64,000 nucleotides of DNA from contig JALQBC010000007.1 of assembly GCA_023375675.1 (NCBI GenBank), forward strand, positions 682,001 through 746,000, written 5' to 3'. How positions within the stretch are numbered: the first letter of the stretch is position 1; the number at the start of each line of letters is the position of its first letter. The position numbers and the translations under genes are program-made. Source of the stretch: Cytospora piceicola. Lineage: Eukaryota > Ascomycota > Sordariomycetes > Diaporthales > Cytosporaceae. The notes below the pieces were generated by a model. That model worked only from the letters and a program-made list of their open reading frames with translations, was not told where the DNA came from and did not search any database. Shown piece after piece: positions 1 through 64,000 of the stretch.

Positions 1-181
1 CCACTGCCCACCATCTGTAGCCACTATATTCTTCGGCCATTAACCACCTGCAGGGGTGTAATAAAAAGGCCTGATACCACAGTAGAACGCTCCATCACGG
101 GCCCCACGAAACCATCCAGAGCTGTGGCATGTTTCCACTACAAGTACTAACATGTTGAACTACAGTAAAGGCATAAAATTT

Positions 182-189
182 AAAAAAAA
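182..189 (-). terminator. Pol III T-tract terminator of U6
   Basis: Eight consecutive T on the minus strand immediately after the U6 3' stem, the standard Pol III termination signal. Confidence 0.85.
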
Positions 190-242
190 TTGGTAGCTTC
201 TCTTTGATTGAGCGTGTCATCCTTAGTGCAGGGGCCATGCTA

Positions 243-302
243 CTGTGAGATTTGTCAGTATTCGGACTGACTTGAACTCTCGACCTTGGTAGCGGAACCT
301 AC
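243..302 (-). other. U6 intron 2 (spliceosomal type, 60 nt)
   Basis: Starts GTAGGT, has ATACTGACAA as branch-point region (CTGAC) and ends CTCACAG. Removing it restores AGAAGATTAGCATGG, invariant in U6. It sits just 3' of the ACAGAGA box, the region where the S. pombe U6 intron is also found. It contains GTTCAAGTC (277-269), a match to the Pol III B-box core GWTCRANNC. Confidence 0.9.
269..277 (-). promoter_or_regulatory. Candidate Pol III B box inside U6 intron 2
   Basis: GTTCAAGTC matches GWTCRANNC. In S. pombe the U6 B box is also intronic, which supports the assignment. Confidence 0.6.
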
Positions 303-330
303 ATCTTCTCTGTATCGTTTCAAATTGACC

Positions 331-383
331 CTTGTAGAATATTAGTAATTGTAACCAGACGCGTTACGGTTGAGCCAACTTAC
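331..383 (-). other. U6 intron 1 (spliceosomal type, 53 nt)
   Basis: Reads GTAAGT at the 5' end, has TTACTAAT as branch-point candidate (ACTAAT fits RCTRAY) about 15 nt before the end, and finishes CTACAAG. Removing it joins CATTT to GGTCAATTTG, giving the canonical TTTGGTCAATTTG of fungal U6. The acceptor is AAG rather than the usual CAG or TAG. The insert contains TGGCTCAACCG (377-367), an exact fit to the Pol III A-box consensus TRGYNNARNNG. Confidence 0.85.
367..377 (-). promoter_or_regulatory. Candidate Pol III A box inside U6 intron 1
   Basis: TGGCTCAACCG fits TRGYNNARNNG at every constrained position. It lies 6 nt inside intron 1 and about 100 nt upstream of the B-box candidate, a workable TFIIIC spacing. 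The function is inferred from motif and position. Confidence 0.55.
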
Positions 384-419
384 AAATGCCCGAAGGCAAA
401 GTAGATTGGCAAACACCCG

Positions 420-426
420 CTTATAC
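420..426 (-). promoter_or_regulatory. TATA box of the U6 gene
   Basis: GGTATAAGC on the minus strand, about 25 nt upstream of the presumed U6 start, the usual TATA position for a Pol III U6 promoter. Confidence 0.6.
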
Positions 427-1130
427 CTTCAACACTGAATGGTGCTTTGCCTGCCACCTGCACCAAGTTCCTTCTCTTGCTCGTCAATTGACAAATGTTG
501 ATGCTATGCTTCAGATGTTGCTGCCTTCGGCGACGGCGACCATTAGTTAGCCTTTGTAGAATCTAATACTGAGGAGGCCGGCTTACATTAATCTCATTTC
601 TTCAGTTCTGCTTTTTCCCGTGACTTGGTAGACGATAGGTGATGTACCTCTCCCATGTCTCGAGATCGCAGGGCAGCCCACAGTACCTTATATACTGGTG
701 CCATTCGATTCTTCTCCATCGGCCACGGGGCGCGCCCCTCCTGACATGCACCATGCACCTGTGCTCAGGAGCCCACTGCCCCATCTTGGTCTGCCGACGC
801 GCTAGGGAACCAAAATACCTTACCAGACCTACTGATCTCAATAGAGGTTGACCCTTTCTTTGCTGAGAGTTCTACAATTGATGATGGGCATGAATGAACC
901 AAAAGCGCTGCTTGAATCCGCCCAACCTCCACTCCGGAGTTGTCAGCTTCCTCTCCTTCGAGTGCTTACTGGACTGCATGCATCACCGTGAAATATCGAG
1001 ATTTCAAGTGTTTGTTGATTGAGGGACTATAGTGCATGTCCCCTCCATGCTGATGCGATGCGCCGTATAATATTCATGGTACACTGTAGCATATCAATGA
1101 CATGCACCGCCTGTTAGACGACGGTGCCAC
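427..1130. other. Intergenic, U6 upstream / ETFB 3' side
   Basis: Reading frames of 70-79 codons at 602-851 overlap on both strands and look random. No RNA gene or repeat was recognised. Confidence 0.5.
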
Positions 1131-2193
1131 TTAGATAGCACCCAGCTCCTTGAGCTTCGACACGAGGCCGCCCACATCCTCGACCTTGCCACCGCCCTGT
1201 CGTGGTGCCGGCTCTGTTGACAAAAACGTCAGTATCATCGCCATCATCTCTCTCTTTTCAAAGGCAACTTTGACCGTTCCTCCAGGAGGAAATATTATAG
1301 TAGAAGGCATGGGGGGGGGGGAGGTCGAAATGAGGCCAAGAAATGTGCCGGGCAGACCTACCAGTAACCTTCAGCACCTTCAGCCTCCTCTCGGCCGTGA
1401 CCCCAAAGTCGGCCAGCGTCTTCTTGCTCATGGGCTTCTTCTTCGCCTTCATGATGTTGGGCAGGCTGGCGTACCGGGGCTCGTTCAGCCGCAGGTCCGT
1501 CGTCACCACCATGGGCAGCCGCGCCCGCACCGTCTCCACGCCCCCGTCCACCTCCTTGGTGACGCTGACGAGGTCCCCCTCGCCGAACTCGACCCGGCTC
1601 GCCTGCGTCGCCTGCGCCCACCCCAGCAGCCCCGCCAGCATCTGGCCCGTCTGGTTCGCGTCGTCGTCGATGCTCTGCTTGCCCAGGATCACCAGGTTGC
1701 TCCCCTCCTCCTCCACCGCCCGCCGCAGCAGCTTGGCCACCGCCAGCGGCTCCAGGTCCTCCCCCTCCTTGACGTCCACGTGGATCGCCCGGTCCGCGCC
1801 CATGGCCATGGCCGTCCGGAGCACGTCCTGCGCCTTGGGCGGGCCCGCGCTGATGACGCAGATGTCCTCCACCCCGCCGGGCGCCCTCTTCTTGTCGCGG
1901 ATCCGCACCGACTCCTCCACCGAGAGCTCGTCGAACGGGTTCATGCTGTGCTTGACGCCGGCCGTCTCGACGCCCGTCTGGGCCTTGTTGACGCGGGGTT
2001 TGACCTGTTTGGGGGGGAGGGGGGGCGCACACGGTCAGCATTTTCCTCTTCCTCTTCACTGCCTCCCAACCGCGAGACCCAATGATTAGGATGGGGCGGG
2101 GGGAGGGGTCTGCGTTTGCCCTGTCTGGTGGGAGAGACTCACGGCATAGTCAATCACCCGCTTGATGGGCACTAGTATACGCAGGGCGGACAT
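1131..2193 (-). CDS. ETFB: Electron transfer flavoprotein beta subunit
   Basis: Small subunit of mitochondrial ETF, which takes electrons from acyl-CoA and other matrix dehydrogenases and passes them to ETF-ubiquinone oxidoreductase. Three exons: 2193-2143, 2004-1362 and 1213-1131, 258 aa, usual family length. Exon 1 is [17 protein letters not shown] with donor GTGAGT; exon 2 continues [11 protein letters not shown]. Residues about 165-186 ([10 protein letters not shown] through RLPMVVTTD) match the ETF beta signature, and [17 protein letters not shown] is the conserved nucleotide-binding stretch. The last exon encodes [20 protein letters not shown] plus LKELGAI and stop, the typical ETFB tail. 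Donor of intron 2 is GTAGGT. No N-terminal presequence is visible, as in other ETFB proteins. A G11 run (1311-1321) lies in intron 2. Confidence 0.96.
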
Positions 2194-2709
2194 AATGACA
2201 GGCTGGGTTTTATCAAATGGCGGACCGGAGAGAAGAAGGGAGGTGAAATGTCGAAAGCCTCCGTCATTAACGATGCGAAAGCCGCAAAACGGAATCGGAG
2301 CTTGCGCCTCGGCTAACAGCGGTTTCGGCTCTCCACACTTTGGGAACCTCGGAGACCCGGTTTTCTTCACGGCTGCAGCAATGTATTCACATGTAATGAA
2401 CTGAATGTATTGGCCATGGGCACTTACTTCTTCATGGGTTTACGTCGAATAGGCAACTATGCACGAAGAGGACTTTGGACAGGTCATCCAGTAGAATCAT
2501 TCCCCGAATTCGTCCATCAAATGATGGGAACCTTCGTTTATCTATCCGTAATATCTAGCAAAAATCAAACACGCCCATGAATTATATATGATATGGCGAT
2601 GGTAATACCCCAGACACCATGCTGCTGGTATAGACAACAAAGCCTCGCAGAAGCGGAAGCGCATCCACCTGACCGACACCTCTCATACCTAAATGCGCCT
2701 CTCTTGCCA
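2194..2709. other. Intergenic between ETFB promoter and ArfGAP 3' end
   Basis: Upstream region of ETFB and 3' flank of the ArfGAP gene, both on the minus strand. Nothing else recognised. Confidence 0.5.
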
Positions 2710-4039
2710 CTACCAGTCATCCCACTCGTCCTTGGACGCCCCCGCCCCGGACTGGCCCTTGTTGCCCTTGCCCATAGCAGACGTCCCGATGGAGCTGTTC
2801 TGTGCCTTGCGCTGGTCCGCCAGCGACGCGAAGTCGTCCCAGAAGGACTTCTTGGTCTCGTCGAAGGGTGCCGCGTTCGGGGCGTTCCTGGATGCTCCTG
2901 CCCCGGCCCGCGACTCGGGGCCCTCGACAAACCTGTTGAGGTTCTCCTGTGCGCTCCTCACACCCTGCTGCGCAGACTGGGCGAAGCGGCCGCCGAACAC
3001 TCTCGCCTGGGCTGCGAAGTCTGATTCTCCGACCTAGAGTTTTGGATGTTAGTGTCCAGTGATACACTGATAGCATAGAAAGTGAAGAGTAGACTGGGAA
3101 GAGTCTGAAGGCAGCAGGCATACCTGTTTCGCCGTAGGCTGGAGGAAGTCCTTGTTCACTGTAGTCGCCGTCTTGGTCACCGTAGAAGTGAACCAACCGA
3201 AACCCTTGCCCAGCGCCGCCAGCGGGTCTTTCTGCAGCTCGTCAAAGTTGGGCAGCGCCTCCTCCTTCTTGGCCGGCGCGGGCATGTTCCCGAACCCGGC
3301 AAACTTCCCACCCTGGCTGGGTGGCAGGTGGTCCGGCCGCGCCGCGTTGGCAGCCCCCAGGCCCTCGAAGTATTTGTCGTCCACCTTGACCTTCCCGCCG
3401 GGGCTCTGCGGCCCGGGGGAGGAGTTGTTCGCCGTGCCGCTCAGCGGCGTCGCGGACCTCGACGTCGTCGAGGCGTTCGTCTTGGCCGCCGCCGCCGCGG
3501 GCTTCCTCTCGCCAGGGACGTACTCCCTGCCCTCGACCTTGGCGCTCAGCCTCTCCTTCCACTCCTCGCCCACCTCGCCGCTGTACCGTTCCGCGATCGT
3601 GGCGTCGTCCCAGGTCAGCCCCATCATTTTTGTCTGCTCGTGCTCTTCAAAGTACTTCTTCCAATTCTCGTTGCCGCCCAGCCTCATGCGCTCAATCTCG
3701 GTCTGTTTAAACGCGTCCATGGAGATGGACCGCACGAAGGAGATGTGCACGCCCAGCCCGCGGTGGACGCCCGCGCAGCTGAGACAGATGAAGATGCCGA
3801 ACTTCGGGGAGGCCCATTGCGGGGAGGGCGCGTTGCAGTCGCAGCACAGGGAGTTTCCGGATTGTTTCTGGATGGCCACGAGCTATTACAGGACTGTGTT
3901 AGCACAGGATGGAGGTGGGGAGGGCAGGACAGGGGCAAGTCAGTCTTGGGGGAATGGCTTCTGTGCATTCGGAAAGTCGAGTGTAGCGCACCTTGGAACG
4001 AGTCTCCGGGTCCACCTCCCACATGGCTTTGGAAGCCAT
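2710..4039 (-). CDS. GCS1: ADP-ribosylation factor GTPase-activating protein (Gcs1/ArfGAP1 type)
   Basis: Stimulates GTP hydrolysis by Arf on Golgi membranes, controlling COPI coat turnover. Three exons: 4039-3992 (MASKAMWEVDPETRSK, donor GTGCGC), 3882-3124 and 3033-2710; 376 aa. The ArfGAP zinc finger is intact as C29-x2-C32-x16-C49-x2-C52, followed by GVHR with the catalytic arginine finger at about R57 and RGLGVHISFVRSISMD. The family motif WKKYFEEHEQTKMMGL follows. The C-terminal half is low complexity and holds an ALPS-like segment (GFGWFTSTVTKTATTVNKDF, later FAAQARVFGGRFAQSAQQGV) and ends KDEWDDW, a di-tryptophan tail like the coat-binding ends of ArfGAP1/Gcs1. Gcs1 is preferred over Glo3/Age2 from this domain order. 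Confidence 0.93.
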
Positions 4040-5031
4040 TGCGGGCAGTCTGTCTTCCTCTTGGCCCGTCTAAAGGAAGAGGAGGAGAAAAAAACACCAC
4101 TGCGCGACCTATCGGATGGTCTTGGGCCTAAATGCTCGCGTGGCCCCTGGTCAGGAGGTGATAGGGAACAAATTATTGACTCTTCCCGTGAGAGACAGAG
4201 GAGGAACCAGGAAGCGGTCTCATCAATTTGCTCTAGATCGTCACAGGTTAATCGACTTAAGAGCACCTCGTACGCTTTTACCCTGTATCGGAGGTTTCGC
4301 TTCTGGTGCAGTGGGAAGATGGAATCAGGAATATTGAGTAGTAGTGGTTGCGAGTGCCGAAATGCCCAATTGTCTGGGGTGTTGCTTAGCATGGTTTCTG
4401 ATTATTGGGGTGACAGCCAATGGCGTTCTAGAGCCTAACACGGCCCAAAATAGCACCGAGGTCGCCCAGGCCGACGACGGCTTTCGATGTTCATGCCGAA
4501 TGAACAGTACAACAAAGTAACCTCCACCAAGTCATTTATGGGATGGGCACGTCAAACGTTTCATTATAGACTTCCATCATAACTCGTAGTGGTCGTCAAG
4601 TATCATTCAATTTCTCTCGCATGGACTTTTCCCATTCCGTGACCCCGCCTCCGTATGCGACTACTGTACAGACCGAGAGAATGAGAGAAGAGAGAGATGT
4701 GGTCTAACAATACAGAGATGCGAAAAGGGTGATGAAATGCTTCGTCAAGATTAAACTGTGCGGTACATGCGTGCGATGAGACGATAATGGTCCTTTGTGA
4801 TTCCCCCCAATTGATACCTTCACTGCAGACGCCAAAAGTCACCATGCCACCCATCACACGCCCCGCCAGCCCAGAAGTAGTCCACCGTTCTCATGTCGAA
4901 TCATAGTATAGTTGTCTCGCAATAGCGCCAGGATAAGACTAAGATGATCCTTCCAAAATGACCAGCTGTTGTGGTCGTTTCCAGTCGATGATCCATTCAG
5001 GTAGTCTGTCGTCGGTTTCTTCGCGCAGCAT
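4040..5031. other. Intergenic between ArfGAP start and RRM-protein 3' end
   Basis: Holds the ArfGAP promoter and 5' leader and the 3' flank of the RRM gene. Several overlapping frames up to 150 codons on both strands have no recognisable protein character. Nothing else seen. Confidence 0.5.
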
Positions 5032-6438
5032 TTAAGCAGCAGTGGCGGCAGCCTCCTCGGCAGCCGGCTCGGCGCCGTTCTCAACCTGCTCAGCAGGAGC
5101 GTTGGCCTCCTCGTCGGTCTTGTCGGGGCTGTCGATGGCGACCTTGACAGCGATCTCGCGTCCCTCGATCTCCTTGCCGTTCATCTCAGAAACAGCCTTC
5201 TGCTGCTGCTCCTCTGAGGACAGGGTGACGAATCCGAAGCCACGTCCCTTGCGGGGCTCACCACGGGCCTGGAGCTTCTTGATCATGAAGCGGGGGATAG
5301 GACGCAGGGCAATCTTGGCGGAAGAAGGCTCGTAAGCCTCGAAGAGCTCCTTGAGCTAAAAGGTCACACGTGCAAGTCAGCGAAACCCATCATGGCATGA
5401 AACACTTCTCTCCTACCTTCTCCTCAGTCAGGTCGTAGGGCAGGTTAGCCACCATGACCTTGGTCTTGGAGGGGATGCCATCGGCCGGGGGGCCACGTTC
5501 GCGTCGCTCGCGTGCAGGGCGAGCTTGGGTCTTGTTCTTTCCAGTCGAGTCAGCGTTGTTGTTCTTGTTGGTGATGTCTTGCAAAGGTTGAACCTCAGTG
5601 TCTGCTGCAGCGGCATCGGTAGGGGCCGCAGCGGCGCTATCAGCGCCTTCCTCCTTCTTGTCCTGCATAATATGGTCAGCTCCTGTTGTTTACACAGGCA
5701 AAGAGCGTGCGGATTTGTCCTTACCTGAGGGGCACGACCAGGACGGCCACCCCGGGCGCGGTTGCCACGACCACGTCCACGGGTAGACTGGCGGCGGCGG
5801 TTGCCCTCACCCTCTCCGTTGGCATCGATCTTCTCGGCGTTGGGCTCGGGCTTGCGAGCAAGCTGGACGGAGACCTTGCGCTCCAGGATCTCCTTGCCAG
5901 AGAGCTCAGCAATGGCACGCTCCGCCTCGGTGGGCGTGGACAGGTCGACGAAGGCGTAGCCGACAGAGCGCTCGGTTCGAGGGTTCTTGGGGATGGTGAC
6001 TCCCTCGCTGAACACACAAGATTAGCAAGGCATGTCGTGAGGAGTACGAAGCCTCGAGCCGTAAGGGTGTAGCAACGACCCATGTAGATAGCAAGATACA
6101 CTATGTAGTATGTGCTGCAGCATCTGGACGGATGCGGGAGCTGAGAACAAAGGCGAAGGGACGATCCGAATAATGGGGATCGTCTATTGTGGGGGTGGGG
6201 GGAATTGGGGAGGTATTAGAGACAAGCATATGACTTACACGAGGTAGCCCTTGAAGAACTCCTTCAACCCCTCCTCGGTTGTCGCATAGGCCAGGTTTCC
6301 GATGTAGAGGCGGCAACCCTCAGCAGGGCTGGGGGCAGAGGCATCGGCAGGCTTTTCAGAAATGGCGGTGTTGGACAGAGCGGCAGTCACGTCGTTGACG
6401 GCAACGTCAGCGGTCACGTTCTCCTGGGGGGCAGACAT
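5032..6438 (-). CDS. RRM-RGG-RRM RNA-binding protein (Sbp1-like architecture)
   Basis: Predicted RNA-binding protein of 350 aa in four exons: 6438-6239, 6007-5725, 5662-5417 and 5355-5032, with donors GTAAGT, GTAAGG and GTAGGA. RRM1 begins CRLYIGNLAYATTEEGLKEF (RNP2 is LYIGNL) and carries RNP1 SVGYAFVDL. A basic linker rich in RGRGRGNRARGGRPGR follows, then RRM2 with RNP2 VMVANL and RNP1 GRGFGFVTL, and a long acidic Ala/Glu tail. This order resembles yeast Sbp1, a translation repressor and P-body component, but orthology is inferred from layout only. Intron 1 splits RRM1 and intron 3 splits RRM2. The leader before the start codon is long, with a consensus GTAAGT donor at 7139-7134 that may belong to a 5' UTR intron. 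Confidence 0.88.
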
Positions 6439-8951
6439 TTTGGCTAGTTGATCTGATATCGGGTGAGTGATCGGGTCTGGGTGGTGTTAGTCAGGATGGA
6501 GGTTGATGAGCTGTTGTGGACCGGCGGAGGGTTGCGTGGTCGACGTGTAGTAATTGTCAGGTTGCAGGAAAATTGAACTCTGTTTCAAGCGGAGGGGGAG
6601 GAAAAGGGTAGCTTAGTGCCCTAGATGACTCGTGGGGGGGGAGAATTGACGGTGGGTTGCGTTGCGTTGCGTTGATTGATCTTTGGATGTTGGGAGTGAA
6701 GATGAAGGAGAGAGAAGAGACGTTGTGGCTGCTTTGTTGTTGGGTTGGTCAAATAATTTTTTTGGGGCTGCTCTGCTCTGGCGCTGCCTTGCAAGCCTGC
6801 CAAGGTGCTGGTTTCCGGGGGCGGCCAAGGGGGGGGGGGTGGCCCAGGGGGAAGGAGGCCAGGTCGAATGGGGAAAGTGTGGCGCATGAAATGCTAGTAC
6901 GTACCTGCTCTGATGGGGTGATGGTGGGGCTTGGTGAGGTAGGCTTGACCTCGATATTCGTCGATTCTGCTGGGGAAAAGTCGAAGGAACTAAATAACTT
7001 GGGAAGGCAGGATCCGTCGACTTGATCTGAGTTTGATTCTGGGTTGATAAACGAGGACTTCTGAGCTCGGAGAGAAGGTGAGACGATAATAGAGAAGGTT
7101 TCAGGTGTTGTGGTTGCTATGACTTCACAGGGTACTTACTTTAAAGCTGTTGTGGGTCGAGAAAGAGCTGTCACTCAAGCTGCTGTCAAACAATCAACTG
7201 CGCTAAACCTTCGTATTGTTGCCGCGGTTGTGTGTTTGCGGCTGGAGACTACCTAGCCAGGTATTCATTCTATCAAGACAATTGACGACTTCGAACAGAT
7301 CGGATCGAACCAGATCAAATCAAACCAAGTCAAAAAGAAAAAGGAAAAGGAAAATGGTTTATTCACCATGGCGTGAATGGTTGGTTACCTAGGTCCATAG
7401 GTACCTAGGTAGTGTCTACCTAGGTAGGTACTTCTGCTCAACGACTGACTTCAAGAACATACCTTCTTTCAGCCCCGTCCTTCGTCCTTCTAGCCTTGCT
7501 TCTGCAGATGTGACTTCCCGATGACTCGCTTGGTTCGAAACCTCGTCCAATACACTCGTAGCATTGGAAAGAATGACCTTGAACTCATCGACTACATCAT
7601 GCCTAACACCCTACCTCAATGCCTAGGTAGGTATGTTTCAATGCCCTGCCGGTTGGGGACGCCGTTTGAGGCTCTGCGAATTACTGATAGTATAAGGCAG
7701 GCGTGTCTATAGAATCCTCTAACACTAGCAACAGTCTGGAACATGCATGAACAATCACTGCCCATGGTACTTGAGCTCGACGGCTTGACACTTCAAGGTG
7801 CGTCACCAGCCACAGGCGCTTGGGTAACATCGAGATCATAATACCCACTACCCACCTGGGGGTGTCATTGCATCCACAAAAAGCCTTCCGCGCCGTAAGG
7901 CGGCAACTGGAGCGCGTCTTTCATTCTGCTGGTTCTAGAAGCCCCTGACCTTGACCCAGGGCCTGGCCGGGAAGCGGTCAAGGGGGCCGGTGGCTCCAAG
8001 CTAGGCCGGAGATTGCGCCGTCTTGACGTCGTTTGGTCATTTTAATGCCGGTTTCGACACTTCATGCCGCTGTCATTGCCAGCCATTGGCCCTCAGCACC
8101 GCCACAGCCCCCGTATCGACAGCAAACGGAAAAGGGGTAGCGCCTGGTCGCCATATGCGTATATATAACCAAGATGCATGTATAGGGAAGACATTAATCA
8201 TGTCCACTCCGCCGTTGTTATGCATTGCCGTATTATATTCCAGGTGTCATGCGTGTCCTAAGAAATGGCCTTGGGGATATCTTCTATAGGGCTGAGATAC
8301 CGAAGTTGACTCAACACGCCGACCTCGGCTGAAGATGCGGGTTTGCGCTAAAGATCCTACTGTAACCATCAAATGTACTTTCACATACAGTGACGTATGC
8401 GGGGATACTTGGGTCCCAAAAAAAGGCTGATATTGACTGCTGCTCTCCAAACCTCCATTATGGTCTGTTGCCTTTCAGACTCTTATAAGTTGATTATCTT
8501 GCGCCACACGATCTGGAAGTAATATCTCGAGTTTCCTGAAATTTATATCAGCCCAGAGTGCTGCAGATACAGAATATCTGCCATTATTAACAGAGTCTTC
8601 GTCATACGATACCCACCTTTCCAGAAAATTCCAGTGGCGGCACCGTCTTTTAGCAGAGTCTCACTAAGCAGACATTTAGAGAGACATCAGACATCGGCGG
8701 GCATTCTTTCAGTCCACGAACCTGTCAAAGCTTACGCCCCGGTTGAAAGTACCTAGGTAGCTTAGTCTTGGTAAGAACCTTGGAACCTTGGAACCCTAGA
8801 AGTACGAATCGATAGCCGACGGACCGAAAGTGTTGCCTTGGAGAAGGTGCTGCCTGTGTGCGCCCGTGCTTGTCTGTGCCTTCCAAAATACCCGGTGTCG
8901 AAGAACTGCCTGGGCAGGTACCTAGCCTAGGTACGGTACGCCTGTGCAGTC
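6439..8951. other. Divergent intergenic region (RRM gene / TAH18)
   Basis: About 2.5 kb between divergent genes. 6657-6675 has short GCGTT repeats; 6828-6838 is a G run. Palindromic ACCTAGGT motifs cluster at 7383-7429, 7620-7634, 8750-8759 and 8917-8936. Small frames (for example 7521-7712 and 8023-8289) lack protein character. No RNA gene found. Confidence 0.5.
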
Positions 8952-11631
8952 ATGGAGGCAGAAGAACGGCCAGATGAGTGCAACAGGGCAGGAGAAGAAG
9001 AAGCTCTGAGGAACAGATCGTTGCTTGTCCTGTATGGGACAGAAACTGGAAACAGCCAGGAGATTGCCCAAGAAATCAGCCGGGCTGCTGAGAGACTGCG
9101 ATTCCAGACCGATATAGAAGAGATGAATGATGTGCCTCTAGTGAGCCCTACTCTACAGTCCATAAACACCACCAAAGGAAGAAACCCCTTCTTTGGAACT
9201 CGCTGGATAATCTGACAAGAGTCTTTTCAGAAAGAGCTAGCCCAATACTCCATCGCGATATTCGTCACATCTACGACCGGTCAAGGGGATGTGCCAGCTA
9301 ACGCCGCCCTTTTCTGGAAGAGTCTCTTGAGAAAGAAGCTACCGCCGACTTGTCTGGGCCAGCTCAAGTTCACCACTTTTGGCCTTGGTGACAGCTCTTA
9401 TCCAAAGTGAGACAGCCTCCGTTGTGTGCATTTACTGGAAGGGAAACTAATCAACTTTTTGACAGGTTCAACTGGTCTGCTAGGAAATTGCAGAAACGTC
9501 TCTTGCAGCTTGGTGCCATCGAGTTTCACTCTGCTGGCGAAGGAGACGAGAGGCACGACAACGGGTGAGCACATTACCATACGTCTTTCCTTCAAACTTC
9601 GCCGTCAGAGGCATACCATTTTTGCCTTCTTTTCGAGGTTATCACACGTGACCAACAAGGCTGTGGGCACCTTGTTGCCATCGGTCTTTCCTCGTCCAAT
9701 GCTATGCCGTGGACCTGTTCTAACTTTGTACCAGAATTGACAGCATTTACATGCCCTGGTTCCAGGACTTGAAGGCCAAACTTCTAGCCGACTTTCCCCT
9801 CCCAGACGGCATTGAGCCAATACCAGACGACGCCCTTCTCCCGCCAAAGTACCCGATTACAGTGGCTGAAATGAAGACAAATCCGCTGGCCGACCAGCGG
9901 TGGGAGGCGTATCGCGAGAAACACGCGGCGCTCAGTCATATCGAGAATCCCAAAAGCGAGAAGCAGGAGCGTGACGATGAGGATGCCCGCCGCAGCGATC
10001 CTAATGGCATCGGCGAATCTTTCAGGCGAGGCGGAGTCACTGCCCTGTATCCCAATCATGGAAATATTGACAACCTTGACAACGACAACATCCTCAAGGA
10101 CCATCACGACCAGTACGATCTCCAGGACGGGATCCAAGATGGTCATCACAATTCGTCAGGGCTGCTACCTATTCCAGGAACATTCAAGGCGGAGTTGATG
10201 CAAAACGAACGAATCACTCCCAAATCACACTGGCAAGACGTGCGACAGCTCAAACTCCATGTCTTCAGGACGCCATGGAGCAACGAACACCTGCCAACTA
10301 TCGGGCCCGGTTGGACTGTGGTCGTTTACCCCAAGAACTTCCCCGCCGATGCTGAGGCACTGATCCGGTTGATGGGCTGGGAGGAAAGCGCGGACAAGCT
10401 CATCATCTGGCAATACAGCGGACCAAACGTTGATCACCGACTCCCAATGACCAAAAAGGGGGGTATAAGACGTCCCCGTGGGCTGCACCCTCCGAACGAT
10501 GCTACCCTGCGGGACCTGCTCATTCACAACATCGACTTCAATGCCGTTCCGACCCGTACATTCTTGAAGGATCTATGCAGACATACCCAAGACGAACGCG
10601 AGAAAGAACGCCTGTTAGAGCTCACCCACGAGTCGGACTCACAAGAGTTTTACGACTATACATCTCGACCTCGACGCACAATCTTAGAGGTGCTCGGAGA
10701 TTTCCCAGGTGTGAAAATACCATTAGAATACGCCCTAGAGACTTTCCCGATAATTCGTGGAAGGTTGTTCAGCATCGCCAACCACACTGAAGCCCATGAA
10801 TCGCAAACCGCACAGTTTCATGAGATTGAGGTCCTTGCAGCCATGGTCGAGTACAAGACTATCATCCGCAAGCCTAGACAGGTAAGTCTTGAACTTTTCT
10901 CTAGCCTCCACCTCACTCTGTACATTGCGCATAAATGCTGACACGATTTCTAGGGTCTCTGCTCCCGGTACCTCAAGTCGTTGGAACCAAGAACGATTAT
11001 GCACGTTGGATTGTTGAGAGGATACCCTCCCCCAACTGGCGACCTCCATGTCGAACGACCACTCATCGCCATCGGCACCGGCACCGGCATCGCGCCGATA
11101 CGCAGCATCATCCAGGAGCGTAACACGTACGAAAAGGTAGGACGCATGCTGCTCTTCTTCGGTGCCCGGAACAGGGAGGCAGATTTCTACTACCGCAAGG
11201 ACTGGCCCAAGTACGACCACCTCGAGGTCATCCCCGCCTTCTCGCGCGACCCCGTCACCGAGTCCGAAAAGGCCTTCCTCGACCCCTACAAGCTGCAGAC
11301 CCTGGACGTCCTCAGGACCGAGTACGACGGCCTCAGCCCCCTGGCCGAGCCCATGAACGCCACCAACATGCCGTGGCTGCAGAGCTTCGACTACGACCGC
11401 GGCAAGATGTACATCCAGCACCAGGTCCGCCGGCACGCGCAGAAGATCTGCGCCCTGATCGGCGGGCACACCGCGCCGCCCATCTTTGTCATCTGTGGCA
11501 ACTCGGGCAGGATGCAGGTTTCTGTCCGGCGGGCCCTCGAGGATGCCCTGGTGCTGGGGGGATTGGCGACGGACAACGAGCAGGCGAAGAGGATGCTGCA
11601 GGACTGGGGCATGTGGGTTGAGACTTGGTAG
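8952..11631 (+). CDS. TAH18: NADPH-dependent diflavin oxidoreductase Tah18 (NDOR1)
   Basis: Transfers electrons from NADPH via FAD and FMN to Dre2, an early step of cytosolic Fe-S protein assembly. Five exons: 8952-9140, 9231-9406, 9466-9564, 9735-10881 and 10954-11631; 762 aa. The flavodoxin domain starts LLVLYGTETGNSQEIAQEI (FMN loop about residues 29-35) and has FVTSTTGQGDVPANA and FGLGDSSYPKFNW across an intron. The FAD domain has RLFSIAN, a variant RxYS motif. The NADPH domain has IAIGTGTGIAPIRSIIQER and LLFFGARNREADFYY, and the protein ends WVETW like other NDOR1 members. It is longer than yeast Tah18 (623 aa), mainly through an Asp/Asn/His-rich insert (about 10000-10190) between the flavodoxin and FAD domains. 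Intron joins restore K-F-N-W and N-G-I-D in frame. Confidence 0.95.
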
Positions 11632-12345
11632 ATGGGCTGGATGTCGTAGGAGACGGTGGTGCTGTGCTGCATGGTGTACGTAGTGCCTTACATAGAGCGT
11701 CGGGCTGTATACGTCGAGACCTTGTTTCTCGGAGCAGCTTGCTGCTTTAGTCTACTTGTGCCTTCATAGGCATCGCTTAGTTAAGAAACAGCACTGGGAC
11801 GTTAAATTTGGCGCACGCAACGTCTTCAGATCAATGAGACTTTTGGGTACATGGCTCGCATTAGGAAATGCTGTTCACTTTGAACTCTCACAGTTTTCTC
11901 GACGTTTGACGATAACCAGGTTTAAATAGTTTTGTTTGATTATTTTCCCGTTTTCTATCCACTCAAGTGTGACGAGCTTCTCCACGTCACCTGATTATAT
12001 ACACGTACATACAATACAGTGCAGTACAAATAGCAAGTAATTCATCACGGTCGTGGCCCGCTACTCGTCCACGCCGCATAGTAGTATATCCTCAACGCCT
12101 CGCAGAAACATGTTCTTAGCCGCCGTGGTCATATGTTGTTCCGGTACACCCCACCCACCCTCCGGTCCGTCCGTTACCCAATATGGGTATGTTCCCCAAA
12201 CGCCATCGCAGGATGTGGTATTTTAAAAAAGCAAACCGAAGAGATTCAAGACATAGTAAATGGATTATGAGGCCGTTGAAGGTGGTGTGTTTTTGCGTAT
12301 ATAGCAGAACAAGGAAAAGAACCGCCGAGGCGGTGTCCCCCCCCC
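11632..12345. other. Convergent 3' intergenic region
   Basis: 3' flanks of TAH18 and the convergent gene on the other strand. AT-richer than the surrounding genes. Nothing recognised. Confidence 0.5.
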
Positions 12346-13872
12346 TCACCGGTCGTCCTCGAAGCTGAACCTCCTCGCCGAGGGCTGCGGGATGTGCACC
12401 ATGTCGCCCTCGCCGCCGACCCGCTCCTGGCCCAGCATGGACAGGTTCCGCACGACCTGCGCCTGGATGCGCGCCTCCTCCTCGACGGTGAAGTTGCTCC
12501 CCAGGCTGTCGGCCGACCGGCGCCGCGGGTCGTCGGCCGCCACGGCCGCCGCCGCCGCCCGGGGCTGCCGGTAGGGAGCGGGAGGGGGAGGCGGCGGGGG
12601 GGAGTCCTGCCGGGCCGGGCGGTGGCGGCGCGTGGACTTTGCGGCGCGGCGGATGGTCGAGGAGAAGGAGTTGCTGCTGTGGTGGTGGTGGTGGCGTGCC
12701 TCCTCGACGGGGGTGGTGGCCCTGGGCGCCGGCCGGGGCTTCTGGGGCTGGAACTGGAGGTGTTTTGGTGAGATGTTGTCGGGCAAGGGGCCGAGGCAGA
12801 TGATGTTGTCGGAGTCGATGGGGGCCCTCTGGCTCTGGAGATAGGTCGGGGTTGGTGGGAGCTGGAAGCGGGGTTCCATCTGGTCGCTTGAGGCCGACCT
12901 GCTCATAGAGTGTGCCGGCCCAGTGGACTCGAGCGAGATAGGAGAGCGAGGTTGCGGGCTCGACCGGTTAGAACTGGAGGATTGTGTTGATCGTGGGCCA
13001 TATGTGAAGCTCGGTGCAGTGTCGTCGTTTGGTGATAACGAGGGCACAGGTGAGTCTACATAAGGCTCGTAGTAGTCGTACGGCGAATAGGGGATGTAGG
13101 TTGCGGTGGAGATGGTATCGGATTGGCCCCTCGAGATAGATATAGATGTTGTGGGTGGAGGCACGATTGTCAGGGGAGAAGGAACATCGAAACGCCGAGT
13201 CTGCCTGTCCGATTGGTGAGGGATCGTTGACGAAGGCATGGAAGGCATCACGTTGGCATTCTCGAAGGGTGGCACAGAAGCAGAATATGGAGCATCGTCT
13301 GGTCTGTAATGGTCGACCGGGTTTCCATCCCACTCTGCCTTGCCCACCGAAGGAGTATGAGCTGGAAAGTACCCATGTGGCTGCCTCTCCATCCCTGGAT
13401 CCGGCAGCTCGTAGGGTGTCGAATCTTGTGCCCAATTCGTTCCGAAATCATGCAGGCCATACATGGAGGGAAACCCATGGCTGCTCAGGTCGACCACGGG
13501 TTCTCCTTCGGGCTGGTAGTTCCGAGAAACCTCCTTGGCTTCCTGGCCATCCGACCTCCGCCGTCTCTGGCGGAATTTGGAGAGCACGTGCCCGAGGCGT
13601 GACATGGGGACCTCCTCCCTCGTGTCGAAGGCGCTGTCCTTCAAGCCGTCCGGCGTGTCTGTCCTTGGGGTCCGCCTTGGCTTCCGCCTCTGGGAGCCAC
13701 AACGGCAGAAGGTGGCGACGGCGACACTCATAAGCCCGGCCGTCCTGCTGCACATGCCGACAGCCGATCCGGGCTTTGTCCTCGTCGGTATCTTGACGAG
13801 GTGGTTGCTGGCTGCCTTGTCAAGCGAGACCAGGGTGTGGTTTGAGCCAGGGAGTTGAAATTCAAGGGCCAT
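12346..13872 (-). CDS. Hypothetical Ser/Pro-rich, largely disordered protein
   Basis: One uninterrupted frame of 508 codons. I do not recognise a domain. The N-terminal 120 residues are basic (KIPTRTKP, GSQRRKPRRTPR, SKFRQRRRRSDG); the middle is Tyr/Pro/Ser-rich (YIPYSPYDYYEPYVDSPVPS); the C-terminal third has a His5 run, a Pro8 run and an Ala-rich block, then a short helix-forming segment FTVEEEARIQAQVVRNLSML and a tail RRFSFEDDR. An acidic-hydrophobic helix after a disordered region could be a protein-binding site, which is inference. A later start (MSRLGHVLSKF at 13604) is possible. The long upstream region suggests a regulated gene, without direct evidence. Confidence 0.7.
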   Translation of the reverse strand: MALEFQLPGSNHTLVSLDKAASNHLVKIPTRTKPGSAVGMCSRTAGLMSVAVATFCRCGSQRRKPRRTPRTDTPDGLKDSAFDTREEVPMSRLGHVLSKFRQRRRRSDGQEAKEVSRNYQPEGEPVVDLSSHGFPSMYGLHDFGTNWAQDSTPYELPDPGMERQPHGYFPAHTPSVGKAEWDGNPVDHYRPDDAPYSASVPPFENANVMPSMPSSTIPHQSDRQTRRFDVPSPLTIVPPPTTSISISRGQSDTISTATYIPYSPYDYYEPYVDSPVPSLSPNDDTAPSFTYGPRSTQSSSSNRSSPQPRSPISLESTGPAHSMSRSASSDQMEPRFQLPPTPTYLQSQRAPIDSDNIICLGPLPDNISPKHLQFQPQKPRPAPRATTPVEEARHHHHHSSNSFSSTIRRAAKSTRRHRPARQDSPPPPPPPAPYRQPRAAAAAVAADDPRRRSADSLGSNFTVEEEARIQAQVVRNLSMLGQERVGGEGDMVHIPQPSARRFSFEDDR

Positions 13873-16800
13873 GGTTGCAATCGCGTTTGAATATCAGGCT
13901 GATTTCCGTCGAGAGCTGTGAGGCCAGATGGAAATATGCGGCATGCACAATCGGAAGCGCGAAAAGTTGCACGATGACGGGGAGTATTCGAGATTATGGT
14001 GACTTGACGGGCATAAATCCTTGTGTCATATCGTCTTGTAGGATCAAGACCAGGGGAAAATTCCAAGACGGCGGTATTGTTTGCGCTGGATCAGGTTCAG
14101 GTCATGCAAAGGGCATAATCGGATATGGTGTAAGCCTCGAAGCGGTAAACTGCCTAGTGAGTGGTCAACGGCTTGGGGGAGATTTGTCCCGTGTCGTCCA
14201 CCTCCAATCGTTTCCGAAATCTCGATATTGCTGGATAGATCCCGACCGTTTTCAGTGATTAGGACGGGGGGTCAAGTTCAAGGGAAGTAAGGTTCACTAT
14301 ATGGGAAAGTTGAAACACAAGGAAATACAAGGTAAGGAAGAAGAAGGAGAAGGAGAAGGATTCCTAATATGTGTGGCTCTTGATGATTGTTGAATGAACG
14401 ATCACTCAGCAGGCAGCTGGACAATCGGTCGTCGGGCGTACAATATAACTAGACATATGCACATCATATAAGCAAGGGTCCCCAGCCAGCTGTTGGCCAA
14501 TACTCGGGTGGGTGTGTGTGGGTGCGGATGATACGGAATGTGGTTGTGTGGTGGTGTGTGGTGGTGGTATGGTGTGCCTGGCGGTGATTTGCAGGTCCAG
14601 TCAATCCAATCACTCAGTCAGTCCTACGGGACTTTTGCTACCGTAACCAGCGTACCATATGTTTTGGATGGACCATGCCGATCCCGACCAAATGATAATT
14701 GAGAGGCTACAGATTGCCTAATCCTGGTGCTGTGGGTGAACTGAAGGAAGGATTTTGACTTTGATGAGGGTTCGCACACAAGCCGAAAGATTGGGCTCCA
14801 GCCCGGGCCATTTCCTCACTTGATGAACCTGTCTCCCCTCCTGGTCGCCATGTGGTTTGCAGGTCCTGGTTCAGGTGTTGGTTCAGCCTGGTTCAGGTGT
14901 TGGTCCGGGTCCTGATGATGCGAATCGAGCGTTGAGATGAGGCGTGGAGAGAAGGAAGATAAGGTAGCAGTGGTGGATGATGATACTCCACACAAAGTAC
15001 CCTACTCAGTACATACCATATTTCCAAGGATCCGTATCCGCAGGACACAATGTCGAGTGGTCTTTTTGTATTTTCCCTAGGCGAGGTCCACAACCACTGC
15101 ACATCAACTCGATTGATTGCTGCAGTTGAATTGCTGTGCCTGTGTGCCTGTGTGCCTGAGTTGAGCCCCGCCGATCGTCCACAGCGCACCGACAACACTG
15201 ACAACCCACTGAGCTAACCCACTACAGTACACAGTAGACAACCTAACAGCTTATCATAGTAGGTATCAAGCTACCTACCTACACTGGTACATGGGTGCTA
15301 ACCTAGCCTGCCTACCTAGGTACTTGCACCACGTAGGTATGCCTAATGTTACAGTACTCTGCTTAGGTACCTACCCTTGTCGCCACTGCCCATGCTTCAA
15401 CGCCCTCTCTCCGTAGCCAATATCTTCCACTACGTACAGTATAGTACGACTCTTTCTCCTGCTTGCTGCAGGCGTGTTCTCTTTCCCTTGAGTTGAGTTT
15501 GACATGGACGGACAATATCGAGTGACAAAGAACCCAACCTCCAACTCGAATGGCATCAAATGTCCTTTTGTTTCCTCTCTTCCTTCCCTTCCTCGGAGTC
15601 CATTTTGGCGGGGCTCATGATCACAGGGCCCAATGTTCCGCCTCGAACCCTTTGAGATCAACGTCATGACCAGACTGGACACGAAAGGCCTATCACAATA
15701 CGAAAAGAGAGAAAGAAGAAGAACAAAAGGCGGCTCGACCCAAAGCCCCCGGTCATTACCCCCCCGTCCACCAATGCCACCGAGAGGATTCGTATCCATG
15801 CCATGCCACGCGATGCTCAGGATCCTTGCAGACGGGACCTGATCAATCCTGTTCAAAGCCACCCCCAGGAACGCTCCTCATTGGATCGGCTGCCCACCAC
15901 GAACACGGCCCACGGGAATGGGGAATGGGGAAGGAGAGGAAACCTTCAGCTGAGGCCTGCGGTCCTCTTCGCGCGAGCATCACTATTGGTCGCGGCCGCT
16001 GAGCATCCGACCCTTGGAGCCCCCCCCCCCCGGCTCCAGCACACTCCGATGACCAGAAAGCACGGCCTCTCCGATGTCAATTGTGTATGTGTGTATGTAG
16101 GTATGTGTGGATCCGTGGCTGGGTTCTTAGCCTGGCGCAGTCCCAAACTATCTGGCCTGTCTGCATCGACTGTCGTCGGCTCGAACACGTGGGGGGTCCA
16201 TGTCTCTTTGTCGCACGTCTCCCGTCGACAAAACTGAACCGGTTTCTCGTGCCCGTCCGTTTCGTGGCATGGCCTCACACGCAGCTTGCCTGGCTGCCCA
16301 ACCCTCCAAGCCCCCATCAGCTTCTCGCGGACAAAAAAGTACTTCACCGCCTTCGCCGCGGGAAGTGATCGTGTAGCCAGACCAGGCTCCCTTCGGGGCC
16401 AATCGCAAGCTTGGGGTACGGAGCGTTCTGGTCAGAAGCTTGGTACGTATGCACACAAACCTGCTTATTGGGCCAGCTGCCGTCCCCGTCGGCATGGATG
16501 GCGTGGAATGTATGCACTGCGATATTGCTAATGCCTTAGCAGCCTTCCATGAAACAAGCAACACGTCCGCGGGATACTACACAGGGGTGATTGGTAGTGC
16601 ATATGTCCTCTGGGAATGTGTGCCGGAGAAAACAATTAGCCCCTCCGCTATGCCTTAGGGACGCCTGCTTATGTAGGCAAGCCTTCGTGGTGTGGTCCCT
16701 ACGGTTCCACGATGCAGCCACACGGCGGCGCCAGGTCTCGCATGCCCCTGTCGTGTACTACAGACAATGAAGGGGCTCAATGTTAAGCCGCGGCAATCTC

Positions 16801-17550
16801 CGTTCTCACAGTTCTGTCGGCACAGCGTAGATACATACGTTGGTGTGCAGGGTACCCGGAACGTAAAACCACCATCACGCTTCGTCAAATCTGTTTTCCT
16901 CGTCCAGCGGGATCCAAACATTTATTCAAACCCTTTGGTTCTCCACGGTGGGATTCCTGCCGTCTCAGGGGCGGCAGCAACGGCGGGCGATGAGACGTGA
17001 TGCATTGAGGATGGCCTGCGAATTTAATCGGAAAACAATGTGACACCCGATAATACTGCGCGAGTGAATGCTGCTATACGAGGCCTACGTGCGAAAAGTT
17101 ATTGACTTCCTTGGCGGGCACATCTTCCAGATCACAGTCAAAAGTCATTTACATGTATAACTCTTACTCACATATATGAGCTTTCGCCAGCAGATCCTAA
17201 GATAACACATTCTCATCCCACCGAAAATAAGAATGTTATCCAGACAACGACGAAGTCAAACAGTGACTATGGAAATAACGACCATGGAAATTCCGGGTTC
17301 GTTGCCAGCTATTTCAGAGGGCGAAGTGACAGATGTGGTTCCAACGGAGGCCGCTGTATACCTACCTAAGTAGGAGACAGGAACCTCGGAAACCGGAGTG
17401 GTGATACCGCTGATACGTGGTCAGAGATCGACCCCAGGTGCCTGGGACGGAAAAAAACATCGATGTTAGTGGCAACTCGGTTTTATCCACTGTACAATCA
17501 ATCCTCATATACAAATACTTCTCCATGATACAGCGCGAGGAGCGACCTGG
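13873..17550. other. Gene-poor region, 3.7 kb
   Basis: No gene supported. 14510-14570 is GT-rich on the plus strand; 14860-14915 repeats GGTTCAGGTGTTGGT-like units. CCTAC/GTAGG and ACCTAGGT motifs cluster at 15262-15376 and 17358-17373. A C run lies at 16021-16030. Frames up to 163 codons (15371-15862 minus, 16148-16564 minus) overlap others and lack conserved features. Confidence 0.45.
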
Positions 17551-18342
17551 TCAACACAGACACGTATCGGGACTCAGAACGGCCGGACACGCTGGGCACT
17601 CTATGTCTTGAATGGCAGTCTCGCCGGAGCCTGGCTGGCTTCCCGGTAGGATGGACTCGAGCTCTTCTTTGCCGGCGTCCACCTCGTCCGCGCAAGACAC
17701 ATCTGTGTCTCTGGGGTTATCGAGTGGGAGGAGATTAGAGCCGTCCATTCTACACACCTGGCCTTCGTGAGCGACCCGCAACATGTTCAGCCTCTTGAAG
17801 TATCGATGGAGGACCACCCATGTCGTGACCGTTTCGACGTCCAGGTCATGAGCAATACTACTGATGATGTATAGAGCTGGCAAGGTTCAGGCGTCCGAGT
17901 ATAAGACTCAATCATCTCGTAATTTTCAGGGGCTCTGATGTGGTATTCTGGTACAACAACTATGGGGTCCGCCATAGCCCAATCTTATAGAAGACCTCGG
18001 GACGTGCAATTACCATTTATTCATGTTCACGACGACATTATGCTTTGCATCAGTTACTTTCCCTTCGTCAACCTTGTGCCCCTTACCCGTGGCCTCGCTT
18101 CAGTCGATGGTAATTGTTTTGATAAGCCTTCGAAAATTCCACTTGTAGGCTTCAATCATAGAATGATAGGTCAGCCAATGGGACAGCCCATCACTACCCA
18201 CACAGCGCAGATTATCAGGCTTGTAGGCGCAAGGGTCGAGAAGGCAGTCAAGTTGGACATAGACAATTATTGGGAAGTTTCCAGCGTTATCTGAGAAGGA
18301 GAAACGTTTCAGAAGTAAGAGTAGATCGAAGCCCCAGCTCAA
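17551..18342 (-). pseudogene. Possible gene remnant or unresolved small gene
   Basis: Three minus-strand segments look protein-like but lie in different frames. 18342-18100 includes YVQLDCLLDPCAYKPDNLRC and LSHWLTYHSMIEAYKWNFRR; 17975-17880 reads MADPIVVVPEYHIRAPENYE; 17881-17551 reads ALYIISSIAHDLDVETVTTW then VVLHRYFKRLNMLRVAHEGQ. A CAG acceptor precedes ALYII, so the last part could be a 3' exon, but I could not place donors that link all three. It may be a decayed gene, or a real gene with exons I misjoined. I recognise no family. Confidence 0.3.
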
Positions 18343-19258
18343 GTGCTACTTGTGATCTAATACTCCGCAGTTCGTAACCCTCACCTGGGAGGTTCGATTC
18401 AAGAATGTGTTTAATAGCCTCAACAATCCATGGGGCAGGCCGCAGTTGTCTGCATTTGACAGTAATGGACCTCTGTGTGACATCACGGTCTCCTGTAATA
18501 TGAGACTATGTACCTAGGCAAGCGCTCCAAGAGGATGTGAACACTGCAGTCTTTCCAGATGATGGTTCGTCGGCTCTTGGACGATGCTACGCCTCAGGAT
18601 ACTGAACTTTGACAACAAAAAAAAGTCCTCTCGTTGGCACCGCTACCTGATGCCATGGTGTCGCCTTGTTCCGAGCGAGTATATATATATATATAGTCTG
18701 GCAGTCAGCTACCGTGCACCATGAACATTGACTGCCTCACAATCCTTCCTATCTCCGGGTAGACGATGTAGGCGAAAGCAAAAGCCACGATGTGCTTCTC
18801 GGAGGAAGGGCATCGAGTGAGAACCCCTCCACCAGACCCTATCCAAGCCACAATCCGACTCGCAGCACAGTATGACAAAGATTCAAGGCTGGCCCGGCCA
18901 ACTAGGACTCTGGGTGCATCGCTTGCTTCCTCTGCACCACTGGTCCTTGTTGTCCTACTGATCGCAGTCCCTGCCTCTTGTTTCTGTCACTCGCCTGCGC
19001 AACCCTAGCCGTCTTGGGCAGAAAGGTTGGGGATCAATTGGGGGTCTTAATCGAGGATGCTACGATATATAACCGACTTTATTCCAAATCCTGTTTGCAG
19101 CTGTTGTTGGTTGCTCTCTTAAGGCCACTACCGGGGGTAGAGTCGAGATGGAAGCTTCAATATCCTTGAGTACACAAGTCGAGTGAAGGATCAGTCCACG
19201 GCCGAACGATGGCTGGATTGCTTTCGACAGTGTTGGTATGACCGTGGAGTCCCATATC
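18343..19258. other. Intergenic
   Basis: Contains a (TA)8 run at 18680-18695 and small random-looking frames. Nothing else recognised. Confidence 0.45.
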
Positions 19259-20335
19259 TCACTTCACGGGCTTCCCGTCGTCGGGATCCTCAAGGTTGGT
19301 GACGCCGAGTTCAAGGTGGAAACAGTCTCTGATGCCCTTGGTGCGAATACTGGGGTGGGCAATCAGCCTTTGAGATGTTTACGATGACAAAATAACATCA
19401 TGGCGTCCAGCGCAGTCCCACGGCCCTCCATTCCCGCAAGTCCCACTGCACTGCACCATCACACTCGCCCCTGACACATTCCCCCCTTGGAGGCCAAACT
19501 CCATTCGCCTCGACAGAGGCGTATATCCCCCCCTCCCGGAAGCGCAGCCGATCCAACCGGAGCCTTACCAAGCCTTCTCTGTATCCTCCACGACGAACCC
19601 AGCATATAGTCGGGCCAGCCACACCGCCGCCCAGAGAAGAGCCCCAACCAGCCCCGACGGCCGGGGCGCCGTGGCGCTCCAGCACGGTGGCGTCCGCCGG
19701 AGGGGAGCGACACCGAAGCCACCGCCCGCCCACGCGCGCCCAGAGCCTCCCCCCCCCCGCCCTTTCCCCCCACGAACAGCTCCGTGGGGACCCCGGCCTC
19801 TCTGGCGCGGGGAGGGGGTGTGGCGGGCGGACCGTGCTCGCCAGACAAACACCGCCGTCAGCGGCGGCGTGCACGCCTGCGTACAGGCCGAGCTCTGTCT
19901 GGGCTGCGGTCCTCGCGCTCGGCTCCGGTGTGCTGGCCGCGACAGGTAATCGTGGGGGTCGTCCGGGGCGTGCGCGTGCAGGGGCCAGACGTCTTGTTTC
20001 ATCCGGTGATGGGGCTTACGTATGGGAACGCGTCCCTGGGTTTGCCCCGTGATGGTGCTAGGAGCGGGAGCACACTCGACGCTACAGTTGTTGAGGAGGG
20101 CGAGGGCCCGTTTGAGAGTGGAAGAGGCGAGGCCTCTGGCCAAGGAAAGGTTGTCTTTGTCATATTTGTCCACGTTGGCAGAGAAGTTACCATGAAACGA
20201 GGAATCTGCCCCACGGATGGCTTGTCGGAGGAGGGGAACAGTAAGAGAAGCGGCAACGTTAGACGCGTGAACTGAAGAGTTGTGAAATGGAGACTGTTGA
20301 ATTGCTGAGGACGAAACGAATGTAACATAGTCCAT
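19259..20335 (-). CDS. Putative small membrane protein; N-terminal exons unresolved
   Basis: The C-terminal end is well supported. A minus-strand frame ending at 19569 encodes LVGALLWAAVWLARLYAGF then VVEDTEKA, a probable membrane helix, followed by donor GTAAGG; an exon at 19349-19259 after CCACCCCAG joins in phase to give CIRTKGIRDCFHLELGVTNL then EDPDDGKPVK and stop. The same frame stays open back to an ATG at 20335 (285 aa in total), but its middle part (about 19640-19960) is Arg/Pro/Gly-rich and unlike a real protein, whereas another frame there reads QTELGLYAGVHAAADGGV. One or more further introns, or a frameshift, are likely. The family is not identified. The region is very GC-rich. 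Confidence 0.45.
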
Positions 20336-20487
20336 TTGTTGAGTTTCTAGCTTTGATTAAAGTTGGGCTAGAAGCAAGTTGATAAATCGCGTCAGGAATC
20401 TCGCAATGACTTCGGCGCGGGAAGGAAAATAAAATGCAGACCCAGAGATCAGTTCACTCAGCATCGACTCGTCCTCCTAGTGCACTA

Positions 20488-23400
20488 TTAATATCGAGCC
20501 ACCTCCTTCCCTTTACCCTTGGTTTCCAGGGGCGGGAACCCGTCAGCCTCGATGCCCAGCCCCACCTCCAAGGCCTGCTTTCTCTGCTCCTCTTCCTCCA
20601 GACTCAGACGCAGGGCCATGGCCAGCTCCTCGTCGATGTCTTCGCCCATGTCCTGTGAGGGACTCGCCTCCCAGAGTTGATCGGAGCCCTGTCCGCTTTG
20701 CAGAAGTGGGGTGTGAGTTTGACTAGAGTTCCAGGTGGCCGCGCTGGAGCCCTTGCCCTTTTGAGGTTTGTATTTGACGTGGAAGTCGAAGTCGGTTGAG
20801 CTATTTGCCCATGGTGACTGTCCCACATCGTTTGCGCTTTCCATCAGCGACAGTCTAAGGGCTTGCTGGATTTGTTGTTCATAGTCATCGTCGTCGGCAA
20901 CCCCGTTGCTTGTGCCGACGACTGGAGGAATGTCAGTTGATGGGCCCTGTCCTGACAAACTGGGATCTGGCGTGACCGTATCGAGGCTGTCCGAGGAGGA
21001 GTTGGTCTCGCCGATGTCAGCCGCGGAGCCGGTGTCGCTCGCGCTTGTGCGTCGATGTTCATCGTATAGGAACGCTTCCTCAGAGATCATCTCCGCGTAT
21101 CTAATCGCTTCCTCTTCAGTCAAATCCCCAAGCCCTACGCCGAACCGGTTTCGCAGTCTGGCATCTTCTCGCGCCCAGTGCTCTTGCTCGCGCCGGAGTT
21201 CAGCTTCCTCGGCAGCAATGTATCCCATCACAGCGTCGCCTTGACGACGGCTAGCAAGCCGTCCATGGATATCCGCGTTACGTAGACGCCGTTTACGACC
21301 AATGGGCGGTGTTGTGGAACCGTATGTCCAATAACGGACAAAGGTCCCAAAGCACAGGATTCCCCTCAAGACTGTTGGGTCTGGGTCTAGGAAAATGGCC
21401 GGACACGTCGAGTAGTCCGCATGCCGAAGCGTAGGATTGGCGTTGAGAATATGCCGCGGAGCCCGACCTGATGATCTCGAGCTCAGGGTCCTGATGGGCC
21501 CTGAGGAGGACGCCAGAGGGTCCCAAGCCTGCACTAGCCCATCGTCTCCGCCATGAACGAGGTACAATGCCGAAAGTGCCAGGCTACTGACTTCAGGAGA
21601 TTCAGTCTGGACCGCGAATACCGGGTCGACCATGTCGGACGATGTGTCACGAAAGTTCCAAGCAAAAACTTTGCCATGATCAGTACCGACTGCCAACATC
21701 CGAGCCCGGCGTCCAGGTACCTCCCCAGTATTATGCTTCGAAGTCGGTGTCATGAGTCCAGTTTTCGGAGACTGGGTGTCGGAGGCCAGAGGATCCTCGA
21801 AAGGAGCAAGCAGTGCATAGGTACTGTTGTCCATAGCAACGGCAGTGATTTCAGCCTTGCCCAATTTCTTCAGAGAGAGTTCTGATGTTTGCCATTCCCC
21901 TGCCAGTGGAAGAGGCGAATTTGTTCCATCACCTGCTACACTAGGTGTCTGAGGCAGTGGAGAAGCGGACGCGACAGGAGTCTGGCTACCTGACCCAAAG
22001 ATAGACCGATGAGGGGTGGGGGGTACAATAGCCGAGAAGACACTGTTGAGTGAATCGTTGTCCTCGATACTCTGCTTCATGTAGCGGAGAATCCGGGGAG
22101 GTCGTTCCCTGCCATGTCCGATCTGAATAACGAGTATATTCTCCTCCGCAAAGTCGACCTTGAGCTGTCGTCGCATATCCCATCCATCACAGACTTTTCT
22201 GAAGTGAGCTGGCTCATAGCGCAGGAACTTTTCGATTTCCCGAGCTTCTGCAACGATTTGGTTCTTGTCCAAACCCATGGAATCACAGGGCGAGCGAGGC
22301 GAGTAAGCACCACGCACTGCGTTCTTATCGAGCTCATCGGGATGGGCTTGACGGCGGGTTGACTCGATCAGTTCCCAATAGACTGAGCGACCAGCCACCC
22401 AGGCACATTTGGTCTCGTCCAAGACCTTTCTCGTAGCTTCAGTGGGCGGAGACGGGGTCTCGGTCAAAATGAAGCATTCGCCAAGGGCATTGAGCGCGCA
22501 GGCCCAAACCCGGCCCAAGGACTTCCGCTTCTGGCTGTAGCTCTCGTCGACTTCGAGCGCAACAATCGGCACGCCAGGGCTCAAGACCCAACGAGCAGTC
22601 ATTTCTCCTGCCTTGTAACGAGGACCGCTGGCATCATGGCCAAGAGCATAGGTGGTGACTACTCCAAGGCTCGAGCCTGTCATCATCCCAACCATGTTCT
22701 GAGTCATTGTAATGATAGCAGAAGATTTAGCAATCCACACACTGCAAATTGACTCCAAAAGCTCGGGGATCTTCGGCACCTCAGGGCTCATGTCAATAAT
22801 TGAGCTGTCCTGCTCGCCAAGATATCTCCCACGCAATTCGTTCGTCGCACGATAGTAGGGGCGGCCGCCGGGGAAGCCTTCACCCCCAACCATTCCAAAC
22901 GGCTGGCTGACGTCCATCACGTTGTACACAGCAGCTGGACCGTCCTGAAGACCGTACGGCTCCAAGTTCGGGAACAATTCGTCGAGTTGCGCAAAGGCAA
23001 AGGGATCATCGAGGCCCCATTTTTCCACTTTGCCATTCGACGGGTCGCTGACGGTGGACACGCACAAGTCTCTTGTGCCGACAATAACTCTCGGTCCCTT
23101 TCTGGCGTTTGTAAAGACTGCATGAACATTACTGATCATCCACGGGAGCTTGGTATTGTAGGTCAATACAGCGCTAGCCTTCTTAGCCGCACGACCGGAC
23201 GATGAAGAGCCTCCTGTGTTTGAGCCAGGCTTGCCACGTGCGATGCTGCGTAAAAGCCGCGTCCGAAGCAGATACTCGCTTCTCCAGGAAGCCAGGGACG
23301 TCAAGCGGTTGAAGTATCGGAACTCTGACCGCACCCTGTTTGGGTCTTCCTCGTCTGTCATTTTCTGTGCGACGTTCCTGTGGGAGGCTTCCATTGCCTC

Positions 23401-23978
23401 TTGTCCCGGGAAATAGCGCAGAAACGCCATGCGCCAAGCATGAGGCTCGGTGACCAGAGCGTAGAATCGCTTCGAGACGAGAGCGACGGACCCATGGGAG
23501 TCGGGATGGAGATGCGACAAGATCTGTGTCAGAATTTCTGGGCATCTTGTCAGCTGGTGCCGTCCATCTCCGGACCCAAGTTTCATCACGCACCATTTGG
23601 GCAATCTGTCAGGGAGGGGCCATCGGATGAAGGTCCAGATCGCTTCATGACTTTGAAGCCCATCATTTGTGGAACCGCTGGTATCGTCGCATTTTCGTAG
23701 GCAGAGACGCGCTCGCCTGGCAGGACGGAACGTTCCTCCTCGTCGTTCAGGCGGAATAGCCTCTCCTCGTCAGCTTTGTCGGCGCGGATTGCACTTGCAG
23801 AGGAGTGAGCTCCCGCTGCGACAGAGTCCTGAGACAGACTACCGGTGCCAAATTGGGGGCGCCCATCGAGGGGGCTCGGTTCAGTTGAGTGAAAGCCATC
23901 TTGGGTGGTAGGTCTATGAGGCTCGGGATCTTGTGTCGAGGGAGGCTTCTCTATACTGTCGATGGGCTCTGTTGGCAT
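20488..23978 (-). CDS. F-box / WD-repeat-like protein with C-terminal ubiquitin-interacting motifs
   Basis: Predicted 1144-aa substrate adaptor of an SCF-type ubiquitin ligase. Two exons, 23978-23594 and 23537-20488, with a 56-nt intron (donor GTGCGT); the join creates the F-box start CPNEILTQILSHLHPDSHGS at about residues 126-145. After the F-box come regions with WD-repeat character, for example KVFAWNFRD and LYLVHGGDDGLVQAWDPL. Two UIM-like helices end the protein: YEQQIQQALRLSLMES near residue 1014 and DEELAMALRLSLEEEE near 1097. An upstream ATG at 24032 would add 18 residues. The F-box suggests Skp1 binding and the UIMs ubiquitin binding; the target is unknown. Confidence 0.88.
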
Positions 23979-26715
23979 GGAAAGGTTCGGAAAGGTTCGA
24001 GAGTATGTTGACTGTGCAATTTGAAAATGCACAGTTCAGTCAGTGATGAGGAAGGTCGAGTCACGCGCAGTGAGGGCCGTTGGCTTCGAAATATTAGATC
24101 TATTGCAAGGATTCCTGATGTCGATGGTGGTGTTCGAGAGATGTATTGGCGTCGTGGGACATTGAGCCGAGAGTGAAAAAGAGATTAGGCGAAGAATTAT
24201 ATAATCAAAAGAGTTCTACTGCATAGTATACTAATGTGACATCATCATCCATCGCCCCCTCCACCCCCCCTCATCCATTAACCCAAACCCCGACAATTAC
24301 AATCGGTAACATGAACTGCAACCAGGATCAATTGCAATCAGAATGAACCGTGATCAGGATATATTGGTTGACCTCAGTCTTTGAGACTACCTTACATAAG
24401 GACCACTTCGCACAAGCGCGCATATCTTTTTTCAACTTCTGAAGTCACAGCTGAACCAAATAGTGCTCCCCAGCAGGCGCTTCCGGGCCCCCGCCTTCTG
24501 AGAGAACTTACGAGCTCGACGTCTCGATTTGCGTTCTCCTTGCAGCTCTATCGTCAACTGGTACCTCCAAATACAAGAAGATGAGTACCTAGGTAGTCAG
24601 TTAAGAGACTTCCCTCCTATCTTCGGTGCCTTACCCTATTGCCTCAATTGCTCCACCCCGGCTGAAGATCACGAGATATTGGTACCACCTTTGGGAGACC
24701 ATGTTCCCGGACCCGTGAACTTGGCCTCAGCAGTGCTCACATATTGTCTGACGGACTGAAAAAGAAACCATGGAAAGATTTCCGCTGCAACGTGACGGGC
24801 AGCCACACAATGGCGGCCCCCGTGCCGTGACAAGGGCCTGCAAGAAGCCGCCGCGCGTTTCATTCATATTGCTCATTCATGCCCGGCGTGTCCAGAAGGT
24901 GGTACGGATCCGTGAAGGTGGCCAGCTCTGCGAGCTCAGGAGATCTAGTTCTAGGTGCCGCACGCCCTGAGCCTCCGGTATGGGAGGGTCGCACACTCCT
25001 TTGTATCGTTCCATAATCTCTGGGCTTTGGACGACAGGCGAATCTCCAGAGAGTCATGCATGTAATGTTTCGGTTATGGGATGATGGAGGCACTCATCCT
25101 GTGCCGCGTTGAACGCCTTCGCTGGGCGCCAAATCCATCACCTCGTCATCACATAGATCCGGAAAAAATGTTACTATTTATATGAAGTGCCGTTGATAAT
25201 GATCGCTCGAGTGAGGCAGAAGATTGTACGTAATGACGGGACTACAAGCAGCAGAGATCCATGGATGGCAGTATATACAACAACTCCATCATTTACGGGC
25301 CCGTCTTCATGGAGACAGGTCTGGAGGTGAGCATGTTCCCGCAGTGCTACGTACTTCGTCTCCATGTAGAAATACCAACGACAGAGAATGCTTTCACCGC
25401 CAAATCGGCCACTCTGGCTGAAAAGGCTTGAATCGGGTTCTGTGATTGTGTTTTAAGGTGCTGACTCTCAATTGAACGACGGCCAATGGGCGGGTGACCC
25501 AAACACTCGGGTTTCGCAGCAAAGGATTCTCGCTTCCGAAGCGCCGGAAGAAGGGGGCCCAGGTGTGCGTGTATAACTGCGCCGCACAGGCGACGACAAC
25601 AAGGGGACAGATGGTTTCACTGCCGAGCCATGCATTTTCTTTTTCCCTTCCTTGTTTCTTACGTGACCTTACAGACCAGAATCTGGTACTAATAGCGCAT
25701 CTCTCTCTCTCCCTTCCTCATCGCAGTTGGCTGTCCCGTCGTCGTCACCATATTCTGTAAGGATTATACGGCCAGGACGAAGGATTGCGCTATCCTGGAA
25801 GACTCTTTCTTGCCAGCACATTTTCCCCACGCAAGGGCGACCGACTGCATTGGGACCCCCTTCGCTTGCAAGCCCGAGCAACATCGCGGAGGCCGCGGCA
25901 CAAACAACAACCATGGGCCAGGAGACAAGACTGACACAGAACTGACAGACTGGCATATGGCCCAGCTCGAGTCAAGCGCCGCGTTGCGCTGTGGGGACTG
26001 AGTCGTCAGCACGACTCATGAATGTGGACTTAGCATGATAAGCGTACTATGGCACAGGCCGCATGTGGATCTGAAGGGCGGGGACCAAAGTAGTGTCATA
26101 TGTACGGTACCGGTACCCGTGGACAGCGACAATCCCAGGCGGTTTGGACCTGCTCTCTTTGGTTGTTTTGGTGTTACATACAGTGTACCAGTATGCCAGC
26201 CCATGCGGTGGAACCCTCGCGCCTCGAGCACAGCTGGCCATGTGATGACGTTAGGACGTTGGATATACCGTGGTATTTGCAACCGCGTGTAGAAAAATCC
26301 CTGGTCCCCCGACAATCTGGACGGAGTGAACGTTGCTGTTGTCAGATCATGTTTTTATGGGGTACCGTGACCCAGCGGGACGGTTGCTGCCCAGCATTTG
26401 CGACCCCCCCCCTTAGTCTTTAGTGGAGAATTGCCCGTCTGGGTGTGCCGTGCCGTTTAAGTGGGGAGTCGACTGGTGTCTGCATCTGGTGCAGACCACC
26501 TTCAGATTTCCTCCCTGCATATAATAGATTAGCACTGACATGACACTGACACAATATTGACATATTTCCCTTGGGATGGTAAGTTAGATCCCGCTGAAAT
26601 GCCTGGCTCTTGTCTGGGCGTACTTAGTAAGTGATCTATCAAGTCACGGCTTTTTTGACGATACCTGAATTGATCTCGCCAGGAGCTGCGGAAAGCCGGC
26701 CGGCTATATACTTGA

Positions 26716-26781
26716 GTACTTACCTACCTACCTACCTACTTAAGTAGGTAGGTAGGTACGTATTTAGGTAGGTAGGTAGGT
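26716..26781. repeat. CCTA/TAGG repeat forming a perfect palindrome
   Basis: Arms TACCTACCTACCTACTT (26725-26741) and its exact reverse complement (26742-26758) abut with no spacer, centred on ACTTAAGT; a second TAGG array follows at 26765-26781. It could extrude a cruciform. The function is unknown. Confidence 0.85.
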
Positions 26782-28426
26782 GGTGCTGCAAGGCAGGCAA
26801 CAGCAGCACAGCACCACCGAAAGTGAATGGAGACCACACATAGCTGGAAATTGGAAAATGGATCCCCCCCCTCCAAAAAAAATCAAGGTCAAGATTCAAA
26901 GACATCCGGACGACAACTCGCGGCATTGTGCAACGCTGGCAAAGCCTAAGCCGGCCGTCTTCCGATTTGACCATGGGGAGGAAGGCATTGATTACCTAGG
27001 TACTCAGGTACAGAAACGTCCCGCGCGCCAATGCCCTGCTGCCGGGACAAGCATCCATGGATGCCATCTGGAACCCCGTCAACCCATCACCGCTCGTCTT
27101 GAACGACCACATGTTTCGATGCGTAGGATGCGTAGGATAGTAGGGAAGGAAGTGTAGCAAGGTGGGACACGGCTTTCTCGAAGCCTGGGATCGATGCAAC
27201 AAACGGGACAACACACGTGTCTTGGAGCAGCACAGGGCTCTGTGGCGCTGGGATTTTCTCAGGGCATTGAAGATCTGGAGATGTACATAGCTGTGTGACC
27301 TCGCTAGTTTATTATATGACTGGGCAGTCCAACAACACTTTTGAGTGGAGGCATATATCGGCATCTCAGACACAAAATGACGGATAAGTCTCTACTGTCG
27401 ATTTCTATAGTCTACCTCACTACTCACGTAGTCACCATAATAGCGTACATGTCATAATTGTTTCCACTCCGAGTATGCTGTTCGTGGGCAAAGTTGCATG
27501 GCCCTTAATTTGGAGAACAGGGGTCAGACAGCTGTCCGTCTTTTTTTGGGCGCCCGCCGAGGGGCAAGTGGTAGCACTGGTAGCCTGGCGGGGCAGCGTA
27601 GTATTCCTACTCAGTACATAAGTACCTAGGTACCCTAGGGTAGGTAGCGTGGTGGGTTGAAGTGACAAGGTTCGACAGTTTTGGTCGTCGAGAAGCTAAC
27701 GCCCACATCCCTACAGCCGCAGACCAGGCCTTCCGCGCCTTCCCAAACCTACGGGAGTGGCGACAGGGGCCCCCAGTTACCAGGAGTTGGGTAAGTACCT
27801 AAGTATATGCCCGTGCACTTCTTTGTGTGGATACCTGCCCAAGGTACCGAGTGCGAGGTACCCGATACCATCCAATCAACCAATTAACCCACCACCTACT
27901 GCAAGTACTGCAAGTACTTAGGCACTAGGTATGGTTAGCCTTCTTATCCAGCATGTTCCCGAGCTTCCCCCAATCCCTGGATAAATATGCAGCTCTTCTG
28001 GCGTGACGGTGACGAAACGACGGTACTGCGTGTCGTATAACTAGTGTAGGCCCTCTCTCCTTAATCCGCTTATCATATACCATAGTATGCAGCCTTGCAG
28101 CATACCTGCATCTCCGCGGGTGTCTGTTGTCTGTCTGTCGATTTCTCGGAGGTCTACTGTCTAGTCAAGGTAGTCAAGGTAGCCAGGTAGCACTTCCTTC
28201 TCCGTGGCCGCTGGCCCGTTGTTCCCCGCCTGCTCCTAGTCTTGATCTGGTCTCGGGAGTTGGAAGTCATGATTAACAAGAGATACTAGATACTGTGTCT
28301 GTTTTTCCGGTTAAACATCCCGTGCAGCTCGGACTTCTTTTCGCTACTTAGGTATTTCTGTGTACGCAAGTAGCACGTGTAGCAGTTAGGCAGTGTACAT
28401 GGTACTTGTCAACGGGACTGACTGTA

Positions 28427-28450
28427 TACCTAGGTACCTAGGTACCTAGG
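28427..28450. repeat. Three perfect copies of TACCTAGG
   Basis: An 8-bp unit repeated three times, followed by further GGTAGG units to 28472. It belongs to the palindromic family scattered through the intergenic regions. Confidence 0.85.
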
Positions 28451-29365
28451 TCGGTACTGTGGTAGGTAGGTAGGCTTTGCAGATCTCCTCCCTGCCACAG
28501 CAGACCAGGGGCTGGTTGGATCCATTCTAACCCGAAGGCGTGGTTCAGCATTATTACATAGTACCCTCTACCCGCCCGCCCTTGCCAATCTTCTCCCTCG
28601 TTTGTCTTGACCTCACGACTTCGACCTCGACCTTGCCCTTCTTCTTCGTTGTTGATGCTTCCAAAGTCAAAACTCTGGCTCATTTCCACGTTACACCTGA
28701 TCATTCCACTTGTCCCATTCTTCCATTAAATAACACAAGACGTCACCAGACCATCTACCAAAGTATCGTCGTCCTCCCGGTCTAGCACGAACCGGAAATC
28801 ACATACGAGGACCACCCTTGCCGGACCAAGCCAAGTAAGGCTGTCGTCTTCCACCGTCGTCATCTATTAGAACCAGGGACCAGAGCTTGGGCTGCTGGCG
28901 TATAGAGAGAGACGAACCAACGAAATTGGACTGGTGAAAGGGGATTCGGCAACTCGAAAGCCTCATCTGCATTGCATTGTCGTTGCTGCCCCGAGGCTTG
29001 TCGTCACACCTCTCATCTGGCAAGCAGATCCCGTCTGTCTTGAACGTCTTGAACGTCGTCTGCAACTTTATACCTTGAATTATCCGCCCAGCTCTCTCAT
29101 TGGATCCTCCGTGGCTCTCTATTTAGGAAACTCTCAGGATTTCCAGAGATCAACACAGAACTCAACTTGATCCCGTACTCTCCCCGGGCGGCGAGTCAAC
29201 TCTTCGTCCTACCCAAATCAGATCACCATACTGCCCAATCCCAAATCTTTTTGGGTGATCATACGACATGCTATAAAACCCCACGACCAACAGTGGGCTA
29301 CTTCAATAACACCAAGACAACAATCTGCAGCGAAGGAAGGAGAAATCATCGCAAATTCTGTCGAC

Positions 29366-30635
29366 ATGGCTTCGAGGACAGTAGAGACGCCCTACGAGGG
29401 ACGGGACGAAAGAGTGCGGACTTTGGGAAAGAAATGGTTGTCAAAAATGAAGATGGCCCTGAGGAGAGGAGACCAAACGAAACGGGTGTCAACGATGCCG
29501 ATACCTGCACATAACCCCGAGCCTGCGGCCGAGACTCCTACAGGTCCTACTGCCACACCATCTACAAGGTATTGCTACTCCCGATCTCGTTTCCTATTCC
29601 GCAGCTTAGCTCATTGTCGACTTTCCTGTCTCCAAATCTGAATGCCCCCGACACTGACATTCAACAGCCAACCATGCCAGCCCACCTTTCCACCGATCGA
29701 AAGCACACCCCCACCAATCGATGACGCTCTAGTCGGCCTCGAGGGCGAGAGAGTCCCCCGGTCCCAGCTCTACGCCGACCGCGCCCGGCAGCTCTCGGAG
29801 CGGTACGGCCTCGAGATGAACCCCCACGCCTGGTACCAGATGGAGGGCCACGTCCTCCGCGTGCACAAGCCGGTCCGCATGCGCGTCCACCGGCAGTGCC
29901 ACCAGTGCGGCCACGAGGTCAACCCGGCCGGCCGCTGCGACGGCTGCAAGCACAAGTTCTGCGGCCAGTGCACCCGCAGCCCGCCGAAACGCAGCGAGGC
30001 CGAGCGCGCGGCCGGCCGGGAGAGGAGGGAGCGCGCGGCGGGGGAGCGCGCGGCGGCCGCCATGATCGCGCCGGACTGGGACCGCGGCGGGCCCGGCCCG
30101 GACAAGGCCGTGCCGAGCAGGCCCGGGCGGCCGGGCGGCCAGGAGCTGGTGTACAAGAAGGTCCGCCAGCGCGTGAGGAGGACGTGCTGCCGGTGCGCCG
30201 AGGCCGGCGGGCCCGAGGTCACGTTCCAGGGCGGCAGGCTGAGGTGTTCCAAGTGCGACCACGCGCGGTGTACGGACTGCCCTCGAGACCCGTGAGTTCC
30301 CATAACCTCTTCCCCCCCGTGACGTAGAGTGTGCACGAGGGGCGGCAGCTTGCTAACCCGACACCTCCCCTCCCCCCCACAGGCCCAAAAGGGACAAGTA
30401 CCCATACGGCTACCCCGGCGACGAGTTCGGCGCCAAGTCGATACCACACCACAGGTGCCACGAGTGCAGCGCCAAGTTCCCCCCCGGCGCCGAGGACGGT
30501 ACGGAGTGCGCCGGGTGCTCGCATAAGAAGTGCGACGGCTGCGAGCGGCTCAGGCCGCACAAGGTCGAGCCGGAGGTGGACCCGGACGTCTGGAGGAGCG
30601 TGCAGGAGAAGCTGGCTGCCGTGGAGCTGAACTGA
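29366..30635 (+). CDS. Fungal protein with three six-cysteine zinc-ribbon-like modules
   Basis: Predicted 358 aa, three exons: 29366-29578, 29681-30291 and 30383-30635. The last intron has donor GTGAGT and joins CPRDPPKRDKYPYGYPGDEF in frame. The first intron (donor GTATTG) is less certain; acceptor 29680 keeps the frame. Three modules follow C-x2-C-x(10-16)-C-x2-C-x4-C-x2-C: 29897-29971 (starts CHQCGHEV), 30185-30280 (starts CCRCAEAG) and 30456-30542 (starts CHECSAKF). The spacing suggests paired zinc ribbons. The N-terminus is basic (KKWLSKMKMALRRGDQTKR). No catalytic domain is seen; the role is unknown, and I know the type only as fungal hypothetical proteins. ATG at 29255 is an upstream alternative. 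Confidence 0.8.
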
Positions 30636-31593
30636 CAGTTGACTTGCTATCGTGGGCGGTGTACTCCTTTTTTGGGACGAGGCGGATGATGAGACGGGTG
30701 CTGTCAGTTCTGTGCTTTTGACGATTTTCGTGGGAGCTCAGATTCTGGAAATCGAGGGGTTGGGGTCTGCCGCGGCAGACACGTACCTGCGAGTGATGCT
30801 ACAGCTGGGATGGGTATATGCCGTAGCCACTGCAGCAATCACGACACAGCCCTCGAAAGCTTTACGAATACAAAAGATGAACAAACATGTGGGTACTCGT
30901 CCTCGACTTTCCCGGAGACGACGACGATGGGAAAGCCACCTAAATGCTTCAACTGCCGGGGGGGGGGGGGACTCTAGCGATTTTGGTCGGGATTCTCTGA
31001 GCAAGAAGAGAGGGCGGAAACAGAAAAAGAAAAGGAGATGGGGGACCCGAGCATGTACTTTTGCGTTTCTGCATATACCCTTGCGTATCATAGCTAGTGT
31101 ATATTGACTCTTGATGAACAAAACTTTCACAGCATGCAATGTTGGGTCTCGTTCACGCATCAGGCCTTCGTCCAGCACCAAGCTACGTATTCGATGTCGT
31201 CGTCTACTCAGCGCAAATTCTAGCTGGTATCAAACTGTCGAACTAAAAGTCTATTCAGCACATATGTCTGGCTCATGGACGGAGGGAGGCAGGCTGTGGC
31301 AAGCGTGAGATCAGAAGACATGGCAGGTTAGAACAAACGCATGCGATAGTCAGATATGTAAGCAGCCTGAGAAGCATACGCCCATCGGCGTACATGCACT
31401 GGCTGGTGCGTCGAAAGGGGTACACTGACCGACTATGGGAAAAGAACGTCCAAGCAAAGTCTAGTAGAAAATGGGCGAGAACAAATGGCTGTGGAATCAA
31501 ACCACCATACTATTACCCAGCATACCTAGCTCATCAACACTCAGTTCTAAACCTATAAGCTACACCACCCAAAAGCCTGCCCGCCCAAGACCC
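30636..31593. other. Convergent 3' intergenic region
   Basis: 3' flanks of two convergent genes, with a G13 run at 30958-30970. Frames of up to 151 codons overlap on both strands and show nothing recognisable. Confidence 0.5.
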
Positions 31594-33493
31594 CTACTCC
31601 TCGAAGAGCCCCTCGCCAAACACCAACAGCGGGCTGGGCGCCACAGCCGCGCCGACGGTCGCCCGCCGGTTCATCCGCCGGCCAAAGTCCCTCGAGGCGG
31701 CGTTCTGCATGCGGTTGTTCAGGTACGCCGTGGCCTCCTGGAACCTGCCCGTGCGCACGGCCGCGTCCGCCGCGGCGGTCCCCTGCGTCACGCCGATGAG
31801 CTCGTGCGTCACGTACAGCCGGCCGCCCACCTCCTTCTCCCCCCAGACCGTGTCCCAGGACTTGATGGTCCAGACGCACTTCTGCTTGGCCCCGGTCGCC
31901 TGCGCCGCCGCCGTCCGGAAGGCCGTGTCCTTGGCGAAGATGGCGCCCTGGGGCTGCGGGCCGATCTGGGCCTTCTCCGCGACGAGCGCCGTCTCGTACT
32001 CGATGCCGCGGAAGCTGAGCGCGTATGTCGTCGTCGGTGGGGTGTTTGCGGGGTCGGCCGGGCTGGGGGCGGTGGTGGTTGTCGTCACCGTGATCTCGGT
32101 GACTTCCAAGTTGCCGCGGGTCTTTTCCCGGTGACGGATCGGGTCTCCCAGCCGGATCATCTCGGCGCCGAGGAATACGCCCCCGTAGATGAGCTGGTTT
32201 GGTGGTTGTTTGGGTCCTACAGACAGCCGGTTGAAGGTAGACCAAGAGCCATCAATTTCCAAGGCTGCCATCTTGGACCCTTCAAGCCCAATAACCTCGG
32301 GCCGATGGCCGCTTGCCTTGATCAGAGCTTGCCAGTCGATCTGAGTAAAGAGTTTGTCCTGGAGGTCCGGGATTGAAACGGACGGAACGCTGAAAGTCAG
32401 GAAAGGGCGCATCTCTTGCGCCTGCTTGTGAACGTCGGCCATGGCTAGGGAGGAATGCGCCAACGGTATGACAATGTAAGAAGGAACTTGGCCTGCGCCG
32501 ACTTGTCGGATGATGCCTATCCTCCAAGCTGGCCCCTGCTGGAACCATACCATCTCGCCGCGACGGAACAGAGTAGGCTCGTTGTTGATCGCCGGGTGTG
32601 GCGCGGTACTGACTGGGGCTGCCAGTACAGAGGGTGATGAAGCTGCGGCTGGGGTTCTGGTTACTACCGGCTTCTTCACTGTCTTTGTTGGCACGGCCGT
32701 GTCTTTAGGCGGCTTGACAATCAGCTCTGGGCCCGGGCTCGAGGCAGCGGAAGTCGTTGTGCTGGTCCTCTTCTTCGTCGCCGTGGCGGGTTTGGCTGCA
32801 GCTGCAGCGGCCTTTTTGGTCTTGGCCTCTGAAGCTGCCAAAGCCGCCGCCTTTTTCTCATACTTTGCCTTGAGTGTTTGTGGCCATTTCCTGCCCGTTG
32901 CAATATGGCATGGTTGACATGGGCAGTCCTTATGGTCCTGTGAATCACTAAGGAGCCACATGACGTGGGGAACAAACTCATAAGGGTGCCTGTACTGAAA
33001 CTCTTCCGAGCAGTCTTGAGGATGGCCAAAAATACAAGCCTCTTTCTTTGCTCCTAGATAATTTGCCCGTTAGCTCGATGCTACCCATGTCACAAAGCAC
33101 CGGAACGGGCGACAAGGGCATCTGACCTGCTGGGTTCTGCCATCGCAGACAGTAACCCTCTGGGAATACCAACTGGTATTGTGCGTCTGGTGAAGCGCAT
33201 TAGCATGCCAGTTCATTAGATATCATTGGAAGAGCCTACCGACCCTGGGGCCAACCAAGCTCCTCTGACAAGCCAGTGGCCACGACCAACTTCCACAGCA
33301 ACACCTTCTTCCTGGTTTCGACATCTGGGATCTGGTTGAGATCCTCTGGAATGGGCTCTCCGACCTGCTTGGTGGCGGTCTTTCTTCTTGAGTTGATTTC
33401 CTCGGTGGTGTACAGCCGTCCGTCTGAGCGACCCACGTGGACCTGACGAGCCATCCTTGGGGCAGCTCCGGCCCCGGCTGTGGGAGCTGCCAT
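31594..33493 (-). CDS. CLR2: Transcription-silencing protein Clr2 family
   Basis: Clr2 is a subunit of the SHREC histone-deacetylase/remodeller complex that silences heterochromatin in fission yeast. Predicted 589 aa in three exons: 33493-33244, 33186-33127 and 33053-31594. Joins give WPQDAQYQLVFPEGYCLRWQ and NPAGAKKEACIFGHPQDCSE in frame. The N-terminal region matches the Clr2 pattern: LPEGY-like segment, FGHP, HPYEFVPHVMWLL, then CPCQPC. A Lys/Ala linker follows (AAKPATATKKRTSTTTSAAS). The C-terminal half starts FRRGEMVWFQQGPAWRIGII, an SH3/BAH-like opening typical of the Clr2 C-terminal domain, and includes LIYGGVFLGAEMIRLGDPIR. Intron 1 donor is GTCGGT (fits GTNNGT); intron 2 donor is GTCAGA. 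A start at 33454 is an alternative. Confidence 0.82.
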
Positions 33494-34348
33494 ATACGCC
33501 CACGTCCGACTGTGTATGTATGGCTCTGTGAGAAGTATGCTTCCTCCACTTCTGCTCGAAGAGTTCGTGAGATACTGACACTTGCAGCAAAAATGTTGAG
33601 TCGCTGGTCAGGAATGAGTGGGACATTACAGGTCGGTGGCACAAAGAAGGTTGGAAAGCGCGGCTAGAAACCCTTACCCTCAGGAAGAGGCTGACTAAGG
33701 CCCTAACCCTTTCCACCCACCCCGGGTGCTCAGTCCCAATTTGGACTCCTTCAGCCCCTGAATACCTACTTAGATACCTACGTACTCCTTGAAGTTGATC
33801 AGATTCCACCCCATAACTACTAACCACAAGAGCGCAGCAACCAGTGTGTTATTGATATATCGCTTATATGAAAAACCTCTCAGGTCTTTTTTTTTCCACT
33901 GGGATTCAGTTCTGTCATCCAGCGTTCTAGGTGTATAGGCCTGTCAGTATGCAGTAGACTGAAGGCATCAAGCATAGCGAAGTATAATCTCCGGATAGTA
34001 TTCTCCCGTCCTCGAGTGAAAGGTACTCGCCCTTTTTAATAACCTTGTGAGGATATCCGCTAACTCTGAATTCGAGTAGAACTTTCCACTACTGTCATTT
34101 GCTCTCAACTACTGTCTGGGATTTCAAAGATTCCCCGAGGCGCATTCTAGAACATAAGCCACGACTTGAAATATTTCCAAGTCTGACAATGCATGGCCTC
34201 TGCTGGCGTCACCGAATGGCTTGGAAACCCCGGGTCTTCTTCGAGGAAGAGAGTCACCCCGACGGCATATTCCTTTCGTCAACAGGATGGATCTGATCCA
34301 CTGCACACAACGCATCCAGCCTCCCACCTACCGTCCTACGCTCTCACC
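33494..34348. other. Clr2 upstream / MFS 3' flank
   Basis: Clr2 promoter region and 3' flank of the MFS gene. An A9 run (minus strand) lies at 33888-33896 and TACCTAC-type motifs at 33762-33782. Nothing else recognised. Confidence 0.5.
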
Positions 34349-35870
34349 TCAAAGACAAACCAGCCTCCTCCCCCTCCACAGCACGGCCCACCCGCCCAGC
34401 ACCGAAGAAAGCCCCGTGAAGATGATCAACGGGCCATACGCCGTCGCGTACCCGAACCCGAACCCGCCCCCCGCCGCGCCCCCGCCCCCGGCCCTGAGCA
34501 GCGGCACGCCCGCGAGCCCGCCGGTCACGTAGCCGACGCCCCGCGCGCCGTTCAGCAGGCCGTACAGCATGCCCGTGTCGACCGCCTCGTTGCCGGCCCG
34601 CGCCTCCCGCTCCAGCTCGTCCAGCACGCCGCCCCACGTGCCCGAGTAGCCGCCCGCGAAGAAGCCGAAGGTCGCCGAGAAGAGCACGAGCAGCGCCGTG
34701 CTGCCCTGGGTGGTGAGGCCCCAGAGGAGGAAGGCGGCCAGGGCGGAGCCCGCGGCCGGGATCAAGGTCACCGTCGGGGCGGAGAGGGACAGCCTCTTCT
34801 TGAGGCTGCTGTCGCTGCCGCTGCTGCTGCTGCTGCTCAGGTACCCGAAGAAGGACGAGGAGACGATCCCCGGGAGGTTGAATACGGTGAGCAGCAGCGT
34901 GGCCGAGGTCTGCGACAGCAGGGCGACGTCGTGGGCGTACGTGTTGAGATACGTCTGCGGGATGCCGTACCCGGAGCTCTGCAGCGCGATGGCAACGCTG
35001 TACACGTAGATGGTCCTGTGGCGCAGGAAGTGCCAGGGTATCCTCCGCGCCCGGTCGCACTCGGCCCCGCCGGCGGCCCCGAGGCTCGACGGGTGGGCCG
35101 GGATCATGAAGATGGCCGGGATGCTGGTCGCGGCGACGAGGGCGGTCCAGGTCAAGACGGCCGTGTGGAAGCCGTACCGGTCCAGCAGGACGCGCAGCAG
35201 GAACGGGCAGGCCGAACCCACGATGTTCTTGCAGGAGAGCGTCACCCCGTAGGCCAGGGCCCGGTTGCCGCTGTTGAACCACTCCCCCAGGGAGAGCGTG
35301 GTCGGGCTGTATATGAGGGCGGACCCCAGCGCGGCGAGGACGCCCTGCGTCGCGACGAGGTGCCAGACGTCGGTGCTGAAGGAGGACAGCAGGTAGCTGG
35401 CACAGGTGAGGGCCGCGCCACAGAGGGCTGCCGTCTGGCGCCAGCGGGCCCATCGCTTGGTGAACAGGGCGAAGAGGAAGGGCATTGACATGTACATGAC
35501 GCCGTTGGAGGTCGTACCGATTATGCCGGTGAGTTCATGGCTACCTGATAGTGTCCAATTGGCGGAGAAGTACTCCTGAAACACGCCATAGCTCATTGCG
35601 AAACCTGTGCTCCTCTGTCAGTGCTTGGTGAGGGCCGGTTTTGAGACGTGCACATAGCGAATGGTTCACCCCTTACGCACCCCATATCGGCAGCTGAAGC
35701 ATTCCGTTGCCTATGAGAACGGACGCTCTTTTCATTTTCGACCCATGACGCGTTGATACTCTTTGGTCAATCTCCGGCGGTTCCTGATCTGTGACTCGAG
35801 GCTCCTCGATACGGAAGTCTTCAGTTGCCGACGGCTGTTCTCGCGGTGATATACTTCCCTCTTGCGACAT
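34349..35870 (-). CDS. Major facilitator superfamily transporter, monocarboxylate-transporter-like
   Basis: Predicted 481-aa membrane carrier in two exons, 35870-35681 and 35604-34349; the join (donor GTGCGT) gives LPIWGFAMSYGVFQEYF, the characteristic first helix of fungal MCT/SLC16-like carriers. Further helices include ALCGAALTCASYLLSSF, GVLAALGSALIYSPTTLSLG, AYGVTLSCKNIVGSACPFLL, TAVLTWTALVAATSIPAIFM and a Gly/Ala-rich C-terminal set ending AVLWRGRRLVCL. A Ser-rich cytosolic loop between the halves (YLSSSSSSGSDSSLKKRLSL) is normal for the family. The N-terminal 60 residues are hydrophilic. The substrate cannot be told from sequence. The region is very GC-rich near the C-terminus. Confidence 0.9.
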
Positions 35871-36374
35871 CTTGACCGATAAGCTTGGAATTGCAATGGA
35901 ATCCAGAAGAAATTATTTGGTCAAGTGGAAAGGGCGGTGTCCCAGCAGACGATTATGCTACGATGCTACGTATGAGACAGATAAATTTGGGTATCGGGGC
36001 CGGTGATGACAAGAAGGATGAAGAAAAGCACTCCGGTTTCTCCAACCAGCCGGATTGAAACATATGCACGCCGATCTCTTATATGTGAGCTCTTCTTGAG
36101 CTCATGGAGCTCCAATTTCCCCTGTGAGAGGGAACCTCCAAGTAAAGCACTCTGTATAGGTAAGTAGAGACATGAGTTTCAAAGGAATCTTACTTATCTA
36201 TTCAAGCATAGAATTACACAGTAAGGTCGTGTTCGTTGACGCCGCACTCATGAGCGGCAGGGCCGTAATTGGCCACGTCTGATAAAAAACCATAGGTCAG
36301 GTCATATCATAATGGTGGAAATAACGTGCTGTAGATTGTCTCTTTGAAATACCCGTCTTGCTTATGGAGATCAC
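35871..36374. other. Intergenic
   Basis: MFS promoter side and 3' flank of the PI-PLC-like gene. Nothing recognised. Confidence 0.5.
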
Positions 36375-38507
36375 TCAAAAGTTGGTCTCAATCAGTCTCG
36401 CCACAAGATCACTATCCTCAGGCAGTTCAGGGTAATCCAGGTTGACCACACCCAGCCTCTTGGTCCCACCCCGCCCCGCTCCATCGTCCAGCCTGCGCAG
36501 GTAATCCCTCGTCCGCACGTTCATGCCCTCAATCCACTTGCCAAACAGGTGCATGCCACTGTGTCCTCCGACGGCGATCCATTTGGCCTCGGCAACCTCG
36601 CCGTGCTCGACGGGGTCGCCTACCGCCGAGCAGAAGTTGATGTACCACATCTCCTCCGGTTGCGAGGCGCCACCGTCCTCCTCGCCCGGGTCCTTGAGCG
36701 TGCCGGCGGCCCTCCCCATCATCTCCTGCACGAAGGTCTGCTTGGAGGACACCAGCTCGTTCAGCCCGCAGCGCTCCGCGTACTTCCACTTGTCCTGTAG
36801 CCGGACCCTCACACCGTTGGCGGTCACGATCTTGAAGTCTGCGTTGTCGTCCTCCCACTCCGAGAGATCGAGCCCCATCCTCTCTGTAGGCTCAACATCA
36901 GGGTCGCCGCTGTACCGTCTCAGGAGGACCGCTTTGCCCCTGACGTCTCCCAGTCTCGCGGTGGCTGGCTCCGTGTACCACCTCTTCGCCCCATCTCCGT
37001 ATGTCGGTGTGCACTCGACAGCTTCTTTCACTGCGCCATAGAACGGCTTTGGGTTCTTCTTCTGATCGGCCTTGTTATCGTTGTTGATAGATATCAAGAC
37101 CGTCTCTGTGGCTTTCCCCCCCTCTTTAGGGCCGATGAATTGCCAGACCTCGTCCATAACCTCTTGGAACGACAAGCCCTTCGGCAGATTGATGGGCATA
37201 CCACCGTGGTAGCAGTACAGCTTGCCATCATCATGCAGCCTCAGCCTGAGGTCGAAGAAGCGGATGCCCAGGGCAAGCTGCTGCGAGATACTCAGGTACT
37301 GCGTCCTCACGAACGGCACATTGCTCCTCGCACAGCTGTCGTGAGTGCCCGGAACCGTGATGTTGCTCAACAGCTTGTCACCATCGAGGGCACCCATCCA
37401 AGTGTTCAGGTCATAGCCCAGGACTGGCCTGCTGAACCAATGGAGGTCGCCCTTCCACTTGCCCGCGAAAAAGCAGTAAACCCGCCCGTTGAGAACTGCA
37501 ATCTGTGGGGGGAAGCGAGCGACTACCTTGTCGCCGCCCACCCGTTCGGGCTCTTGCCACGTGGCCCCGTCTACGTGCGCTGTAACGTAAACAGCATCGC
37601 CCTCCAACAAGCCCAGGTAAGCCTTGTTGCCGTAGGAGGCAGCGCTGACACCCTTCGCGGCCTTGCCCTCCGAGACGTCGTCGGCCGGAGCCCACGTCCA
37701 TCCGGACTCGGCGTAGTCATATCTGTAGCCCCGGATCTCGGAGCTCCCGTCGGCTGCTTCGCAGAGGACGTGCAGTGACCCGTTGAGCACGAACATGGCG
37801 GGCGTCCCTTGGAACGCACCCTCACAAACACTAGAGGTGGCTGTCCACGTCTGAGAGTCGATGTCCCATTCGGTGCAGCACATCATCTTGTCCTCGCCGA
37901 TCCACGCCAGGAACAGCTTATTGTGAAAGGCCACCAGGGCGGGGTCCCGGCTGTTCTTCCCGGCGACGCAGCCGTCCGGCAACGAGTCCTCTTGGTGGGA
38001 CCAGGTGAGCTCTTTATCATCATCGTAAATGTAATGGGTCATCTGGCCCGTCTGAGCAGAAACGATAACAGCGTGCAGTATGCCGTTCAGGGTTGCCATC
38101 ACCGGCAATCCGGCTTTTGCGTGACCCTCAACGTATGGGAACTTTTGACCGGCACCGAAAGCATCCCCGTGGCTCTCCGGCGTGGTGGATGCGTACCATA
38201 TCTGGTCATGGAAATCCGTCCACAGCATCCACAACCGGCCTCGGTACGTGGCGATAGAAGGTGGGAATTTTGAACGGACATGCTGGTCGGGGTGATCCGG
38301 AGGAATGAGAAAGCCTTGCTCTGTCGGGCCTTGGGGTACCCAGGTCGAAGCCCTGGAACTGCTTGGCTCGTCGGCCATTTTGGACTTCTTGTCTGAGGCC
38401 ACGAGTGCTTGGCAGTATGGATTCAGCGGTGGTCGCTGATCTAAGACTAATTCGATAGCCCAGGACGGCAAGTTTGGTGGTGGTGAAGAGGTTGTTGAGT
38501 TCGTCAT
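36375..38507 (-). CDS. Beta-propeller-like / PI-PLC X-domain protein
   Basis: A single exon of 710 aa. The C-terminal half is a bacterial-type phosphatidylinositol-specific phospholipase C X domain: WMGALDGDKLLSNITVPGTH then DSC (first catalytic His near residue 388), LGIRFFDLRLRLHDDGKLYC then YHGG (Asp/Arg and second His near 432), and the later ETVLISINND strand. Such enzymes cleave phosphoinositides or GPI anchors without calcium. The first 350 residues hold repeated units around PPSIATYRGRLWMLW, LPVMATLNGILHAVIV, DPALVAFHNKLFLAWIG, TPAMFVLNGSLHVLCE and PPQIAVLNGRVYCFF, suggesting a beta-propeller or lectin-like fold. There is no signal peptide, so a cytosolic or unconventional location is likely. 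ATG at 38378 (MADEPSSSR) is an alternative start. Confidence 0.87.
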   Translation of the reverse strand: MTNSTTSSPPPNLPSWAIELVLDQRPPLNPYCQALVASDKKSKMADEPSSSRASTWVPQGPTEQGFLIPPDHPDQHVRSKFPPSIATYRGRLWMLWTDFHDQIWYASTTPESHGDAFGAGQKFPYVEGHAKAGLPVMATLNGILHAVIVSAQTGQMTHYIYDDDKELTWSHQEDSLPDGCVAGKNSRDPALVAFHNKLFLAWIGEDKMMCCTEWDIDSQTWTATSSVCEGAFQGTPAMFVLNGSLHVLCEAADGSSEIRGYRYDYAESGWTWAPADDVSEGKAAKGVSAASYGNKAYLGLLEGDAVYVTAHVDGATWQEPERVGGDKVVARFPPQIAVLNGRVYCFFAGKWKGDLHWFSRPVLGYDLNTWMGALDGDKLLSNITVPGTHDSCARSNVPFVRTQYLSISQQLALGIRFFDLRLRLHDDGKLYCYHGGMPINLPKGLSFQEVMDEVWQFIGPKEGGKATETVLISINNDNKADQKKNPKPFYGAVKEAVECTPTYGDGAKRWYTEPATARLGDVRGKAVLLRRYSGDPDVEPTERMGLDLSEWEDDNADFKIVTANGVRVRLQDKWKYAERCGLNELVSSKQTFVQEMMGRAAGTLKDPGEEDGGASQPEEMWYINFCSAVGDPVEHGEVAEAKWIAVGGHSGMHLFGKWIEGMNVRTRDYLRRLDDGAGRGGTKRLGVVNLDYPELPEDSDLVARLIETNF

Positions 38508-39580
38508 CTTTGGAGGTAGAAATGACAGCTTGATAAGTAGACTAGGACTCTGATCTTTGACACGTTTGCAAGGTCCGTTCTACCGTTCCATGCTGGTTTC
38601 GAGTGGAGGTGCACAGCCGCATTGCGTTGGTGAGGCGTTGGTGAGTGGGCTCCTTCGGATGGCGGTCTGCCGGTCTGGCCTTGCTGTCATCGAAGGGAGA
38701 AAGTCACTTGTCGACCTCACCTGATGACCGAGGAAACTGACGAATAAGATCTGTAGCGGCTCGGAGGGAACCATGATATGTCTCGCACCAATCCAGCAGA
38801 CTACCTGAACAGCCGTGGGTGAGGATGATCTGTTTCTGTCCGGCAGGTGGACCCACCACGATGGGAGGGTCACTATTCATCGATACTGTCCACATCCCAA
38901 CTACACTCTAGGTATCGTTGAGGTATCGTTGAGGCACTGAGACTGATTATCATGAGATGGTATAAGATGGTAATGGACCTTGAGGCATGTAGAGGAGCTT
39001 GGAAAGGAGGCTTGAGTCAGGATTGTAAGACAAGGCTTCTACTATGTACTGTAGAGAGAGGGAGGAAGTTGAGTTACTACTTCAGGGTTATACCCTGAAA
39101 TGGCTTATAACCCTGACAACTTCCTATCTCCCACTTTGTCATCTCAAGTATACCGCGGGACTCACGCATTTCGACCTCTGAGGGTTGAGAAGACCTTTAC
39201 ACAGTATTATCTTTGAGTGACTATCGCACAGGAAAATCGAACCAATTGGACACTGCCATACCTCGTCCCTCCCCTTACTCTGAACATCGAGCCCAAGTCT
39301 GGACTTGACTTGATCGTTTCCTGTCTCAAAGACGTCATAACTATAACACCCTCAAGACGTCACACGTTATACGTTATACGTTATACATTATACGGACTGT
39401 AGGTGATCGTCGTCACCAACCTACAAAACATCTCACAAACATCCGGGCTGAATGAATCCCAGATCTCTCTCTCGCTCTGCACTCAAGACGGTCTCATCAC
39501 ACTCCATGACCATCAACAAGCCCGCTCAAAGACTCCTCAATATCTCATCATCCCTGGCGGCACCACCACCACCACCAACA
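38508..39580. other. Divergent promoter region, about 1.1 kb
   Basis: Lies between the PI-PLC-like gene (minus) and the flavin-protein gene (plus). 39364-39391 is a four-copy 7-bp repeat (ACGTTAT, last copy ACATTAT) that presents TATA-like sequence about 190 nt before the chosen start. 39095-39111 is a second TATAACCCTGA element repeating 39088-39098. Minus-strand 38895-38704 encodes LTHGCSGSLLDW, discussed under rejected items. Confidence 0.45.
39364..39391. repeat. Four-copy 7-bp repeat (ACGTTAT)
   Basis: Three exact copies and one variant (ACATTAT) in the promoter region of the downstream gene. Each junction makes a TATAC motif, so it may serve as a TATA region; that is inference. Confidence 0.8.
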
Positions 39581-40489
39581 ATGGCCTCCCAAGCAGCAAC
39601 AGCAACAGCAGCAGCAGCAGCACCCACCACCGGCCCCGCCCCCTGGCGCGCCCAGTTCCTAGAGCACGTCGGCAGGATGGACCAGCCCAGCTTCACCCTC
39701 GCCTCCCTGCACGCGGTCGACAACCACTCGGCGCCCCGGGCGCGCACCTGCATCTTCCGGGGCATGTGGGCCACCTCGCCCGACAACCCGCGGAGCGCCG
39801 CCCCGCGCAACCCGGACGCCCTCGCCTCGGACTGCCTCGCCCTCACCACCGACGCCCGCATGGCCAAGGTCCCCGAGGTCCTGGCCTCGGGGGGCCCCCA
39901 CCACCACAGCCACGGCGTCCTCGGCGTCGGCGGCTCCGGCGGCGGCGGGCCCGTCGAGGCCCTCTTCTGGGTGGCCCCCGCGCAGGCGCAGTGGCGCGTC
40001 CGCGGCCGCGCCTGGGTGCTCAGCCCGTCGGACGTCGACGACGGGAACAGCGGCGGGGCCAAGGCCGCGCGGCAGGCCATCTCGGGCCGGATGCGCAGGG
40101 CGGACGGCGGCGGCGGCGCCGGGGAGGAGGCCGGGAGGGACGGGGGGTGGAGCTGGGGGAGGGAGGTGGCGTGCCACTTCGGGAACCTGAGCCCGGCGAT
40201 GCGGGGGAGCTTCAGGAACCCGCCCCCCGGCACGCCGAGGGCCGGGGCGCCCGGCCCGGGGGAGGGGCTGGGCCAGAAGGTGGGCGACGAGCTGCTGGGG
40301 GACGAGGTGGCGAGGAAGAACTTCAGGGTGGTGGTCATCGTGCCCGAGGAGGTGGACATGTGCGACCTGAGTGACCCTGCGGACCAGAGGAGGTGGCTGT
40401 ACACATATCTCGGGCCGGCGGGGAAGGCGTCCAAGAAGACGGGCGGCGAGGTCATTGATGGGTGGGAGAAGGTGGAGGTTTGGCCTTGA
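39581..40489 (+). CDS. Pyridoxamine 5'-phosphate oxidase-like FMN-binding split-barrel protein (Alr4036 type)
   Basis: Single exon, 302 aa from MASQAATATA. The pattern is that of the fungal Alr4036-family PPOX-like proteins: PWRAQFLEHVGRM at the start, RARTCIFRGMWATSP, LTTDARMAKVPEVLASGG, GGGGPVEALFWVAPAQAQWR, GRAWVLSPSDVDD, WSWGREVACHFGNLSPAMRG then SFRNPPPG, and RKNFRVVVIVPEEVDMCDLS; it ends DGWEKVEVWP. Such proteins bind FMN, but the reaction is unknown for most. The same frame is open upstream to an ATG at 39452 and would add 43 residues rich in Arg/Ser (MNPRSLSRSALKTVSSHSMT), which could be a mitochondrial presequence. I kept the inner start because the family normally begins a few residues before PWRAQF. 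Confidence 0.87.
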   Translation: MASQAATATAAAAAPTTGPAPWRAQFLEHVGRMDQPSFTLASLHAVDNHSAPRARTCIFRGMWATSPDNPRSAAPRNPDALASDCLALTTDARMAKVPEVLASGGPHHHSHGVLGVGGSGGGGPVEALFWVAPAQAQWRVRGRAWVLSPSDVDDGNSGGAKAARQAISGRMRRADGGGGAGEEAGRDGGWSWGREVACHFGNLSPAMRGSFRNPPPGTPRAGAPGPGEGLGQKVGDELLGDEVARKNFRVVVIVPEEVDMCDLSDPADQRRWLYTYLGPAGKASKKTGGEVIDGWEKVEVWP

Positions 40490-43400
40490 TTGCCAGTGCG
40501 CAGTGGGTGATGGTTTCTATCATTCAGTGTCTCCAGGTCTTTCGACGCCGGCTAACAAGCCTATACATCACAACGGCAAACTACGAGTTTCAATGTCACT
40601 ACATGGGCATGCTTGAATTCTACCTGCTATTTTATGCCGTCATCAGATTCTCGTCATACGCCATTAGTTACGATTAAAAAAACAAAGAATAAAAAAAACA
40701 AAATAGGTCGTACATGCGAGGAAAAGGGATGCAGAGGAGACCAATTCCCCTTTCTACATCAGGGGCGACGCATGTCGCACCAGCCTGTGTATCCATTAAA
40801 TTGAGGTCCCATTGAGTAGTAGCATGCCATGCCCCCCCCCCCCACGCGAAGACACGAGGGACAATGCACCACTCCCAAGCCACGATTATGCGGCATGTAA
40901 GAAATGCTGCAGGTGCATCGAAGCGAGCAAGGCATATTTTTAACAGCCGAGATTGCTCTGCCATGTGATCCAGAAATAGTAATGGTGCCCGCGAGCAATC
41001 AAAGATTCCTACATGTATTGAACGACTTCTCCGCCATCTGGGTGTGCTTTAAAGGAGACTCGGAGAGTAATGGGCCAAACCTGATGGAGGGATGTTTTCT
41101 ACTCGGAAGGTCGATGCATGGTGGGAATGTCTAGATCAAGCACGAAGTAACCCCATCTATCCTCCCGCGCACCCCCTCAAGCTACTGTGGGAACATGTTT
41201 GATGCACCGTGGTGGTGCCATGGGCCATCTACCAGGAGATACTCGAAGCGATGTGCAGTTCTGCCTCTACACACGAAAGCGGATGGACTCTACGGCATCT
41301 ACGGCTGCAGAAATGCCAGGCCTGTGCTTGGCGGTAGAGCCAAACAGTCCTGGCCAGACAGGGTAGCCAGAGGGTGTAAGGCTTAGACCCGAAGACCCTT
41401 AACTCGGGCTTCCACATCTGATATAGCCTCCACAGCCATGTTCGCCAGTGCCTGCGGACCGGCAGTGCTTTTGAGATATATCCTGAACCAGTGAAGGCAT
41501 ATAGGATGCCCGGAGCCCGAGCGGCTTCGTTGCAAGACGGCGTCGGGCTAAGTCGGTGGGCTGGGCTCGCCACGGGTCGAGGCGTGGGAAGAAAGAGAAA
41601 GACGAGTCCCCTTCGTGCAAGACGCCACAGCGCGAGACTTGCCTAGATTGCATATGCTCCCGACATGAGCGGCAAATAGTCATGTCGCCGGTGTAGTATA
41701 CAGCCATGTCTCCTTCTCACTTGGACGGCGTAAATGGTCAGTAGGTACAAAGCTCGGCTCGCGTCCGTAGTTCTGTTTCTCATCTCGCTGTCCAGCGTGA
41801 TCAAAAGTACAGATCCGTGAGCCAGGGCCACTCAGTCCTGAGCTGCGACGCACAGTGGTACCAACAGAGACGGCTCGGTGTTCAACCCGTTAGCGGTCAG
41901 GGGCGGGAACCCCACGTTGTGGCGAGACGGACCAACAGAAACTGCACGGCCAGGCTGAGAGGCTCGCCCAAAACGGTCAGAGGAAGCCGGCCTGCCTGGC
42001 TCGGCCTGAACAAGGCTACCTCTGCGCAGGTAACAAGCGCTTCTGGGGGCCCCGTCGAGGTCGGCCGAGACAGCAGGCGCGGGCATGGCAACCGCCGGAT
42101 CCGCGTCCGGCTTCTTAATGGATCTGTCGCCCCTGTGAGGTTGCAGCACCCCTTGGGCAGTCTCGATCATTTGTGTCTCGGGAGCCGATTGACGCGCATC
42201 CCTTGACCCAGTCGTGTCCCCAGGAAGAGCCTGTGCTGTGCTGTGCTGCGATGTGACGACAGTTGGGCAGGCTGGCTGGTAGGATGGTGATCCGGGAGGA
42301 AGCGCAGTCTCCACTGCATACACTTTGGACCCCACGACATTTGAGCCGCTGCCCGCGGCCGAGAGAAGGGTCGGGCGTTTTCTGGAGGAGTGACCCCCAC
42401 TCTCTAAGGGTGGAGGTTTTGAGGGGCATCGGTTTTCTGGCATGTGTCTGTCTGTGGGCCGAAACAACAGCCAGCCAGCATGGCGCTGGTGAGGTCAGTT
42501 GGGAGGGAGTGAAGGGTTTCAGGGCAGGGGTTGCCGTCTTGGTCATGGTCATGGTCGTGATCGGGGGGCCACATTGATAAGGCAGATAGGATCAACGAGG
42601 TTGTAAGCCTGCAGGCCTTGGATCCTAATGGGAAGGTCGCTCATGCGCCGTATGTGGGGGATTGGCAACCGAGGCCGCTCAAGGCCGCTCGAGCATCAAA
42701 CCATGTAGGTTGCCACGAGGTTGTGCAAGTCGTCGAACCAAGTCGTGTCCTCTTCACATCTTTCTCTCTTCCCGAACTTGAACGCGATTGCTTGTGCTGT
42801 GGGTGAAGTGTTTCATCCGTCCTTTGATCGGTCGAGAGATATTGAGAGCGCGGACGGAGGGGTCAGCCACGCCCGGGCCGGAAGGGCGTCGGTCCGAGCC
42901 AATTGAGGATTGAGTGGCTGCGCACAAGTGCTCTTGATAAGAAGCAGTTTAGTGAAAGCAGATGACCACGACGCGAGAGCTCGGGATCGTACGATCAAGG
43001 GCATCTGTTCGTGTTTGGCTGGGGCAAACTCGGCGCCGCGGGTCGCATTGGAATATTATCATTGTACCTCGTACTCGGTCGGTCCATGCCATGCACATCA
43101 ATGGTAATTTCACCTAGCAGGCCTAGGTTAGGTACGCTGCTACGCAATACTGCCGTCAAATTTGAGGCCAGCTGAGCCTATTGCTGGGTGATATGGCGTG
43201 CTGGGATACCTTGGTCGAACGGCAACTGGATCAATCGAAAGCCACTCGACCCGTATTGCCGGGTAAACAGATCCTAGTGGACCATAACTACACAGTACCT
43301 AAGTATGCTGTTGATGTATACCCTAGGGTATGAATACCGGTAGTAGGTAGACCTGAGCATCGAGAGTCGAGAGAACGAGTGGTGTCGAGGTGAGAGTGAT

Positions 43401-44437
43401 TACCTACCTGGTACCTAGGTAGTTTCGGACATGATCTGGTTGGTCCCGTCCATTGTTGATGTATGTTTTTGTACTGTAAATAGATGTATGTACTTAGTAG
43501 ACTACATCCACATATACTTGCTCACCCAGGGCAGATACATAGATGTCCATCGTGTCCACTGTCAATGCAGTTGAGTGGCCCACTGCATCGGTTCGAGTTA
43601 CCGAGCCTTTGGAAACCCGATCAGTAGTACACTGCACATTTGGTACACAAGGCAGATAGGATAACCAGGTCCATAGTAGGATTGAATACTTTGCTCAAGT
43701 ACTGTGGTGAGTAAATAGGTGAGCAATCGAGAGAGTCTGTGGCTTTTGACGGCGTTACATACTTGAGTACATTTGCTGACGACCCAACTAAATACCTAAG
43801 TACGGTATAAATCATCCATATGTCTCAGTCCACCCTGGCCCCCCCCCTCCCCCACTAAACATGGATTGGATGAATAGATAACAAAAACGTGGTGATACGG
43901 TACATAGACTACAATAGACTACAATTAGACTGAATCCTTCTCAGCCCAGCCTGCATGGATTGTTCCTGTCTCGGTTGTACTTACCTCGGCCCAAGGTGTA
44001 CAATACAGCTGACCATAATACTATGAATTACCTAGGTAGGTACCTACTGTGGTAGAACCCGACAGAATGTACACAGCAAAGGTCCCTTTGGTCTACGTCT
44101 TCGTGACGAGACGGTGGCCACCAATCGAATGCAGGCCTGATCTGGTCGTCACCAACAGATCTGCCCATACGCGGCACAGAACAATATTCTGGTGGATCCT
44201 GTGATCCGTGATCTCTGTGATATGCCCCAGCATGTTCTTCCGGATTGGCACAAGCAGGCGAAAAAAAGGCAACCGGGTCGTGATAGGCAGTCTTGACCCT
44301 GACGAAGCTGATGTTGATGCTGAATACCAATCACAAGCCCCTCCCACTTTACTTTGCCGCAATCCTGCGCAAGCAAAAGGAAGCTGGGATCGTAGCATGC
44401 CACCCACGCATCCAAGCACAAGGTAGTATGTAGTAGT

Positions 44438-44490
44438 ACCCTGGCACCCTGGCACCCTGGCACACTGGCACACTGACACCCTGACGCCCT
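44438..44490. repeat. 10-bp tandem repeat (ACCCTGGCAC)
   Basis: About five copies, the later ones diverged (ACACTGGCAC, ACACTGACAC, CCTGACGCCC). Looks like a minisatellite. Confidence 0.85.
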
Positions 44491-45064
44491 AAAAGTAGCC
44501 TTGCACCAGGGAGGCCTTGTCCTCAGGGTTCTGCCGGGATGCCAAAGCAGGTCGCATGCTGCAATCCATCGGCACGCAGAGAGTACACGGTAGCAATTAT
44601 CTACTTCAGCAGGTAACCAGACTAGAATAGTAGTGTACATACACACATTCTTAGCATAACAGTCGGTTGCAGATGCAGGCTGGAATTGCCCCGTTGGACG
44701 GGACATTGAGTGCCCAGGTGGGCAATGGACCCGGCAAAGAGATACATACTAAATACTCAAGTACATACACATACCTACCTAGGTAGGTAGATACATACAT
44801 ACTTTACTTACTTTACCTACTTACATTACAGTACCTACTCCAGGGCGGGCTGTGTAAGTAATATTAGTCTTGCCTCGACCCACCCTTGCCTTCTCGAGTC
44901 CTGTTTCCCGACCCTCTGGTTTGACTTTGTTCTTGTTCCTGCTTTTGATCTTCCCCTGCCACACCAAATCTAAACACTCACTCACCTTACCTCACTTCGA
45001 CTTATCTCACACTCGCCTCGACTCCTTCCTCCCTCGAGAACCGTCTTCCTTCTCCTCGCTGGCC

Positions 45065-45104
45065 ACATACACACACAAACACACACACACACACACACAC
45101 ATAT
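45065..45104. repeat. CA dinucleotide repeat
   Basis: Nearly pure CA run in the probable leader of the downstream membrane-protein gene. Confidence 0.85.
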
Positions 45105-45727
45105 GCTTCGGATCTTGGATTAGTCCCAGGGCAAGACTCCCTCCTGACTTACATGGAATCTTCCGTTCGCATACGGACTCTCTCTATCTCTAGCTCGACC
45201 TCTGAAGTCTGCTAGCCGCAGCATGCGATACGACCTACCAACCCCTTCCTACTGGCGCTGTTATAGATCGCACTCATGTTCTCAAGGCCTCCTCAACACC
45301 CGGCAAAGGAGACGAACACAGCATCTGCAGCAGTTTTCATGCAGCAGTGGTATTCAGAGATTTACTCGCTACCAATTCCACCTACCCATTTCGAGGTACC
45401 AATCTCGACGTACAGGACCCACCAACGTCATAGTACCAGTCGCAATTTCACAGTACAAGTACTCGATCCCGAGTCCCGGTAGCATCCAATCCTTCCATTG
45501 TCTTGGACGCCTCATCGCACGGCTGCATTCAACAAGGACGACAAAGACCTCCTCTTCCGCGGACTCATGTCATTCGGTTCTTGAAGAAGCGTCATCCGGC
45601 TTAATTTGCTCAAGACTGGTCTCCATCGAACAGGTTCCCAACTCCCCGCTCGTCCCTCCACGGAGGTTGACGGGCGTGGCAACCCTCGCCGTTCCTGCCG
45701 CGGCACCGTAGCAACGGCCACAACAAG

Positions 45728-47446
45728 ATGACGATCTACTCCGAAGCTCCTCAGCTGGTCCCATGGCCATACGTGAAGCCGACACTCCTGGTATGCTGGT
45801 GGGCAACCCTGTTCTGCACGGTTATCATCCTGCTGAGGGTCGCCGGTCGTTTCATCCGCTCCGAGATGCTCTTCCCCGAAGACAAGATGGCCTTTTATGC
45901 CCTGCTGCCCATGTACGCCCGCATGGGTTGCGTGCATGTCATCCTCATCTACGGCACGAACAACACCGAATTTTCAAACATCACCCTGACCCCTGACGAG
46001 ATCCGGAAGAGGACCATCGGCAGCGGCCTGGTCCTCGCAAGCCGGATCTTCCATAGCGCGACGTAAGTTTCCCAGTTCCATCCGGCACGGACCGTTGGAG
46101 AGCCGCAGAAGGCTGAGACATCGCGCGATGGGATCCACCAACGCTAATGTTTTTTTTTGGTTACTCGTCTGTGCAGACTCTGGGTGCTGAAGAATACCAT
46201 CCTAGAGTTCTTCAAGCGACTTACTGGGCTGACCTGGTCGCGCACCTATTCGAACGGTGTTCTCGCCATACGCTGCGTCCTGGGAGCCACCTTCATCGCC
46301 ATACTCATCAGCGATCTGACGGAATGCCAACCCTTCAACCATTATTGGCAGGTCCTGCCCGACCCCGGTGGGCACTGCCGTCAGGGATATGTGAACCTAC
46401 TCACCACAGGAGTGTGCAATGTCCTGACGGACCTATTGCTGGTCCTGTTCCCCGTGCCTATCATCATCAACAGCTCAATGTCTTTGAAACGGAAGATACA
46501 GCTCGTCCTGCTCTTCAGCCTTAGTCTGGGTGTTGTGGCAGTGTCGCTCTACCGTGTCACCCACGTCATCGACCACCACGGCAGCCAACAACTCCGCTCC
46601 CTCTTGGCGTCCATCGAACTCCTGGTCGCCACCTGCGTCGCCAACGCACTCGTGCTGGGCTCATTCGTGAGGGACAGGGGGGTCAAGAAGCGCAGGTTCA
46701 AGTACGGCTCCATAGCCGGCGAGTCGATCCACGGCACGGACAGCGGGAACCGGTCTAGGAGGCCGACCGTGGCGGGGCGCACCTGGGGCAGCGACGAGGA
46801 CCTCGTCCGGGACCTCGGCTTCCGCGTCCGGAAGGACCTGAGCGGCGAGGACGGCGCCGAGGCGGCGAGGCCGACGCCCGCGGGGCCCGTGGCGCCGCAC
46901 AAGCCCTTCAGCATGCAGGACTGGAACTTCCCGGAGAGGTCGGCCCGGCGGGGGCCCGACTCCCCCCCGCTCCAGGACGACCAGCGCTCGAGCGCGCCCA
47001 GCAGCAGCGGCGGCGGCGGCGGCCCGAGGCGGGTCTCCTTCTTCGACGTCGGCGGGCTTCTGAGCGGCGGCGACGGCGACGGCGGCGGCGGCTCGCCCAG
47101 CCCGGCCCGCAGGCAGAGCACCATGTCCAGCCTCTCGCCGTCGTCGTCCTCGCCGTCGCCGCGGAGCCCCCGCAGCCCGCCCGCGCCGGCCTACCCCGCC
47201 GGCGCGGGCGGCCTCAGGCGGGGCTCGCAGGCCCTGCTGCAGGACATGGGCGGCCTCCTGACGCCGTTCCGGCCCCTCGGCAGGGACCACCACGGGAGGG
47301 CGGCGCGGGGCTCGGGCTCGTCCGGGACGGAGCTGCGGGACCTGTCGCGGGCGGGGCGGCCGCGCGACCCGCCGCCGTATGACCGCGGCGCGAGGGCCGG
47401 CGGATCGCACCAGCTGATGGACGTCGGGGGGCTGTTGAACAGGTGA
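45728..47446 (+). CDS. PTH11-like rhodopsin-domain integral membrane protein
   Basis: Predicted 534 aa in two exons, 45728-46062 and 46177-47446 (donor GTAAGT, acceptor GTGCAG), joining HSAT to LWVLKNTILEFFKRLTGL. Multi-helix membrane half: KPTLLVCWWATLFCTVIILL, GVLAIRCVLGATFIAILIS, YVNLLTTGVCNVLTDLLLVL, KRKIQLVLLFSLSLGVVAVS and SIELLVATCVANALVLGSF. The fungal rhodopsin-domain signature is clear: ECQPFNHYWQVLPDPGGHCR then QGY and TDLLLVLFPVPIII. Members include PTH11-type receptors, but many have unknown roles. No CFEM domain precedes it. The C-terminal 290 residues are a GC-rich disordered cytosolic tail carrying three DxGGLL motifs (47045, 47243, 47420), the last at the very end of the protein. 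Confidence 0.9.
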
Positions 47447-48822
47447 CCTAGTTCTCGCTCAAACAGGTCGAGGTCGAGTTACATACGGGAGCGGGAGCAA
47501 CCACCACTCAACAGACTCACTGATAACCGACCAGAGCAAGATAGCTCAAGCAGAGGTCGCATCGCATCGCATTGAGACATCATGGCCCTCGAGGCAGAGC
47601 CGTGAGACGGACAGCTAGTATCTGCAGCGTCGCAACATTCAACTATCGGTATCGTTTAATATGATGACTATAACAAAGAGAGGGGGGAGTACTGGGCGGA
47701 ATACGCACCAGACATGATCCAGAGAAGGGTGGGGGGGGGTAGACGAGAAGTCGAGGAGGACAGGCAAGGACGACTCTTCTTGCTCCATTGTTTGATATTT
47801 GTATACCCAGGCCAGGAGCTGAAGAAGAACACTGCATTTTCCGAATTCTGTTTTTGAGACGGGCACCGAGCGTTTGGGCGCGGCTGTTTCTTCCATTATG
47901 ATACGATGAAACGATGCGGAACGATACCTATTTGCTTAGATACAAACCCAAGATACTTACCAGTACATACATTTTGAAACACATTACTATTCCAGTTGTT
48001 TTGCCGCCATGGCTGTTTACCTAGGCCGTCAGGTCGCGGGTGCGTCTTGGAACAAACCCATCAAATTGGAACAAACCTATCAGGTTCTGTGTGGAGAGGC
48101 ACAGGCGGTCGCTCACATCACAGAATTCTATCGAGGATTACACATTTCCTACTTAGGTACACTGCTGTAGGATATCCAGCCCGAGAGGCGACCGGCCTAT
48201 CGCATGGGCAGCCGCACTGCTCGACTTGCCATCCCTTGGCCAGGATCATGCCCGTTGGTGGACACGTCGGTGTCGGCCTCGGTTCTTCTTCCACACCAGT
48301 TGGTTCTCGATTGCTTCATCCGCGTAGCTTTGATATCGACACGGTGGGACTGCCTGGGGAACAAAAGGAACACACCACGTAGAATCCCAGCCGGGGCCAT
48401 GGAAGCACTCGCTGTGGGAATCCTAACTAGAACAAATAGGTCGGGCCCACAGCGAGTTCAGTCAGAAGAGACACGTGTGTGGTCGAGTTTGGCAACTCCG
48501 CTCGACAGGGCCGGGAAACGTAAAGAATAATGGTTGTGATATCTTCAGATCCTCAATAAGGACCTTCATGTCCTCGACGCTGCCTGACTGGCCTCTTATG
48601 ATGTAGCAGAGCGCATCAGACGTCTTTCCTCATAAAAACTCCCTCAACGCCTTTTTAGAATGCCCACCCCTATGCCGGGGTTACAAAAACGCCCTTGACC
48701 ACCGTGGGGCCGTGATTCTTGGCCCAGAAAAACAAAGATAGCTTTGCTCCTTCCTCTTCCTTTCAGAGACCCATCGCCCATCTCCATGCTCGCACCCATA
48801 GACGACTCGCCACTCCCCCCGA
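47447..48822. other. Convergent 3' intergenic region
   Basis: 3' flanks of the PTH11-like gene and RPB5. Small frames only; a G10 run at 47731-47740. Nothing else recognised. Confidence 0.5.
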
Positions 48823-49748
48823 TCAGACACACAGCCGGTAACTGGCGTAGCGACCTGCCGTCTCACTGGACCGGATGATCTTGACCACCTGGCCTCTCCT
48901 CAGCCCGTAGTACCGCGAGATGGGGTCCTTGAGCAGGATGCGCGGCAGCTGCGTCTCCTTCAACCGGTACCGCTTCAGCAGCGCGGCCTTCTCCTCCCTG
49001 CTGAGGACGACGTGCGTGGGGACCAGGTCGTGGTGGGTGATGTTGACGAGCAGGTCCTCGAGCAGGAAGCACTCGATCTGGGTGTAGGCGCTCGTGGCGC
49101 CGATGGCCTTGCGGGCCTGGGGCGACAGGGCGCCGACCGTGACCATGATGCCGGCCTTGTAGCTGTTCTGCGAGATGTGCTGGACGAACTTCTTGATCTC
49201 CTTGACGCCCATGGTGTTCTCCTGCATGAACTCGACCCAGATGGTGCCGCACTCGGTCTCGGGGCTGGGGTTCTGCGGTGTGGGCGGTGCGGTGTACTTC
49301 TTGACCATGTCGTCGCTGGGGCGCGCGGAGAAGGAGAGGCGGCCGCGGCTGTGTGGGGTGCGTTCCTGTCAGTACCCTGCGCCTGTCCTGCCGTCGTGCA
49401 TATGGGAAATGGAGGGGGGGGGGGGGAACTGCTCACTTTACGCTGCCGTCGTGGTCGGTGTACTCGTGCTTGAAAGAGTCGAGGGAAGGGTTCACCTCCT
49501 CGTCAGAAAGCTCGTATCCCTAATCGCATCGCAGTCAGCATCGTGTCGTCGCAAGCAACGCGCCCTGGACTGCGCCAGCGGTCTTGTGAACAGAACAGCA
49601 TTCGTGCAAAGGTGCGCAGCACGCTGGAGGGGTGGTTGGTGTCGCATACCCGGTCCTTGCACAGCTGGTGCACCGTCTTCCACGCCCGCCAGAAGCGGAC
49701 AGTCTCCTTGACGTTGGCATCGCGGTTGCCGCTTCCCTCGTCGGCCAT
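48823..49748 (-). CDS. RPB5: DNA-directed RNA polymerases I, II and III subunit RPABC1 (Rpb5)
   Basis: Common subunit of all three nuclear RNA polymerases, in the lower jaw that contacts downstream DNA. 235 aa, three exons: 49748-49650 (MADEGSGNRDANVKETVRFW up to CKDR, donor GTATGC), 49519-49437 (GYELSDEEVNPSLDSFKHEY..., donor GTGAGC) and 49348-48823. The C-terminal half is strongly conserved: LLVNITHHDLVPTHVVLSRE, LKRYRLKETQLPRILLKDPI and RYYGLRRGQVVKIIRSSETA then GRYASYRL. It is slightly longer than yeast Rpb5 (215 aa) through an insert YTAPPTPQNPSPETECG. Intron 2 contains a G13 run (49414-49426). The start is fixed by the conserved TVRFWRAWKTVHQL near the N-terminus. Confidence 0.96.
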
Positions 49749-50010
49749 GGTGGGCAAATGGACTTTTCGCAGGGTCCCGAGTGGAACAAGGACTGTTGAG
49801 AAGGAAGGTAGGTGTGGAGGTTGATGTCTGCGAAGGTCGAGGGTGGAGGTGGATGGGTGAAGTATAAAGTGAAGGGCTGATTTGGCTTTGTTGCACCAGA
49901 AGCTTCCCAAAAATTTCCATGCCGGCCGCCGGTTAAACCTTGTTAGTGGTTCATGCACGGGCCAACATTGCAGGTGTCGATTGACTTCACTGGAGATACT
50001 TAGCTACATG

Positions 50011-50118
50011 CTGCCCAACCTGCTAACCCACTGAACTGCTAACCTGCTAACCAGCTAGCCTGCTAGCCTACCAGCCTACCAGCCTACCAACCTGTTAGCC
50101 GGCAGCCTACTAAGCCTG
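50011..50118. repeat. Degenerate 8-bp tandem repeat
   Basis: Units such as CTGCTAAC, CAGCTAGC and CTACCAGC drift along about 100 nt, like a decaying minisatellite. Confidence 0.7.
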
Positions 50119-50442
50119 GTATTATATAAATTAGAATCTTCACTATACACCTAGGTAGTTTGACTGTTCGATCAAGTGCTGGCTTATCGGATTAATGTGA
50201 AGTCTTCGGTGAAGACTGACTTATACGCCAAAGTCTGAATAACCTAGCAGTCGCTAAGCACTCGTAGACATTGAGTGTGCATGGTTTTGCAGATCTTCCC
50301 AATGTTCAGGTCGACATAGGTACTAATAAATGCCTGAAGACCTACCTAGGTATACAGTCGTAGCAACTAATACACCTAGGTTGATGTTCCCGTCGCTATA
50401 GCCTGTATGCCCACCTAGGTACTTATCTAGGTAGCCGTGCTG

Positions 50443-50474
50443 GGGTGACTGGGTGACTGGGTGACTGGGTGAGC
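50443..50474. repeat. Four copies of GGGTGACT
   Basis: Three exact copies and one variant ending GAGC, in the BFR1 upstream region. Confidence 0.85.
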
Positions 50475-50772
50475 AGGGACCCTGTCCGAACCCCACAAAT
50501 GGGCTTGATCGGGCCACCCTTTCGCCAATCCCAAAAAAGTTCGAGACCTTTATTAGACGAAACGCCGACTAATTCCATGCACACAACTGTGTCCTCCCGT
50601 GGCTCTCTCTTCCTCTATTTAAATCCGCTCATCACCTGCTTCGCTCGACGACAACCTTCCCTGTCTTTACTCCAAGACTGACCTGACCGTCCCTCGTTCC
50701 TCCTGTATCCAACCTTGATACAGGACTTGGTTGCCTGTTCATTCTCTCGGTTCAACTACTGGTTAATTCAAA

Positions 50773-52422
50773 ATGGCTGACGACTCTGCTGCCGCTGCCG
50801 CTGCCGCCGCCACCACCAGGCCCCAGAAGCCTGATGAGGCTCTTTTCAAGGAGAAGTCTGCAAAGGCTGAGAAGGAGCATGCTCAGATCATGACCCAATA
50901 CGTAAGTTCGTTCCTTTGTCCCCATTGTCCTTTTGTTTCGCTCATGCTGCGGATCCCCGCCTCCCCCCCTTGGTGCGTGACTCGGGGCTAACCATGCAAC
51001 ACTGCTGCAGAATGCCATCAAGCAGAAGATTGAGCTCGCCACTCCCAGCAAGAACTCCGACAACCCCACCTCCAAGCGCCGCCAGGAGCTGCTCGACCAG
51101 CTCAAGGAGATTCGCAGCAAGCAGGGCGCCGGGAAGAACTCCCGCACCGCCAAGCTCGACCAGGTCAAGCGCCTCGACGAGCAGCTCAAGGCCAGGACCA
51201 AGGAGCTCAAGGCAACCAAGGACCTGACCGGCTTCAAGAGCGAGGAGGACCTGGATCGCAAAATCGCGGACCTCCGCGCCCAGGTCGACAGCGGCAAGCT
51301 GAAGATTGTCGACGAGAAGAAGTCTCTGGACGAGATCAGCAAGCTGAACCGGTCACGGAAGCAGTTTGGCGCCATCAAGGATCAGCAGAAGGGCGTGGAC
51401 GAAGTCAAGGCCAAGATTCAGGAGATCAAGGACTCGATGAACGATCCCGAGGCCAAGGCGCTCAGCGACAACTACAACAAGCTGCAGACCGAGCTGGATG
51501 CCATCAAGGCCGAGCAGGATGAGGCCTACAAGGGCCTGTCCTCCCTGCGTGACGAACGCTCCAAGCTGCAGGCTCAGCAGCGCGAGAAGTACACCGAGAT
51601 GAAGGCGCTCAAGGACGAGTACCACACCCAGAGGAAGGCTTTCCAGTCCTTTGAGCGTGAGCAGAAGCAGAAGGCCTGGGAGCGCCAGCGGACCGAGCGG
51701 GAGCGCAACGAAAAGGAGCGCAAGAAGGAGCGCGCCCAGAAGATGCTCGCCGAGGCCAGCGACCCTGCTTACCTCGACGAGATCCGCCGGGCAAACAGCC
51801 TGATGCAGTACTTCGACCCATCCTTCGTTCCTGAGAAGGCTCCCATCCAGACCAGCACCAACTTGCAGGCCCAGGCCGGACGCAAGGTCGACGACTCCGA
51901 GATCAAGGGCGTCAAGCTCCTCCGCAAGGACGAGCGGGAAGAGGACTACGCCCCGGCCGTCAAGAAGGGCAAGAAGGGCAAGAAGCACAACGCCGGTGCC
52001 GCCAAGTCTTCCTTCAACTGCCCGCCCTCCGTCGTCGAGGACTGTGCCTTCATGGGCATCGACCCTCCCATGAGCGCCAGCGAGGTCCCCGTTGTTGCCG
52101 AGAAGGTCAAGGCCAAGCTCGAGCACTGGAAGTCCGACCAGGAGGCTCAGACTCAGCGCGTAAGTTATGACTTGCTTTTAGTCCACTGCGGATGTGTATA
52201 CATGCTGACACTCTTCATCAGAACGTTGAGAAGGCCAAGAAGGAGATCGAGAAGATCGAGGCTGAGGAGTCCAAGGAGGCTAAGAGGTCCTCCTCCGGCT
52301 CTGCGACGCCCAACGGAAACGCCAACGGCGAGAAGTCCGACGAGAAGGTCGAGGAGGTCACCAAGGAGGTTGAGAACGCTTCCCTTGAGGACAAGAAGGA
52401 GGACGAGGTTGCTGCCGCATGA
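50773..52422 (+). CDS. BFR1: Bfr1-type mRNP-associated / nuclear segregation protein
   Basis: Bfr1 is a coiled-coil protein found with polysomal mRNPs and ER-bound messages; in yeast its extra copies suppress brefeldin A sensitivity and its loss changes ploidy. 492 aa, three exons: 50773-50901, 51011-52159 and 52222-52422, donors GTAAGT in both introns. The N-terminus has an Ala run then RPQKPDEALFKEKSAKAEKE, typical of the family. Most of the protein is charged coiled coil with ERERNEKERKKERAQKMLAE, followed by DPAYLDEIRRANSLMQYFDP, a Lys-rich stretch KKGKKGKKHN, and the conserved PPSVVEDCAFMGIDPPMSAS. The final exon is an acidic/Lys tail ending EDEVAAA. Codon use is strongly biased (AAG, GAG, CTC), suggesting high expression. 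Confidence 0.93.
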
Positions 52423-54304
52423 GCAGGTCCCCTCTCGAAGCTACCGTGGAATAGTTGATGGACAGGCAGGCAGCCGAGTTGCAAGCAAGCCCATCCTATC
52501 TGAAATTTACCTGGCAATGACCACCCCACCTGGTTTTTTTTGGTTTTTTTTGGTGCTTTTCCTGCTGGTTATAAAAAGCAAGGCGACTTGCATAACGGGC
52601 TACGGGAGTCTTTTTGTTTTTCTTCATTATTAATGCGATTGCGGGAGCATTTCTTGTGGGATCAACATGCACATGTTCCATGATCAGTGACCTATCTATG
52701 TATGCACCTGTGCTACCTCCCATGTCTGGAAGCATTCAAAGGGCTTCTCTGTCAGCCTGTGCCTTCCAGAACGCTTGTTCCGTTACCTGCATAAGTGCCA
52801 TTGTCTGAGACACTGGGTGCTTTGCAGTGGTATGCCTGCCACACGATACTGTGCATCGGAACAGACCACAAGGCTTAGGCAGGTCCAGAGCTAATGAGCA
52901 GTACACAAGTGTCGACTGGTCAAAGCACACCGAGACCTTTAACATTCCCCCATAATTTTTTGTCATCCCCAACTGCCCCGTTGTAGGAAGGCAGGCAGGC
53001 AGGCAGGCAGGTGTCAGGCACGTCAGCATACACGTCGGGCCAGTGGGCGAATGGGTCCGCTCCACGAGAAACACCGGGTCTCGCTCATGTGTGTATGTAC
53101 GGTACCCTGGGAGGTACAGCGCATGCGCCCCACCTGCTTGCCTTTCGACGCTGCGGAAGGGTTTCCTGGCCGTCTGGCCGTCTGGTCGACCTCGAGGGGG
53201 GGGGGGGGGACTGGGGGACTGGGACGGCCAGGAGCAGTATGGTGGTAAGTGCACCGTCGTATATCAAAATAGAAACACGGTGAGCCAAGTCCGATGAAGA
53301 AGTGGCAAGTTGCTCGAATACTGTGGTTTTGATGGTTTTCCATTTTTTCCCCACGGGTGTTAGGGATTTGAAACCAACCATAGTCGACAGGTGCAGTCAA
53401 ATGCTCGGGGGAAGCCCTGCGGTAAATATGTATTCGAAACCACCCGACTACTCTGTGACTACGTGTCATTCACACTGTCTCCCATATGCCCACAAAGCCC
53501 TCCCAGCTGCCGTCTGCTACCCAACCGGTCCCTTGCGAACCACAGCCACCAGGAGGATGATGTTGCCAGCATGAAAGGTGATAGTTTTTTCGTTCCTCAC
53601 AAATGCCTTTCCCGACGTTGCCTGATATTCAACCGATATGCCCTCACGGCCTCCGGCCACAAAGTAGAAGACCGAGGAGTGATGCCGTGGATTTGCAACA
53701 ATAAACTTCAGATATTCAGGAAGCACCCTCCACCCCACTCCCCACCAGTCCCCAGATAAAAAAAAACCACCGTCAAAGTCGACCCGCCAACGCCAACTGT
53801 AAACCCACCACAGATATTCGTAGGACCGCCCGAAGAGAAGTAAAAAGAAAGAGAAGAAAAATGAAAGACTCGAAACGATGAACAGGTGTCTGTTCCGCTT
53901 GCCCGTGCCGTTTAGCCGGATAGAGTCGATGAATCCTTAGGAGGAGGGAAAAACAAAAGTTGAAATGACAAAGACAATTCTTGCAGACCGTCTAGATGAG
54001 AATGGTTTGTCCCGCTATGCAAAAGAGAAACGTAAGAGGTCGTAAGGTGCCATGAGAATGTGGGAATCGGTCTCCGAGTTTCCTCCAGAGGAAAATGCCG
54101 TTTCATCTGTGCCTCTGGTCTCATGGCCATTTGCGTCGTCGTCGGTTCGTCAAGGTCGTTTTTCATGATAGTGCTATGCGCGTGTAAATGAAGGACATGT
54201 CTGTAGCGTCGGCTGGGGCGGTAGACGGCCAGATCTCGCCATCGCTGGCCAAGATCGATAGATAAATTGGTAGATAGTAGGTATGGCCTCGTCTTGAATA
54301 CCGC
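52423..54304. other. Convergent intergenic region, 1.9 kb
   Basis: 3' flanks of BFR1 and of the gene at 54305. 52988-53012 is a GGCA repeat; 53196-53209 a G14 run; 53170-53186 a CCGTCTGG repeat. Overlapping frames up to 172 codons around 52736-53469 lack protein features. Nothing else recognised. Confidence 0.45.
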
Positions 54305-55179
54305 TCAGTAATAAGGAGCTGGAGCCCCCCCATAGCCGTAAGCCGGCGGCGGTGGTGGTGGTGGCCGGCCAAACGTCGCCGACTGCCTGTTTTCCCTGGC
54401 CGTCGGGCCGGGCGTCCGTCGGTCTGCCCGCCCGGGCGGTGCTATCGTCGGCGGGGTTCTTCTGCCCGGGAGCTCGCCCATGCTGGGCCCCGACGCGACT
54501 GTCGCCGGGGTCCCCCCGGCCCTCCGGCCGGCCTTTCGGCTGCCGTTCAGGGCCGACAGTGGCGGATCCCGAACTGCCTGCTCGTCATCGGCGGGGAGGG
54601 TGAGTTCAACTGAGAGTGAGGGTCAGTCTCGGAGCTCACGCCAGACATGTCGAATTCACGGGGAACAAACCAAGGCTGTAGAAGTATTCCAAGACCTCAG
54701 GGTATCTCTGCACTGAGGCCTGCCAGTCCTCGTCAATCCCACGCTTCAGAGCAGCCTGTGCCGCGGCTATCTCGTTCGGGTGTGGAGGAGCGTGATAATA
54801 GTGATACGCATGGGCGGTAAGTCGGTCCAAGTGAGCCGTGTGAGCTTGCTTGCGCCGATCCGTGAGCAAACGGAAGTACTCGAGGATGTAGTCCTGTGCA
54901 TGTGCTCTAACCCATGAACTGTACAGGATCACCGGTTGTTAGTCTCAGTTCTCGTCCCGTCCCATCCATACCGCCCCATCGATTTACGTGACCCTCCGAA
55001 GTCTCCGACCTGCTAAAAACCGAAGACAAATCAGATAAGAGATAGCCGTACCGTATGTCGTTGTAAATGGACTGCATCATCCGGGCTTCAGCTTGTCGAA
55101 TGGCTGTCTCGAGACCCTTTGCCTCACAGTCACAGGCCAACGTTGCCGGGGCATGACATATCGCGCAGTCTGGGTCCAT
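54305..55179 (-). CDS. Conserved fungal protein with Cys-cluster N-terminus, function unknown
   Basis: Predicted 226 aa, three exons: 55179-55052, 54918-54671 and 54609-54305. Introns are in phase: NDIR-SWVRAHAQDYILEYF and EYFYSL-VELTLPADDEQAV. The sequence reminds me of a well-conserved Sordariomycete hypothetical family. The start MDPDCAICHAPATLACDCEA places C5-x2-C8-x7-C16-x-C18, a possible zinc site; a helical part follows (RQAEARMMQSIYNDIRSWVR, LEYFRLLTDRRKQAHTAHLD, QASVQRYPEVLEYFYSL), then a Pro/Arg/Gly-rich tail ending RPPPPPPAYGYGGAPAPYY. Donors are GTACGG and the unusual GTTTGT. The high conservation suggests a real role, but none is known to me. Confidence 0.85.
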
Positions 55180-55831
55180 TTTCGTCACCAACTTCTTTTT
55201 GTGTGTTGGTGTTGGTGGATGAGACAATTCGACCCTGACATGGTACATGATTTTAGTTGGGGATTATTTTTCTTCGCAAGGAGGGTAAAGAAGGTGAAGT
55301 AGGAGGAAGGCAGCACAGGTGGAATGGGTCAAGGATGTGACGACAGGATACAAGATTCCCAATAGAGCAGCCAAGACCAACATCTAATCATACAGTGTGC
55401 ATTTGAAGTGAAGCTGTGGGTAGTGCGATGGATCCAACGACCGTCATGTCTTTCTTTGTGGCACCCTAGGCAGGGGCATAGGAAGGGGGTAAGAGAGGGG
55501 AATAGGGAGAGTGATGGAGTGAGTGAGGGTAGTCGGGATGAAGGACGTTGGGTATGGGAAGAGTGTAGGGACGAAGTCTGAACAACGGGACGACAGCAGG
55601 TATAATATTAGAGGGCCTGGATCACGCGAGAAACCACTGACCTTCCACGGGAAGGGGGAGAACCACGCGGCGGTAAGTTAGTGCAGAGAGTGGGAAGTCG
55701 AATCAACCTTGACAGTCTGCAGACTGGCTGCGAGAGATGCAGTAGTAAGGGTTGACAGACACACACAGACACAAGATGGAGAACAACAGCGAGGAACTAC
55801 CACCCTCTTGGGCCGGCTGCGTGGGGAAGAT

Positions 55832-55872
55832 GTAGGTAGGTAGGCAGGCAGGTAGGTAGTTAGGTAGGTATG
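55832..55872. repeat. TAGG/CAGG tetranucleotide array
   Basis: About ten GTAG/GCAG units on the plus strand, interrupted once by TTAGG. Confidence 0.8.
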
Positions 55873-56095
55873 TACAACACGCCCAGGACGATGAGCGGGA
55901 CGCGGAACAGACCGTCGATGCGCGAAGTGGGTAATGGGTGGTCAAGGCGAGGGGAGTAGTAAGAGAAGGAGGAGACCTCTATTTGGTGGAAGGCTGCAGG
56001 AGAAACAACGAGCCTAGGTGGAAGAGACCTTACTGGAGAAATCCGAGAGGCACGAGCCGTGAGTACAACACGAACTGGAGAAGGACTGGCCGTGG

Positions 56096-56187
56096 AAGCA
56101 GCAGAAGCAACAGCAACAGCAACAGCAATAGCAACAGCAGTAACAACAGCAGCAGCAGCAGCAGCAACAACAATAACAACACAAGCA
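56096..56187. repeat. CAG/CAA trinucleotide array
   Basis: About 30 units of CAG, CAA and a few ATA/GTA variants. All frames are open, giving Ser/Asn or Gln runs on plus and Leu or Val/Ala runs on minus. No flanking gene structure is visible. Confidence 0.85.
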
Positions 56188-57038
56188 GCCCGCAAGACGT
56201 AAGGTGAGGTGGACAACAGTGTAAGTCTAGATAGAGAGTAGTTCGTAGGCGAGTAGGCACGTAAGTAGGTGGCAGACCAGATGGTGTCTCGTGAGGAGGG
56301 ACGTTTTTTTTTTTATTCCTCTGGGGCTCGGGAGTCCAGGCTCACCCACATTAGTCTGGGAATTGTGTGTCGTGGCTCGAATGCGGGCTACAGCTTTTGC
56401 GACTCTCATGCAGCATCCAGGTCGCAACTTGCATATGCCCAATAAAACAAGACCCCCCTAATGAGACTTTGGGCTTTGGGCGGGCCCCAATGATCTCTCA
56501 AGAGGGATGTGTCTCTGCCAATCCAACTCCACTGGGAGAGAGTTCGTGAGTGTGTGGAAGGCCGGTTCTGCCAGTCAAATACCGAGTCTAGCGATGTGAG
56601 AGTGTTGGAAGAATTGTATGGAAGCGAAGCGAGGGGAGGAGGCTGACTGATCATGGGGTTGAGATGTTGTAACCACGGGAGAAAGTGCTTGTAACAGTAA
56701 AGATATAAGGAAACGCTGGAGATTCAGAATCCAAGTAAACCCCTGATTTGTATAAATAGAAACGGTCTGGACTAATATTGTGGTAACGACTTTGAGACCG
56801 GCCGTTTGCAAAGGCAAATGGAGCCGTTGAGGACAGTCATGGGCTGGCTCAATGGACGGTGTCTCCCAAGGTTGATGCTGTAGGCACATCGTGAGAATGC
56901 CTAACGTGAGCAGGTACGTAGACAAGGCTGGCTGGCGGTGTGTTTGTGTGTTTGGACGCCCAGATAGTCCGTAGACGTACCGTACCGTCTCACGGTGGTA
57001 CAGACACAGACATTGCCCACATGATGGCGTGTTTGTTG

Positions 57039-57089
57039 CCTTTTTTTTTCCCTTTCTTTCTTTCTTTCTCTCACTTTCTCTCTTTCTTC
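57039..57089. repeat. Pyrimidine tract with CTTT repeats
   Basis: T9 run followed by TTTC and CTCT units. Simple sequence about 660 nt before MTG2. Confidence 0.75.
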
Positions 57090-57748
57090 ATGCAGCTAGC
57101 TCTGTGCCCCAACCGATGTGGTGTATGTACCGTGTGTGTGTGTGTGTATGGAGTAAACGGACCACTGCTCGATGAAGTGTTCTGAGAGCCGCATAAAGAG
57201 CGTGGCTGGGCCGTGGTAGTCACAGCTCGGAGTCTCCAAGAAGTATGCCCCGGACTCTTCTCTGATCTGTTATAATACCTGGCAAACGTCACGGTCTGCA
57301 CAAAGCTGGTATACCCTGCTATGTTCTTTCGTCTGTTGTTACTTCAGCAAACTTGAAATCTCTCATCAATGAGCTGTGCTTTGCAACAACTTCAGTCCTT
57401 GGTCTTGTACAATGGTACCTCTTAAGTCAAGTAGGGAAATCAATTGGAGACGAGAAGGATGAAATGGAATAAATTGAGTGACCGAGGACATCTAATCATT
57501 TGCATTCAACGGAGTTAAGTCTCCCGAGGAGGCGCCGCGGGAAGGGGTAACCAGATTTGGGGAAGAGGGAGGGGGGGGGTAGGTGGTGTTTTTCTGAGGG
57601 TTCAGGCTTATCTTATCCTAACGTTTAGGCAAATAGAAGCTCAGGCTAACGCCCCACCAACTGTAACTTTGAAGGAAGACGGCATCGCCTTCGAACTCTG
57701 CGATTGCTCATTTACATTCCATACTGTCATTTATTTTCTGGCTACGAG

Positions 57749-59449
57749 ATGGCTCCACGCTGCTCAGCAGGGCCACCAGCCTTTCTTCCTTTCTTGTACC
57801 CATCCTTGTACCTAAGCAAGTCCAATTCAGCAACTCGCATCGTTGCCACGGCCATCCAAGTCCGCCACCATGTCGCCGAAACTTCAGCCGCCGAGTCTCC
57901 CTCTGCCTCCAGGCTCGACCCCAAACAGGACGACTTTTACGTGACAAACTTTGCCGACAAGGCCAAACTTCAGCTCTATGCTGGTGACGGCGGCAGCGGT
58001 TGTATCAGTTTCGCTCGCGAGGCCTACCTGCCTGACGGGCCCCCGAATGGCGGCGACGGAGGCCATGGCGGCAATATATACATCCAGGCCGTACACGGCG
58101 AGACCTCTTTGCACAAACTGGCCCGAAGGAGAATAATAAGAGCCACGAGGGGAAAGAACGGGCAGGGAAGCAACAAGGGAGGGAAACGCGGCGAGGACAT
58201 CATCATCACGGTCCCCGTTGGCACAGTCATCCGCGAACTCAGCCGTGAGAACCCGGAAGCCGAAGAAGATTACCAGCGGAGGATGGCGCGAATGCGCAAG
58301 TCTCTTCCCAAACCCGAAAACAGCGACTCAGAAGGGGGGGTCGAAGCAGCAGCACAAGAGCATGATAACCCAGACTTGGACAAATGGGTCCTGTACCCCG
58401 GTATAGCCTCTTCCGAGAAGAAGAAGCTTTGGGTGCCCGAACTCCCCGAGCGTGAGAAAATTTTCGCTCAGCCTCCGGCGCCAATCAACCTGGACCTGTC
58501 AAAGGCCATGCCACGGCCCGTCCTGCTCGCAGCAGGTGCGCTTGGAGGGTTGGGAAATCCACACTTTGCCTCCCGCGAGACTCCCCGGCCTCTGTTCGCC
58601 ACCAAGGGCTTCAAAGCCATTTCTATGCAGATTGAGCTTGAGCTCAAGCTCCTTGCGGACGTTGGCTTAGTAGGGCTTCCCAACGCAGGGAAGAGCACTC
58701 TCGTGCGGGCACTCACCAACAGCCGAGCAAGAGTGGGCTCCTGGGCGTTCACGACGCTGCAGCCGAACATCGGCACCGTGGTTTTGGATAACAACCGCGG
58801 CAGGCCGGTGGTCACGAGCTATCACCGTCAGGATGTGCAGGATAGCTGGGACGGGGACACGGAGGTAGTGCAGCGGACCCGGTTCACCATTGCTGACATT
58901 CCGGGTCTTATCGAGGGTGCGCATCTTGACAAGGGACTTGGTGTTGCCTTCCTTAGGCATGTGGAGAGGGCCGGTGTCCTGGCCTTTGTGATCGACCTGA
59001 ACGCCGGGAACGCCGTGAAGGCGTTGAAGGCATTATGGAATGAGGTTGGGCTGTACGCCCAGATGCGGGAAGAGGAGGATCATGATAGGGAACGAGACGC
59101 CAGGATTGAATACGAGCTCAATGGCGGAGATGCTGAATCGGAGCCGGAGTGGGCCCAAGATTGGCCTATCCACTCTGAGTACCCAAATGCGCCCTCCAGC
59201 AAGACGGGGCTGCATATCGCGGCTAAGCCCTGGTTCGTCATTGCAACAAAGGGAGACTTGCCCGGGACGCAAGACAACTTTAAGGAGCTCCGTGACTACC
59301 TGACCAGAGTCACCCACGGCGATGAACCCCATCCTAGTGGTGTTGAGGGCGGATGGCGGAAGGACTGTGCAGCGATACCGGTCAGCGCAATCAAAGCGCA
59401 AGGAGTGGACAGGATTATTCACTGGACTGTCGGGTTGCTGGATGGCTAA
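57749..59449 (+). CDS. MTG2: Mitochondrial Obg-family GTPase Mtg2
   Basis: GTPase needed for mitochondrial large-subunit ribosome assembly. Single exon, 566 aa from MAPRCSAGPPAF, which gives a hydrophobic/basic presequence (LYLSKSNSATRIVATAIQVR). An in-frame ATG at 57704 would add 15 residues and looks less like a presequence. The glycine-rich Obg fold follows: FADKAKLQLYAGDGGSGCIS, PDGPPNGGDGGHGGNIYIQA and TRGKNGQGSNKGGKRGEDII. A linker insert of about 90 residues (EEDYQRRMARMRKSLPKPEN onward) interrupts it before LLAAGALGGLGNPHF. The G domain has G1 GLPNAGKST near residue 308, G3 DIPGLIEGAH near 382 and G4 ATKGD near 500. The short C-terminus lacks the bacterial Obg extension. Confidence 0.94.
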   Translation: MAPRCSAGPPAFLPFLYPSLYLSKSNSATRIVATAIQVRHHVAETSAAESPSASRLDPKQDDFYVTNFADKAKLQLYAGDGGSGCISFAREAYLPDGPPNGGDGGHGGNIYIQAVHGETSLHKLARRRIIRATRGKNGQGSNKGGKRGEDIIITVPVGTVIRELSRENPEAEEDYQRRMARMRKSLPKPENSDSEGGVEAAAQEHDNPDLDKWVLYPGIASSEKKKLWVPELPEREKIFAQPPAPINLDLSKAMPRPVLLAAGALGGLGNPHFASRETPRPLFATKGFKAISMQIELELKLLADVGLVGLPNAGKSTLVRALTNSRARVGSWAFTTLQPNIGTVVLDNNRGRPVVTSYHRQDVQDSWDGDTEVVQRTRFTIADIPGLIEGAHLDKGLGVAFLRHVERAGVLAFVIDLNAGNAVKALKALWNEVGLYAQMREEEDHDRERDARIEYELNGGDAESEPEWAQDWPIHSEYPNAPSSKTGLHIAAKPWFVIATKGDLPGTQDNFKELRDYLTRVTHGDEPHPSGVEGGWRKDCAAIPVSAIKAQGVDRIIHWTVGLLDG

Positions 59450-60129
59450 GGCCTATTGAGACCTTAAGTCGTGTAGTGTAGGTACTGCACTGTCAGCCAT
59501 GTAAAACCAATGTACACCTCTACCAGAACATATCAGTCGTATTTCGATGCGTACATGTTGTTTATAAACACATTGGAATACAGGGCAATAGCCACTGCAG
59601 CTGCATACAAGGACGGACACACACCCGGTACCTAGGTAGCTACCACCACGCAATGTGGCTAACCTACTAAACTGACCAGCCAGCCTACTACTGTATAACC
59701 CAGAAGAACTCAGACTATGGGCGCCCGTAGACCATAAGTGCGCATGGTTCTGCTGGCTGCTTAGCAATGTACGCGGCTACTAACGTATACCTAGGTAGCT
59801 TTATAACTTGTATGGCATATCGTTAAGACCTGCACAGTCGCAGTGGTTATCCCGAAAGGTACCCAGGTAGTTCACATGCCTGGGGAAGCTCATGGGGTGC
59901 AATCAGATCTTATCACCGAGTCAATAAGGGGTGTTCGTAGCAAGTAGCCCCACCCCCACAGTATAGGCGAGCTAGTGTAGTCTCAGCTCCAGACATCGGC
60001 GGGTCGGTGTCCCATGCCAATTATTTTTGCGAAAAACCTGGAAAGATCCCAAAGCCCATCTGCGAAGTCCACACCAACGCGTCGAGACAGCTTCTTCCCA
60101 ATCAAATTTAAGAAGCCACCATCGACAAG
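59450..60129. other. Intergenic between MTG2 and TRM4
   Basis: MTG2 3' flank and TRM4 promoter. ACCTAGGT motifs at 59630-59640 and 59789-59799. Nothing else recognised. Confidence 0.5.
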
Positions 60130-62989
60130 ATGAGCAGAACTAAGGTTCGTGGGAAAATGATACGGCCAATCACTCATAGCTGCGGTTCTACCAATTGCTG
60201 ACTTTTTCCCCCCAGGGACGCGGAGGCGGAGGCAGAGGACGAGGACGTGGTGGTGGCCGAGGTGGTGGCCGTGGTGGTGCTAGCACAGGCGGCCGCGACA
60301 CTCGCTACCGTCAAGATATCACCAAGGCCCACGAGAAGCTCGAGAGCTACTACAACGAGCTGATTGACCTTCCTGAGGAAGAGCGAAAGGAGTTCTGGGA
60401 GGCGCTCCGTCGTGAGCTGCCCAACAGCTTCAGATTCTGCGGATCCAAGGGGTCAGTTTCTATACCGGCGCAGATGTCAAGTCAACATGAGAACCGAACT
60501 GACAGCGAATCCACAGCCATGCCCTCACAGTCAAGCGTCTCCTCGAGGAGCGCTACATCCCCGAGATCACTGAGTTGACCAACTACGACGGTCTCCCCAT
60601 CGAAGCCCCTCGCCCCGTTCCCTGGTACCCCGAGCACCTTGCCTGGTGGATGACGACGCCTAAGAACATCATCCGCCGTTACCCCCCTTTCGCAAAATTC
60701 CAGAAGTTCTTGGTGTCTGAGACGAGCGTCGGAAACATCAGTCGCCAGGAGGTTGTCAGCATGATCCCTCCCCTGCTGCTGGATGTCAAGCCTGGCCATG
60801 TCGTTCTGGACCTTTGTGCCGCACCCGGCAGCAAGGCTGCCCAGCTCTTGGAGATGCTCCACCAGGGCGAGGAAAGCCGCATTCTCAAGGCCTTGCAGAT
60901 CCACGCAAAGGAGGACGGCCGCGATATCCCCGAGTTCCACGGACTGGAGGAAGTTGACATGGAGGTGGACTCCAGTGACGATGGTCGCGCTACCGGTCTC
61001 CTGGTCGCAAACGACGTCGATTACAAGAGGAGTCATCTTCTGATTCACCAGCTGAAGCGTCTGTCTTCGCCCAACATGATCGTGACCAACCACGATGCGA
61101 CACTCTTCCCATCACTGCAACTCCCTTCGGACACCAAGCAGCCGAAGTACCTCAAGTTCGACCGCATTCTCGCTGATGTTCCCTGCTCCGGAGACGGCAC
61201 ACTGCGCAAGAACATCAACCTGTGGAAGGACTGGATCCCTGGAAACGCCCTTGGCCTGCACCAGACACAAGTTCGGATTCTTGTCCGTGCCCTGCAGATG
61301 CTCAAGCCTGGAGGACGAGTTGTCTACTCAACTTGCAGTATGAACCCTGTCGAGAACGAGTCCGTCGTGGCAGCTGCCATCGAGCGCTGCGGCTCCGAGA
61401 ACATCGACATCCTAGACTGCAGCAACGACCTCCCTGGCCTCGAGCGGAAGCCAGGAATGACCAACTGGAAAGTTATGGACAAGTCCGGCCGCATCTGGAA
61501 CGACTGGGAGGAGGTTGAGGCGTGGACGGCTGCGGAGAGCAAGGATGGCAACTACCCCGGAAAGCTGGTTGCCACCATGTTCGCCCGTAAGACGGACGAG
61601 AACACCGCCAATATCCCGCTGGAGAGGTGCATTCGTGTGTATCCCCACCAGCAAGATACGGGTGGTTTCTTCATCACTGCGCTGCACAAGAAGAAGGAGT
61701 TCAAGGCTAAGCCCGAGAGCTGGACGGCAAAGCCAACCAAGGCCGCTACGACGACCCAGAACGAGCCCGAGCAACAGGCCGAAGACGGCGCAGCGACCGC
61801 GGCAGCTCTTGTGGAGGCCGAGGAGCAGGAACCTGTCCAGGCCAAGATCGAGGAGCCTGCCAAGGCTGACGAAATGGAGGTAGAGGATGAGGTGACCTTC
61901 AAGTTGACTGAAGAGGGTGCCTCTGAGCCCAGACCAAGCAGCCCCCTCAAGCGGGAGCGTGAAGGTGATGAAGACCAGGAGCCTGCTGCTAAGCGTCAAC
62001 AAACGGACGCTGCGCAGGCCGAGCCAGTCGTTCCCACCACGGGCTTGTATGACGGCGAGAAGGAAGAGCAGCCTCCGGTTGAGCACAAAGACACAGCCGA
62101 GGTGAAGGAGGAGAAGAAGGGCGAAGCCACCACTCAACAAAAACCAACTTCTGATGGCTACGGCGACAAGGCTGCCAAGAAAGATAGGAGGGAAGCTTAC
62201 GAGGAGCCCTTCAAGTACCTTGCCCCAGACAACCCCGTCATCCTGCAGGCCCAGGAGTTCTACAAGATCTCACCTCGATTCCCCACCGACCGGTACATGG
62301 TTCGCAACGCTATGGGCGAGCCCGCCAAGGCCGTCTACTACACCAGCGCACTCGTGCGCGACGTTCTGACGGCCAACGAGGGCCGTTCTGCCAAGTTTGT
62401 CCACGGCGGCGTCAAGATGTTCATGAAGCAGGATGCCCCCTCCGCGGAGGTCTGCAGGTGGCGCATCCAGAGCGAGGGCATGCCCATCCTCTGGGGATAC
62501 GTCGGCAAGGAGCGCCTCGTGGTCCTGCGCAACAAGGAGACCCTGCGCAGGCTCCTCATCGAGATGTTCCCCCGCGTCGGCAACGGCGAGTGGGAGAAGC
62601 TCAACGAGATAGGCGAGCGGGTGCGCGACGTCGGCATGGGCTGCCTCGTGCTGCGGGTCGAGCCGGACGGCTCGGACCCGGAGTTCAGCGAGAGGATGTC
62701 GCTCCCCCTGTGGAAGAGCTTCCACTCGCTGAACCTCATGCTGCCCAAGGAGGACCGCAGCGCGATGCTGCTGAGGATCTACAACGATACCACTCCTCTG
62801 GTCAACAGCATCGCCAAGCACGAGAAGAAGGATGCCGAAGAGAAGAAGGACGGTGACGTCGTTGCCGATGCCGTTGCTGAGGCCGACGTCAAGGCCGACA
62901 CCGCCGTTGAGGCTGAGGCTGCAGAGGTCGATGTCGATGGTGGTGTCGTCGGGGAAGCCATGGACGAGGATGTGGCCGCCCAGGATTAG
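60130..62989 (+). CDS. TRM4: tRNA (cytosine-5-)-methyltransferase Trm4/Ncl1 (NSUN2 type)
   Basis: Makes m5C in nuclear tRNAs with S-adenosylmethionine. 907 aa, three exons: 60130-60144 (only MSRTK, donor GTTCGT), 60216-60451 and 60517-62989. Exon 2 adds an RG-rich head (GRGGGGRGRGRGGGRGGGRG) and the conserved HEKLESYYNELIDLPEEERK then EFWEALRRELPNSFR; the exon 3 join gives GSKGHALTVKRLLEERYIPE. The catalytic core has SAM motif VVLDLCAAPGSKAAQLLEM near residue 184, DVPCSGDGTLRKN with Cys near 307 and YSTCSMNPVENESV with the second Cys near 357, as expected for a two-cysteine m5C RNA methyltransferase. A long acidic, disordered insert (about 61740-62200) precedes the C-terminal domain, and the protein ends in another Glu/Lys/Asp-rich tail. 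The RG head is typical of fungal members. Confidence 0.95.
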
Positions 62990-63794
62990 GCGTCTGGCGG
63001 CTCGCGCTGCTTTCGAGGTCGCTGGGGCAAGTTCCTCGGCCAGGGCGGGGCCAGAGGTCGACAGTGGAGCATGCACAGGTGTCGACGAGGACATCCCGTG
63101 CGCGCTCGGGAGCTGGCCCAGGCCCCTGCCTTCTACCGGGGCCCCCTTCGCTTCCAGCACAGTTTCAGGGGGTACAAGGCGTTTGGATCTTCGTCTCGGA
63201 ACCGGGGTGTCGTGTCAGAAACTTCATGCAAGAAGTCTTCGAGGTAGTAGAGGCAAGATAAAATACGATGTCAATTGTTTTCGAAGGAGGCAAAGCTGGT
63301 TCGTGTGAAACTCGAACCAAACATGGCTGGGGGTCACGATGTGATCCCAGAGCAAATGAGCTTGAGTTGCTTCAACACTGCTGTTCGCGTGACGTGATGT
63401 CTAACATGTCTAGTATTGCGGTCTGCTCATGGACAGTTTACGCGTATTTTGTAAGAGCGTAACCTACTAAAGTAAAGAGAGACGGTACTCACAATAACCA
63501 CAAATTACACTGTCGGTTGGAGACGGAATCATGCTCAGTAGAGTCTAGCTGATTCCACGAGAGACTCAGGGAAGGAATACGGATAATTACCCTAGGGTAG
63601 GATAATCCTGTACGCTTTTTTCGTAGGGACGTTCCAACATATTGTTGATTCCATTTTTGCGGTCGTATATATTCGTTACTTTATCAAATGTACGCTATAC
63701 TTCAAAAAGAAGACCAATATCGATATAGGGGCTTACCATCTTGCTTCGGCCACGAGATCACGCCAGCTCCGCCTCGACCACACTCTCCATTGCT
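62990..63794. other. Convergent 3' intergenic region
   Basis: TRM4 3' flank. An inverted repeat TGGTTCG...CGAACCA lies at 63297-63319 and TACCCTAGGGTA at 63589-63600. Nothing else recognised. Confidence 0.5.
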
Positions 63795-64000
63795 CTAGGA
63801 TGTCGCCAGACACTCCATAGCCCTCAACCCCACCCCTCCGAACAACCGCCTCCAGTGCTCCTCGGCCCTCTCCAGACCAGACAGGCAACTCAGCAACTGC
63901 AAGTCCAACGCCGTCATTATACTCCCGACGACCCTGGCCGGCAACACGACCTCATACACCAGCAACCTCGAGTTCCCCTGACATTCTCAGAGATCCGCAC
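63795..64000 (-). pseudogene. Partial O-methyltransferase-like gene, C-terminal end, apparent frameshift
   Basis: Minus-strand frame ending at 63795 encodes GNSRLLVYEVVLPARVVGSI, MTALDLQLLSCLSGLERAEE and HWRRLFGGVGLRAMECLATS then stop. This is the end of a class of plant/fungal-type SAM-dependent O-methyltransferases (pattern SRLLxxExVxP, DLxxL, ERxxxxW). Upstream, VRISENVR fits the family (RILxNxR) but lies one base out of frame; the shift falls in the C-run at 63975-63978. Only 206 bases are inside the window, so this could be a sequencing or assembly slip, an intron edge I cannot see, or a true frameshift. Partial: the 5' end is beyond the window. Confidence 0.55.

Follow-up and report, generated by a model that had tools for sequence, protein, structure and literature searches.

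U6 is normally a Pol III product, and the Pol II snRNA genes of fungi have RNase III hairpins of the Rnt1/Pac1 type at their 3' side. In the basidiomycete Rhodotorula hasegawae, the U1 and U5 genes bear introns. Multi-intron U6 genes of fungi were reportedly described by Canzler et al. in 2016 (RNA Biol 13:119), as passages citing that work indicate. U6 introns are known from many fungi; passages of PMC7827515 also document them, including genes with more than one, and a review table lists a 'U6 snRNA promoter with 1st intron' for Trichoderma reesei (PMC9518982). The U6 gene of Schizosaccharomyces pombe contains one mRNA-type intron (excerpt of PMC5832005), and the U2 gene of R. hasegawae also has an intron (excerpt of PMC2586383).

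We analysed a 64,000-nt stretch of DNA from a filamentous ascomycete, here called the window, together with the assembly holding it (43,645,921 bases, 99 contigs). The window contains a U6 gene with two inserts (U6a; C68:682182-682397), and a second, intronless U6 (U6b) was found on another contig. With several apparent spliceosomal introns in one gene, U6a resembles the multi-intron genes of Canzler et al.; the intronless paralogue with Pol II-type flanks is a difference from those genes, as far as the citing passages describe them. T. reesei, whose U6 is cited with a '1st intron' in the review, is a Sordariomycete. The S. pombe gene shares the mRNA-type intron, whereas the genome studied here has two introns in U6a and an intronless second U6. 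R. hasegawae is similar to our divergent U1 copy (U1b) in having spliceosomal introns in conserved parts of non-U6 snRNA genes, but that fungus is a basidiomycete, and in the ascomycete studied here U1 and U6 each have an intronless counterpart as well. The two-intron U6a adds a member to the known group of intron-bearing fungal U6 genes; the initial annotation had regarded two introns in one ascomycete U6 as unusual, which the several-intron genes already in print (passages of PMC7827515) contradict. Our search of mainly open-access literature, with the survey of Canzler et al. represented by passages citing it, found no fungal Pol II-type U6 and no ascomycete U1 intron, which is weak evidence of absence.

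The U6 gene of the window and its two inserts

A cmscan of the whole window detected U6 as the only RNA family above cut-off. The Rfam U6 model (RF00026) matched U6a at 353-185 (−) with 55.9 bits (gathering score 44) on the unspliced sequence. In this alignment the first ~20 positions were forced onto intron 1, the true 5' exon lying upstream, and a long insert, the second one, was required after ACAGAGAAGAU. Direct reading of the strand gave the following features:

420..425, minus strand: TATA box TATAAG, at −28 from the U6a 5' end, a Pol III-type spacing
384..397, minus strand: U6a exon 1, GCCTTCGGGCATTT; 5' stem-loop GCC-UUCG-GGC plus AUUU
331..383, minus strand: putative intron 1 of U6a, 53 nt; GTAAGT ... 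TACTAAT (347-341) ... CAAG
303..330, minus strand: U6a exon 2, GGTCAATTTGAAACGATACAGAGAAGAT, containing the ACAGAGA box
243..302, minus strand: putative intron 2 of U6a, 60 nt; GTAGGT ... TACTGAC (260-254) ... CACAG
268..278, minus strand: B-box match AGTTCAAGTCA (core GTTCRANNC), within intron 2 of U6a, at +120
190..242, minus strand: U6a exon 3; AGC, internal stem-loop, U4-pairing region and 3' tail
182..189, minus strand: T8, a Pol III-type terminator sequence of U6a

The initial annotation had placed a U6 in three exons on the minus strand, which the model score above cut-off and the strand reading confirmed; its junctions, 384/330 and 303/242, are exactly the exon ends found here, and its placement of the second intron directly after ACAGAGAAGAT was supported. 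Without the inserts, the ACAGAGA box, the AGC, the internal stem-loop sequence and the U4-pairing region are all intact, and a U4/U6 cofold of U6a with the U4 copy U4a gave −39.8 kcal/mol. An exact 23-base U6 pattern had no match in collections of viral and genome contigs. The neighbours of U6a, judged by eye, include genes resembling those for the electron-transfer flavoprotein beta subunit and the carbamoyl-phosphate synthase small chain (L005:6258-6944 (−) and L005:2015-3073 (−)).

Each insert has a 5' splice site, a branch site and a terminal AG, and its removal restores normal U6, as had been claimed. The exon-joined U6a aligned end to end with the intronless U6b of the same assembly, so the insertion points are fixed independently (insert 2 exactly, insert 1 within one base). 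We examined stretches of the window on both strands for a start of GT[AG]NG[TGA], an AG end and YTRAY near the end. This signal set occurred at 6 of 127,894 positions for a length of 53 nt and at 4 of 127,880 for 60 nt; it is too rare for chance to account for a pair of inserts of this kind at precisely these U6 positions. We infer that the U6a inserts are spliceosomal introns of the mRNA type. Across the window, 25 intron-like signals were counted where shuffles gave 14; their lengths do not peak sharply, and this excess is not informative. TTTT is absent from both introns, but it is also absent from 81% of random 113-nt stretches, so the lack of TTTT is no evidence. Intron 2 (302-243 (−)) folded with a z of −2.03, 6 of 200 shuffles being as good, and its branch site ACUGAC was predicted to form a hairpin with GUCAGU, overlapping the B box.

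The upstream region of U6a has its TATA at −28 and no pyrimidine tract (pyrimidine fraction 0.50). The B-box core GTTCRANNC near U6a was the only match in the 700 nt scanned, with ~0.09 expected from the window rate of 0.125 per kb of strand. The motif is short, and AGTTCAAGTCA in intron 2 is a possible Pol III internal promoter element. As a matter of sequence, the TATA near −30, the B box and the T run expected of a Pol III U6 promoter are all present. Frendewey et al. are said to have reported in 1990 a B-box match within the Schizosaccharomyces U6 intron; that of U6a is likewise intronic.

A second, intronless U6 with Pol II-type flanks

The initial annotation had proposed a genome search with RF00026 for an intronless U6. 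The search of the assembly returned two loci, U6a and an intronless copy, U6b (C63:24720-24818 (−), 84.8 bits). No third locus was found with exon-3 and exon-2 patterns (up to 3 mismatches), which had 2 matches each in the 43.6-Mb assembly. The spliceosome need therefore not depend wholly on spliced U6: the earlier statement that it must splice its own catalytic RNA would hold for U6a, with its two introns, but is weakened by U6b. As for the suggestion that an intronless copy accounting for all U6 would make U6a a pseudogene, such a copy exists, but U6a is no obvious pseudogene, having the usual core where U6b has two changes.

U6b is identical to spliced U6a along most of the RNA. A C-G to U-A change in the 5' stem is compensated and keeps the pairing; further differences are a single base following the 5' stem, and the 3' tail. 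The core contains two G-to-A substitutions, AACGAU to AACAAU and GAAGAU to GAAAAU. In U6a, the GAU beside the ACAGAGA box was predicted to pair with a segment that is identical in all four U2 copies. The second core change of U6b removes the end pair of the predicted U2/U6 helix Ia, and the predicted pairing with U2 was −7.1 kcal/mol for U6a versus −5.5 for U6b. The U6b RNA ends in T9. Unlike the U1, U2 and U4 genes, U6b has no AATTTTTGR-like Sm site in its 99-nt sequence. To our knowledge U6 never has one, and we therefore assign U6b to the U6 family, placed in the cassette of the Pol II class, and not to the Sm-class snRNAs.

We lined up the flanks of the U1 (2), U2 (4), U4 (2), U3 (2), U5 (1) and U6 (2) genes. 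Nine of the ten U1/U2/U4/U3 genes have a TATA that starts 52-61 nt upstream of the RNA and a pyrimidine fraction of 0.78-0.90 over the last 40 nt before it; in the tenth, the divergent U4 copy U4b, the upstream scan found no TATA and the fraction is 0.70. The element AAGGCGGC lies upstream of five of these ten genes and GGCGGC upstream of three others, while neither was found upstream of U4b and the U3 copy U3a. The upstream signature is thus not universal, since U4b lacks both TATA and element and U3a lacks the element. U6b has its TATA at −62, one base beyond the range of the other genes, a last-40-nt pyrimidine fraction of 0.93, and the element (GGAAGGCGGCC / AAGGCGGC) at about −135. The longer word GAAGGCGGC occurred once in the 64-kb window, counting both strands.

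All ten U1/U2/U4/U3 genes carry a hairpin within ~30 nt 3' of the RNA, with a consensus stem of 18 pairs, 8 of which show changes on both sides among the ten genes. A covariance model of these ten hairpins (R1), trained with U6b left out, matched the 3' flank of U6b (L001:1502-1455 (−), contig C63) with 44.2 bits and an E of 1.9e-8. This was the lowest of 11 matches, the training members scoring 50.4-63.9 bits. With E values of up to 1 allowed, the 114,822 bases searched, U6a, U5 and the rest of the window among them, gave no other new match; with E up to 5 allowed, 26 further loci totalling 78,351 bases gave none. The U6b hairpin starts from the terminal T run of the RNA and has 18 bp, all standard pairs; its fold of −17.1 kcal/mol (z −4.45) was equalled by 0 of 200 shuffles. 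Folding gave no hairpin in the 3' flank of U6a. A plain hairpin pattern had six matches assembly-wide, of which five fall at U2/U4 genes; the sixth (C48) is not a recognised gene, and R1 scored nothing there. The reversed pattern matched once. From what is established for fungal Pol II snRNA genes, the hairpin looks like an RNase III (Rnt1/Pac1-type) 3'-end signal; such genes have it just 3' of the RNA, and here it also stands behind a U6. As the U6b body lies between a Pol II snRNA/U3 promoter and this hairpin, Pol II most probably transcribes U6b.

Divergent copies of other spliceosomal RNA genes

The sole U5 found (L012, C5:513104-513215 (−)) has its TATA at −28, a T6 at +139 and an Sm site of variant sequence, AATCTTTGG, and lacks both the pyrimidine tract and the 3' hairpin; by these features it looks like the U6a class and not the Pol II class. 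An intron-split main U5 was not found, with one Rfam match and zero loop-plus-Sm pattern matches. A 12-base U5 loop pattern occurred at 25 places, of which only the known U5 looked U5-like by eye.

U1b (C16:47152-47309 (−)) scored 28.4 bits, under the Rfam cut-off, as did U1a with 52.6 bits; U4b was also below its gathering cut-off. In U1b, ATACTT is followed by a 61-nt insert, GTATGT...TGCTAAC...TTCTAG, and then by ACCTTGTC. The insert (L014:1713-1653 (−), C16) interrupts the sequence that recognises 5' splice sites (ATACTT/ACCT), and deleting the 61 nt restores the U1 5' end ATACTTACCTTGTC. These signals suggest an intron of spliceosomal type, which would be spliced. U1b has double changes at 18/46 and 20/44 that preserve the pairing of stem I, retains the loop GATCAAGAA as well as CATTGCAC and AATTTTTG, and has Pol II-type flanks. 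With gapped pairs set aside, U1b, U2b and U4b kept 5, 8 and 4 pairs through double changes relative to U1a, U2a and U4a, and lost 4, 4 and 3; five of the eight in U2b (149-153) look like a one-base alignment shift, leaving 3 sound ones. The verdict on whether the divergent copies are dead or alive is mixed, and U1b and U2b are probably under constraint. Divergent U2 (L009, C27) and U4 (L011, C79) copies carry the 3' hairpin. The two U3 genes (L019, C22; L020, C27) differ at 10 of 279 places; no large insert was found in them, both matching the full model, while U3 genes often bear introns in fungi (excerpt of PMC5832005).

We rejected the idea that U1b, U2b, U4b and U6b form a second, orthogonal spliceosome. 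All four U2 copies share one sequence in the segment opposite U6, which leaves the U6b change without a partner change in U2. With U4a, the two U6 copies pair equally well (−40.0 kcal/mol for U6b, −39.8 for U6a), and pairing with U4b is weaker for both (−29.8 and −29.6 kcal/mol). Finally, there is a single Prp8. Its closest match was chain 9l5r_A, with 2,899 bits versus 2,216 for the S. pombe protein; we take 9l5r to be a Chaetomium structure. This agrees with a filamentous ascomycete as the source, perhaps one of the Sordariomycetes.

Origin and use of the two U6 genes

The reading that we favour, at a probability of about 0.8, is that U6a is a Pol III-type gene whose transcript would be spliced twice and that the intronless U6b would be expressed from a Pol II-type cassette; polymerase use, splicing, RNase III processing and use of both RNAs are read here from gene features. 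In this filamentous ascomycete, U6a would serve as the standard U6 gene. Pol III would transcribe it up to the T8, using the TATA at −28 and the B box in its own intron 2, and two ordinary spliceosomal splicing events would convert the transcript into U6. U6b would supply some U6 without splicing, or it would be a little-used variant. It may be little used or decaying, given that it has the lowest R1 score, a T9 able to end a Pol III transcript and two G-to-A core changes.

It is scarcely credible that the inserts of U6a are not introns and that the transcript stays whole or is cut differently, since each insert has the full set of three mRNA-type signals, an exact U6 is left once the two are removed, and the known precedent, in S. 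pombe, is spliceosomal (excerpt of PMC5832005). A disused U6a, with all U6 coming from U6b, would fit the intronless, nearly whole core of U6b and its better Rfam score (84.8 versus 55.9 bits). U6b scores higher because nearly all of its core is kept, and the inserts depress the score of U6a. Against disuse, the core of U6a is the usual one, including the U2-pairing GAU, while that of U6b has two substitutions, and the TATA, splice signals and terminator of U6a are all in order; we consider disuse of U6a quite improbable.

U6b might also be a dead retrocopy, derived from spliced U6 and inserted by accident amid snRNA-like flanks, or a Pol III product in spite of them. Both introns are exactly absent from it, as in a retrocopy, and the terminal T9 and the two core substitutions also speak for this explanation. 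Nevertheless, both flanks are right and correctly spaced, with the TATA at −62, a pyrimidine tract reaching the 5' end and the hairpin starting from the T run. After an accidental insertion, traces of a host RNA should remain, but only U6 lies between promoter and hairpin, and the hairpin and 5' stem of U6b are paired unbroken. A hairpin past the T9 would be useless to a Pol III transcript. We judge this explanation unlikely, though it deserves some weight. Contamination with a second fungus as the source of U6b, U1b, U2b and U4b would explain why several snRNAs have one divergent copy and why U6b lies on a small contig (C63, 145 kb). It is contradicted by the single PROCN (Prp8) gene and single U5, by the composition of C63 near U6b compared with the window (trinucleotide cosine 0.9975; GC 0.54 versus 0.56), by the location of U2b on C27 together with a U3 gene that differs from the other at the 10 places noted above, and by the promoter element and hairpin that U6b shares with U1a/U2. 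A foreign origin is thus very improbable. Around U6b, C63 encodes Mid1 and SMAP-family proteins.

Returning to the favoured reading, of a twice-spliced U6a and a Pol II-type U6b, we tentatively suggest that one genome may use two routes to U6, one Pol III-type with an intronic B box and finished by the spliceosome, the other intronless and in the Pol II/RNase III pathway, with U1 divided likewise into an intronless U1a and an intron-bearing U1b. The intronless copies might then start the spliceosome that completes the intron-bearing ones, so that snRNA levels would be set by splicing in a self-regulating loop. If U6b is indeed expressed from a Pol II snRNA cassette, it would provide a test of how much U6 function owes to the usual transcription, cap and 3' end of this RNA, and the presence of intron-bearing and intronless U6 and U1 in one genome would open to experiment the old puzzle of how the spliceosome can rely on RNAs that it must itself splice.
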